Shown: one piece after another, positions 1 to 39,887 of the stretch
How positions within the stretch are numbered: position 1 is the first letter of the stretch
Layout of the letters: every line of letters begins with the position of its first letter
Origin: an uncultured Flavobacteriales bacterium
GTDB lineage: Bacteria; Bacteroidota; Bacteroidia; Flavobacteriales_D; Crocinitomicaceae
DNA: 39,887 nt
Assembly (NCBI GenBank): GCA_903945495.1
Contig: CAJAVU010000038.1
Location: 1 to 39,887, forward strand
Reading direction: 5' to 3'
Notes under the pieces: generated by a model
What the model was told of the DNA's origin: nothing
What the model saw: only the letters and a program-made list of their open reading frames with translations
Database searches by the model: none
Translations under genes and position numbers: made by a program

Positions 1-3000
1 AGTAACAGCATCTGTTGAAGTACAACCAAGAGATGTTCCAGTAACAGTATACGTTGTAGTTGCAGCAGGAGTAAATGCCACACCATTTGTTATACCGCCA
101 GTCCAAGAATAAGTAGTTGCACCCGTTGCAGTTAATGTTGTAGAACCACCCGTACAAATTGAAACATCAGGACCAGCATTGACAACTGGAATAGGATTAA
201 CAGTAACGACAACTTGATCAGTATTGATACATCCTGCCGCTGAAGTTCCAGTCACAGTATAAGTTGTAGTTGCAGCAGGCGTGAAAGCCACACCATTTGT
301 CACACCATTGTTCCATGTATACGTTGCAGCACCTGAACCAGAAAGAGTAACAGTCGTTCCAGCACATACCGTTTGATCTGCTCCAGCATTCACTGTTGGA
401 AGTGGGTTAACTGTAACAGTAGCTACATCTGTATTTGTACAGCCTGTTGCCGTGATGGTACCTGTTACCGTATAAGTGGTTGTTGCGGCTGGTGTAAATG
501 CTACACCATTTGTAATACCACCAGTCCAAGTATAAGTTGTTGCACCATTACCATTCAATGTAACGGCAGTTCCAGTACAAACTGTTTGATCAGGTACGGC
601 AATAACTGGTAAAGGATTTATTGTTATAACAAATGTTGCTGTACAAGAAGGGCCAGGCACTGCTGGTGAAGTATATGTTACAGTATATGTTCCAACTGTT
701 GAGGTAGCAATGTTAATTACTCCTGTTGACGCATTGATTGACAATCCAGCAGTTGATGAATACGTTCCCCCAGTAGGACCAGTAATTGTTGGTGAAGGAT
801 TAGAAGCACTTTTACAATAAGCGGCTTGAGGATATGAAAGAGTTGGAGGTCCAACAAAAGTACCTGAAACTGTTTTTGGACATCCATTCGCATCTTGAAC
901 TTGAAAAGAGAAAGCTTGTCCAGTGGTTAAACCATTAATTACAATTGTACCACCATTTCCACATGTTGTATTTCCAAAACTTGCGTTTGCAGGTGTTAAT
1001 GAACCAGCCACAACACTAAATTGCGAGCCATTCACGGCAGGTAATCCACCTGAAATAGTTGCAGTAACGGTTGTACAAGTTTGAGTAAATGGCGAAAGAA
1101 TTTGTGGTAAATATTGTACCGCATACGGTGCTCCTAAATCATAACATGGAACTGAAGTATTCACATAACTATACGTGCCAGTGGTAATGGAGTACATTGT
1201 AATTGGGACGTAATAGATGGTGTTATTTGTAAATGTTCCTGCTGGAAAAGCGTTTATCATTGCTTGATCATTGATGTCGTTCAAGTCAAAATCACTTACA
1301 ATTCCCAATAAACATGGATCATCTGACACATCTTGTAATGCTGTAGGTACTAATCCAATTGTTGGAGGGCAAGAATAAATTAACCACGAAACACCAGGGT
1401 CGTAAACAGGTCCAGGAGGGCTATTTGCAATTGCTGGATCAGTCCAGTCATTATTTGTTTGAATATCAATTACATCACCATAACACAAAACGTAGTTGTT
1501 TGTACTAACTCCGATAATGTCTGCAGTGAATGTGCCAATTTCAGCCGCACAACCGCAGGCTGCAGGTGACGTGAAGTTGATAATTTGAGTACATGCTAAG
1601 TCGGCTGTAAAATATACTTCGACTGTTGCGGCAGATCCATCTGAAATAGCATTTGTAATGTTGTAATTAAAGGTTGTCCCATTTACAAATGGCGGATTGA
1701 ATGTCTGTGTATAAGTTCCTGATGCATTTGTTACTTCAACAACCAATGTTCCTGTGGCAGGTGCATTAGAATATAGTACTGTTCCACTAACTGGGAATGT
1801 GTTATTCGGTTGACAAGCGCCAATATTTGTAGTAAAGTTGTTAATCAGACATGTACAACTGACACCTGGACCAACAACAACTGTATTAGTTGTAACACAA
1901 TTGACATTATCTGTCACTGTTACTGTATATGTTCCCGCAGGTAAATTTGTAACAGTGTTACTTGCTGCAGTACTGTTCATTGTTGTGCCGACAACTGTTC
2001 CAGAAGAGTTCGTCCAAACATAATCCCAAGGAGAAGAACCAGTACCGTGAGTTGCTGTGGCTGAACCATTTGTACCACCGATACATGTGACTGGAACAGC
2101 TGCCATTGTTGGTGCTGTACAACAAACTTGTACCGCACTAAAAACTGTTGCATTGTCATCTACACAGGCAGCACTTGTCCAACTTCCTGATTCACCGTCA
2201 CCTGATGTGTTTACGGTTGTAGAAAGGTTAGCACCTGGCGTACAAGTAGATGATACCGTTTGGTTCCAACAGAAAGTCCAAGTACATGCTGCGCCTTCAC
2301 AATCATCGCCAAAATTATCCATTGGATCAGCACCTGTTCCATCAGCATCGAAATAAAATCCCTTCCCCCAAGCTGTACCATTTACGGTTCCAGGACTTGT
2401 GTTATAAAAGTACCAAGCTCCACCCGATCCCTGTTGAGTTGCTGCTGGCACGGTTGCAGTTATTGCACCAGTCCAACCCGCACCCATTGTGATTTGTACA
2501 CCGTGAAGCCAGTTAGTGTTTTGTTGAGACCAGCCTGTAATAGTATAACAGAACTGTACAACTTGTCCAGGGCTATAACCTCCATTTATTGGTGTAGGAG
2601 AAGCTGTCAAACTTGCATTTAAAAGACAGTCATTACAGTCAATATCATTATCAACTGCTAATGTGAAACTTGGGTCAGTTGCTGTTGTTGTATTTCCACT
2701 CACTTGAATGTAATACGTTTGGCCAACTGTTAGTTGAGTTACAACCAACGTTGCATTTCCAGCAGCATTTGCTACAGTACACCCTCGTCCAAGAAGGTTT
2801 CCACATGTACCACTCCACACGGCTACATTGGCATTTGGAAAACCAGAAATATTTATATTTCCGATAGTTCCTGATGCTGTAAACGAATACCATGTATCTA
2901 AAGCGAATGGTGTCATTGTTCCACTCGTACAAGCCGTTTGATAAACATACGGACTAGAAGCTGTTGCGGCAGCGGTTGTTTGATTTGTTAATGTTGTTGC

Positions 3001-3153
3001 AGTTCCGTTTTGTAGTCCTGCCGTACAAGCACCTGGTGTAGGTAAAGTACCCATACTGATAGCACCAGCACAGTTGTCATTTGCCGGTTGAGCGAACGCA
3101 ATTGAAGATAATAACAATACAACAATTACGTGGATTGAGTTTTTGAATTTCAT
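1..3153 (-). CDS. Giant exported surface protein with SprB and Ig-like repeats (3' end outside window)
   Basis: The frame is open from ATG at 3153 to the window edge (1051 codons, no stop); the C-terminus is missing. Residues 1-22 form a signal peptide ending ...SSIAFAQ. Next comes an NDNC-type opening and a Cys-rich, PPC-like domain to about residue 170, then a Trp/Cys-rich domain (about 175-335). A SprB-type repeat follows at about 345-430 (VTCIGGTNGSATA...GTYTVTVTD). Three tandem Ig-like repeats fill about 849-1051, each with DQTVC or DVSIC, a TYxW core and ITNGVAFTPAATTTYTVTG. Composition is very rich in Thr, Asn, Gly and Val, typical of Bacteroidota adhesins and gliding proteins. Such proteins usually carry a T9SS sorting tail, but that end cannot be seen. 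It starts 2 bases after the stop of the upstream gene, so it is probably co-transcribed with the two small exported genes. The role as adhesin or matrix protein is inferred. Confidence 0.9.
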   Translation of the reverse strand, partial: MKFKNSIHVIVVLLLSSIAFAQPANDNCAGAISMGTLPTPGACTAGLQNGTATTLTNQTTAAATASSPYVYQTACTSGTMTPFALDTWYSFTASGTIGNINISGFPNANVAVWSGTCGNLLGRGCTVANAAGNATLVVTQLTVGQTYYIQVSGNTTTATDPSFTLAVDNDIDCNDCLLNASLTASPTPINGGYSPGQVVQFCYTITGWSQQNTNWLHGVQITMGAGWTGAITATVPAATQQGSGGAWYFYNTSPGTVNGTAWGKGFYFDADGTGADPMDNFGDDCEGAACTWTFCWNQTVSSTCTPGANLSTTVNTSGDGESGSWTSAACVDDNATVFSAVQVCCTAPTMAAVPVTCIGGTNGSATATHGTGSSPWDYVWTNSSGTVVGTTMNSTAASNTVTNLPAGTYTVTVTDNVNCVTTNTVVVGPGVSCTCLINNFTTNIGACQPNNTFPVSGTVLYSNAPATGTLVVEVTNASGTYTQTFNPPFVNGTTFNYNITNAISDGSAATVEVYFTADLACTQIINFTSPAACGCAAEIGTFTADIIGVSTNNYVLCYGDVIDIQTNNDWTDPAIANSPPGPVYDPGVSWLIYSCPPTIGLVPTALQDVSDDPCLLGIVSDFDLNDINDQAMINAFPAGTFTNNTIYYVPITMYSITTGTYSYVNTSVPCYDLGAPYAVQYLPQILSPFTQTCTTVTATISGGLPAVNGSQFSVVAGSLTPANASFGNTTCGNGGTIVINGLTTGQAFSFQVQDANGCPKTVSGTFVGPPTLSYPQAAYCKSASNPSPTITGPTGGTYSSTAGLSINASTGVINIATSTVGTYTVTYTSPAVPGPSCTATFVITINPLPVIAVPDQTVCTGTAVTLNGNGATTYTWTGGITNGVAFTPAATTTYTVTGTITATGCTNTDVATVTVNPLPTVNAGADQTVCAGTTVTLSGSGAATYTWNNGVTNGVAFTPAATTTYTVTGTSAAGCINTDQVVVTVNPIPVVNAGPDVSICTGGSTTLTATGATTYSWTGGITNGVAFTPAATTTYTVTGTSLGCTSTDAVT

Positions 3154-3155
3154 AC

Positions 3156-3545
3156 CTATTGTTTTGTACTGTTGTAATGTTTATACTTTTTGTCAGTTCC
3201 AAAATGCTCATTATCAAACCCTTTTAATAAAAGATTGTTTTCAGCAATTGACCAAATAGCTTTGTAATAAACTGTTTCATCTGAAATAAAACATGATTCA
3301 GGAAGTTGAATTTTTTCTTCAGCTAATTCTGTTTTAGACTTCATTTCGACGATAGTTCCGTCATTGAATTCTAATTTGTTTCGCTTCGTTTGAAAATGGG
3401 ATCCGCACATGTCTGCTTTTAACATGGCGCTTTTAATTTGTTCTGCAGAATACGTTGTGCCAACTGTGATTATTTCAAAAGTGTTTTGAGAAAAAGCACA
3501 AAGTACCGTAAACATCATTAAAGATGTCAAGAGTAGTTTTTTCAT
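3156..3545 (-). CDS. Small exported protein of unknown function
   Basis: 129 residues. It starts with a clear signal peptide (about residues 1-19, MKKLLLTSLMMFTVLCAFSQ) and continues as a soluble, lysine- and glutamate-rich domain with two cysteines (in DMCGSH and ESCFIS) that could form a disulfide. I do not recognise the family. It is the middle gene of a three-gene minus-strand set: 20 bases separate it from the gene upstream and 2 bases from the giant surface protein downstream. Tight spacing and a shared export signal suggest it is made together with the surface protein, perhaps as a helper, but nothing in the sequence proves this. Confidence 0.75.
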   Translation of the reverse strand: MKKLLLTSLMMFTVLCAFSQNTFEIITVGTTYSAEQIKSAMLKADMCGSHFQTKRNKLEFNDGTIVEMKSKTELAEEKIQLPESCFISDETVYYKAIWSIAENNLLLKGFDNEHFGTDKKYKHYNSTKQ

Positions 3546-3565
3546 ACTGTAAGTGGTTTAAGAAA

Positions 3566-3781
3566 TTATTGCTTTTCAGCAGGATTTTCTTCCTTTTTTG
3601 GAGATTCTTTGGAAATAATTGGACGTGCAGGTTTAACACGTTTGTCAATTTTATTTTGTTTGGAAACTTTTCCCAGAGTTAGATTCGGCTTTAAATCTTT
3701 AGTAGTTTGATTTGTTGTGTTTTGCTGTCCAAAGGAGAATACGGACATAACAAGCCACCACAGAAATAAGAAGTGTTTCAT
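3566..3781 (-). CDS. Very small basic exported protein
   Basis: 71 residues. The first ~18 residues are a signal peptide (MKHFLFLWWLVMSVFSFGQ); the mature part is only about 50 residues, with no cysteine and many Lys, Pro, Asn and Thr, so it is probably disordered. It is the first gene of the three-gene operon ending in the giant surface protein and has a good -7 promoter element about 32 bases upstream. No family is recognised. Signal peptide, promoter and spacing argue that it is a real gene despite its size. Confidence 0.6.
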   Translation of the reverse strand: MKHFLFLWWLVMSVFSFGQQNTTNQTTKDLKPNLTLGKVSKQNKIDKRVKPARPIISKESPKKEENPAEKQ

Positions 3782-3812
3782 AGTTAAGGTTTCAAAAATT
3801 TCTAGTTTGACG

Positions 3813-3820
3813 CAAATATA
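3813..3820 (-). promoter_or_regulatory. -7 element (TATATTTG) of the surface-protein operon
   Basis: Read on the minus strand, 3820-3813 is TATATTTG, an exact match to the Bacteroidota -7 consensus TAnnTTTG. It would start transcription roughly 25 bases before the ATG at 3781. The best TTG upstream lies only about 13 bases away, shorter than the usual ~19, so the -33 element is uncertain. Confidence 0.5.
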
Positions 3821-3878
3821 TTAAAATGGTTGCCAAAACCTAATGAAAATAGTTAGAAAAGAATTGATTTTTAATTTC

Positions 3879-3900
3879 AATTGTTAGAAAAGTAACAATT
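3879..3900 (-). terminator. Possible weak hairpin terminator after the TPR gene
   Basis: AATTGTTA (3879-3886) and TAACAATT (3893-3900) form a perfect 8-bp inverted repeat with a 6-base loop, 25 bases past the stop of the TPR gene. The stem is AT-only apart from one G-C pair and is not followed by a long U run, so it may be a weak terminator or a protein-binding palindrome upstream of the next operon. Confidence 0.3.
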
Positions 3901-3925
3901 AGAGTAAAATGTAACAATGTGATTT

Positions 3926-5761
3926 TTAGATTTCTTCAGCTTCTTCAAGGTTTTTGTCACCTCTAATTTGACGGAAACGCTTTCTAGCCTCTACCGAATA
4001 TAAACTTCCCTTGAAATTAAAGAGTAAGGTTTTGTAAAATTCAGCGGCTTTTTCTTTATCATATAAATGATTTTCATAAAGATCACCTAATTGAAATAAG
4101 GCATCGTCTGCCAAAATATCTTCACCGTTGTATTTTAATAGTTCTTCTAAATAGGCAATAGCTTCAGTCCAATTGCCTTGGTCTTGCATGGCTTTTGATT
4201 TTCGAATGAGGATTTCATCACCTAAACTGTGATAAGGATACGTTTTTATGATACTATCATACAAAACAAACGCTTCTTCATAACGATGTTGCTCAACTAA
4301 TAAATCAGCATTTGCAAACCAAGTCATTGCTTGATAATTACTGTCCAAACCAAAATTATCTGTTATAAGAATTGATAATTTCAACGCGTCATTCGCTATT
4401 AATTTCGACGTTGATTCTTTTAAAACACTTAATTGCGACTGTGCGAAATCAAACTCTCCATCATAATAAAATATGCGTGCATTTTTAAACTTTGCTTCAT
4501 GACCAATTGGTTCGAATTTGAGATCGGTTTCAATTTGCATATAGTACAAAGATGCTTCCCAAATGTCGCCGTGCAATACATGAATATCGGCCAATTCCAT
4601 TTTTAATTCACTTTTTTGCATATCCGTTAAACCAGAAATAGTCAACGCTTCTGTTAATGTTGTGATTGAACTGGCTGCCTGGTTCGCATAAAAAGCTTGA
4701 ATATGACACATTTCAATAATCAATGAAACTGATGAACGTTTTTTTCCAATGCGATCAATTGTTGTTTTGTATTCTAAAAGTGTTGCATCCAATTCTTCTT
4801 TGGAATAATTTCGATTGGTTGTTACCTCTAGAAAACGGGTATTTAACAAGGCCGTTTCTGCCTGATAATAATAGAGTTGGTCGGTGCCTAAATTCGTAAC
4901 ATATTTGAAGCACTTTCTGGCTGTTTCGTATTCTTTGTTTTCAACACAAATTCGGCCCAAATCTAAAACTCGTCGACCTTGTTCGTTCAGTCTTTTGTCC
5001 AATGCTTGCATTTGGGTTAAAGCACCAGAGAAATTTCTTTTTTGGATGAAGAGCCAAACAAGCATTTCAGAATAAACTGATTCATCTGGCTTTTTTTGAA
5101 TGCGCTCTAGCAAGGCCGTTTTCATCAAATCAAATTCCTTGGATTCCGTTGCAGAAAAATCTATTTGACGACTCAATAAACTTTGAATGGAACTGGCATA
5201 GCTCGAATGAAAATCCAATAAGTCTAAATATTCGGCAATCATTTTCTCCTTCTGACCTGTTGCTCCGTAGAGTTCAGCAAACTGAAAATGCAAAGGATAA
5301 GTTCCTTTTAGTAGCTTTCTCCCTTTTTCAATGGTTAATAGGGCTAAATCATTTCTTCCTTTTCCTTTAAAGGCATTGTATAGTGGGATAATTGAATTTG
5401 GATCAGCTTGTAAATCCTCAATTAAACTTGAATAGAGTTTTTGTGCTTTATCTGACTCATTATTTTCTTCGTAAAATTGACCGAGCATTACTTGATATTC
5501 TATATCAAATCGATTCGCGTTACTTTGCTTTTTTAAAATCTTTTCAGCCTCTTTTTTGTCATTCGTTTGAATTAAACAATCGTAGTAGCGCAGAAAATTA
5601 AACTTCGAAGGGTCCTTGTCGTATAGTTTGACGTAATATATTTTGGCTTTGTCAAAATCGCCAGATGAATAATAGTGTTGTGCCAATTGCATATCTGTAT
5701 CACCTTGAGCTTTCAAAGCAAAAGATGAAAAAACAACTAATACAAATAGCCAATTACGCAT
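3926..5761 (-). CDS. Exported tetratricopeptide-repeat protein
   Basis: 611 residues. Residues 1-18 are a signal peptide (MRNWLFVLVVFSSFALKAQ). The rest is almost wholly helical TPR-type repeats: AQHYYSSGDFDKAKIYYVKL near the N-terminus, several degenerate units in the middle, and clearer ones near the C-terminus (about 490-590), such as the unit with NWTEAIAYLEELLKY and the one with DKEKAAEFYKTLLF. TPR arrays are protein-binding scaffolds; this one probably works in the periplasm. It starts one base after the stop of the lipoprotein gene, so the pair form one operon. No partner or pathway can be named from the sequence. Confidence 0.85.
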   Translation of the reverse strand: MRNWLFVLVVFSSFALKAQGDTDMQLAQHYYSSGDFDKAKIYYVKLYDKDPSKFNFLRYYDCLIQTNDKKEAEKILKKQSNANRFDIEYQVMLGQFYEENNESDKAQKLYSSLIEDLQADPNSIIPLYNAFKGKGRNDLALLTIEKGRKLLKGTYPLHFQFAELYGATGQKEKMIAEYLDLLDFHSSYASSIQSLLSRQIDFSATESKEFDLMKTALLERIQKKPDESVYSEMLVWLFIQKRNFSGALTQMQALDKRLNEQGRRVLDLGRICVENKEYETARKCFKYVTNLGTDQLYYYQAETALLNTRFLEVTTNRNYSKEELDATLLEYKTTIDRIGKKRSSVSLIIEMCHIQAFYANQAASSITTLTEALTISGLTDMQKSELKMELADIHVLHGDIWEASLYYMQIETDLKFEPIGHEAKFKNARIFYYDGEFDFAQSQLSVLKESTSKLIANDALKLSILITDNFGLDSNYQAMTWFANADLLVEQHRYEEAFVLYDSIIKTYPYHSLGDEILIRKSKAMQDQGNWTEAIAYLEELLKYNGEDILADDALFQLGDLYENHLYDKEKAAEFYKTLLFNFKGSLYSVEARKRFRQIRGDKNLEEAEEI

Positions 5762-5762
5762 T

Positions 5763-6326
5763 TTATTTTTTTTGTTTTGTTTGACTCAATTTTTTATTCA
5801 TTACTTCGATAGAGAAATCATACAACTCTTTATGAAGCTTATGAAATGTTTTCATTGTTTTATTTTTTTCTTTCACGTATTCAGCTAATATTTTGCTTAA
5901 CTGATTTACTTTTCCATTTTCAAAATCTACATATTCTTGATACTTGGATTGGTCTCCATTTCCATTCTGAATATCCATTTTTAAATTTTTCAGCGAAAGA
6001 CGTTCTTCGGTTATTCCTGTTTGAACAGTTGTATAACTTCGGCTTAATGGACCAAGGTCTCTTCTCATTACTTTGTAGGCATCCATTTTTTTGCCTAATT
6101 CCATGTCAATAGTATCCGAATAATAATTGTTTTTTATTCTTAATTCCACGCCATTCGTTGCTATTCTTAAAGCAGCGATTGTATCTATTTCATTGGCCAA
6201 CATCACCTTTTCGAGACTGTCCAATGACGTATTCATTTCAGCGATTTGTTCTAAATGTTTTTCGTTGTTTGAGCTTGAGCACGCATAAAGCGATAAACAC
6301 GTCATTACTAAGAAAAAGTACTTCAT
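5763..6326 (-). CDS. Coiled-coil lipoprotein
   Basis: 187 residues. A lipoprotein signal is clear: a short hydrophobic stretch followed by LYAC (Cys16), then SSSNNEKHLEQ. The mature protein is predicted to be nearly all helix, with heptad-like stretches (around 24-45, 95-125 and 140-180) and a lysine-rich end. It probably sits on a membrane facing the periplasm. It is the first gene of a two-gene operon with the TPR protein, from which it is separated by one base, so the two may interact. Family not recognised. Confidence 0.75.
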   Translation of the reverse strand: MKYFFLVMTCLSLYACSSSNNEKHLEQIAEMNTSLDSLEKVMLANEIDTIAALRIATNGVELRIKNNYYSDTIDMELGKKMDAYKVMRRDLGPLSRSYTTVQTGITEERLSLKNLKMDIQNGNGDQSKYQEYVDFENGKVNQLSKILAEYVKEKNKTMKTFHKLHKELYDFSIEVMNKKLSQTKQKK

Positions 6327-6404
6327 GCCAATTTAATTTTTACTAAAAATACAATGAGAATAAGTAATAAAAAGCAATGTAGCGATTTATTAACGAATTT
6401 TTAC

Positions 6405-6431
6405 AAAAAAAGCCGCTACAAAATAGCGGCT
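6405..6431 (-). terminator. Terminator of serS
   Basis: AGCCGCTA (6411-6418) and TAGCGGCT (6424-6431) form a perfect 8-bp stem with a 5-base loop. On the minus strand it is followed by six U (6410-6405). It begins 5 bases after the serS stop: a textbook intrinsic terminator. Confidence 0.9.
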
Positions 6432-6436
6432 AAATA

Positions 6437-7708
6437 TTAGTTGATGATGTCAAAACCAGTGAATTTTCTTAGTGCTTCTGGTATCACAATTCCATCTGGA
6501 GTTTGGTGATTTTCCATTAATGCAGCAACTATTCTCGGAAGAGCTAATGCCGATCCATTCAATGTATGACAAAGTTGATTTTTCTTGTCAGCATTTTTGA
6601 AACGTAATTTCAAACGATTTGCTTGGAACGTGTCAAAACGAGAACATGAACTTACTTCTAACCATTTATCTTGTGCAGCTGAATATACTTCAAAGTCATA
6701 TGTCAAAGCTGAAGCAAATCCAGTATCACCACCACACAAACGAAGTATGCGGTATTGCAAACCTAATTTCTCCAACAAGTTTTTCACGTGCTCCAACATT
6801 TCTTCTAACGCTTTCGCAGTGTTATCCGGATGCTCGATTCGAACAATTTCAACTTTATCAAATTGGTGTAAGCGATTTAATCCACGCACATCTTTGCCAT
6901 ACGACCCTGCTTCTCTTCGGAAACAAGGCGTGTAACCTGTCAATTTAATTGAGAAGTCGTCTGACGGTAAAATAACATCACGGTAAATATTCGTCAATGG
7001 AACTTCAGCTGTTGGAATCATGTAAAAATCATCGACAGGCATGTAATACATTTGACCTTCTTTATCTGGTAATTGTCCTGTTCCGTATGCACTTGCCTCA
7101 TTTACCATCAATGGTGGAATGAATTCTTCGTAACCTGCTTTGTCAGCTTCGTCTAAAAAGAAAGAAATCAATGCACGTTGTAATTTGGCACCTTTACCTC
7201 TGTAGAATGGGAAACCTGCACCAGTTACTTTAACACCAAGTTCAAAATCGATTAGATCATATTTTTTTGCCAAATCCCAGTGAGGAAGTGGTTCGAAATC
7301 GTACGTTCTCTTTTCACCGAATTCATAAACGGTTTCATTGTCCAATTCATTTTTTCCAGCTGGAACTAATTCGTTTGGAACATTTGGAATAGTATAAAGC
7401 AATTGTGTAATTTCCTTTTCGTACTCATCCACTTTTGCTTTCAAGTCAGTTTCGTTTGCTTTCAAGTCAGCAGTTTTTGCTTTAGCAGCATTTGCTTCAT
7501 CTTGTTTGCCTTGCTTAAATAAATCACCAATCTCTTTCGCTAAGTTGTTCAATTCGGCTGAAATGGACTCCAAAGAAGTTTTCGCTGATCTCCAATTGGT
7601 GTCAGCAGCTAAGATTTGATCTAACGTTTCTGTTACGTCAAGATTTCGTTTCTTAAGCCCTTCAATAATGGCTTCTTTTTCTGTTCGAATGCGGGTAATT
7701 TCAAGCAT
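6437..7708 (-). CDS. serS: Seryl-tRNA synthetase
   Basis: 423 residues, the usual length. It charges tRNA-Ser with serine in the cytoplasm. The N-terminal ~105 residues form the long antiparallel coiled-coil arm that grips the tRNA (Lys/Glu/Ala-rich, with NNLAKEIGDLFKQGKQDEAN). The class II catalytic core follows: motif 1 region (EEFIPPLMVNEASAYGTGQL), the TAEVPLTN serine-site segment, motif 2 (PCFRREAGSYGKDVRGLNR) and motif 3 (NGSALALPRIVAALMENHQ). It has its own terminator and is separated from rpmA upstream by another, so it is probably transcribed alone. Confidence 0.98.
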   Translation of the reverse strand: MLEITRIRTEKEAIIEGLKKRNLDVTETLDQILAADTNWRSAKTSLESISAELNNLAKEIGDLFKQGKQDEANAAKAKTADLKANETDLKAKVDEYEKEITQLLYTIPNVPNELVPAGKNELDNETVYEFGEKRTYDFEPLPHWDLAKKYDLIDFELGVKVTGAGFPFYRGKGAKLQRALISFFLDEADKAGYEEFIPPLMVNEASAYGTGQLPDKEGQMYYMPVDDFYMIPTAEVPLTNIYRDVILPSDDFSIKLTGYTPCFRREAGSYGKDVRGLNRLHQFDKVEIVRIEHPDNTAKALEEMLEHVKNLLEKLGLQYRILRLCGGDTGFASALTYDFEVYSAAQDKWLEVSSCSRFDTFQANRLKLRFKNADKKNQLCHTLNGSALALPRIVAALMENHQTPDGIVIPEALRKFTGFDIIN

Positions 7709-7826
7709 TTTTACTCTTTTTTTGTATGTGCGAATTTAATAATTAAATGGGATTACTTTTTGCAAGCGAGCCATTTATTTCTTTCTTTTTTGACAATCCA
7801 ATTAAAAAAATGGAAAGTAGGTGCAT

Positions 7827-7864
7827 AAAAAAAGCGAGTCACGTTAATTCGAGACTCGCTTTTT
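7827..7864 (-). terminator. Terminator of the rplU-rpmA operon (bidirectional)
   Basis: AAAGCGAGTC (7831-7840) pairs with GACTCGCTTT (7853-7862) around a 12-base loop. A-runs on one side and T-runs on the other make it able to end transcription on either strand; on the minus strand it lies 20 bases past the rpmA stop. Confidence 0.85.
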
Positions 7865-7882
7865 AAAATTGTATATCAATTC

Positions 7883-8152
7883 TTATGCTTCAGCAGTCTC
7901 AAATGGAACTACCGATACAAACGAACGATTATCTTTTTTCTTACGGAATGCAACTTGACCGTCAACCAAAGCATATAATGTGTGGTCTTTTCCAATACCA
8001 ACATTTTCTCCTGGGTGATGTTGAGTTCCTCTTTGACGAATGATGATGTTTCCTGCAATTGCAGCTTGACCACCAAAAATCTTAACTCCTAGTCTCTTAC
8101 TATGTGACTCACGACCGTTTTTCGAACTACCGACTCCTTTTTTATGTGCCAT
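7883..8152 (-). CDS. rpmA: 50S ribosomal protein L27
   Basis: 89 residues with the standard L27 sequence: [20 protein letters not shown] at the start, then [13 protein letters not shown] and [12 protein letters not shown]. The N-terminal tail reaches the peptidyl-transferase centre of the large subunit. It starts directly at MAHKKG, so there is no N-terminal extension needing cleavage as in some Firmicutes. Second gene of the rplU-rpmA pair, 41 bases after rplU, and ended by a strong hairpin. Confidence 0.98.
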
Positions 8153-8193
8153 TGTTTCTAAATTTTAACTCCAATTAGATTGGAAAGTTCTTA

Positions 8194-8505
8194 TTAAGCT
8201 TTAATGTCTTTAATGGTAATCGAAGTAAAACTTTGACGATGTCCATTTTTCTTTTTGTAACCTTTTCTTCTTTTCTTTCTGAAAACGATTACTTTATCAC
8301 CTTTAACGTGATCCAATACTTCTGCAGTTACCGAAGCACCTGCTATAGCTGGGGCGCCAACGTTAATCTTTCCACCGTTGTCAACCAAAAGAACGCGATC
8401 GAATTCGATTTTTGCTCCTTTTTCTGCTGCCAATCTGTGTACAAAGATTTTTTGGTCTTTTTGCACTTTAAACTGCTGCCCTGCTATCTCTACAATTGCG
8501 TACAT
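8194..8505 (-). CDS. rplU: 50S ribosomal protein L21
   Basis: 103 residues, normal for L21. It starts [18 protein letters not shown] and contains the family signature region [17 protein letters not shown] near the end, the part that contacts 23S rRNA. The usual bacterial order rplU-rpmA is kept. A near-perfect Bacteroidota promoter lies upstream and predicts a leader of about 33 bases. Confidence 0.98.
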
Positions 8506-8544
8506 ATAGCTTGTTTTAAATTATTTTTCCTAAAATTCGGACGA

Positions 8545-8574
8545 CAAAGATAGATAAAAAAGTTTATAACACAA
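8545..8574 (-). promoter_or_regulatory. Promoter of rplU-rpmA
   Basis: On the minus strand TTG (8574-8572) is followed by 19 bases and then TATCTTTG (8552-8545). This matches the Bacteroidota consensus TTG-N19-TAnnTTTG exactly and serves as the internal reference for the other promoters in this window. The start of transcription should be near 8538. Confidence 0.8.
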
Positions 8575-8585
8575 GTGTGTTGAGA

Positions 8586-9509
8586 TTATTTTGAAGGAAA
8601 AAATCTATCTTTTACCAATGGCCAGTAGTTGGCTATGAAAACCCCACTCAAAACAATAGCCATAGATCCAACTTGTCCCCAACCAATTTTTTCACCATAA
8701 CTGATACCGAAAAGCACTGCTACAATAGGAATAAAGTAGGTGACACTGCTTGCGAATAAGGCTGAAGAAGTACTAATTAATTGATTAAATAGTATTACTG
8801 CTAAAGCCGTTCCTACAATGGCAAGAATGGAGATGTATCCCAAACCTTCCCAGGCATTTGGATTTTCTTGAAGTGTTTTTAGTGTTCCAAACTGAAAATT
8901 AGCGAAAATGGAAGGTAGTAAAATAATCAAAAACGCCAAAGAGGTGATTTCAAATGATTTGAATTCTTGCAATTTGTATTTGATAGTTGTTAAACTGACC
9001 GCATAAAATAACGTTGCTAAGACAATTGCAAGTATATGAAACCAGGTTCCAGTCATCGACAAGCTTTTTCCGGCTATCATTAGTAAGACAATTCCAACTG
9101 AACCAATTGCAACGCCAATTAATTGAATAGGTGTAAGACGTATTTTATAAATGAAAAAGCCGATTAAAATCGTGAAAATTGGTGTAAAACTGTTAAGCAT
9201 TCCTGCGAAACCAGATGATAAACCTGTTTCAGCGTAGGTGAATAAAAAAGCTGGAAAAAAATTACCGCTTAATCCAACTGCTCCTAGAAGTAAAAACTGT
9301 TTGAATGTTTTGATTTTTCGAACTGCACGAAGTGCAAATGGCAAAAGTACACACCCAGCAATCAGCATGCGAAGCGCTCCAACTTGCGTATCAGAAAAAA
9401 TTGCAGAACCATCATCTGCAAACATTCCTTTTTTCATTAAGATAAACGAGCTTCCCCAAACGGCTGCTAGTACAGCAAGCATTAACCATGCTCTTAATTC
9501 TTTCGACAT
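8586..9509 (-). CDS. EamA/DMT-family membrane transporter
   Basis: 307 residues from ATG at 9509. Ten hydrophobic segments fall in two similar halves, the layout of the drug/metabolite transporter (EamA) family: AVLAAVWGSSFILMKKG in the first half and ALAVILFNQLISTSSALFAS plus FIPIVAVLFGISYGEKIGW in the second. Members export or import small metabolites; the substrate cannot be told. An in-frame ATG seven codons earlier exists, but I prefer MSKELRAW because a perfect -7 promoter element lies between the two ATGs, which would leave the earlier one untranscribed. Confidence 0.9.
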   Translation of the reverse strand: MSKELRAWLMLAVLAAVWGSSFILMKKGMFADDGSAIFSDTQVGALRMLIAGCVLLPFALRAVRKIKTFKQFLLLGAVGLSGNFFPAFLFTYAETGLSSGFAGMLNSFTPIFTILIGFFIYKIRLTPIQLIGVAIGSVGIVLLMIAGKSLSMTGTWFHILAIVLATLFYAVSLTTIKYKLQEFKSFEITSLAFLIILLPSIFANFQFGTLKTLQENPNAWEGLGYISILAIVGTALAVILFNQLISTSSALFASSVTYFIPIVAVLFGISYGEKIGWGQVGSMAIVLSGVFIANYWPLVKDRFFPSK

Positions 9510-9513
9510 GGTA

Positions 9514-9521
9514 CAAAAATA
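9514..9521 (-). promoter_or_regulatory. -7 element (TATTTTTG) abutting the EamA start codon
   Basis: Minus-strand 9521-9514 reads TATTTTTG, an exact TAnnTTTG match. Only four bases (TACC) separate it from ATG at 9509, so the transcript would start at or next to the start codon (leaderless). No good -33 TTG is visible at the usual distance. Confidence 0.5.
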
Positions 9522-9552
9522 AGCAATCATCTACAATTGATTATAATCTTTA

Positions 9553-9589
9553 AAAATGTTAATAACCTGTCGATAAAATGTTAATAACC
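9553..9589 (+). repeat. Two 15-bp direct repeats, period 22
   Basis: AAAATGTTAATAACC occurs at 9553-9567 and again, identical, at 9575-9589. The 22-base period is about two helical turns, as expected for a protein binding twice on the same DNA face. The repeats lie in the divergent region between the EamA gene and mraZ. The regulator is unknown. Confidence 0.6.
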
Positions 9590-9616
9590 ACAAGCTGTAA
9601 AATATTGATTAAATCC

Positions 9617-9632
9617 TACCACATTTTACCAC
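9617..9632 (-). promoter_or_regulatory. MraZ-box pair, upstream copy (reverse orientation)
   Basis: TACCAC at 9617-9622 and 9627-9632; on the minus strand this is GTGGTA twice with a 10-base period. MraZ proteins are known to bind short TGG-containing direct repeats spaced one helical turn apart in the mraZ promoter. The same unit recurs in opposite orientation at 9741-9756. Confidence 0.6.
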
Positions 9633-9675
9633 TTTTCATTAAAATCACAAGAAATACAGTGTATTTGATTAAAAA

Positions 9676-9695
9676 TGTTTCGCTAAAACGAAACA
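9676..9695. repeat. 7-bp inverted repeat between the MraZ boxes
   Basis: TGTTTCG (9676-9682) and CGAAACA (9689-9695) form a perfect stem with a 6-base loop, followed by A6 on the plus strand and preceded by A5. It could be an operator or an RNA hairpin in the mraZ leader. It is not followed by a U run on the plus strand, so it is not a terminator for that direction. Confidence 0.45.
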
Positions 9696-9740
9696 AAAAA
9701 GAAGTTGTATCGTTAGAATTTATTAACAATTAGAAAACTG

Positions 9741-9756
9741 GTGGTAAAAAGTGGTA
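9741..9756 (+). promoter_or_regulatory. MraZ-box pair, downstream copy
   Basis: GTGGTA at 9741-9746 and 9751-9756, 10-base period, ending 32 bases before the mraZ ATG. Flanked by CTG on the left and TCCAC on the right. This is the expected place and form for the autoregulatory site of MraZ. Confidence 0.65.
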
Positions 9757-9788
9757 GAAATCCACTAATTTTACCCATTATTTATGTC

Positions 9789-10247
9789 ATGGCAGGCTTA
9801 GTAGGAGAATTTGAAGTAAAAGTGGACGCAAAAGGGCGTTTTTTATTTCCTTCCGGTTTACGGAAGCAGCTTTCTCCTGCAACTCAACGTGATTTCATGC
9901 TGAATAAAGGATTTGAAGATTGTTTGACATTGTACCCGCTGACAGAGTGGGAGAAAATCAGTGAAAAACTGTCGAAAATGAATTTATTTAAACCGAAGAA
10001 CCGAATGTTTTATCGTTTGTTCCATCAAGGAGCAAAATTGGTTGCTTTGGATAATGCCGGTCGTATTTTGATTCCAACCGCTCACATGGAGCGCGTAGGT
10101 TTGAATCAAGATGTTATGCTTATCGCATACAACGATCGAATTGAAATCTGGGATAAGTCTAAATACTTCGATATGATTGAAGGAAACATGGCAGATTTCG
10201 CTGATTTGGCGGATGAAGTAATGGGTGATTTAGACAATGGAGAATAA
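9789..10247 (+). CDS. mraZ: MraZ, DNA-binding regulator of the dcw operon
   Basis: 152 residues from ATG at 9789. MraZ is an AbrB-fold protein that forms rings and binds repeats in its own promoter to control the division and cell-wall operon. Both DXXXR-type motifs are visible: VDAKGRFLFPSGLRKQL near the N-terminus and LDNAGRILIPTAHM in the second half. A GTG at 9741 in the same frame would add 16 residues, but it falls inside the MraZ box and the added residues do not resemble the family, so MAGLVGEF is the better start. First gene of the dcw operon; its end overlaps rsmH by 11 bases. Confidence 0.95.
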   Translation: MAGLVGEFEVKVDAKGRFLFPSGLRKQLSPATQRDFMLNKGFEDCLTLYPLTEWEKISEKLSKMNLFKPKNRMFYRLFHQGAKLVALDNAGRILIPTAHMERVGLNQDVMLIAYNDRIEIWDKSKYFDMIEGNMADFADLADEVMGDLDNGE

Positions 10248-11151
10248 TACTACGTACCACATACCAGTAATGCTGCATGAATGCATCGAGGGATTAACAA
10301 TTAATCCAGATGGTGTTTATGTGGATGTCACTTTTGGCGGTGGCGGTCATTCAAAAGAGATTTATAAAAAGTTAAGTAGCAAAGGAAAATTGATTGTATT
10401 TGATCAAGATCCTGACGCGAAGGAAAATGCATGGGAAGCGGATAATTTCTACTTCGTGGCAGCCAATTTTGCTTTCATCTCTAACCACTTACGCTTATTG
10501 GGGATTAAACACGTTGACGGAATTTTGGCCGATCTTGGTGTTTCTTCCCACCAATTTGATGAGGAAACGCGTGGTTTTTCCATTCGTGCAAATGCGCCTT
10601 TGGATATGCGTATGAATAAGCATGGTGAATTGAGTGCCAAAAGTGTTGTGAATGAATACGACGAATTCGAATTGGTGAAAATCTTTAGAAGTTATGGTGA
10701 ACTTTCAAATGCACGAAAAATTGCAGGAGAAATTGTAAAAGCACGGGCTTCTAAAAAAATCAATACAACAAACGATCTAATGGAGGTTTTGGGGAAATGT
10801 GCCCCGAAATTTAAAGAACATAAATTCTTTGCTCAAGTCTTTCAAGCAATTCGTATCGAAGTGAATCAAGAATTGGAAGTCTTGGAAAAATTCCTTGAGC
10901 AAACAGCGGATGTAATGGCTCCAGGAGCGAAGCTTGTCGTGATGTCGTATCATTCATTGGAAGATCGTTTGGTTAAAAATTACATGAAACGTGGATCAAT
11001 TCACGGTGAAATAACAAAGGACTTTTTTGGAAATGTATTGAAGCCTTTCACAGAGGTGAATCGCCATCCAATTATTCCAAATGAGGAGGAAATAGAATTA
11101 AATACACGTGCACGAAGCGCCAAACTTAGAATAGCAGAAAAGAATGGCTGA
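10237..11151 (+). CDS. rsmH: 16S rRNA m4C1402 methyltransferase RsmH
   Basis: 304 residues, normal length. RsmH (MraW) methylates N4 of C1402 in 16S rRNA using S-adenosylmethionine. It opens HIPVMLHECIEGL and shows the SAM-binding loop VDVTFGGGGHSKEIY, ILADLGVSSHQFDE, GFSIRANAPLDMRM and the C-terminal VMSYHSLEDRLVKNYM. It overlaps mraZ by 11 bases and the ftsL-like gene by 8 bases, so translation is coupled. Its second place in the dcw operon is the standard one. Confidence 0.97.
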   Translation: MENNTTYHIPVMLHECIEGLTINPDGVYVDVTFGGGGHSKEIYKKLSSKGKLIVFDQDPDAKENAWEADNFYFVAANFAFISNHLRLLGIKHVDGILADLGVSSHQFDEETRGFSIRANAPLDMRMNKHGELSAKSVVNEYDEFELVKIFRSYGELSNARKIAGEIVKARASKKINTTNDLMEVLGKCAPKFKEHKFFAQVFQAIRIEVNQELEVLEKFLEQTADVMAPGAKLVVMSYHSLEDRLVKNYMKRGSIHGEITKDFFGNVLKPFTEVNRHPIIPNEEEIELNTRARSAKLRIAEKNG

Positions 11152-11560
11152 TAATGAGTACATAGATAAAGAAGTTGCTGAGGAGGCGGCAAAGAAAGTT
11201 GCGCAAAAGGAGAAGAAGACAAAATCTAAACCGAAGAATGCGAAACCGAATGCGTTTACTCAAATTCTGAATGGGGATTTTTTGACACGCGAATTTGTGT
11301 TGAACAACCTCAACTTTATCTTCTTTATCATTTTTCTGCTTTTGCTAATAGTTGGGAAAGGGTATTACGGGAAGCAACTTTCAAAAGACGTTGATAAAAC
11401 GCAAAAAGAATTGGATGAAATGACTGCCGACTACATTGAGTCAAAAGCGAAAATGGAAGAGGTAACAAGAAGATATCGATTGGTTGAAGAATTAGGACCA
11501 AAAGGATTGAAAGAAACACAAAACAAAACGAAGGTGATTCGTTTGAAAAAAGAGAATTAA
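11144..11560 (+). CDS. ftsL: FtsL-like divisome protein
   Basis: 138 residues. A charged cytoplasmic N-terminus (residues 1-55, rich in Lys and Ala) is followed by one membrane segment (about 56-72) and a periplasmic coiled coil (about 75-120, with DVDKTQKELDEMTADYIESK). This layout and the place between rsmH and ftsI identify it as FtsL, which links FtsQ/FtsB to the FtsWI synthase. Sequence identity to E. coli FtsL is not expected; the call rests on topology and position. The cytoplasmic tail is longer than in proteobacteria. Three bases separate it from ftsI. Confidence 0.8.
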   Translation: MADNEYIDKEVAEEAAKKVAQKEKKTKSKPKNAKPNAFTQILNGDFLTREFVLNNLNFIFFIIFLLLLIVGKGYYGKQLSKDVDKTQKELDEMTADYIESKAKMEEVTRRYRLVEELGPKGLKETQNKTKVIRLKKEN

Positions 11561-11563
11561 TAA

Positions 11564-13669
11564 ATGAACGAAAAGAAAGACATACTCTGGAGGGCTTACT
11601 TGATTTATTTCGGGTTTGTTGTGATTATGTTGATTGTTTTATTTAAAACAGTTTCGATTCAATTTGAAGGTCGTTCAACTATTTTTTCTGCTTCAACGGA
11701 AGAGAAAATGCCAATCCGAACTGTAGAGCGTCCATCGCGACGAGGAGAAATTTTGGATGTTAATTACACACCCTTGGTTACATCTGTTTCGTTTTATGAT
11801 ATCCATATGGATCCAACAGTTGTTGACCAAAAAATATTTGATGCTGAAGTGACGGATCTTGCTAGAGGGCTTGCGAAAATGTATCCCGACAAATCTTCAA
11901 TAGAATACGAAAACATGATCAGAACAGGTCGTCAACGTAAAAGTCGCTATTTAATCATTCGTAAAAAAGTAACAAACGAAGAACGGAAAGCCTTATCATC
12001 TTTGCCAATATTCAAGTTAGGCCGATTGAAAGGTGGCTTCATTGACACAGATGAAACAATTATTAGAAAGCGTCCCCATAACGAATTAATGAAGCGCACA
12101 TTGGGCTATTATCAGAACAATAATGGTAAAATTTTGGCGGTTGGAATTGAAGGAGCGTACAACGAATATTTGAGTGGTGAACCAGGAGAAGAAATCGAGC
12201 AAAAGATTTCTACTGGGTGGAAAAAAACTGGACAAATTGTGAAGGAAAGTGTTGAAGGAGCGGACGTAGTAACTTCAATCGATAAAGAAATCCAGGAAGT
12301 AGCAAACTCCGAACTTGAACGACAATTGCGCTTACAAGGAGCAAAGAATGGTTGCGTAATTGTGATGGATGTTAAAACAGGATTTGTGAAAGCAATTGCT
12401 AATTTAACAGTTGCAGAAGATGGCAACTATTACGAAAGTTATAATTATGCTATCGGACGTAAAGAGGTTCCTGGTTCCACTTTCAAACTAGCATCATTAA
12501 TGGCTGCTTTGGAAGATGAGAAAATAAATATCAACGATACCGTAAATGCCTTTGGAGAATACACCTTCCATAATCGTACATTGAAAGATGCGCATGAAGG
12601 TGGATACGGAAGAATTACCATTAAGCGTGCTTTTGAAAAATCTTCCAATGTTATTGCGCGCGTAATTTACCGTGCATACCGAGACGAGCCACAGGCATTC
12701 ATTGACCGTTTAGAGCAATTTGGAATTACTGAACCTCTTGGAATTGAATTGGAAGGTGAACCGAATCCTACTGTTTATCGTCCTGGAAGTCCAAACTGGT
12801 CAGGAATTTCGTTGCCATGGATGGCGATTGGTTATGAGGTACAACAAACGCCTTTACAAACTTTAGCATTCTACAATGCTGTTGCGAATCGTGGGAAATT
12901 CGTTCGCCCTCAATTTGTGAAAGAAATTCGCCGTGGTGCTGAGATAGTAAAAGTGTTTTCGCCAGTGGTAATTAAAGAAAAAATTTGTTCAGATAATACA
13001 TTGAATATTCTTCAGTCATGTTTGGAAGGTGTAATGTTAAAAGGTGGTACAGGATCAAAGTTAACTTCTTCTCAATTCTCCATCGCTGGTAAAACTGGAA
13101 CGGCTCGAATTCTGAACGAAGATCAAAGTTATGGTAAAAAAGGTGAAGAAAAATACCAAGCGTCTTTCGTTGGTTATTTCCCGGCTGACGAACCGATGTA
13201 TTCGTGTATTGTCGTGATTTCTGCACCGTCAAAAGATATTTATGGTGCAACTGTATCGGGTACTGTTTTCGCAGCGGTTGCAAATAAGGTTTACGCTACA
13301 AAATTAAAATACCACGACGCAATTAATGAAGGTCCGAAAAAGAAACGCATCGCTCCAATTTCAATGAATGGTAGTCGATATGATTTATTGAGAATCTACA
13401 AATTATTGGATGTTAAATATTACATCAAAGAGAATGGTGAATGGTTCTCAACGAAAAAAGATGGAAGTCGTGTTGAGTTGAAATCAAAACACATTAGTAA
13501 AAATGCTGTGCCCAATGTAATTGGATTGAGTGCACGCGATGCTGTTTACTTGATTGAATCAAAAGGAATGTCAGCACATGTTGTTGGCTACGGTAAAGTT
13601 GTTGAACAATCTATTCCTGCTGGAAGACCAGTGTTTAAAGGCGGAGTGGTTGAATTGAAAATGGATTAA
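11564..13669 (+). CDS. ftsI: Septal transpeptidase FtsI (PBP3) with PASTA domain
   Basis: 701 residues. It cross-links peptidoglycan at the septum. One membrane anchor lies at about 9-30, then the dimerisation/pedestal domain with ERPSRRGEILD. The penicillin-binding catalytic motifs are complete: SxxK at Ser305 (GSTFKLAS), SxN at Ser360-Asn362 (SSN) and KTG at Lys510 (AGKTGTAR). The last ~55 residues form a single PASTA domain (VPNVIGLSARDAVYLIESKG...), common in Bacteroidota FtsI and absent from E. coli FtsI. It is followed three bases later by murE. Confidence 0.96.
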   Translation: MNEKKDILWRAYLIYFGFVVIMLIVLFKTVSIQFEGRSTIFSASTEEKMPIRTVERPSRRGEILDVNYTPLVTSVSFYDIHMDPTVVDQKIFDAEVTDLARGLAKMYPDKSSIEYENMIRTGRQRKSRYLIIRKKVTNEERKALSSLPIFKLGRLKGGFIDTDETIIRKRPHNELMKRTLGYYQNNNGKILAVGIEGAYNEYLSGEPGEEIEQKISTGWKKTGQIVKESVEGADVVTSIDKEIQEVANSELERQLRLQGAKNGCVIVMDVKTGFVKAIANLTVAEDGNYYESYNYAIGRKEVPGSTFKLASLMAALEDEKININDTVNAFGEYTFHNRTLKDAHEGGYGRITIKRAFEKSSNVIARVIYRAYRDEPQAFIDRLEQFGITEPLGIELEGEPNPTVYRPGSPNWSGISLPWMAIGYEVQQTPLQTLAFYNAVANRGKFVRPQFVKEIRRGAEIVKVFSPVVIKEKICSDNTLNILQSCLEGVMLKGGTGSKLTSSQFSIAGKTGTARILNEDQSYGKKGEEKYQASFVGYFPADEPMYSCIVVISAPSKDIYGATVSGTVFAAVANKVYATKLKYHDAINEGPKKKRIAPISMNGSRYDLLRIYKLLDVKYYIKENGEWFSTKKDGSRVELKSKHISKNAVPNVIGLSARDAVYLIESKGMSAHVVGYGKVVEQSIPAGRPVFKGGVVELKMD

Positions 13670-13672
13670 TAA

Positions 13673-15133
13673 GTGAAAAATTTAAAAGACATAGTTGAAG
13701 GAATTGAGATTGTAAAACAGTCTGGTTCTTCGGATGCTCAAATTTCTGAATTGGTATTCGATTCTAGAAAAGCAAAAGAGGGAACTGCATTTTTTGCAAT
13801 CAAAGGTTCTGCTGTTGACGGACATGATTTTATTCCAGCTGTAATTGCAGCGGGATGTAAAGTTGTGTTTGCCGATCACGCTATTGAAGTTCCAGGTAAT
13901 GTAACATTGATTGTCACTGAAAACACGTCAAAAAGTTTGGCATTGGCAGCAACTAATTTCTACAATCATCCTTCGAAAAATTTGAAATTGGTTGGTGTTA
14001 CTGGAACGAACGGTAAAACCACGACGACCACTTTGTTATTTAATTTGTACACGAAGCTTGGTTTTCACTGTGGTTTACTGTCAACGGTTGTCAATAAAAT
14101 TGGTAACCAAGCGATTGCTTCAACACACACAACACCGGATCCAGTTTCATTGAATGCTTTGTTAGCGCAAATGGTGGAAGACGGTTGTTCGCACTGCTTC
14201 ATGGAAGTGAGCTCGCACGCAGTTCACCAGCATAGAGTTACAGGTTTGGATTTCGCAGGTGGAGTTTTTACGAATATCACACACGATCATTTGGATTACC
14301 ACAAGACCTTCGCTGAATACATCAATGTGAAAAAGGCATTCTTTGATCATCTGAGTGCAGATGCTTTTGCTTTAACAAATGTGGACGACAAAAATGGCAT
14401 GGTGATGTTGCAAAACACGAAAGCTGAAAAACATACCTACGCGCTTAAATCACCAGCTGATTTCAAAGTGAAAGTGATCGAAAATCAGTTTTCTGGTTTG
14501 GTCTTGAACATGAATGGTGTTGAATTATGGACACGTTTAATTGGCGACTTCAATGCCTACAATTTATTGGCGGTTTTCGCGGTAAGTCAATTGCTTGGAG
14601 AAGATACAACGGAAGTGATGACGGTCTTGAGCAACTTGGAATCGGTTGAAGGACGTTTTGAATACTTCCAAACAACTTCAGGAATCACAGCTATTGTCGA
14701 TTATGCGCACACACCGGATGCTTTAGAAAACGTTTTGAAAACAATTGCGAATATCCGTACGAAAAATGAAACAGTTTACACTGTTGTAGGTTGTGGTGGT
14801 GATCGCGATAAAGCGAAACGTCCGCAAATGGCAGCAATCGCATGTGAAATGAGCGATAGGGTCATTCTTACTTCAGATAATCCACGTTCAGAAGATCCAG
14901 CTGTGATTTTAGATGAAATGATGGCCGGAGTTGAAGGACAACATTTCAAAAAAACACTTTCCATTTTGGACCGTGAGCAAGCAATAAAAACAGCCGTTTC
15001 CATGGCAGAAAAAGGTGATATCATCTTGATTGCTGGAAAAGGTCACGAAAAATATCAAGAAATCAAAGGTGTGAAACACGATTTTGATGACATGCAGATA
15101 ACGATTGAATTATTTAAAAAACTAGAGAAATAA
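13673..15133 (+). CDS. murE: UDP-MurNAc-tripeptide synthetase MurE
   Basis: 486 residues. It adds the third amino acid to UDP-MurNAc-L-Ala-D-Glu in the cytoplasm. The start is GTG at 13673, three bases after ftsI; no closer ATG fits. The ATP-binding loop is [10 protein letters not shown] (Lys115), followed by [12 protein letters not shown] with the carbamylated-lysine region. The motif DNPR at 402-405 is the known specificity mark for meso-diaminopimelate rather than L-lysine, which suggests an mDAP-type peptidoglycan. C-terminal GKGHEKYQ is also typical. Stop and the mraY ATG share one base. Confidence 0.97.
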
Positions 15134-16377
15134 TGCTTTACTATTTATTCGACTATCTTGATTCTTTTAACTTCCCTGGTGCTGGGTTGTTTCAATTTAT
15201 CTCTTTCCGTGCCGCAATGGCATTGATTACTTCTTTGATTGTTTCGATTTTCTTCGGTAAGAAATTAATCAACTTGTTGAGAAGACAACAAATCGGTGAA
15301 ACGGTTCGTGATCTTGGTTTGGCAGGACAAATTGAAAAATCTGGAACGCCAACAATGGGTGGAATCATCATTCTTGCAGCGATTTTAATTCCAACGCTTT
15401 TGTTTGCCAAATTGCATAACATCTATGTAATCACGATGATCATCGCAACAATTTGGTTGGGTCTTATCGGTTTCTTGGATGACTACATCAAAGTCTTCAG
15501 AAAAAACAAAGAAGGTCTTGCTGGACGTTTTAAAATTGTTGGTCAAATCGGTGTTGGTTTAATCGTTGGATGCATTTTGTATTTCAACAATGACGTTTCC
15601 GTTCATAAGCGTGTTTCTGCGGATTATAAATTACAAGCAGATGAACAATTCGTTACGCATGAACATACGAATGGAAAAGACGAGAATTACAAGTGGATCA
15701 AAACAGATGATATGACTACGACAATTCCTTTTATCAAAGGGAATGAGTTCAATTACAACTGGTTAATTGGTGATTCAAACAAATCATTCGGTTGGTTATT
15801 GTTTATTCCAATTGTCATTTTTATCGTAATCGCCGTCTCAAATGGTGCAAACATGACAGATGGTTTGGATGGTTTAGCTTCGGGAACATCTGCAATTATT
15901 GGACTCGCGCTTGCTGTTTTAGCCTATGTCAGTTCCAATGCAAAATTTGCCGATTACCTCGATGTGATGTACATACCGCTCGCCGAGGAACTCGTGATTT
16001 TCATTGCCGCCTTTGTGGGAGCGTGTATTGGATTCATGTGGTACAATTCTTATCCAGCACAAGTATTCATGGGCGACACAGGTTCATTGGCTTTGGGTGG
16101 AATTATCGCTGTTTTCGCGATTTCAATTCGCAAAGAATTATTGATTCCTGTTTTAGCTGGTGTGTTCTTGGTGGAGAATTTATCCGTTGTGCTTCAAGTA
16201 GGATATTTCAAACTCACGAAAAAACGCTTCGGTGAAGGAAGGCGGATCTTCCTCATGGCTCCGTTGCATCATCATTATCAGAAAAAAGGTTTGCATGAAG
16301 CGAAAATTGTATCGCGCTTCTGGATTGTAGGTGTGTTGCTTGCAGTAATCACAATTGTAACATTGAAATTGAGATAA
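15133..16377 (+). CDS. mraY: Phospho-MurNAc-pentapeptide transferase MraY
   Basis: 414 residues, about 50 longer than E. coli MraY. It transfers phospho-MurNAc-pentapeptide to undecaprenyl phosphate, making lipid I in the inner membrane. Diagnostic motifs are present: [14 protein letters not shown] (catalytic Asp pair), [12 protein letters not shown] and [11 protein letters not shown]. About ten membrane helices are visible. The extra length is a hydrophilic insert at about residues 157-210 (from HKRVSADYK to NEFNYNW), which is usual in Bacteroidota. It overlaps murE by one base and is followed two bases later by murD. Confidence 0.97.
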
Positions 16378-16379
16378 AC

Positions 16380-17723
16380 GTGGAAGGATTGAATAAACAT
16401 ATTGCCATTCTTGGTGCCGGAGAAAGCGGTGTTGGTGCTGCCATTTTAGCAAAGAAAATGGGGTGGAATGTGTTTGTTTCTGATTTCGGAGCAATCAAAG
16501 ATGAATTCAAAACTGAATTAACTGAAAATGGCTTTGAATGGGAAGAAGGAAAACATTCTGAAGAGCGAATCCTGAATGCTGATTTAGTGATTAAATCACC
16601 AGGTATTCCTGACAAAGCGCCACTAATTAAAAAATTACGCGAAAAAGGAGTAAAAATCATTTCTGAAATCGAATTCGGTGGATATTACTTAAATGCGAAA
16701 ACGATAGCAATAACTGGAAGTAATGGGAAGACAACGACAACAATGTTGACCTATCACATCCTTAAAAAAGCGGGAATTAATGTTGGTTTAGCAGGCAACG
16801 TTGGTAAAAGCTTTGCGAAACAAATTGCAGAAGAAAACTTCGATTGGTATGTGCTCGAATTGAGTTCTTTCCAATTGGATGACATGTTTGATTTTAGAGC
16901 GGATATCGCTATTCTAACAAACATCACTCCTGATCATTTGGATCGCTACAATTATGAAATGCAGAATTACGTGGATTCAAAATTCCGTATTCTACAAAAC
17001 CAAACAAACAACGATTGGTTCATCTACAATTTTGATGATCCGATTATTCAGGCAGAAGTCGAAAAACGATTGATTAATGCCAAAACTGCCCCTTTCTCTC
17101 TTGTGAAAGAACAAGAAGTTGGTGGCTTTGCAGACGAACAACAAATAACAATAAACATAAACGAACAACTCACTATGTCAATTCACGATTTAGCACTTAA
17201 AGGTAAACACAACACCCAAAATTCTTTGGCGTCAGGTATCGCGTCAAGAATCCTAGAAATTAGGAAAGAAGTTGTGAGAGAAAGTCTTGAAGACTTTGTC
17301 AATGTAGAACACCGTCTAGAATTCGTGGCGAAAGTTCACGGAATTGAGTTTATCAATGACTCAAAAGCAACAAATGTAAACTCTACTTGGTTTGCACTTG
17401 AAAGCATGGAGCAACCAACTGTTTGGATCGTTGGTGGTGTTGATAAAGGAAACGATTATTCTGAATTAACTGACTTAGTACGCGACAAAGTAAAAGCAAT
17501 CATTTGCTTAGGTGTAGACAACAAAAAATTGATCGAATCATTCACAGGAGTGGTTGATACAATTGTTGAAGCACGATCAGCAATGGAAGCTGTGGCTTAC
17601 GGTTATCGTTTGGCGAAGAAAGATGAAACAGTTCTTTTATCTCCAGCGTGCGCAAGTTTCGATTTATTCGAAAACTACGAAGACCGCGGAAATCAGTTCA
17701 AAGAAGCCGTTCGTTCATTATAA
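16380..17723 (+). CDS. murD: UDP-MurNAc-L-alanine:D-glutamate ligase MurD
   Basis: 447 residues from a GTG start at 16380, two bases after mraY. It adds D-glutamate to UDP-MurNAc-L-Ala. N-terminal domain: AILGAGESGVGAA (UDP binding). Central ATPase domain: TGSNGKTTTTM, LSSFQLDD, NITPDHLDRY. C-terminal domain: NDSKATNVNSTW, WIVGGVDKGNDY and LLSPACASFDLFENYEDRG. All key motifs are intact. The gene directly downstream appears to be a diverged copy of this C-terminal domain. Confidence 0.97.
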   Translation: MEGLNKHIAILGAGESGVGAAILAKKMGWNVFVSDFGAIKDEFKTELTENGFEWEEGKHSEERILNADLVIKSPGIPDKAPLIKKLREKGVKIISEIEFGGYYLNAKTIAITGSNGKTTTTMLTYHILKKAGINVGLAGNVGKSFAKQIAEENFDWYVLELSSFQLDDMFDFRADIAILTNITPDHLDRYNYEMQNYVDSKFRILQNQTNNDWFIYNFDDPIIQAEVEKRLINAKTAPFSLVKEQEVGGFADEQQITININEQLTMSIHDLALKGKHNTQNSLASGIASRILEIRKEVVRESLEDFVNVEHRLEFVAKVHGIEFINDSKATNVNSTWFALESMEQPTVWIVGGVDKGNDYSELTDLVRDKVKAIICLGVDNKKLIESFTGVVDTIVEARSAMEAVAYGYRLAKKDETVLLSPACASFDLFENYEDRGNQFKEAVRSL

Positions 17724-17732
17724 GAAAAGAAG

Positions 17733-18206
17733 ATGAGTGAAAAATTAGGCACTCGTACGGAAGATCGTTTGTTGGAAGCAAGACGTGAAAGTCTGCACCA
17801 ACTGAACGAATCGAGCATTCGACCTCACGGGAAATTGTGGGGAATGGATGTGTTTTCTTGGTTCAATCCTACGCCAAGTTTGATTGCAAACACCTTGCAT
17901 TCGTTTCCTTTTCCAGCAATTTGGATCGGAAATGGTGCTGTGATTGCAAAAGCCTTAGCTGAAGACGAATTGTTGCTGAATAATTTGTCTGCCGTAATTT
18001 CCTATGATTCTTCCATTTTTAATTTGGAGAATCACTGGTTGGATAAAATTAAAAATTGCGTTGGGACTCAATCTGTTGAAGAAGCTTTTCATTTTTTGAA
18101 AATGGTAAAAGCACCACAAACAATTTTAATGTTTACAGCAACAGGTGAAAACTGGGAAGATAACAAAAAAGAATTTGAAGATTTTTTAAAACTGGTTCAA
18201 GTCTAG
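17733..18206 (+). CDS. Small dcw-operon protein, probable relative of the MurD C-terminal domain
   Basis: 157 residues, between murD (9 bases upstream) and ftsW (directly abutting). No signal peptide, membrane segment or ATP-binding loop is seen. By eye, its last 97 residues align with the last 102 of MurD with few gaps: PAIWIGNG against PTVWIVGG, LSAVI against VKAII, SVEEAFHFLKM against AMEAVAYGYRL, QTILMF against ETVLLS, and KKEFEDFLKLV against GNQFKEAVRSL. The MurD residues DKG, DSKAT and SPACASFD are not kept, so it should not be a ligase. It may be a regulatory or scaffolding protein in the lipid II pathway born from a partial murD duplication. The gene is real by coding quality and operon position; the relationship to MurD is inferred. 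Confidence 0.85.
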   Translation: MSEKLGTRTEDRLLEARRESLHQLNESSIRPHGKLWGMDVFSWFNPTPSLIANTLHSFPFPAIWIGNGAVIAKALAEDELLLNNLSAVISYDSSIFNLENHWLDKIKNCVGTQSVEEAFHFLKMVKAPQTILMFTATGENWEDNKKEFEDFLKLVQV

Positions 18207-19391
18207 ATGAGAGAATACTTGAAATATTTAAAAGGTGACAGGGTGCTTTGGATCATCACGCTGATTATGCTTGCTTTTTCATTAGTGAGTGTATATAGCT
18301 TTGTTCCAATCCTTGTGAAAATTGAAGGAGGAAGTCCTTTCAAATACCTATTTAAACATTTCATTTATGTCTTAATTGGATTTGCTGCAATGTTCTGGAT
18401 TCATCGAAAAGATCCGAAATTCATTGCGCAATTGTCCAAATTCGGATTTTATCTAGGGATTGGATTAATGCTCTTTACGTTCTTCTTCGGAACAAATGTA
18501 AACGGTGCAGGGCGCTGGGTGAAAATTCCATTTGTTGGATTGACATTCCAGTCTTCAGATTTTGCCAAACTAGCTTTATTGATATATGTAGCTCGTTTGT
18601 TGGAAAAGAAAAAAGATAAATTGAATAGTTGGAAAGAAGGTTTTTGGCCTGTGATTTTTCCTGTTATTGTTATTTGTGGATTGATTGTTAAGGATAATTT
18701 CTCAACAGCCGCCATACTTTTCGCTATTAGTTTATCCGTGCTTTTCGTTGGACGAGTTCCTTTGATAAAGATATTTTTAACGATTGCCGGTGGAGTCGCA
18801 GCACTTGGTTTAGTGATTGCCTTGCACAAAGCGGCGCCGGATTTAAACATTCTTCCGCGTTATGAAACCTGGGAAAACAGGATTTTGAACAAAATGGAGA
18901 ATGACAACGATGTGCTAACAAATGCACAATCGATGAATGCCGAACTGGCCATTTTTAATGGTTCGTTTTTAGGACAAGGAGTAGGTGACGGGAAATTGAA
19001 AGAATACTTGCCAGAAGCCTATGCCGATTTCTATTATTCAAGTTTTGTCGAAGAATTTGGATTATTGTCGGCCGTGTTTTTAATGCTCTTGTATTTAATT
19101 ATGTTGTACCGAATTATCCGAATTGGCTTGAAATCCGATCGCTTATTTGAGACGTACGCCTGTTTAGGAATAGGAATTTTATTACTGAGTCAAGCTTCAG
19201 TGAACATGTTGGTTTGTACAGGAGTATTCCCGGTAACAGGACAAAATATGCCTTTGTTAGCTATGGGAGGTTCTGCCTTAATCATGACATGTGTGGCAAT
19301 GGGAATCGTTCAAAGTATTGCCTATTCGCAAGAAAAGAAAACGTCAAAAGAAACGAAAGAAGATTCGTTAAACTCATTAGTTGAAGAATGA
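18207..19391 (+). CDS. ftsW: Septal peptidoglycan glycosyltransferase FtsW
   Basis: 394 residues with about ten membrane helices, a SEDS-family protein. FtsW polymerises lipid II at the septum together with FtsI. Visible family features are GAGRWVKIPFVGLTFQSSDFAKL after the fourth helix, the large periplasmic loop with LPEAYADFYYSSFVEEFG, and FPVTGQNMPLLAMGGSALI near the end. It starts at the base after the stop of the small MurD-like gene and overlaps murG by 4 bases (ATGA), so translation is coupled. Confidence 0.96.
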   Translation: MREYLKYLKGDRVLWIITLIMLAFSLVSVYSFVPILVKIEGGSPFKYLFKHFIYVLIGFAAMFWIHRKDPKFIAQLSKFGFYLGIGLMLFTFFFGTNVNGAGRWVKIPFVGLTFQSSDFAKLALLIYVARLLEKKKDKLNSWKEGFWPVIFPVIVICGLIVKDNFSTAAILFAISLSVLFVGRVPLIKIFLTIAGGVAALGLVIALHKAAPDLNILPRYETWENRILNKMENDNDVLTNAQSMNAELAIFNGSFLGQGVGDGKLKEYLPEAYADFYYSSFVEEFGLLSAVFLMLLYLIMLYRIIRIGLKSDRLFETYACLGIGILLLSQASVNMLVCTGVFPVTGQNMPLLAMGGSALIMTCVAMGIVQSIAYSQEKKTSKETKEDSLNSLVEE

Positions 19392-20494
19392 AAATAGAAC
19401 GTGTAGTCATATCAGGTGGTGGAACAGGAGGACATATCTTTCCTGCGATTGCGATTGCTGATGAAATTAAAAAACGCAATCCTGAGGCAGCCATTTTATT
19501 TGTTGGTGCAATTGGGAAAATGGAAATGGAAAAAGTTCCTGCTGCGGGATACAAAATTGAAGGTTTGACAATCGCTGGTTTACAACGAAAATTGACCTTA
19601 TCGAATTTCTTGCTACCGTTTAAGATCATTAAAAGTATGCTGCGTGCGCGTCGCATCTTGAAAGATTTTAAACCGCAAGTTGTTGTTGGAGTTGGTGGTT
19701 ATGCGAGTGGTCCAACATTAAAAGCTGCAACAATGCTAGGGATACCAACATTGGTGCAAGAACAAAATTCATTTCCTGGAAAAACGAATAAATTATTGGC
19801 AAAAAACGTGAATTCACTTTGTACAGCTTACGAAGGTTTGGAACGTTTCTTTCCAAAAGAGAAAATTACCTTGACTGGAAATCCCGTTCGTTTCGAAATG
19901 GTGAATATCGCAGGAAAACGTGATGAAGCATTTGAGTATTATAAATTAGATCCAAACAAGAAAACAATTTTAGTAATTGGTGGAAGTTTAGGTGCGCGTA
20001 CCTTGAACCAAGCAATGATGCATCATTATTCGGATTTAAAAGAAGCGGGAGTTCAAGTGTTGTGGCAATCAGGTAAATTGTATTTCAATGACTTGAATGA
20101 GCAATTAAAAGGAAACGAATACGAAGGAATCAAATTGGTCCAATTCATCGATCGAATGGATTTAGCGTATGCAATGGCAGATGTAATTATTTCCCGTGCT
20201 GGTGCTATTTCAGTTTCTGAATTGTGCTTGATAAAAAAACCTGTGATTTTGGTGCCGAGTCCAAATGTTGCAGAAGATCATCAAACGAAAAATGCGATGG
20301 CATTGGTAGAAAAGTCTGCTGCTTTACTTGTAAAAGATGTTGAGGCAAAAGAAAACTTGATTCCTGCAGTTTTGGACTTGTTGAAGAATGAAGCGCAACA
20401 AGCAAAATTGTCCGATGAAATTGCAAAATTGGGTAAACCAAAAGCAACGGAATCAATCGTAGATGAATTAGAAAAGATTACAACTGCAAAATAA
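19388..20494 (+). CDS. murG: Lipid II synthase MurG
   Basis: 368 residues. It transfers GlcNAc from UDP-GlcNAc to lipid I on the cytoplasmic face of the membrane. The N-terminal glycine-rich loop ISGGGTGGHIFPAIAIADE and the second-domain motifs VIGGSLGARTLN, WQSGK, FIDRMDLAYAMADVIISRAGA (with the donor-binding region) and LVPSPNVAEDHQTKNA are all typical. GT-B fold, peripheral membrane protein. It starts inside the ftsW stop (4-base overlap). Confidence 0.97.
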   Translation: MKIERVVISGGGTGGHIFPAIAIADEIKKRNPEAAILFVGAIGKMEMEKVPAAGYKIEGLTIAGLQRKLTLSNFLLPFKIIKSMLRARRILKDFKPQVVVGVGGYASGPTLKAATMLGIPTLVQEQNSFPGKTNKLLAKNVNSLCTAYEGLERFFPKEKITLTGNPVRFEMVNIAGKRDEAFEYYKLDPNKKTILVIGGSLGARTLNQAMMHHYSDLKEAGVQVLWQSGKLYFNDLNEQLKGNEYEGIKLVQFIDRMDLAYAMADVIISRAGAISVSELCLIKKPVILVPSPNVAEDHQTKNAMALVEKSAALLVKDVEAKENLIPAVLDLLKNEAQQAKLSDEIAKLGKPKATESIVDELEKITTAK

Positions 20495-20508
20495 GCAGCA
20501 ATTATAGA

Positions 20509-21897
20509 ATGAAGGAAATGGAAAAGCTAGATTCAATTCAATTATCAACTTTTAATCGTGCCTATTTTATTGGTATTGGTGGAATTGGTATGTCTGCTCT
20601 AGCGCGCTATTTCAATGCAATTGGATGGGAAGTGGCAGGCTACGATAAAACGCCTTCTTCTTTAACTGATGATTTGAAAAATGAAGGAATTTCAATTCAC
20701 TTCGAAGATTTGGGGTCAACTGTTCCAAGTCAATTTAAAGAAAACGATAAAACCTTAGTTGTTTATACTCCAGCTATTCCAAAGGGAATGGGTGAATTGG
20801 TATTTTTCCAAGAACAAACGACTAATCTTTTCAAACGTTCTGAAGTCTTGGGATTGTTAACACGTCAATCATTGGGATTGGGTGTTGCAGGAACTCACGG
20901 AAAGACGACAACGAGTTCCATGTTGGCGCACATCTTGAACGAATCACATTTGAAATGCAACGCTTTTTTAGGTGGAATTGCAACGAATTTCTCCTCGAAT
21001 TTGGTATTGAATCCAACAAGCGAATACACGGTAATTGAAGCAGATGAATTTGATCGTTCCTTTTTGAAATTAACTCCTTTTGCCTCCATTATTACATCAA
21101 CAGATCCAGATCATTTGGACATTTATGGTGATGCATCTGTTTTCTTGGAAGGTTTTCAAAAATATGCTGCACTCATCAATCCGAAAGGTTGTTTGGTAAA
21201 GAAAGAAGGGTTGGATGTTGTTTCAGAAGCACCAACTATTTCGTATGCCATTGAATCCAAAACAGCGGATTATTCAGGAGACAATTTGCGCTTTGAGCAA
21301 GGGAAGTTTTTAATGGATGTTGTGACACCATCTGGAATGTTAAACTCTGTTGAATTAGGAATACCTGGAATTCACAATGCTGAAAATGCATTGGCGTGTA
21401 TTGCCTTGGCCCACTTTTTAGGATTAAGTGAAGAAGAAATTCGCTTCGGACTTCAATCGTTCCGAGGTGTAAAACGTCGTTTTGAATACAAAGTGCGCAC
21501 AGAGAAATTGGTCTACATTGACGATTATGCACATCATCCAACAGAGATTCATGCTTTGGTTTCATCCGTGCGCTTACTTTATCCAAATCAAAAAATTACT
21601 GGAATTTTCCAACCACATTTATTTTCGAGAACCCGCGATTTTTTTGACGGTTTTGCGCATGAACTTTCAGAATTAGATGAAGTGGTTCTATTGCCAATTT
21701 ATCCTGCTCGAGAAGAACCAATTCCTGGTGTTACGAGCGATGTGTTGTTGGATAAAATTACGTCAAAATCGAAACAATTACTTCCGGCATTGGATGCGTT
21801 GAACTACGTTTCAAACATTAATGAAGGAGTAGTATTAACGATTGGCGCTGGAGATATTGATCGAATTGTTGAACCACTTAAAAAAGCCTTGTCATGA
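20509..21897 (+). CDS. murC: UDP-MurNAc:L-alanine ligase MurC
   Basis: 462 residues. It joins L-alanine to UDP-MurNAc, the first amino-acid addition. FIGIGGIGMSALARYF is the UDP-binding segment, VAGTHGKTTTSSM the ATP loop, EADEFDRSFL and TSTDPDHLDIYGD the metal and carbamate region, and DDYAHHPTEI plus FQPHLFSRTRDF the C-terminal domain. Start ATG at 20509; a second ATG four codons later is equally possible. The end overlaps ftsQ by 4 bases. ddl, which often follows murC, is missing here, so D-Ala-D-Ala ligase must be encoded elsewhere. Confidence 0.97.
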   Translation: MKEMEKLDSIQLSTFNRAYFIGIGGIGMSALARYFNAIGWEVAGYDKTPSSLTDDLKNEGISIHFEDLGSTVPSQFKENDKTLVVYTPAIPKGMGELVFFQEQTTNLFKRSEVLGLLTRQSLGLGVAGTHGKTTTSSMLAHILNESHLKCNAFLGGIATNFSSNLVLNPTSEYTVIEADEFDRSFLKLTPFASIITSTDPDHLDIYGDASVFLEGFQKYAALINPKGCLVKKEGLDVVSEAPTISYAIESKTADYSGDNLRFEQGKFLMDVVTPSGMLNSVELGIPGIHNAENALACIALAHFLGLSEEEIRFGLQSFRGVKRRFEYKVRTEKLVYIDDYAHHPTEIHALVSSVRLLYPNQKITGIFQPHLFSRTRDFFDGFAHELSELDEVVLLPIYPAREEPIPGVTSDVLLDKITSKSKQLLPALDALNYVSNINEGVVLTIGAGDIDRIVEPLKKALS

Positions 21898-22718
21898 AAA
21901 AGTGGTTAAAACGAGGTTTGTGGATTGCTTTTGCAATTGCTGTGATTGTGTTAATGCAAATGACGCAATCTGCTCAGGCTGATACTGTTTTGGAAGAGCC
22001 AGATGTTCTTATTCATGTAAATGGTGAAAATGCCTTTTTAACAGAGGATGAATTGAAATTGCGCTTAAAAAGAAATGGATTTACGTTCAACGGGCAATCG
22101 CAAAAGGATTTAAAAGTTTCTGCAGTTGAGGATTACATTCGTAAGATGACCGAAGTCAAGGATGTAAAAGTATTTACGAAGCTTGGATCAAAATGGAAAA
22201 TTGAGGTTACAGTCCGTAAACCAATCGCTCGAATTTACAATAAATACGATGAAACTTTTTACTTGGATGAAGATGGTTTTGTGATGAATTCTTCTTCGTT
22301 GCATACGGCTCGAGTTGTGGTTGTTACGGGTTATATTAAGGACAGAATTTCCTCTGTTTCGGTACCAGAAATTATTAACAACGATACCTTGAAAAGTATT
22401 CGAAAATTAGATGATGTGTATCGTATTTCCAATTATGTTTGTAACGATCCACTAATGCAGTCTCTCATTGGCCAAATTCACTTGAAGAAAAACGGTGATT
22501 TTGTACTGATACCGCTGGTTGGAGGTCAAAAAATTATATTCGGTACGGCTACAACTGACGACGAAGTAAAAGAGAAGTTTAAGAAGCTGAAGATTTTTTA
22601 CGAGGAAGGAATTCCTTACGAAGGATGGGATAAGTACGAAGAAATAAGTTTGAAGTACGATAATCAGATCGTTTGTAAGACTGTTGAAGGCTATATTGAA
22701 GAAGAAAAAATTGAGTAA
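21894..22718 (+). CDS. ftsQ: FtsQ/DivIB-type divisome protein
   Basis: 274 residues. A short basic N-terminus (MKKWLKRG) and one membrane helix (about 9-24) are followed by a periplasmic part containing a POTRA-like domain (about 38-110, with VEDYIRKMTEVKDVKVFTKLGSKW) and the FtsQ beta domain (with RKPIARIYNKYDETFYLDEDG). FtsQ recruits and regulates FtsL/FtsB/FtsWI. Position between murC and ftsA supports the call; sequence conservation is weak, as usual for this family. Overlaps murC by 4 bases; ftsA begins one base after its stop. Confidence 0.88.
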   Translation: MKKWLKRGLWIAFAIAVIVLMQMTQSAQADTVLEEPDVLIHVNGENAFLTEDELKLRLKRNGFTFNGQSQKDLKVSAVEDYIRKMTEVKDVKVFTKLGSKWKIEVTVRKPIARIYNKYDETFYLDEDGFVMNSSSLHTARVVVVTGYIKDRISSVSVPEIINNDTLKSIRKLDDVYRISNYVCNDPLMQSLIGQIHLKKNGDFVLIPLVGGQKIIFGTATTDDEVKEKFKKLKIFYEEGIPYEGWDKYEEISLKYDNQIVCKTVEGYIEEEKIE

Positions 22719-22719
22719 T

Positions 22720-24003
22720 ATGTCAAAAATTATTGTTGGACTAGATATTGGAACTACTAAGATTGCTTGTTTCGTTGGTAAGAAAAACGAACACGGGAAA
22801 ATCGAGATTTTATCAATGGGAAAAAGCGAATCCCTTGGTGTTATGCGTGGTATGGTTTCGAATATCGAGAAAACGGTTCAATCAATTCGCGTAGCTGTTG
22901 ATGAAGCGCAAGAACGCGTTGAAGGTTCATTGACAATCGGTTCTGTAAATGTTGGTATCGCTGGTCAACACATTAAAAGTTTACAACACCGCGGAATTCA
23001 CACACGTGATCAAATCGATAATGAAATTTCACAAAAGGATATCGATGCCTTAGTTGAAGATATGTACAAATTGGTGATGCAACCAGGTGAAGAAATTATT
23101 ACCGTTCTTCCTCAGGAATACATCATTGATAACGAACAAGGAATTAAAGATCCAATCGGTATGTTGGGACGTCGTCTTGAGGCGAATTTCCACATTATTA
23201 CTGGACACGTTGGCGCTTTGTTAAACATCAACAAATGTGTGCAAAAAGCAGGATTGGAAGTGAAAGAAATTATTCTTGAGCCAATCGCTTCTGCTGATGC
23301 TGTTTTGTCAGATGAAGAAAAAGAGGCTGGTGTAGTATTGGTTGATATCGGTGGTGGTACGACAGACGTTGCGATTTTCCATGAAGGAATTATTCGTCAC
23401 ACTGCAGTTATTCCTTTCGGTGGAAATGTAATCACAGAAGACATCAAAGAAGGTTGCACAATCATGAAGCGTCAAGCTGAAATGTTGAAAACGAAATTCG
23501 GTTCTGCTTTGGCTTCTGAAAGTCAAGAAAATGAAATTGTTTGCATTCCAGGTTTGAGAGGTCGTGATCCAAAAGAAATTACAATCCGCAACTTAGCAAG
23601 CATCATTCAAGCGCGAATGGAAGAAATCATTGATTTGGTTCATTACGAAATCTTGAATTCTGGTTATAGCAAAAAATTAATTGGTGGAATCGTTGTAACA
23701 GGTGGTGGAGCTCAAATGAAACACATCACGCAATTGTTCGAGTACATCACTGGAATGGATACACGCATCGGTTACCCAACTGAGCACTTAGCAAATAATA
23801 ATCACATCGAAAACTTAACAAGTCCAATGTACTCAACAGGAATTGGATTGGTATTGAAAGGATTCGAAGCATTGGAAAAAAGCGGAGTTACAGTTGAAGC
23901 AGCAAGTGCAGGTTCTGTGAAAACACACTCTGAGAAAAACAGAGGTTCTTTCTTCGATACGATCGTTAAGAAAGGAAAAGACTGGTTCGCTGAAGAAGAA
24001 TAA
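22720..24003 (+). CDS. ftsA: Cell division protein FtsA
   Basis: 427 residues from ATG at 22720. FtsA is an actin-like ATPase that tethers FtsZ to the membrane. Phosphate-binding and nucleotide motifs are VGLDIGTTKIACFVG at the start, VLVDIGGGTTDVAIFHEG in the middle and IVVTGGGAQMKHI near the end; the 1C subdomain lies between. The C-terminal end has the amphipathic membrane-targeting stretch (IVKKGKDWFAEEE). An in-frame ATG 12 codons earlier lies inside ftsQ and is rejected because MSKIIVGLDIG fits the family start and falls one base after the ftsQ stop. Confidence 0.96.
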   Translation: MSKIIVGLDIGTTKIACFVGKKNEHGKIEILSMGKSESLGVMRGMVSNIEKTVQSIRVAVDEAQERVEGSLTIGSVNVGIAGQHIKSLQHRGIHTRDQIDNEISQKDIDALVEDMYKLVMQPGEEIITVLPQEYIIDNEQGIKDPIGMLGRRLEANFHIITGHVGALLNINKCVQKAGLEVKEIILEPIASADAVLSDEEKEAGVVLVDIGGGTTDVAIFHEGIIRHTAVIPFGGNVITEDIKEGCTIMKRQAEMLKTKFGSALASESQENEIVCIPGLRGRDPKEITIRNLASIIQARMEEIIDLVHYEILNSGYSKKLIGGIVVTGGGAQMKHITQLFEYITGMDTRIGYPTEHLANNNHIENLTSPMYSTGIGLVLKGFEALEKSGVTVEAASAGSVKTHSEKNRGSFFDTIVKKGKDWFAEEE

Positions 24004-24019
24004 GGAATAGAAAAGTAAC

Positions 24020-24070
24020 ATGGATTTAGCGAGAAGTGTTACAAAAGAAATAAAGAAACAACAACAATAA
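24020..24070 (+). other. Possible 16-codon ORF in the ftsA-ftsZ gap
   Basis: ATG at 24020 opens a short frame (MDLARSVTKEIKKQQQ) ending at 24070, 11 bases before the ftsZ ATG. It occupies most of the 78-base gap. It could be a small leader peptide tuning ftsZ translation, or chance. Nothing else supports it. Confidence 0.2.
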
Positions 24071-24081
24071 AAAGAGAGAAT

Positions 24082-25686
24082 ATGGAATTCGATTTGCCAA
24101 AAGACACATCTTCAATTATCAAGGTAATTGGTGTTGGTGGAGGTGGTAGCAACGCAGTTAACCACATGTACGGTCAGGGAATTATCGGTGTAGACTTTAT
24201 CGTTTGTAATACGGATCGTCAAGCATTGGATATTTCTCCAGTTCCTTATAAAATTCAATTAGGGCCATCTTTAACTGAAGGTCGTGGTGCTGGTGCAATT
24301 CCTGAAATTGGAATGAATGCAGCAATTGAAAACATTGAAGAAATTCGTGAATTGCTAGGGAAAAATACGAAAATGGTTTTCGTTACGGCAGGAATGGGTG
24401 GTGGTACTGGTACAGGTGCTGCTCCAGTTATTGCACAAGTAGCGAAAGAAATGGGTATTTTGACTGTTGGTATCGTTACAGTTCCTTTCAACTTTGAAGG
24501 ACGTAAAAGAAGACAACAAGCAGAAGAAGGAATGGATAAAATGCGCGAAAACGTTGATACTTTATTGGTGATCAACAATGAGCGTTTAAGAGAGATTACA
24601 GGTAATTTAACAATTGGAAATGCTTTTGCTCAAGCAGATGACGTTTTAACAACGGCTGCAAAAGGTATCGCTGAAGTAATTGCTGTTACAGGTGCAATCA
24701 ACGTGGATTTCAATGACGTGAGAACGGTAATGAAAGATAGCGGTGTTGCAATTATGGGTAGCGCAGCAGCTGAAGGTGATAACAGAGCAACATTAGCTGT
24801 TCAAGAAGCATTGAACTCACCATTGTTGAATGATAATGATATTAGCGGTGCACAGTACGTCTTGTTGAACATCACTTACGGTGATAAAGAAGTATTGATG
24901 GACGAAATCACTGAAATCACAGATTACATTCAAGAAGAAGCAGGTTCAACTGCAGATGTAATTTGGGGTCACGGTTACGATCCAACGTTGGGAGATAAAT
25001 TAAGTGTTACACTTATTGCAACTGGTTTTCAATCGCACCCAATCACGGGTTTTGAAAAAGCACCAGTGAAAACTGTACGTACGCTTGATGATGAGCCAAA
25101 AAATGAAATCGTTGCTCCTTTGGAGTCTCCAACACAAGTAAACACATTCAACAACGCAGTTGAAGTGAAAGCAGTTGTTGAGGAGCCTTTTTTGAAACCA
25201 GAAGCATTAAACGAAGTTAAAGTTGAAGCATCAAATTCATTTGTAGCCCCAACTCCAGAAAACGTTTTTAAAGCGGAAGTAGAAGAGCAAAAAACAATGA
25301 GTTTTGATTGGGAAGTTGCGAATGCAGCAAGCGAATCAAAATCTGTTGAACCGAAGAAAGAAGAAGTTGTTCGTTTCTTATTAGAAGACGACATGGAAGA
25401 CAAAGTGAGTTTAGATCACGTTGCTGCTAAAACGATTCTTTCTCCAGAAGAACAACAAAAAAGAACACAAGAGCGCTTGGCTAAAATTCAAGAGTACACA
25501 AACAAATTGAAAAAAGCGGAAGGTATTGCTGAATTCGAAAACGAACCAGCTTATATCAGAAGAAACATCAATTTGGATAACTCTAAACCAAGTTCTGAAG
25601 AATCTTATAGCCGTTTCGGAATTTCATCTGATGAAAATGGAACGACTTTGAGAAGTAATAATTTTTTACACGATAACGTAGACTAA
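24082..25686 (+). CDS. ftsZ: Cell division GTPase FtsZ
   Basis: 534 residues, longer than E. coli FtsZ (383). It polymerises into the Z-ring. The GTPase domain (about 1-320) has IKVIGVGGGGSNAVNHM, the tubulin signature GMGGGTGTGAAPVIAQVAK and NVDFNDVRTVM with the T7-loop. A long acidic, probably disordered linker (about 325-500) explains the extra length and is usual in Bacteroidota. The end LRSNNFLHDNVD is the conserved peptide by which FtsZ is expected to bind FtsA. It starts 78 bases after ftsA, the largest gap within the operon, which leaves room for separate control. Confidence 0.97.
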   Translation: MEFDLPKDTSSIIKVIGVGGGGSNAVNHMYGQGIIGVDFIVCNTDRQALDISPVPYKIQLGPSLTEGRGAGAIPEIGMNAAIENIEEIRELLGKNTKMVFVTAGMGGGTGTGAAPVIAQVAKEMGILTVGIVTVPFNFEGRKRRQQAEEGMDKMRENVDTLLVINNERLREITGNLTIGNAFAQADDVLTTAAKGIAEVIAVTGAINVDFNDVRTVMKDSGVAIMGSAAAEGDNRATLAVQEALNSPLLNDNDISGAQYVLLNITYGDKEVLMDEITEITDYIQEEAGSTADVIWGHGYDPTLGDKLSVTLIATGFQSHPITGFEKAPVKTVRTLDDEPKNEIVAPLESPTQVNTFNNAVEVKAVVEEPFLKPEALNEVKVEASNSFVAPTPENVFKAEVEEQKTMSFDWEVANAASESKSVEPKKEEVVRFLLEDDMEDKVSLDHVAAKTILSPEEQQKRTQERLAKIQEYTNKLKKAEGIAEFENEPAYIRRNINLDNSKPSSEESYSRFGISSDENGTTLRSNNFLHDNVD

Positions 25687-26132
25687 TGAGCTTCGCAGAA
25701 CAAATTAATACGGATATCAAAAACGCAATGCTTGCCAAAGACAAAGAGAAATTGGCGGTTTTGCGCGACATTAAATCAAAATTGTTGTTGGAAGCAACTT
25801 CTGGAAACGGTGAAGCATCAGATGAAACAGCAATCAAGATTTGTGTGAAATTGCATAAACAACGTATGGAAACATACGAAATTTATAAAACACAAGGTCG
25901 TGAGGATTTAGCGGCAGACGAATTGTTCCAAGCACAAGTTATTGAAGGATACCTTCCTAAAATGATGAGCGAGGATGAAGTAAGAGCAGAAGTTGTTGCT
26001 GCGATTGCTTCAACTGGTGCAGCTGGACCTCAAGACATGGGTAAAGTAATGGGTGTGTTGTCAGGAAAATTGGCTGGTAAAGCGGATGGAAAACTGATTG
26101 CAGCACTTGTGAAAGAAAACCTAGCTAAATAA
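25686..26132 (+). CDS. GatB/YqeY-domain protein
   Basis: 148 residues, the normal size for the YqeY family. The family shares a helical domain with the C-terminal tRNA-binding part of the amidotransferase subunit GatB; its exact job is unsettled, though a tRNA or aminoacyl-tRNA link is usually proposed. Typical features are KDKEKLAVLRDIKSKLLLEA, IKICVKLHKQRMETYEIYK and EGYLPKMMSEDEV, ending in GKADGKLIAALVKENL. Its ATG shares one base with the ftsZ stop, so it is translated with ftsZ, and it is the last gene of the operon. Confidence 0.93.
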   Translation: MSFAEQINTDIKNAMLAKDKEKLAVLRDIKSKLLLEATSGNGEASDETAIKICVKLHKQRMETYEIYKTQGREDLAADELFQAQVIEGYLPKMMSEDEVRAEVVAAIASTGAAGPQDMGKVMGVLSGKLAGKADGKLIAALVKENLAK

Positions 26133-26178
26133 GTTTCTATTCTCCCCCGATAAATTTTCGAATTTATCTTATTGTTGT

Positions 26179-26216
26179 AAAAACGCGTTCCACTACAGGG
26201 GAACGCGTTTTTTTCT
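26179..26216 (+). terminator. Strong terminator of the dcw operon
   Basis: AAAAACGCGTTCC (26179-26191) and GGAACGCGTTTTT (26200-26212) form a perfect 13-bp stem with an 8-base loop, and the T run continues beyond the stem. It lies 46 bases past the last dcw gene and would stop read-through into the mtn genes. Confidence 0.95.
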
Positions 26217-26220
26217 TTTC

Positions 26221-26275
26221 ATCAATCTTCTAACCTTCAACTTCTACCTTCTATCTCTAAATTTTAAATTCTAAA
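26221..26275 (+). repeat. Degenerate pyrimidine-rich CTTCTA-type repeats
   Basis: The stretch between the dcw terminator and mtnB is a string of imperfect units such as ATCTTCTAAC, CTTCAACTTCTAC, CTTCTATCTCTAA and TTTTAAATTCTAA. It is strand-asymmetric and non-coding. Low-complexity spacers like this occur between Flavobacteriales genes; no function is visible. Confidence 0.45.
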
Positions 26276-26277
26276 TG

Positions 26278-26285
26278 TATATTTG
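26278..26285 (+). promoter_or_regulatory. -7 element (TATATTTG) abutting the mtnB start codon
   Basis: Exact match to TAnnTTTG. Four bases (CACC) separate it from ATG at 26290, the same spacing as at the EamA gene and mtnC. It implies a leaderless mtnB transcript and rules out the ATG at 26275, which lies upstream of the element. Confidence 0.55.
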
Positions 26286-26289
26286 CACC

Positions 26290-26895
26290 ATGACACGTGA
26301 AACATTAAAAGAACAAATCGCAGAAACCATTCGCCATTATAACACGAAAGGATGGTCGCCCGCTACATCAACAAATTATTCATTCAAAGATGAAGCAGGT
26401 ACAATTTGGGTTTCACGAAGTGGCGTTGATAAATCGCAATTCACTGCGAATGATTTTATCACAGTGGACTCAACTGGTATGGCGATTGGCGATTTTCTTG
26501 GAATTAAACCTTCAGCAGAAACTTTGATTCATTGTGTCTTGTACGAATTGTTCCCCGAAACAAAGGTGATACTTCACAGTCATTCTGTTTATCCGGTTTT
26601 AATTTCGGCTGTTTTAGGTCCACAAATTACCTTTGAAGGTTATGAAGTTCAAAAAGGTTTTGATGGACAAACAACACATGAAAACGCCGTAAACATTCCA
26701 ATTCTTGACAATACGCAAGATATGGCGGCATTCAAACAAACATTGATCAACGAAGTAAATCGCATTCAGCATCATTCGTTCATCATGCGCAAACATGGAA
26801 CGTATGCTTGGGGGAAAAACCTGTTCGAAGCAAAACGCCATCTTGAAACATTGGAATATTTGTGTCAATGTGAATGGATGTTAAAAAACGCATAA
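26290..26895 (+). CDS. mtnB: Methylthioribulose-1-phosphate dehydratase MtnB
   Basis: 201 residues from ATG at 26290. A class II aldolase-fold, zinc-dependent enzyme that dehydrates 5-methylthioribulose-1-phosphate to the diketo intermediate of methionine salvage. The family start is seen in TIRHYNTKGWSPATSTNYS. Zinc ligands are probably the histidines in VILHSHSVYPVL and in FIMRKHGTYAWG. An ATG five codons upstream is in frame but precedes the promoter element. mtnD follows 44 bases later across a heptamer repeat. Confidence 0.94.
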   Translation: MTRETLKEQIAETIRHYNTKGWSPATSTNYSFKDEAGTIWVSRSGVDKSQFTANDFITVDSTGMAIGDFLGIKPSAETLIHCVLYELFPETKVILHSHSVYPVLISAVLGPQITFEGYEVQKGFDGQTTHENAVNIPILDNTQDMAAFKQTLINEVNRIQHHSFIMRKHGTYAWGKNLFEAKRHLETLEYLCQCEWMLKNA

Positions 26896-26900
26896 TTTTA

Positions 26901-26928
26901 AATCACGAATCACGAATCACGAATCACA
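26901..26928 (+). repeat. Heptanucleotide tandem repeat (AATCACG, four copies) between mtnB and mtnD
   Basis: AATCACG at 26901, 26908 and 26915, then AATCACA at 26922, with a degenerate AATCCGA after it. The array sits just before the mtnD start and occupies the place of its translation-initiation region. A 7-base unit is not a multiple of three, so gain or loss of a copy would change spacing, and would break the frame of any N-terminal extension read through it. Confidence 0.85.
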
Positions 26929-26939
26929 AATCCGAAGGC

Positions 26940-27479
26940 ATGGCAATATTATCAATCCCAGAAAACAACATTGAAATTAGAAATCCAGAAGAAATTCGTG
27001 CTTTTTTTAAAGAAAGAGGCGTTTTCTTTGATCAATGGACATGCGATGTTGTTTTCGATGACAAAGCGACTCAAGAAGATATTTTGAACGCTTATTCAAA
27101 AGATTTGACTCCGTTCATGGAACAAGGAGGATACCAAACAGCAGATGTAATTTCGATTAACAAATTGACGGAAAATTATGAAGCGATTCGTGCGAAGTTC
27201 CTTTCAGAACATACACATTCAGAAGATGAAATTCGCTTCTTTGTGGATGGACAAGGATTGTTTTGGTTCAATTTAGAAAGCGAACCAGTATTTAATTTAC
27301 TGTGCGAAAAAGGAGATTTAATTTCTGTACCTGCAGGAACGAAACACTGGTTTGACGCCGGTGAAACAAATCCATTCGTGAAAGCAATTCGAATTTTCAT
27401 CGATATGAGTGGCTGGGTACCGTATTACACTGAATCGAAATTAGAACAGAAATTTGCTGATTTCAATGTTCCGAAGTAA
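26940..27479 (+). CDS. mtnD: Acireductone dioxygenase MtnD
   Basis: 179 residues from ATG at 26940, matching the usual ARD length. A cupin enzyme that cleaves acireductone with O2, giving the ketoacid precursor of methionine with Fe2+ (off-pathway products with Ni2+). Metal ligands are visible in HTHSEDEIRFFVDG (two His and a Glu) and PAGTKHWFD (third His). The frame extends 22 codons further upstream to an ATG inside mtnB, but that would include the heptamer repeat and does not fit the family. Second gene of the mtnB-mtnD pair. Confidence 0.95.
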   Translation: MAILSIPENNIEIRNPEEIRAFFKERGVFFDQWTCDVVFDDKATQEDILNAYSKDLTPFMEQGGYQTADVISINKLTENYEAIRAKFLSEHTHSEDEIRFFVDGQGLFWFNLESEPVFNLLCEKGDLISVPAGTKHWFDAGETNPFVKAIRIFIDMSGWVPYYTESKLEQKFADFNVPK

Positions 27480-27490
27480 TTAATTACCGA

Positions 27491-28273
27491 TCAGAAATTT
27501 ATTGTATATCCAATATTAATTCCAATCATGCGCAAATTTGTATGATAAACTTCCGCAATCTTGTGTTCGTGGATTTGATTTGTTGTTACATTGATAAAAC
27601 TTGCATTGATATCACCTGAAGTATGGGTTACTTGCGTATCGTGCACTTCGTCTTGCATGTAACGAACATTTACATATTCAAAGTGATTGAATCCACTTAA
27701 GTAACTAGCCGAAATGGTAAGTTTATGTGTGTTTTCTGAAGAAATTCCTTTGAAGAGTTTTTCCATCGAAATTTGAGCACCAATTTCACCACCATAAACA
27801 AACCCTGCAAAACGCTGTGTTGTTTCGCGATCCAAAGGTTGGCAATCATCTTCATCCAAAGGATCAGCAATGACAATTTTTGTTTTGAAGTTGGCTACAC
27901 CAATTTGTGGGGTCAAATATCCACGAACGGCTCTGTAATCTCTGCCGATCATTACTTTTGTACCCAATAAATATTTGTGCATTGAACTTGTGTATGAAAC
28001 ATCTGTTGTAGTTTGAGATCCGTTATCGAACATATACGTTTGTTGTAATGTTTTAGCAGAATAACTTCCCCAACTTGCTTTAAATTCTAGGAACACAGGA
28101 GCAGTGTAAAAAGGTGAGTAAGCACCCGAAAAACCAAAACCAACATTGGTTCCCATTTTAGGCATTTCACTTTTGATTGGAATGTCAATCGGAATAAAGG
28201 TTCCAATTTGACCATGTTGCGAAAATCCAGAAAAGCTGATACTTGCCAAAAGAAAAAGTAAGATTGATTTCAT
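27491..28273 (-). CDS. Exported protein, probable outer-membrane beta-barrel
   Basis: 260 residues from ATG at 28273. Residues 1-19 are a signal peptide (MKSILLFLLASISFSGFSQ). The mature protein has alternating polar and hydrophobic residues in short strands (VGFGFSGAYSPFYTAPVFLE, HKLTISASYLSGFNHFEYVN) and ends MIGINIGYTINF; a final aromatic residue on a beta strand is typical of outer-membrane barrels. No specific family is recognised. The frame stays open 66 codons upstream, but those residues are not signal-like and run into the mtnC promoter. It lies between mtnD and mtnC in opposite orientation, 11 bases from the mtnD stop. Confidence 0.75.
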   Translation of the reverse strand: MKSILLFLLASISFSGFSQHGQIGTFIPIDIPIKSEMPKMGTNVGFGFSGAYSPFYTAPVFLEFKASWGSYSAKTLQQTYMFDNGSQTTTDVSYTSSMHKYLLGTKVMIGRDYRAVRGYLTPQIGVANFKTKIVIADPLDEDDCQPLDRETTQRFAGFVYGGEIGAQISMEKLFKGISSENTHKLTISASYLSGFNHFEYVNVRYMQDEVHDTQVTHTSGDINASFINVTTNQIHEHKIAEVYHTNLRMIGINIGYTINF

Positions 28274-28366
28274 AAGCGTGTGTTTATTTGTTAGACATTT
28301 AAATTCACAAAATGTTACAGCCAACTTACAAATGATATACCACGATTTCTTTTCTTCGAATTCACA

Positions 28367-28374
28367 CAAAAATA
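28367..28374 (-). promoter_or_regulatory. -7 element (TATTTTTG) for the outer-membrane protein gene
   Basis: Minus-strand 28374-28367 reads TATTTTTG, an exact TAnnTTTG match 93 bases upstream of the ATG at 28273. The -33 region is weak. It lies in the 149-base divergent gap shared with mtnC. Confidence 0.35.
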
Positions 28375-28410
28375 ATAGGAAGCCAATCGAAAGAACCCGT
28401 CGATTATTCT

Positions 28411-28418
28411 TTTCTTTG
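28411..28418 (+). promoter_or_regulatory. -7-like element (TTTCTTTG) abutting the mtnC start codon
   Basis: Seven of eight positions fit TAnnTTTG (T instead of A at position 2). The G is followed by four bases (TGGT) and then ATG at 28423, the same geometry as at mtnB and the EamA gene. Confidence 0.4.
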
Positions 28419-28422
28419 TGGT

Positions 28423-29115
28423 ATGAAGATTGAAAATTTAAAATACATTCTAACAGATATCGAAGGAACAACGACTTCTGTTAAGTTTGTTTACGATGTT
28501 TTGTTTCCGTATTTCCGATCGCACATAGGCGAATTGCGAGATTTAGTGGCGCAAGATAGTGTTCAAACTGCATTTCGTCAAACGGTAGAGTCGGCAGCTA
28601 GTTTGGAAAATAAAAAGCTGAACTCTGTTGATGATATCATCAATACCTTGTATCGTTGGAGCGAGGAAGATCGCAAAATCACTCCATTGAAAACCGTTCA
28701 AGGAATTCTTTGGGAAAAAGGGTATACATCTGGTGAAATTAAAGGTCATGTGTACGAAGAAGTTGCAGATGCTCTGAAATCTTGGAAAGAAAATGGTCTT
28801 AAATTGGGTGTATTTTCTTCTGGATCAATCGCTGCTCAAAAGCTGATTTTTGGGTTCAGTGAAGCAGGTGATTTAACTCCTTATTTCTCTCATTATTTTG
28901 ATACAACAACAGGTGGAAAACGTGAATTGGAAACTTATCCTAAAATTGCAGATGCAGTGAATATTCCAGCTGAATCCATTCTTTTTCTTTCAGATATTGT
29001 TGAAGAATTGGAAGCTGCAAAAGCTGCTGGATTCCAAACAGTGCAATTGGTGCGACCTGGAACAACTGCAACTTGGGAGAAATGTGTGAATGATTTTACT
29101 GAAATAGAATTATAA
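28423..29115 (+). CDS. mtnC: Acireductone synthase (enolase-phosphatase) MtnC
   Basis: 230 residues. A HAD-superfamily enzyme that enolises and dephosphorylates 2,3-diketo-5-methylthiopentyl-1-phosphate to acireductone, the substrate of MtnD. HAD motif I is YILTDIEGTTTSV (the family's own variant of DxDxT), motif II is FSSGSIAAQKLIF and motif IV is FLSDIVEELEAAKAAG. Length is normal. It forms a pair with mtnA, 16 bases downstream, and starts right after a promoter-like TTTG. Confidence 0.95.
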   Translation: MKIENLKYILTDIEGTTTSVKFVYDVLFPYFRSHIGELRDLVAQDSVQTAFRQTVESAASLENKKLNSVDDIINTLYRWSEEDRKITPLKTVQGILWEKGYTSGEIKGHVYEEVADALKSWKENGLKLGVFSSGSIAAQKLIFGFSEAGDLTPYFSHYFDTTTGGKRELETYPKIADAVNIPAESILFLSDIVEELEAAKAAGFQTVQLVRPGTTATWEKCVNDFTEIEL

Positions 29116-29131
29116 AAATATTAGAACTGAT

Positions 29132-30217
29132 ATGGGAAAATTTAGAACCATTTGGACAACCGAAGATAAGTATGTTGAAGTGATTGATCAACGCAAATTA
29201 CCACATGAATTTGTTGTTGTAAAACTAGAAACCTACGAAGATGCTGAAGAAGCAATCAAAGACATGACGGTTCGTGGTGCACCACTAATTGGCGCAACAG
29301 CAGCATATGGAATTTATTTGGCCGTGCGAGAAATGATTGAAGATGAATTGGATGGAACCTTTTTAGATCAGGCATTCACAGACTTGCGTGCTTCTCGTCC
29401 AACGGCTGTAAATTTATTTTGGGCGCTGGATAAAATGCGTGAAGCATTGGATAACTGCGAAGGTGATTTCTTACAAACTGCTTGGGAAGCTGCGGCAGCT
29501 ATTGTTGAAGAAGACGTGGAAACTTGTCGAATGATTGGTGTTCATGGATTACCAATTATTGAAGAAATTTCAAAACGCAAGAATGGTGAAGCAGTCAACA
29601 TTTTAACGCATTGCAACGCTGGAATGTTAGGTTGTGTTGAATGGGGAACAATTACATCGCCAATTTACCAAGCCATGGAAAAAGGACTAAAAGTACACGT
29701 TTGGGTAGATGAAACGCGCCCTCGTAACCAAGGTTCTAATTTAACATGTTATGAATTGACACGCCATGGTGTTCCGCACACACTTATCGTTGATAATGCC
29801 GGCGGACACTTGATGCAACACGGAATGGTGGACATGGTAATTGTTGGAACTGATCGCACAACACGAAATGGCGATGTGGCAAATAAAATTGGAACGTATT
29901 TGAAAGCATTGGCTGCAAAAGATAACAATGTTCCTTTTTATGTGGCTTTACCTTCAACAACCTTAGACATGTCAATTCGTGATGGATTGAAAGAAATTCC
30001 GATCGAAGAACGCAACCAAGACGAAGTGCGTTACATGATAGGAAAAGGAGCAAACGGAAAAATTCAACCCGTATTGATTTGTCCGGAAACAACGCAAGCA
30101 AGTAATTATGGCTTCGACGTTACGCCTGCACATTTAGTAACAAAAATTATTACGGAACGCGGAGTTTGTGAAGCTTCGGAAGAAGGATTGGTGAGCTTGT
30201 TTCCGGAATATAAATAA
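29132..30217 (+). CDS. mtnA: Methylthioribose-1-phosphate isomerase MtnA
   Basis: 361 residues. It converts 5-methylthioribose-1-phosphate to methylthioribulose-1-phosphate, the substrate of MtnB. Clear family segments are MTVRGAPLIGATAAYG, NILTHCNAGMLGCVEWGT (catalytic Cys161), VWVDETRPRNQGSNLTCYEL, and VIVGTDRTTRNGDVANKIGT (catalytic Asp241). The eIF2B-like fold is complete to ...SLFPEYK. Followed by a strong terminator. Confidence 0.96.
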   Translation: MGKFRTIWTTEDKYVEVIDQRKLPHEFVVVKLETYEDAEEAIKDMTVRGAPLIGATAAYGIYLAVREMIEDELDGTFLDQAFTDLRASRPTAVNLFWALDKMREALDNCEGDFLQTAWEAAAAIVEEDVETCRMIGVHGLPIIEEISKRKNGEAVNILTHCNAGMLGCVEWGTITSPIYQAMEKGLKVHVWVDETRPRNQGSNLTCYELTRHGVPHTLIVDNAGGHLMQHGMVDMVIVGTDRTTRNGDVANKIGTYLKALAAKDNNVPFYVALPSTTLDMSIRDGLKEIPIEERNQDEVRYMIGKGANGKIQPVLICPETTQASNYGFDVTPAHLVTKIITERGVCEASEEGLVSLFPEYK

Positions 30218-30252
30218 GCATTTAATAATCACCGAACTCAGGTTAATAGTCT

Positions 30253-30294
30253 AAAATCCTCTATTTACGTTTCGACGGATAGAGGATTTTTTTT
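30253..30294 (+). terminator. Terminator of mtnC-mtnA
   Basis: AAAATCCTCTAT (30253-30264) pairs perfectly with ATAGAGGATTTT (30279-30290) around a 14-base loop, followed by four more T. The A-run on the left side lets it also end the convergent minus-strand gene whose stop is at 30304. Confidence 0.93.
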
Positions 30295-30303
30295 GCACTA
30301 AAC

Positions 30304-30852
30304 TTATCCTTCAAGTAGAACCGTTACCCAAGGGTCTTCTTTTGTTTCACGAATCATTTTACCTGATCGTTTGTAGAAGCGGTAGAAAGCTTCTTCTCCA
30401 TTTGCTGCATAGAAAATCTCGACTTTAGGAACCCCATTCGGATATGTAATCCCTTTGCTGATGAGTCGCTCTGTTTGATCATAGAGGAGTACAACAATGG
30501 TTTTCCAACGTTTAAATTTTCGTTCACGTTCTTTCACAACCCAGCGTCCAGTTTTGTATCCATTGACATACAAGCCTTCTTCTTTTACTGTAATTGGATA
30601 GTTTAGATAAGTATATAATTTGGCCGCACCGTTCAAGGTATCGTTGATGTATTTTGCTTCAAGTGCAATACGCTCTTGTTGATCGCGAAAAATCCAGTTA
30701 CCGTTTCGAATCCCATTTTCATTCGATTCACCAATTTCGTATGGATTCCAGTTTAAATCGTATAGAACCCACGAATAATGAACGCCTTTTATCGTTGTAT
30801 CACGCTGTGAAAAAGTTAAAAATGGTAGAAAAAGAACTAGTATGAATTTCAC
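30304..30852 (-). CDS. Exported protein with MORN-type repeats
   Basis: 182 residues from a GTG start at 30852 (GTG AAA TTC...). Residues 1-15 form a short signal peptide (MKFILVLFLPFLTFSQ). The middle carries MORN_2-like units of the form NGxxxGxW...: ENGIRNGNWIFRDQQERIAL, DTLNGAAKLYTYLNY and VNGYKTGRWVVKE, then PNGVPKVEIFYAANGEEAFY. Such repeats build extended beta sheets; in Bacteroidota many exported proteins of this kind have no known function. It stands alone between two terminators and has its own -7 element. Confidence 0.75.
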   Translation of the reverse strand: MKFILVLFLPFLTFSQRDTTIKGVHYSWVLYDLNWNPYEIGESNENGIRNGNWIFRDQQERIALEAKYINDTLNGAAKLYTYLNYPITVKEEGLYVNGYKTGRWVVKERERKFKRWKTIVVLLYDQTERLISKGITYPNGVPKVEIFYAANGEEAFYRFYKRSGKMIRETKEDPWVTVLLEG

Positions 30853-30875
30853 TTAGTTTAAGTTAGAATGTAGCT

Positions 30876-30883
30876 CAAAAATA
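30876..30883 (-). promoter_or_regulatory. -7 element (TATTTTTG) of the MORN-type gene
   Basis: Minus-strand 30883-30876 reads TATTTTTG, an exact TAnnTTTG match, 23 bases before the GTG start. No TTG lies at the ideal distance upstream; the nearest, 26 bases away, is inside the preceding terminator hairpin. Confidence 0.45.
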
Positions 30884-30898
30884 CAGTTTTTCGGTCAT

Positions 30899-30929
30899 AA
30901 AAAAATCCTCAACCAATGGCTGAGGATTT
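30899..30929 (-). terminator. Terminator of the YHYH-protein gene
   Basis: On the minus strand AAATCCTCA (30929-30921) pairs with TGAGGATTT (30911-30903), with CCA/TGG extending the stem inside, followed by a seven-base U run (30905-30899). It lies 19 bases past the stop at 30948 and closes the metal-response module. Confidence 0.9.
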
Positions 30930-30947
30930 CCTTTTCTAGTTGATTGA

Positions 30948-32315
30948 CTATTCAGCAATCACCACTGAATAACTCGTTGCTTGAGCACCCGATTTTATGT
31001 GCACAAAATAAGTTCCATTGTACAAAGTAGCAACATTGAAAAAAGCAATTGTACTTCCTTTTTGAATTGTTTGCGTCTGAATCACTTTACCATTTGCATC
31101 TGTTAAGTCGATTACGATTTCATTCGTCGTTAAACCATTTGTTTGAACCATGATAATATCAGCCGAAGGATTTGGGAATACCTTGAAATCAATTTTTTTC
31201 GTTTCGTCAATTCCAGCAGTTGATGTGTATGTTGAGACAGTTTCTGTTATACTCGTAACTTTACCAGCCGATTTCACACCATAAAAGGTTGGACCAACGG
31301 CATAAGGATATGCCGAATTATGATTGGCATCAACCGTTGCAAAGTAACAATAGATTCCTGCTGGATATTCCGGTGTTACGCAAAAACGCCCATTGTGAGC
31401 ATCTAAATAGTCTTCTTGGCCAGCATGTGTAACAAATTCATAATCTTCACGGAAATAACCCAACGGATACGTTGTACTAACAGCTGGACCATCAGCTACA
31501 TCTGTTCCATCAGCCCAAACCGTGCGCGTTGTAATGTTTCTTAATTGATAACCAGATTTGATGCGTACAATTCCTCCTGTTCCATCAGCATTAGCATATC
31601 CATATGCTCCGTAAATTGGAAAACCATCATAAGCAAATCCTATCAATGGAGAGTGTTCTGAAGGATTTATGGCATATAAACCATCAGCGGCGTATAAATC
31701 ACAAATGGTTGAAATGATAGTTAAATCTAAATTGAAGGCACTAGGATTTTGATGGTGGTGATAATTCCCCATTGCTGGATGGCCCTTAGAACAATCAAAG
31801 CCCAGTTTTTCAGCAGGAACAGCATCTCGATTCCAAGATTGAGACCCTCCTGGACCACCAGGACAAGGCGACATTCCGGGTAAACCACCGCATAAAGAAT
31901 TAGTAGTTGTATTCCATGCAACGCCGTCACGGTAATCAAATAAGGCTACTCCGTTGATGAAAACACCAATGTTTGCTCCTGTAGTGCTTGTTGGCGTTCC
32001 TGTGTTTTGTACTGGATTCAATGGAATTTTAAAAATCGCATTTTGATCGGTTGCTAATGAAGGATTGCCATCAAGGAATGGACCCGTTGGATATGCTGGA
32101 ATTCCATTCGTAGAAACATAGACCCAACTGCTAGAATATTGAACGGTTTGTACATTCGCTTCTACTGCATCTTGAATAGCTGTTGAATTTCCAGAAACGT
32201 AATGACTCCCATTCAGTCCCGTTGTATTTTGCAACCAAGAAGTAATTGCTGGATTTGTTTGAGCAAAAGAAAAAGGCGTAATTCCCAAGCTCAAGGCTAT
32301 AAATAGTTTTCTCAT
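30948..32315 (-). CDS. Secreted YHYH-domain protein with T9SS sorting tail
   Basis: 455 residues. Residues 1-18 are a signal peptide (MRKLFIALSLGITPFSFAQ). The YHYH domain is marked by PAMGNYHHHQNPSAF (Tyr185 and His186-188) and by LIGFAYDGFPIYGAYGY and GRFCVTPEYPAGIYCYFATV. The histidine cluster suggests metal binding, but no function is established for the domain. The last ~80 residues are a type A T9SS sorting domain (KVFPNPSADIIMV... LYNGTYFVHIKSG), so it should be exported to the cell surface. It lies 58 bases downstream of the MauG-like peroxidase gene and has its own copy of the motif found in front of the sigma gene, so it can be transcribed both with the operon and from its own promoter. 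Confidence 0.9.
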   Translation of the reverse strand: MRKLFIALSLGITPFSFAQTNPAITSWLQNTTGLNGSHYVSGNSTAIQDAVEANVQTVQYSSSWVYVSTNGIPAYPTGPFLDGNPSLATDQNAIFKIPLNPVQNTGTPTSTTGANIGVFINGVALFDYRDGVAWNTTTNSLCGGLPGMSPCPGGPGGSQSWNRDAVPAEKLGFDCSKGHPAMGNYHHHQNPSAFNLDLTIISTICDLYAADGLYAINPSEHSPLIGFAYDGFPIYGAYGYANADGTGGIVRIKSGYQLRNITTRTVWADGTDVADGPAVSTTYPLGYFREDYEFVTHAGQEDYLDAHNGRFCVTPEYPAGIYCYFATVDANHNSAYPYAVGPTFYGVKSAGKVTSITETVSTYTSTAGIDETKKIDFKVFPNPSADIIMVQTNGLTTNEIVIDLTDANGKVIQTQTIQKGSTIAFFNVATLYNGTYFVHIKSGAQATSYSVVIAE

Positions 32316-32332
32316 AGTTTATCGATTTATTA

Positions 32333-32364
32333 GTTAGTTGTTCTTTAGAAAAATAACTTGCGCT
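32333..32364 (-). promoter_or_regulatory. Candidate ECF-sigma promoter before the YHYH gene
   Basis: On the minus strand AGCGCAAGTT (32364-32355), 17 bases, then CTAAC (32337-32333), ending 17 bases before the ATG. The same ends with the same spacing occur before the sigma gene (35482-35451); 22 of the 32 bases are identical. Assignment to the sigma factor encoded at 34859-35434 is inferred from this match. Confidence 0.6.
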
Positions 32365-32373
32365 CCAATTAAA

Positions 32374-33402
32374 TTATTTCGGGTAAGAATAACGCGGATT
32401 ATATAAAAAAGCTTTGTCTGTAAGGGTTAAGAGAAATGATAAAAGATCTTTTTTCTCAGTATCACTGAAGTGAAAAGGTTTTAATGGCTTTGATAAATAG
32501 CTAACCGAAGGATCAATTCCATCACTGTAATAATTGATGACATCTTTCAATTTTTTGAAACGCCCGTCATGCATATAAGGGAATGTGAATTCACTATTGC
32601 GCAAGGTTGGGATTTTAAACAACATTGAATCAGATGGATTGTGCGTTATGCCATATCGTCCAACGTCTTTCAATAAACTGTCCATTTTTAATCCATTGCT
32701 AGCGAATGTAGGACTCGTAAACAATGGTTCTTTGTGACAAACAGCACAATGTTCTCGAAAGAGTTTTAAACCATTTTTTTCTTGTTCACTGAATTGAACG
32801 CCTTTTTCCTTACGCATCATTTTGTCGTATTTCGAATCAGCAGAAACTAAGGAAACAGTATATAATGTCAAAGCCTTCATTAAGGTTGAAGAGGTAATTT
32901 TATCTGAACCAAATGCTTTATTAAATAAAGCTGGATAAACCGAAGACGCATTCAATTTTTTAAGTACATTTTCCAGTTTTTCATCCATTTCTGCTGGATG
33001 TTGTATCGGATTGATTCCTTGAACTTCCAAATGATTCACACCACCATCCCAATGAAAACTTGAATTCCAAGCAAGATTGATTAATACGGGTGAATTTCGG
33101 GTTCCTTTTCTTCCTTCAATTCCGTGACTAATAGTGTGATCAACATGTGTGAATCCCGTGTATTGTAAATGACATGAAGCGCAGGAAATAGTGCTATCTT
33201 TCGAAAGAATTGGGTCGTAAAACAATTTCCGTCCGAGCTGAAATCCTTCTTCTGTCAATGGATTGTTTTTGAATGAATAAACAGGGTTTGGCCATTTCTT
33301 TGGAACAGAAAATTCAATGATCGTTGGTTCAGTTTTGAATTTGAATGAAATCAAAACCAGCACACAACTGTAAAATGCGATGAAAAGTACTCTGTTTTTC
33401 AT
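32374..33402 (-). CDS. Diheme cytochrome c peroxidase, MauG/MbnH-like
   Basis: 342 residues. An N-terminal hydrophobic segment (about 5-20) directs export. Two haem-binding motifs are present: CASCH at Cys74-His78 and CAVCH at Cys219-His223. The MauG/CcpA core appears as GRKLFYDPILSKD, RNSPVLINLAWNSSFHWDGG and FKIPTLRNSEFTFPYMHDGR. Members either reduce H2O2 or, like MauG and MbnH, oxidise a tryptophan in a partner protein through a high-valent haem state. Its immediate upstream neighbour, with no bases between, is an MbnP-family gene, the known partner of MbnH, so the second role is favoured. Typical bacterial peroxidases are of similar length, so size does not decide. Confidence 0.9.
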   Translation of the reverse strand: MKNRVLFIAFYSCVLVLISFKFKTEPTIIEFSVPKKWPNPVYSFKNNPLTEEGFQLGRKLFYDPILSKDSTISCASCHLQYTGFTHVDHTISHGIEGRKGTRNSPVLINLAWNSSFHWDGGVNHLEVQGINPIQHPAEMDEKLENVLKKLNASSVYPALFNKAFGSDKITSSTLMKALTLYTVSLVSADSKYDKMMRKEKGVQFSEQEKNGLKLFREHCAVCHKEPLFTSPTFASNGLKMDSLLKDVGRYGITHNPSDSMLFKIPTLRNSEFTFPYMHDGRFKKLKDVINYYSDGIDPSVSYLSKPLKPFHFSDTEKKDLLSFLLTLTDKAFLYNPRYSYPK

Positions 33403-34071
33403 TCAATCAATCTTAAAACATGTTGCAAGAAAATTGGATAATTCAGCGGCTTTTGGACCAGGAATCATCACATTGTTGCATTTTTCGATTTCCAAAGAAG
33501 ATATAAACTCACTCAAATCTAACTTTACTATTTTTTCTGATTTTTCACAGCTAAATGTAAGCGTTTGAAGGGTTGGATAGGGCGGAAGATAACCACCTAA
33601 ATGATATTCGAATGGAATTTTCACGCCATTCGTTTTGGTAAAAGTTCCTTCAACTTTTGAATTGATGTATCCACTGTTCCACGTCCAATACATGCCTTTA
33701 ATTGGATCAAGATCTCCATCCAATATCCCTGCAACATTGGTCGAACTATCTATTCCAAGGTTAAAACGAACAGAATCAACAACTGAAATTGGAAAAGAAA
33801 GCTGTAAACTTTCAGGATTTTCTAAATCAATTAAAAAAGCTCCTTTCTGTTCTGAAACTAGTTTGTTGTTTGAATAAAAGGTAAAATTGGACACATAAAA
33901 ACGACAGGTTGTTATTTCCATTTTACTCGAGTCTGATAACGAATAAATCGTATTTAATTCGATGTATTCATTCGAAATGCTTGACTGAAATGTAAAGTTT
34001 ATGGATGTAGTTTGCCCGTATCCAGTATTTAGGATGAAGCAAAGCACAAAACCATATACTATTTTATCCAT
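33403..34071 (-). CDS. MbnP-family periplasmic protein
   Basis: 222 residues. Signal peptide at about 1-19 (MDKIVYGFVLCFILNTGYGQ). The MbnP-type features are INFTFQSSISNEYIELNT at the start, KMEITTCRFYVSNFTFYSNN, and the Trp-bearing segment MYWTWNSGYINSKVEGTF, followed by FEYHLGGY. In methanotrophs MbnP binds copper after its partner MbnH converts a tryptophan to kynurenine. Here the MbnH-like gene starts at the base after the stop. The identification rests on these motifs and on the gene pair; copper binding is inferred. It shares one base with the stop of the sensor gene upstream. Confidence 0.82.
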   Translation of the reverse strand: MDKIVYGFVLCFILNTGYGQTTSINFTFQSSISNEYIELNTIYSLSDSSKMEITTCRFYVSNFTFYSNNKLVSEQKGAFLIDLENPESLQLSFPISVVDSVRFNLGIDSSTNVAGILDGDLDPIKGMYWTWNSGYINSKVEGTFTKTNGVKIPFEYHLGGYLPPYPTLQTLTFSCEKSEKIVKLDLSEFISSLEIEKCNNVMIPGPKAAELSNFLATCFKID

Positions 34072-34538
34072 TATTTTCTTGGAGGAGGAGGGCCTTCAGG
34101 ACCGTGTCTGCTAAATACGTTATGGATTATTTCATCCAATAATTTCAGCTGTTCTGGGGTGCACAATTCACTGATCGCTTTGAAATGGTCGAAAGTCATT
34201 TGTTCTGTCTCACGCTGATTTTCTACAATCTGATCGATAAGTTGAGTAATATCACTAGTATCTTTATCGCTATTATTGAAAAAGCGGTACAATCGTTCAT
34301 GCAAATCTCTTCCCTTGCTAATGAGCGAATCTTTTGTTTTGAAATGTTGATCTTGAAGCTGAATTATTTTAGCGCGATTTTCACCCTTCACACCTAATTT
34401 TTCCACTAAATCTAATCTGCCAGGATGCGGTGGTGGACCCATCTGACGATTAAACGTCAACCAAAGGAATACTAGTGTTGTAACGTTAATAATAACGAGG
34501 ATACTAATTACAATTTTATAAAAACGTGTTGATTTCAT
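34071..34538 (-). CDS. Periplasmic heavy-metal sensor-like protein (CnrX/Spy type)
   Basis: 155 residues. One membrane anchor (about 8-30), then a helical, His- and Met-containing periplasmic domain. A proline-rich stretch (MGPPPHPGR) leads into the helices; the second half has MTFDHFKAISELCTPEQLKL and ends RHGPEGPPPPRK. The 'TPEQ' helix and the helical-hairpin layout are those of the CnrX/ZraP/Spy group, where His, Met and Glu side chains sense metals such as Ni, Co or Zn. It overlaps the anti-sigma-like gene by 4 bases and the MbnP gene by 1. By analogy with CnrX it would report periplasmic metal to the anti-sigma factor. Confidence 0.75.
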   Translation of the reverse strand: MKSTRFYKIVISILVIINVTTLVFLWLTFNRQMGPPPHPGRLDLVEKLGVKGENRAKIIQLQDQHFKTKDSLISKGRDLHERLYRFFNNSDKDTSDITQLIDQIVENQRETEQMTFDHFKAISELCTPEQLKLLDEIIHNVFSRHGPEGPPPPRK

Positions 34539-34822
34539 AAGTCTTGTTCTATATATGAAAAATAGTCTGAGTAGATCGTGGTTTCTTGTTGTTTCTTAGT
34601 TTTTTTTATGGTTCTGACCGCCAACACATTTACAGATATTAACAAAGCAATGCTTGCAGCAGCTAACCAAACTGCGCTTAATGGAATCGTTTTTTCAAAA
34701 ACGGTAATTTCGGACGGAATGTTTTTTAAACGACTTTTCAATTGTTCAGACAAAGCTACAGGACGCAACCCTTCGGTACTTTCCAATGTAGTATTCATCC
34801 AATTGTCTTTTTTTGTTTCCAT
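34535..34822 (-). CDS. One-TM protein, probable anti-sigma factor (CnrY-like)
   Basis: 95 residues. A cytoplasmic N-terminal part of about 45 residues (with LSEQLKSRLKNIPSEI) is followed by one membrane helix (about 48-68, LSAVWLAAASIALLISVNVL) and a short tail of about 25 residues. This is the size and topology of CnrY-type anti-sigma factors, which hold the sigma factor at the membrane. No zinc-binding HxxxCxxC motif is present. It lies 36 bases after the ECF sigma gene and overlaps the sensor gene by 4 bases. The call is based on topology and position, not on sequence motifs. Confidence 0.65.
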   Translation of the reverse strand: METKKDNWMNTTLESTEGLRPVALSEQLKSRLKNIPSEITVFEKTIPLSAVWLAAASIALLISVNVLAVRTIKKTKKQQETTIYSDYFSYIEQDL

Positions 34823-34858
34823 ACTCTTTAAGATGATTTATTTGTTTTTTTCTTGCGC

Positions 34859-35434
34859 TTAACGTTCATTTTCATCGTAATAGCGTGCTAATTTTTGTTT
34901 TAAATTTTGTCGAGCCCTGAAAATAAGCGATTCGACGGAGGAAAGTGAAGTTTCTAAAATCACAGCAATTTCTTCGTAGGGAATTCCTTCGAGCTTATGC
35001 ATACTGAAAGCCAATTTTTGATTTTCAGGTAATTGCTCAATTGCCGCGAACAAAATACTTGCACGTTCTTTATTTTCCAATACGATGCCAGGATGCTCAA
35101 GATGTGGTTTTAATAAATTCTCAGCATTGTCATTTTGCTCAATCGAAATCGTAAATCCAAAACGTTTTTTGCGTGATTTTTTACGAAAATGTTCCTTGCA
35201 TTTGTTCACAGCAATGCGATAAATCCACGTAGATAATTTTGAATCTCCTTTGAATTGTTGTATCGATGTGAAAACAGTCGTGAAAATTTCTTGTGTTACA
35301 TCTTCGGCATCTTCCTGATTTTGCAACAGATTGAATGAAAGATTATACACTTTTGAGGAAAAGGTATCAATGAGTTGATTGAAAGCCAATTGACTTCCTT
35401 CTTTCAACGCATTAATTTCTTCTTGACTTTCCAA
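34859..35434 (-). CDS. ECF-family RNA polymerase sigma factor
   Basis: 191 residues. Region 2 (about 15-95) has AFNQLIDTFSSKVYNLSFNL, the DAEDVTQEIFTTVF core and LSTWIYRIAVNKCKEHFRKK; region 4 (about 134-185) has LPENQKLAFSMHKLEGIPYE and SSVESLIFRARQNLKQKL. There is no region 1 or 3, as in all ECF factors. The start must be TTG at 35434: the next in-frame codons upstream contain no ATG or GTG before a TGA at 35461-35459, and no Met lies downstream before region 2. First gene of the operon anti-sigma / sensor / MbnP / MbnH, and preceded by the motif it shares with the YHYH gene. Confidence 0.93.
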   Translation of the reverse strand: MESQEEINALKEGSQLAFNQLIDTFSSKVYNLSFNLLQNQEDAEDVTQEIFTTVFTSIQQFKGDSKLSTWIYRIAVNKCKEHFRKKSRKKRFGFTISIEQNDNAENLLKPHLEHPGIVLENKERASILFAAIEQLPENQKLAFSMHKLEGIPYEEIAVILETSLSSVESLIFRARQNLKQKLARYYDENER

Positions 35435-35450
35435 ATTTCGAACTTTGTTC

Positions 35451-35482
35451 GTTAGATGTCATGAAGATAAGAAACTTGCGCT
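35451..35482 (-). promoter_or_regulatory. Candidate autoregulated ECF-sigma promoter before the sigma gene
   Basis: On the minus strand AGCGCAAGTT (35482-35473), 17 bases, then CTAAC (35455-35451), ending 16 bases before the TTG start. Same ends and spacing as the element at 32364-32333. ECF sigma factors often activate their own operon, so this pair is the best candidate for their recognition site. Confidence 0.6.
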
Positions 35483-35505
35483 AGGATGTGAAATTCTTAT
35501 TATTT

Positions 35506-37146
35506 TCAGCGTTTCTTTTTGTTCTTCTTTTGAACGTTTTTGAAATAGTATTGATTATTTGATAATCCAATTTCAGCTGGAAGCTCGACCCATTCAGTTG
35601 TAACATTAAATTGTCCTTTGTCCGTAACCAATGGCATTTGGAAATTTGGAATACATTTTTCCCAACGGTAGAAAATACGATTTCCTTTCTCTTTAATCGA
35701 AAGGGTTGGCGGATTCGTTTGACGCAAGTACTGATCAAAAATCAAGGATAAATCCAGTTTTAATTTTTGACTCATGAAGTTCTCAATTTGCTGAGTCGTA
35801 ACAATCTGGTGATAGAATGTTTGATTCATTTCACGCAACATTTCACGAAAGAGCGTGTCATTATTAACGATTGTGCGAATGGTATGAATAAGGTTGGCTC
35901 CTTTGTAATACATATCGCCACTTCCTTCTTCATTTACTCCATAAGTCCCAATAATTGGTTTGTCGTTTACAATACTTCTGCGCTCACCACGACAATAAGT
36001 TGCACCAGCTTTTGTTCCTTTGTGATATTCTACGAATAAGGTTTCACTGTAGGTTGTAAATCCTTCGTGAACCCACATGTCTGCGATATCTGCTGTTGTA
36101 ATGTTATTTCCAAACCATTCATGTCCTGTTTCATGTACGATGATGTAATCCCACCACAAACCTTGACCCGTTCCACTCAAGTCATTTCCCAAATAACCTT
36201 TTTTGTATTTATTTCCATAAGCAACGGCACTTTGATGTTCCATTCCTAAATACGGAGATTCCACTAATTTGTAACCGTCTTCATAAAAAGGATAAGGTCC
36301 AAACCAATATTCGAACGCTTTTAAGGTTAAGTGAACATCTTTGAATTGCTCTCTGGCTTTTTCTTCATTGGCACGTAACACCCAATATTCAACATCCAAT
36401 TCACCTTTTTCACCTTGAAACGGATCTTTCCACGAAACATAATCTCCTATGTACGGAATGATGCAATAATTATTAATTGGATTGACGACTTTCCACGAAT
36501 AGGTTGTGGTATTTCCTTCGTTTTTCTCGGTTGAAATTAAACGTCCATTGCTGATGCATACTAAATCAGATGGACACGTAAAATGCGTTTCAACTCCTTG
36601 TTCTGGTTCGTCCGATTGTATGTCTTTACACGGATACCAAACACTAGCACCCAATCCTTGACAAGCAACGCTCACCCAATCTTTTTTGTTTTGGTCTTTT
36701 GTCCAAATTATTCCACCGTCCCACGGAGCGTTTTTTGCAACACGTGGCGAACCATGAAAATAGGCATGGATGCGATATTCCGATTCGGCTTGAAGTGTTC
36801 CAATGTTCAAAGGAATTAAATACGCATTTTGGGAACGAAATTCAGTTGGAACAATCTGTTTAATGGCTATTTCTCGTTCAATTATGACAATACTGTCCAA
36901 AATCATTGGTTGTTGTAAGTCGAGTTGAAAAATAGGATTAACAACCTCTTTTGTTGTGCGAAAAGTGATGCTATTTTTACCGCTAATCTGCTTATTGGCA
37001 ATATCGAAATTTACGGATAAATCGTAATGTTCAAGATTCCACCAGTTACGACCTTCACCATTTCCACCGCGTAATTCTTCAGCTGAATTTTGACCAAACG
37101 CTGGTAGAATGAAACAAGAAATAAATAGGAAAAGGAGGATTTTCAT
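35506..37146 (-). CDS. M1-family metallopeptidase (exported aminopeptidase)
   Basis: 546 residues. Signal peptide at about 1-18 (MKILLFLFISCFILPAFGQ). The N-terminal beta domain (about 25-250) leads to the exopeptidase-type motif YLGMEHQSAVAYGN, then the zinc site HETGH (His338, Glu339, His342) with the third ligand Glu361 exactly 18 residues later (WVHEGFTTYSE). A catalytic-type Tyr is in GDMYYKGANLIHTI. It removes N-terminal residues from peptides, here outside the cytoplasm. It lacks the long C-terminal helical domain of PepN, as do many Bacteroidota members. The end is very basic (NVQKKNKKKR). Eight bases separate it from the polyprenyl synthase gene upstream. Confidence 0.93.
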   Translation of the reverse strand: MKILLFLFISCFILPAFGQNSAEELRGGNGEGRNWWNLEHYDLSVNFDIANKQISGKNSITFRTTKEVVNPIFQLDLQQPMILDSIVIIEREIAIKQIVPTEFRSQNAYLIPLNIGTLQAESEYRIHAYFHGSPRVAKNAPWDGGIIWTKDQNKKDWVSVACQGLGASVWYPCKDIQSDEPEQGVETHFTCPSDLVCISNGRLISTEKNEGNTTTYSWKVVNPINNYCIIPYIGDYVSWKDPFQGEKGELDVEYWVLRANEEKAREQFKDVHLTLKAFEYWFGPYPFYEDGYKLVESPYLGMEHQSAVAYGNKYKKGYLGNDLSGTGQGLWWDYIIVHETGHEWFGNNITTADIADMWVHEGFTTYSETLFVEYHKGTKAGATYCRGERRSIVNDKPIIGTYGVNEEGSGDMYYKGANLIHTIRTIVNNDTLFREMLREMNQTFYHQIVTTQQIENFMSQKLKLDLSLIFDQYLRQTNPPTLSIKEKGNRIFYRWEKCIPNFQMPLVTDKGQFNVTTEWVELPAEIGLSNNQYYFKNVQKKNKKKR

Positions 37147-37154
37147 AGATGCAC

Positions 37155-38123
37155 TTAGTTATCGCGCTGCATCACAAAATCTGCTAAAGCAATTAAACTA
37201 AGTTTGTTTTGATCTGCAACATTAATTTGTTTCAACGAGTTCATTGCGAAATCGTAATGTTTTTGCATTTCAACTTCACATGCTTCTCGAGCACCAATAT
37301 CGGAAAATAAATCTCTCGTTTTAGAAACTTTTAAAATTAAATCTTGCTCCGTTTCTAGTTGACTTAATAGTTCGCGTTGAACAGGATTCGCCAATTCTTT
37401 CGCTTTTAAATTCAACAATGTTTTTTTATTGGAAATCACATCACCACCAACTTGTTTTCCAAATTTTTCTGGATCAGCATATAAGTCTAGAATGTCATCC
37501 TGAATTTGGAAGGCGATACCAAGGTGTTGACCGAAATCGTACAAGTGTTGGCGATCTTCCGTTGACGCTTCTGCAACGATTGCGCCTAATTCCAAAGCGC
37601 ATCCAAGTAAAACAGATGTTTTTAAGCGAATCATTTCCACATATTCGTCAATGCTCACATCTGAACGCGATTCAAAATCCATGTCCATTTGTTGACCTTC
37701 GCATACTTCTTGTGCTGTGCGATTGAAAACATGTAACAATTCAGCTAAGTGTTTTGGATCTTGCTTCGCTAATAATTGATATGCTTTAACAAACAAAACG
37801 TCACCAGAAAGAATGGCAATATTGTGGTTCCATTTGGTGTGAACTGTTTCTTTCGCTCTTCTTAAAGGTGCTTCATCCATGATATCGTCATGAATCAAGG
37901 TGAAATTGTGAAACACTTCAACCGAAAGCGCTGCATTCAGAACTTCTTCTTTTTTTAAACCGAACAATTCAGCGCCTAAAAATGTAAGAACTGGACGCAT
38001 TCGTTTACCTCCCAATTGCATAAAGTAACGCAGAGGGTCGTACAAATTTGAAGGTGTTTTTGGGAAATCTATCTGAGCGATTTCCTTTTCAAGAAGAATA
38101 GAATAAACAGCTAAATCTTGCAT
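37155..38123 (-). CDS. Polyprenyl diphosphate synthase (IspA/IspB type)
   Basis: 322 residues. It condenses isopentenyl diphosphate units into a longer all-trans prenyl chain for quinones or other isoprenoids. LGGKRMRPVL binds the diphosphate; the first Asp-rich motif is LIHDDIMDEAPLRR (Asp79, Asp80, Asp83) and the second is AFQIQDDILDLYADPEKFGK. Length and the absence of bulky residues just before the first motif fit a medium or long-chain product, but chain length cannot be fixed from sequence alone. It shares one base with the stop of rfbA. Confidence 0.92.
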   Translation of the reverse strand: MQDLAVYSILLEKEIAQIDFPKTPSNLYDPLRYFMQLGGKRMRPVLTFLGAELFGLKKEEVLNAALSVEVFHNFTLIHDDIMDEAPLRRAKETVHTKWNHNIAILSGDVLFVKAYQLLAKQDPKHLAELLHVFNRTAQEVCEGQQMDMDFESRSDVSIDEYVEMIRLKTSVLLGCALELGAIVAEASTEDRQHLYDFGQHLGIAFQIQDDILDLYADPEKFGKQVGGDVISNKKTLLNLKAKELANPVQRELLSQLETEQDLILKVSKTRDLFSDIGAREACEVEMQKHYDFAMNSLKQINVADQNKLSLIALADFVMQRDN

Positions 38124-38986
38124 TAGTCTTTGATCAAGTTCATTAAATACGTACCGTATCCACTCTTAACAAGTGGTTCGGCAATTTGTTTTAATTGATC
38201 TTTAGAAATAAATCCATTTCGATAAGCAACCTCTTCTATACAACCAATTTTTAAACCTTGACGTTCTTCAATTACTTGTACAAATTGTCCAGCTTGCATC
38301 AATGAAGTAAATGTTCCAGTATCCAACCAAGCAGTTCCACGATCTAAAACCGCAACTTTTAATTTTCCTCTGCGAAGATATTCAGCATTCACATCTGTAA
38401 TTTCATATTCTCCTCGTGCCGAAGGTTGTAGGTTTTTTGCAATTTCAACTACAGAATTATCATAGAAATATAAACCAGGAACCGCATAATTTGACTTCGG
38501 TTGTTTTGGTTTTTCTTCGATAGAAACAGCATTCATATCTGCATCAAACTCCACAACACCATATCGTTCAGGATCACTAACGTGATAAGCATAAACAACT
38601 CCACCTTCAGGATTATTATTTTCTTTTAGCAAGTTGTCCATTCCAACTCCGTAGAAAATATTATCTCCAAGAACTAGAGCAACCTTATCATTTCCAATAA
38701 ACTCTTCACCAATTACAAATGCTTGGGCAAGTCCGTTTGGAATTTCTTGAACGGCATAGGAAAAAGTGCAACCCAAAGATTTTCCGTCACCCAATAATTT
38801 CTCAAAATGAGGTAAATCGTGAGGTGTCGAGATAATTAATATTTCCTTGATACCCGCGCTCATTAATATTGAAAGCGGATAATAAATCATTGGTTTATCA
38901 TAGATTGGCATTAACTGTTTCGAAACAGCCAATGTTAGGGGGTGCAATCGGGTTCCAGAACCTCCTGCTAATATAATTCCTTTCAT
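38123..38986 (-). CDS. rfbA: Glucose-1-phosphate thymidylyltransferase RfbA/RmlA
   Basis: 287 residues, the usual size. It makes dTDP-glucose from glucose-1-phosphate and dTTP, the first step to dTDP-L-rhamnose and other deoxysugars of O-antigen and surface glycans. The nucleotide loop is [16 protein letters not shown], followed by [27 protein letters not shown] and [20 protein letters not shown]-type segments and [11 protein letters not shown]. No other rml/rfb genes are next to it, so here it is separate from a sugar cluster within the window. Its stop overlaps the start of the prenyl synthase gene. Confidence 0.96.
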
Positions 38987-39016
38987 AGTGATAGTGAATG
39001 AATCAAATGTTGAATA

Positions 39017-39887
39017 CTATTCTTTTTCTGTTGGATTTTCTGAACTTGTATTTTCTACATCACTTCCAGAAATTGGTGTGCCATCCTCTGCCGTTAATTG
39101 TAAATCAGACCAGTCTAATTCAGATTCCTCAGCATATGCATCGAAATATGGTTCCTCAAATGATTTTGTTGTCAATCTTCTTTCCAAGGACAATAATAAA
39201 CATGGAAGTAAAATTAAATTGGTAAACAAGGCAACAAAATAAGTAATTGCTGACAAATAACCCAGCGCTTGAGTACCACCGAAATCAGAGAAAATGAATA
39301 CAATAAAGCCGAAGAATAGAATTACAGAAGTATAAATGATACTTAAACCAGTTTCACGAATTGACATTGCAACGCAATCTTTCAAATCCCATTTTTTCTG
39401 TTTTAATTCTTGTCGGTATTTCGCTAAGAAGTGAATTGTATTATCAACTGTAATACCAAGAGCAATTGAGAAGATTAGTAAAGTTGACGGTTTCAATGGA
39501 ATATTAAACCAACCCATAATCCCCGCGGTCACAATCATTGGAATGATATTCGGAATCATTGATACAACCACCATTCTGAAAGAAGAGAATAAGAAACTCA
39601 TCAAAATGGCAATCGAAATAATGGCAAAAACGATACTTGATAGTAAGTTGTTTACTAAGTATTGCGTTCCTTCCGAGGCAACTACCGAAGTTCCAGTTAA
39701 TGTAACATCATAATACTCATTATCAATTGCTTTTCGCAAATTTTCAACAAACTTCGGTTTTGAGTAATATGTCTTAATTAACTCAGTATCAGTGTCAAAT
39801 TTGTACTGTAAATCAGAATTTCCGTTTGAAATTAAAGCAGTTACACCATTATAAATGTTTGAATAATTTTCAAACAACGAATCGATG
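39017..39887 (-). CDS. RND/MMPL-family transporter, C-terminal part (5' end outside window)
   Basis: The frame is open to the right edge; about 290 residues are seen. A periplasmic segment is followed by five or six membrane helices (starting LLSSIVFAIISIAILMSFLF) with the family pattern SSFRMVVVSMIPNIIPMIVT, GITVDNTIHFLAKYRQELKQ and TSVILFFGFIVFIFSDFGGT; Asp in GITVDNTIH is the position used for proton relay in this family. The C-terminus is an acidic tail of about 50 residues. Substrate unknown; such proteins export lipids, sterol-like compounds or drugs. A TTG at 39877 in frame is only an internal codon. Thirty bases separate it from rfbA. Confidence 0.88.
   Translation of the reverse strand, partial: IDSLFENYSNIYNGVTALISNGNSDLQYKFDTDTELIKTYYSKPKFVENLRKAIDNEYYDVTLTGTSVVASEGTQYLVNNLLSSIVFAIISIAILMSFLFSSFRMVVVSMIPNIIPMIVTAGIMGWFNIPLKPSTLLIFSIALGITVDNTIHFLAKYRQELKQKKWDLKDCVAMSIRETGLSIIYTSVILFFGFIVFIFSDFGGTQALGYLSAITYFVALFTNLILLPCLLLSLERRLTTKSFEEPYFDAYAEESELDWSDLQLTAEDGTPISGSDVENTSSENPTEKE

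Follow-up and report, generated by a model that had tools for sequence, protein, structure and literature searches.

Among the described systems closest to the locus analysed here, CnrYXH of Cupriavidus metallidurans relies on the sensor CnrX, which binds Ni or Co at a site of His, Glu and Met residues and sets a precedent for the sensing of metal excess, while in the characterised MbnP/MbnH family the di-haem enzyme MbnH oxidises a tryptophan of MbnP to kynurenine, enabling MbnP to bind copper. Our locus lies in a 39,887-nucleotide window (the whole stretch of DNA analysed) from an uncultured Flavobacteriales bacterium. With CnrYXH it shares three small genes, for an ECF sigma factor (SIG), a one-span anti-sigma candidate (ANTI) and a membrane-anchored periplasmic sensor (SENS) whose predicted fold best matches CnrX. 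It differs from CnrYXH in its order, SIG-ANTI-SENS, in an ANTI without a match to CnrY, in conserved sensor residues that are H65 and C126, in having no recognised heavy-metal efflux family beside it, and in its predicted outputs, which are MbnP, MbnH, a YHYH-domain protein, a CotH protein and a TonB-dependent receptor.

As in Methylosinus trichosporium, MbnP and MbnH are here an adjacent pair, with a WxW motif in MbnP and with 7l6g and 6e1c as closest solved structures. Unlike that pair, they fall far short of the cut-offs of TIGR04052 and TIGR04039 and are coupled to YHYH and CotH under a CnrX-type switch, in place of the FecIRA-type switch (MbnIRT) found there; no methanobactin genes were recognised among the cassette neighbours. 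MbnI/MbnR/MbnT likewise ties an ECF sigma factor and a TonB-dependent receptor to MbnP/MbnH. There, PMC3621798 proposes, signalling runs from the receptor itself via a FecR-like protein, whereas our locus has a separate sensor of CnrX fold and the receptor is a predicted target elsewhere in the genome. The combination of a di-haem enzyme with a copper protein also recurs in MopE/SACCP and CorA/CorB of methanotrophs, where the genes are described as copper-repressed and the copper protein as lying at or beyond the cell surface (PMC3621798; see also PMC3912023, PMC3423442), MopE carrying kynurenine (PMC3621798). According to PMC3621798 the partner proteins show no marked sequence similarity to MbnP, and the surface proteins here would instead be YHYH and CotH, exported via the type IX secretion system (T9SS). 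Among open-licence papers, a scope that makes this weak evidence of absence, we found none joining these families.

Gene order and protein families

Table 1. Genes and promoter-like elements of the locus (positions in the window)
Feature	Position	Strand	Basis
SIG, ECF sigma factor, 191 aa, TTG start	34859..35434	-	ORF list; Pfam Sigma70_r2, r4_2
ANTI, putative anti-sigma factor, 95 aa	34535..34822	-	Position, one hydrophobic stretch, conserved between SIG and SENS
SENS, predicted membrane-anchored periplasmic sensor, 155 aa	34071..34538	-	CnrX/Spy/CpxP-like predicted fold
MbnP-family protein, 222 aa, WxW (W129, W131), H157	33403..34071	-	Pfam MbnP; predicted fold
MbnH/MauG-like di-haem enzyme, 342 aa, two CxxCH	32374..33402	-	Pfam CCP_MauG; profile vs PDB
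YHYH-domain protein, 455 aa, T9SS sorting tail	30948..32315	-	Pfam PF14240 + Por_Secre_tail
P1 promoter-like element, GCGCAAG-N16-CATCTAA, upstream of SIG	35452..35481	-	Pattern search
P2 promoter-like element, GCGCAAG-N16-CATCTTA, between SIG and ANTI	34829..34858	-	Pattern search
P3 promoter-like element, GCGCAAG-N16-CAACTAA, upstream of YHYH	32334..32363	-	Pattern search

The preliminary description of this DNA proposed a jointly controlled module of six consecutive minus-strand genes. The ORF coordinates confirm that order, together with the overlaps it gave of four bases between ANTI and SENS and one base between SENS and MbnP, and the abutment of MbnP and MbnH. The SIG/ANTI and MbnH/YHYH gaps, of 36 and 58 bases, each hold one copy of a promoter-like element (Table 1). 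Because a predicted promoter precedes SIG, the ANTI operon and YHYH, the six genes probably form three transcription units (SIG, ANTI-SENS-MbnP-MbnH and YHYH); a single six-gene operon is unlikely, given three such elements at the locus, and joint control is supported by the shared element. The right-hand border of the earlier description (35482) corresponds to the upstream edge of P1. Pfam recognised no heavy-metal efflux family in any of the 11 genes between 30304 and the right-hand end of the window. The fourth gene upstream of SIG, truncated and lying at 39017-39877, is an RND gene of MMPL/HAE3 type: it is MMPL-like, and its full relative (in locus L053) is nearest HAE3, below the cut-off.

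The co-occurrence of the families proved to be conserved, and the genes adjoin in more than this one strain. Colinearity holds in all 24 same-genus loci over the length that their contigs cover. In a broader Bacteroidota scan, which overlaps the same-genus set and was limited to roomy loci, sigma factor, sensor, MbnP, MbnH and YHYH occur together in 27 of 52 loci and MbnP-MbnH-YHYH in 46 of 52. This conserved gene order rules out chance neighbours. SIG is not linked in 21 of the 52 roomy YHYH loci, and of ten sensor relatives from beyond the genus, five lack a recognised MbnP as neighbour. CotH lies inside the cassette in other lineages (L074, L110, L140), as do T9SS multicopper oxidases in the sister cassettes L153, L161 and L166.

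The 222-residue protein falls inside the MbnP family, as had been supposed, with 125.4 bits to PF20243 (cut-off 27), and MbnH matches CCP_MauG with 178 bits (cut-off 25.6). These identities hold for the Pfam families and fail for the named NCBIfam equivalogs, where MbnP reaches 31.9 bits and MbnH 218.5, far under the curated cut-offs of 140 (TIGR04052) and 362.85 (TIGR04039). At E 0.001 or below the predicted MbnP fold matched only MbnP 7l6g (six chains); by sequence, the window protein, its profile and two paralogues gave no PDB MbnP match. Its W129, W131 and H157 are invariant in all 62 sequences of the cassette type. The best PDB match of the MbnH profile is 6e1c, which we take to be MbnH; both haem motifs, C74xxCH78 and C219xxCH223, are present in 26/26 sequences, and Y292, which follows PYMHDG and aligns with a Tyr of 6e1c and a Met of the peroxidase 1iqc, is conserved in 68/68. 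The YHYH protein, the sole YHYH match in the genome, scores 195 bits against PF14240 (cut-off 25) and carries a C-terminal sorting tail (Por_Secre_tail, 47 bits), in line with its proposed role as T9SS cargo.

SIG is recognised by Sigma70_r2 (60 bits) and r4_2 (59 bits); its best match in the PDB is sigma-E (1or7), and CnrH (4cxf) also matched, at 5.8e-8. ANTI has one hydrophobic stretch, its gene is kept between SIG and SENS in relatives, and its size is presumably right for a CnrY-like class II anti-sigma factor. It has no family match over cut-off in Pfam and no convincing one in NCBIfam, and among known structures its profile matched neither a CnrY chain nor any known anti-sigma factor. 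Class I anti-sigma factors are reported to adjoin only 6% of Bacteroidota ECF sigma factors, for which PMC7406223 suggests other anti-sigma classes. The AF2 model of SENS (mean pLDDT 85.4) bears out a CnrX-like sensor at the level of fold: in Foldseek CnrX 2y3b ranks first (E 0.012, TMt 0.72, probability 1.00), though no match reached E 0.001 or below, and SENS scores 23.9 bits against Metal_resist PF13801, below the cut-off of 29.2. The likeness does not extend evidently to the metal site. In two alignments H65 is conserved in 33/34 and 34/37 sequences and C126 in 34/34 and 36/37; these are the likely ligands of SENS and, being one His and one Cys, not obviously a copy of the His/Glu/Met site of CnrX.

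A shared promoter-like element and its predicted regulon

The window holds three copies of the promoter-like element against 0.11 expected, a result seen in 0 of 100 shuffles. Written as AGCGCAAG-N19-CTWA, the element has four exact matches in the 3.64 Mb genome, three in the cassette and one before CotH (N19 to CTAA and N16 to CATCTAA being two spellings of the same element). With up to one mismatch, CGCAAG-N16-CATCWRA has 18 matches, of which five lie upstream of SIG, ANTI, YHYH, CotH and a TonB-dependent receptor; the 13 others were set aside, as all lie within ORFs, as does a two-mismatch match at C21:125399. Besides the receptor's, two further intergenic three-mismatch matches exceed the threshold, one (L225) followed after 68 bases by an ORF of 277 residues that has no Pfam match over cut-off, the other (L220) with no ORF called after it. 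What emerges appears to be a regulon with no fewer than five predicted promoters: SIG, the ANTI operon, YHYH, CotH and the receptor. The six-gene module is therefore incomplete as first described, since a T9SS CotH/lamin-tail (LTD) protein and a TonB-dependent receptor, both encoded elsewhere in the genome, also stand behind copies of the element, which in this genome is the sole predicted tie between them and the cassette.

Conservation was scored on held-out sites, a site passing when it outscored 99% of a set of 290 other upstream regions; the counts are not independent, since visual inspection first revealed the element and the genomes are relatives of one another. In held-out closer same-genus loci the element precedes SIG in 12/20, ANTI in 13/20 and YHYH in 12/16; for CotH it was found in 14 of 17 held-out same-genus orthologues (15/22 held-out overall), and for the receptor in 11 of 12 same-genus orthologues. 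Every passing held-out site has identical spacing. The matrix misses SIG in 8/20 closer and 12/12 more distant loci, as well as the receptor's four relatives outside the genus. Among 22 MbnP genes lacking a linked SIG or SENS, the element precedes just one. Where the sigma factor has diverged, the predicted cassette and distant CotH promoters have drifted together. In each of the genomes G011, G012 and G014, GAGGGA-N15-CGT(C) is the sequence at all three cassette sites and also before the distant CotH gene, with GAGGG-N16-CGTC denoting the same drifted element as GAGGGA-N15-CGTC, and a pattern fitted to these matched nothing else in G011 or G014. Similarly, SIG and CotH elements both carry TCAAAAG instead of GCGCAAG in G005 and G016; the receptor element of G016 is GCGCACG, unlike its SIG and CotH counterparts.

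Proposed mechanism and competing explanations

On balance we favour the view that this locus forms the centre of a regulon whose ECF sigma factor controls its own gene, and that the regulon serves to handle a metal at the cell envelope, copper being the likeliest. ANTI, with its single membrane span, would hold SIG until the conserved His and Cys of the membrane-anchored, CnrX-fold SENS meet metal or another cue; the altered SENS would then make ANTI release SIG, which would transcribe its own gene and four other units. MbnH, which has the MbnH-type tyrosine, would oxidise a WxW tryptophan of MbnP, a reaction that yields kynurenine in characterised members of the family; the oxidised MbnP would gain a site for copper, to which the conserved H157 may contribute. 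T9SS would carry YHYH and CotH to the surface and the receptor would sit in the outer membrane, so that the regulon would span surface, outer membrane and periplasm. Copper is our best guess for the metal, pointed to by the MbnP family and fold, the closest solved relative of MbnH, the invariant WxW and His, and the multicopper oxidases of sister loci. We lean slightly towards acquisition or buffering rather than detoxification, the least certain step, given the TonB-dependent receptor within the predicted regulon and the copper repression of the related methanotroph pairs. A phylum-wide Bacteroidota copper-acquisition apparatus, combining a CnrX-fold His/Cys sensor, sigma factor, kynurenine-bearing MbnP, its maturase, a dedicated receptor, YHYH and a CotH-type kinase, is a tentative extension. 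If correct, these proposals would assign three little-understood Bacteroidota families (MbnP-MbnH, YHYH and CotH/lamin-tail) to a conserved regulatory setting in which they can be tested, would carry the kynurenine-copper chemistry of methanotrophs over to an entire phylum, and, should copper acquisition hold, would supply first biological roles for YHYH and CotH/lamin-tail in Bacteroidota. They also bear on the control of Bacteroidota ECF sigma factors, and the predicted promoter renders the regulon testable.

Copper detoxification, with SENS binding excess periplasmic copper and the regulon removing it by sequestration or oxidation, is a possible if doubtful alternative: the CnrX precedent, the multicopper oxidases of sister cassettes and a His65 and Cys126 that could bind Cu(I) all fit it, whereas the lack of a recognised efflux family beside the cassette, the receptor within the predicted regulon and the decrease of the analogous MopE/SACCP and CorA/CorB genes with copper present (PMC3621798) count against it. 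Rather less likely, the same regulon may answer to envelope stress, with SENS a Spy/CpxP-like sensor and MbnP-MbnH and the surface proteins repairing or protecting the envelope or surface. By sequence SENS is indeed closer to Spy-type proteins than to NccX, with profile matches of 2.3e-5 to a VirG-like protein and 3e-4 to Spy, against 0.42 to NccX, and it conserves no obvious multi-His/Met site; against this, CnrX chains take the top three places among its fold matches, ahead of the VirG-like protein in fourth, and MbnP/MbnH are among the outputs, joined in sister loci by multicopper oxidases.

That MbnH acts on YHYH (or CotH) and not on MbnP alone, or that YHYH is a zinc hydrolase and zinc the metal, appears improbable. 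Some His and Trp residues of YHYH are indeed invariant or nearly so among its relatives, and a Zn site and hydrolase activity are predicted for YHYH in PMC7824862; set against these are the direct adjacency of MbnP and MbnH, the pairing of all six MbnP genes of the genome with a MauG-type gene and the invariant WxW of cassette-type MbnP. We give still less credence to the shared element being recognised by a different sigma factor or by a regulator, to which a further ECF gene (at least one is present, adjoining an MbnP-MbnH pair on contig C3) and the CotH site kept in G015, an 85% complete genome without a sensor match, might point. The two-part architecture with one spacing, the presence of the element before SIG itself and its joint drift at the cassette and distant CotH where the sigma factor has diverged argue instead that SIG would recognise it.

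Gene set and its conservation among relatives

The six minus-strand genes that the preliminary description had reported, with the overlaps it gave, are present as open reading frames (ORFs), and Pfam confirms the ECF sigma factor (SIG), MbnP, CCP_MauG (MbnH) and YHYH with its T9SS tail. The putative anti-sigma gene (ANTI) has no Pfam match over cut-off. The proposed CnrX-like sensor (SENS) held up in its fold, CnrX chains ranking first in the PDB; its Pfam match to Metal_resist is sub-threshold. Both MbnP and MbnH of the window lie well below the curated NCBIfam cut-offs of the named equivalogs, and TIGR04039 is matched by all 12 cassette MbnH proteins of our set A2 (best E 2e-67 vs 1.2e-64 for the window protein). 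The same genome holds six MbnP genes, each adjoined by a MauG-type gene, together with eight MauG-type genes over cut-off and one YHYH gene. All ten proteins of the five other MbnP–MbnH pairs are also under the equivalog cut-offs, and these pairs are therefore filed as Pfam-level members only. Two of the five are described in the table.

The gene set is real and conserved. Among 60 relatives, the window's own genome counted in, the sensor search found a match in 35, and we read the gene order by eye in 34 other sensor neighbourhoods (24 same-genus, 10 outside the genus). The set from sigma factor to YHYH is present in 18 of the 24 same-genus loci, including L060 and L078, where a contig end cuts YHYH, and in the other six the contig stops before one end of the set is reached (L055, L059, L061, L068, L069, L073); the order is contradicted in none. 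At L058 and L066, ANTI or SENS is masked by an antisense ORF in ORF picking, the L066 sensor being matched in the sensor search; at L077–L079 the ANTI position carries a 90-residue ORF unrecognised by single-sequence search; and the same-genus genome G015 (85% complete) gave no sensor match. Outside the genus the set is present in three of ten loci (L075, L081, L086), where the ANTI position either has no called gene or is taken by a small one that was not recognised; in two the sensor is linked to MbnP in a locus that is cut short (L074, L080), and five have the sensor with no recognised MbnP (L076, L082–L085). The search for conserved co-occurrence in Bacteroidota that the preliminary description had suggested finds an order uncontradicted within the genus and a set seen beyond it.

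A second scan searched contigs with the YHYH alignment. The best 80 of 405 relatives form the set used here, a selection biased to relatives of the window's YHYH and overlapping the sensor loci (L087, for example, is by its length the L054 contig). Upstream of YHYH in these best 80 of 405, MbnH is found in 67 and MbnP in 65. Where at least 5.5 kb of upstream DNA is available (52 of the best 80), MbnH occurs in 47 loci, MbnP with MbnH in 46, SIG in 31, SENS in 29, and SIG, SENS, MbnP and MbnH all together in 27. The taxa among the best 80 of 405 include Crocinitomicaceae, Flavobacterium, Chitinophagales, Sphingobacteriales and Saprospiraceae. Several of these loci also have two YHYH matches; L106 and L141 carry genes of similar length at the rhodopsin position of L123; and in L117 MbnH is spread over three ORFs and the MbnP match is weak, which may reflect a disrupted copy or errors in the assembly.

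Coordinates of the additional features, by locus
Locus	Coordinates	Feature	Remarks
Window	30304-30852	Gene after YHYH	182 residues; NGxxxGxW-type repeats; no Pfam match; such a gene also adjoins YHYH in close relatives L053, L055, L056
Window	39017-39877	MMPL-type RND gene	Truncated at the window edge; full relative nearest HAE3
L018 (own contig C49)	8430-13922	MbnP–MbnH pair	MbnP has T9SS tail; neighbours: second MauG-type gene, heavy-metal-binding protein, HMA protein, T9SS multicopper oxidase
L019 (own contig C3)	2973-6489	MbnP–MbnH pair	Then a different ECF sigma gene; also a 259-residue protein, no Pfam match
L081	10098-11390	Second YHYH protein	T9SS tail; ahead of the usual one
L123	5107-5838	Rhodopsin gene	Between MbnH and YHYH
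L171	382-1014	Glutathione-peroxidase gene	With gyrB, upstream of distant CotH gene
L225	599-1432	277-residue ORF	68 bases after 3-mismatch site; no Pfam match over cut-off
L237		TonB-dependent receptor	783 aa; CarbopepD_reg; Plug just below its cut-off
L312 (genome G002)	698-1462	VTC-domain gene (PF09359)	39 bases after intergenic site; possible extra regulon member

Folds, conserved residues and the probable metal

The sensor model, built from 25 sequences (mean pLDDT 85.4, pTM 0.63), has CnrX at ranks 1–3 in a Foldseek search of the PDB (E 0.012 to 0.026, TMt 0.71–0.73), none of the PDB matches reaching E 0.001; the sequence profile ranks a VirG-like protein and Spy first and places NccX at 0.42. 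Three sensor residues are nearly invariant in a first set (H65 33/34, F119 34/34, C126 34/34) and in a second (34/37, 36/37 and 36/37). The 222-residue protein falls within MbnP, as had been proposed, by its Pfam match and by its fold: in the PDB its model (13 sequences, pLDDT 84.5, pTM 0.79) matches nothing at E 0.001 or better except the six chains of MbnP 7l6g. W129, W131 and H157 are each kept in all 62 cassette MbnP proteins, and H157 aligns with a histidine in all five own-genome paralogues. The residue before the first tryptophan is Tyr in 59 of the 62, otherwise Phe, vs His (two), Tyr, Phe and Ala in the paralogues, one of which lacks the second tryptophan. Given these differences around WxW, the copper sites of cassette and paralogous MbnP may differ in detail. 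The MbnH profile has as its best PDB match 6e1c, labelled a Di-heme enzyme, which we take to be MbnH; Y292, kept in 68 of 68 proteins, is matched in the alignment by a Tyr of 6e1c and by a Met of the peroxidase 1iqc, and its position is presumably that of MauG Tyr294.

Further cassette members bear on the metal. The cassette itself includes CotH in L074, L110 and L140 (by Pfam in L074 and L140, by similarity in L110) and T9SS multicopper oxidases in L153, L161 and L166; L153 also has an AhpC/TSA protein. Together with the MbnP–MbnH pair, these genes indicate copper, which we hold with moderate confidence to be probably the metal concerned. No heavy-metal efflux family was found by Pfam in the 11 window genes scanned from 30304 to the right end. 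In many same-genus loci, judged by ORF lengths, MMPL/RND, polyprenyl synthetase and nucleotidyl transferase genes flank the cassette. The direction of the response, to excess or to scarcity, carries low confidence. CnrX is metal-induced. MopE/SACCP and CorA/CorB are copper-repressed (PMC3621798). The same paper treats MbnP and MbnH as a conserved pair whose range extends far outside the methanobactin producers and which sometimes has FecIRA-like genes nearby (PMC3621798). YHYH is predicted to be a metal-dependent hydrolase with a Zn site in PMC7824862, and PMC11992049 does no more than list YHYH in diatoms; PMC7406223 notes that class I anti-sigma factors are scarce in Bacteroidetes and assigns CnrY to class II. 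The earlier statement that no described system joins all six families agrees with our searches of open-licence papers, in which neither the combination nor a published account of the regulon was found. The parts are of known kinds; their combination and the promoter were found described nowhere in these searches.

A promoter-like element shared by the cassette and distant genes

The cassette and the distant CotH and TonB-dependent receptor genes very likely form one predicted regulon. The window holds three copies of GCGCAAG-N19-CT, one each ahead of SIG, ANTI and YHYH (shuffle mean 0.11; three copies reached in 0 of 100 shuffles). Because the element was first spotted by eye, held-out tests weigh more. 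Across the genome, AGCGCAAG-N19-CTWA has four matches, the three cassette sites and C1:3217, 24 bases ahead of a 758-residue CotH/lamin-tail/T9SS gene; a control pattern matches once. Trimming two bases from the -35 part gives 9 matches vs 20 for the control; this shorter pattern by itself therefore lacks specificity.

We built a matrix from the four sites, with non-canonical spacings allowed at a penalty and the threshold set at the top 1% of 290 upstream regions of other ORFs in the same loci. In the closer loci L053–L073, window excluded, SIG passes in 12/20, ANTI in 13/20 and YHYH in 12/16, all at canonical spacing; in 13 more distant loci (L074–L086, three same-genus) the counts are 0/12, 2/12 and 2/6. 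CotH orthologues pass in 16 of 23 (15/22 without the training site, 14/17 within the genus; L185, with no upstream DNA, stands outside the count). The distance from the site to the end of the scored region is 94 bases in L184 and 23–51 in the other same-genus passing cases. A strict two-part pattern over the best 80 of 405 YHYH loci matches before SIG in 4/39, in the SIG/ANTI gap in 10/39, before YHYH in 15/79 and before MbnP without linked SIG or SENS in 1/22, vs 1/477 at other upstream regions; these counts are supportive only, because the 80 include several genus members that entered the tests above.

A 3-mismatch scan of the genome gave 31 matches, fewer than the control (33+23). Among 27 inspected with context, four are intergenic: CotH, L237, L225 and L220, the last with no called ORF after it; L225 and L220 also exceed the matrix threshold. 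The L237 site lies 33 bases ahead of the receptor, which has a relative of at least 73% identity in 14 of 23 same-genus genomes (own included). Where upstream DNA is available, the element passes before it in 12 of 13 (11/12 without the window's genome), failing in L247 and in all four tested relatives outside the genus. CGCAAG-N16-CATCWRA with one mismatch matches 18 times vs 7 for the control; five matches precede SIG, ANTI, YHYH, CotH and the receptor, and the 13 others fall within ORFs 100 residues long or longer. The same five targets recur in G008 (19 matches) and G002 (22 matches), with control 6 each. Ten of the remaining matches were inspected in each genome: one is intergenic in G002 (7 others came without loci) and one in G008, lacking a called gene (L299; 4 others without loci).

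Co-drift of element and sigma factor is the best evidence that SIG itself, and no other sigma factor, would read the cassette and CotH. In G011, G012 and G014 SIG is more diverged from that of the window (phmmer E 7e-39 to 3e-39, vs 5e-43 or better in other same-genus loci with SIG), and the SIG, ANTI and YHYH elements all read GAGGGA-N15-CGTC. Their distant CotH genes carry the same altered element, with CGTT in G012. A pattern fitted to the drifted sites matches the three cassette sites and the CotH site in both G011 and G014 and no other place in either; that it finds these four follows from how it was written, whereas the lack of further matches does not. G005 and G016 offer a weaker second case, TCAAAAG replacing GCGCAAG at both SIG (L067, L071) and CotH (L186, L182); the G016 receptor (L255) reads GCGCACG.
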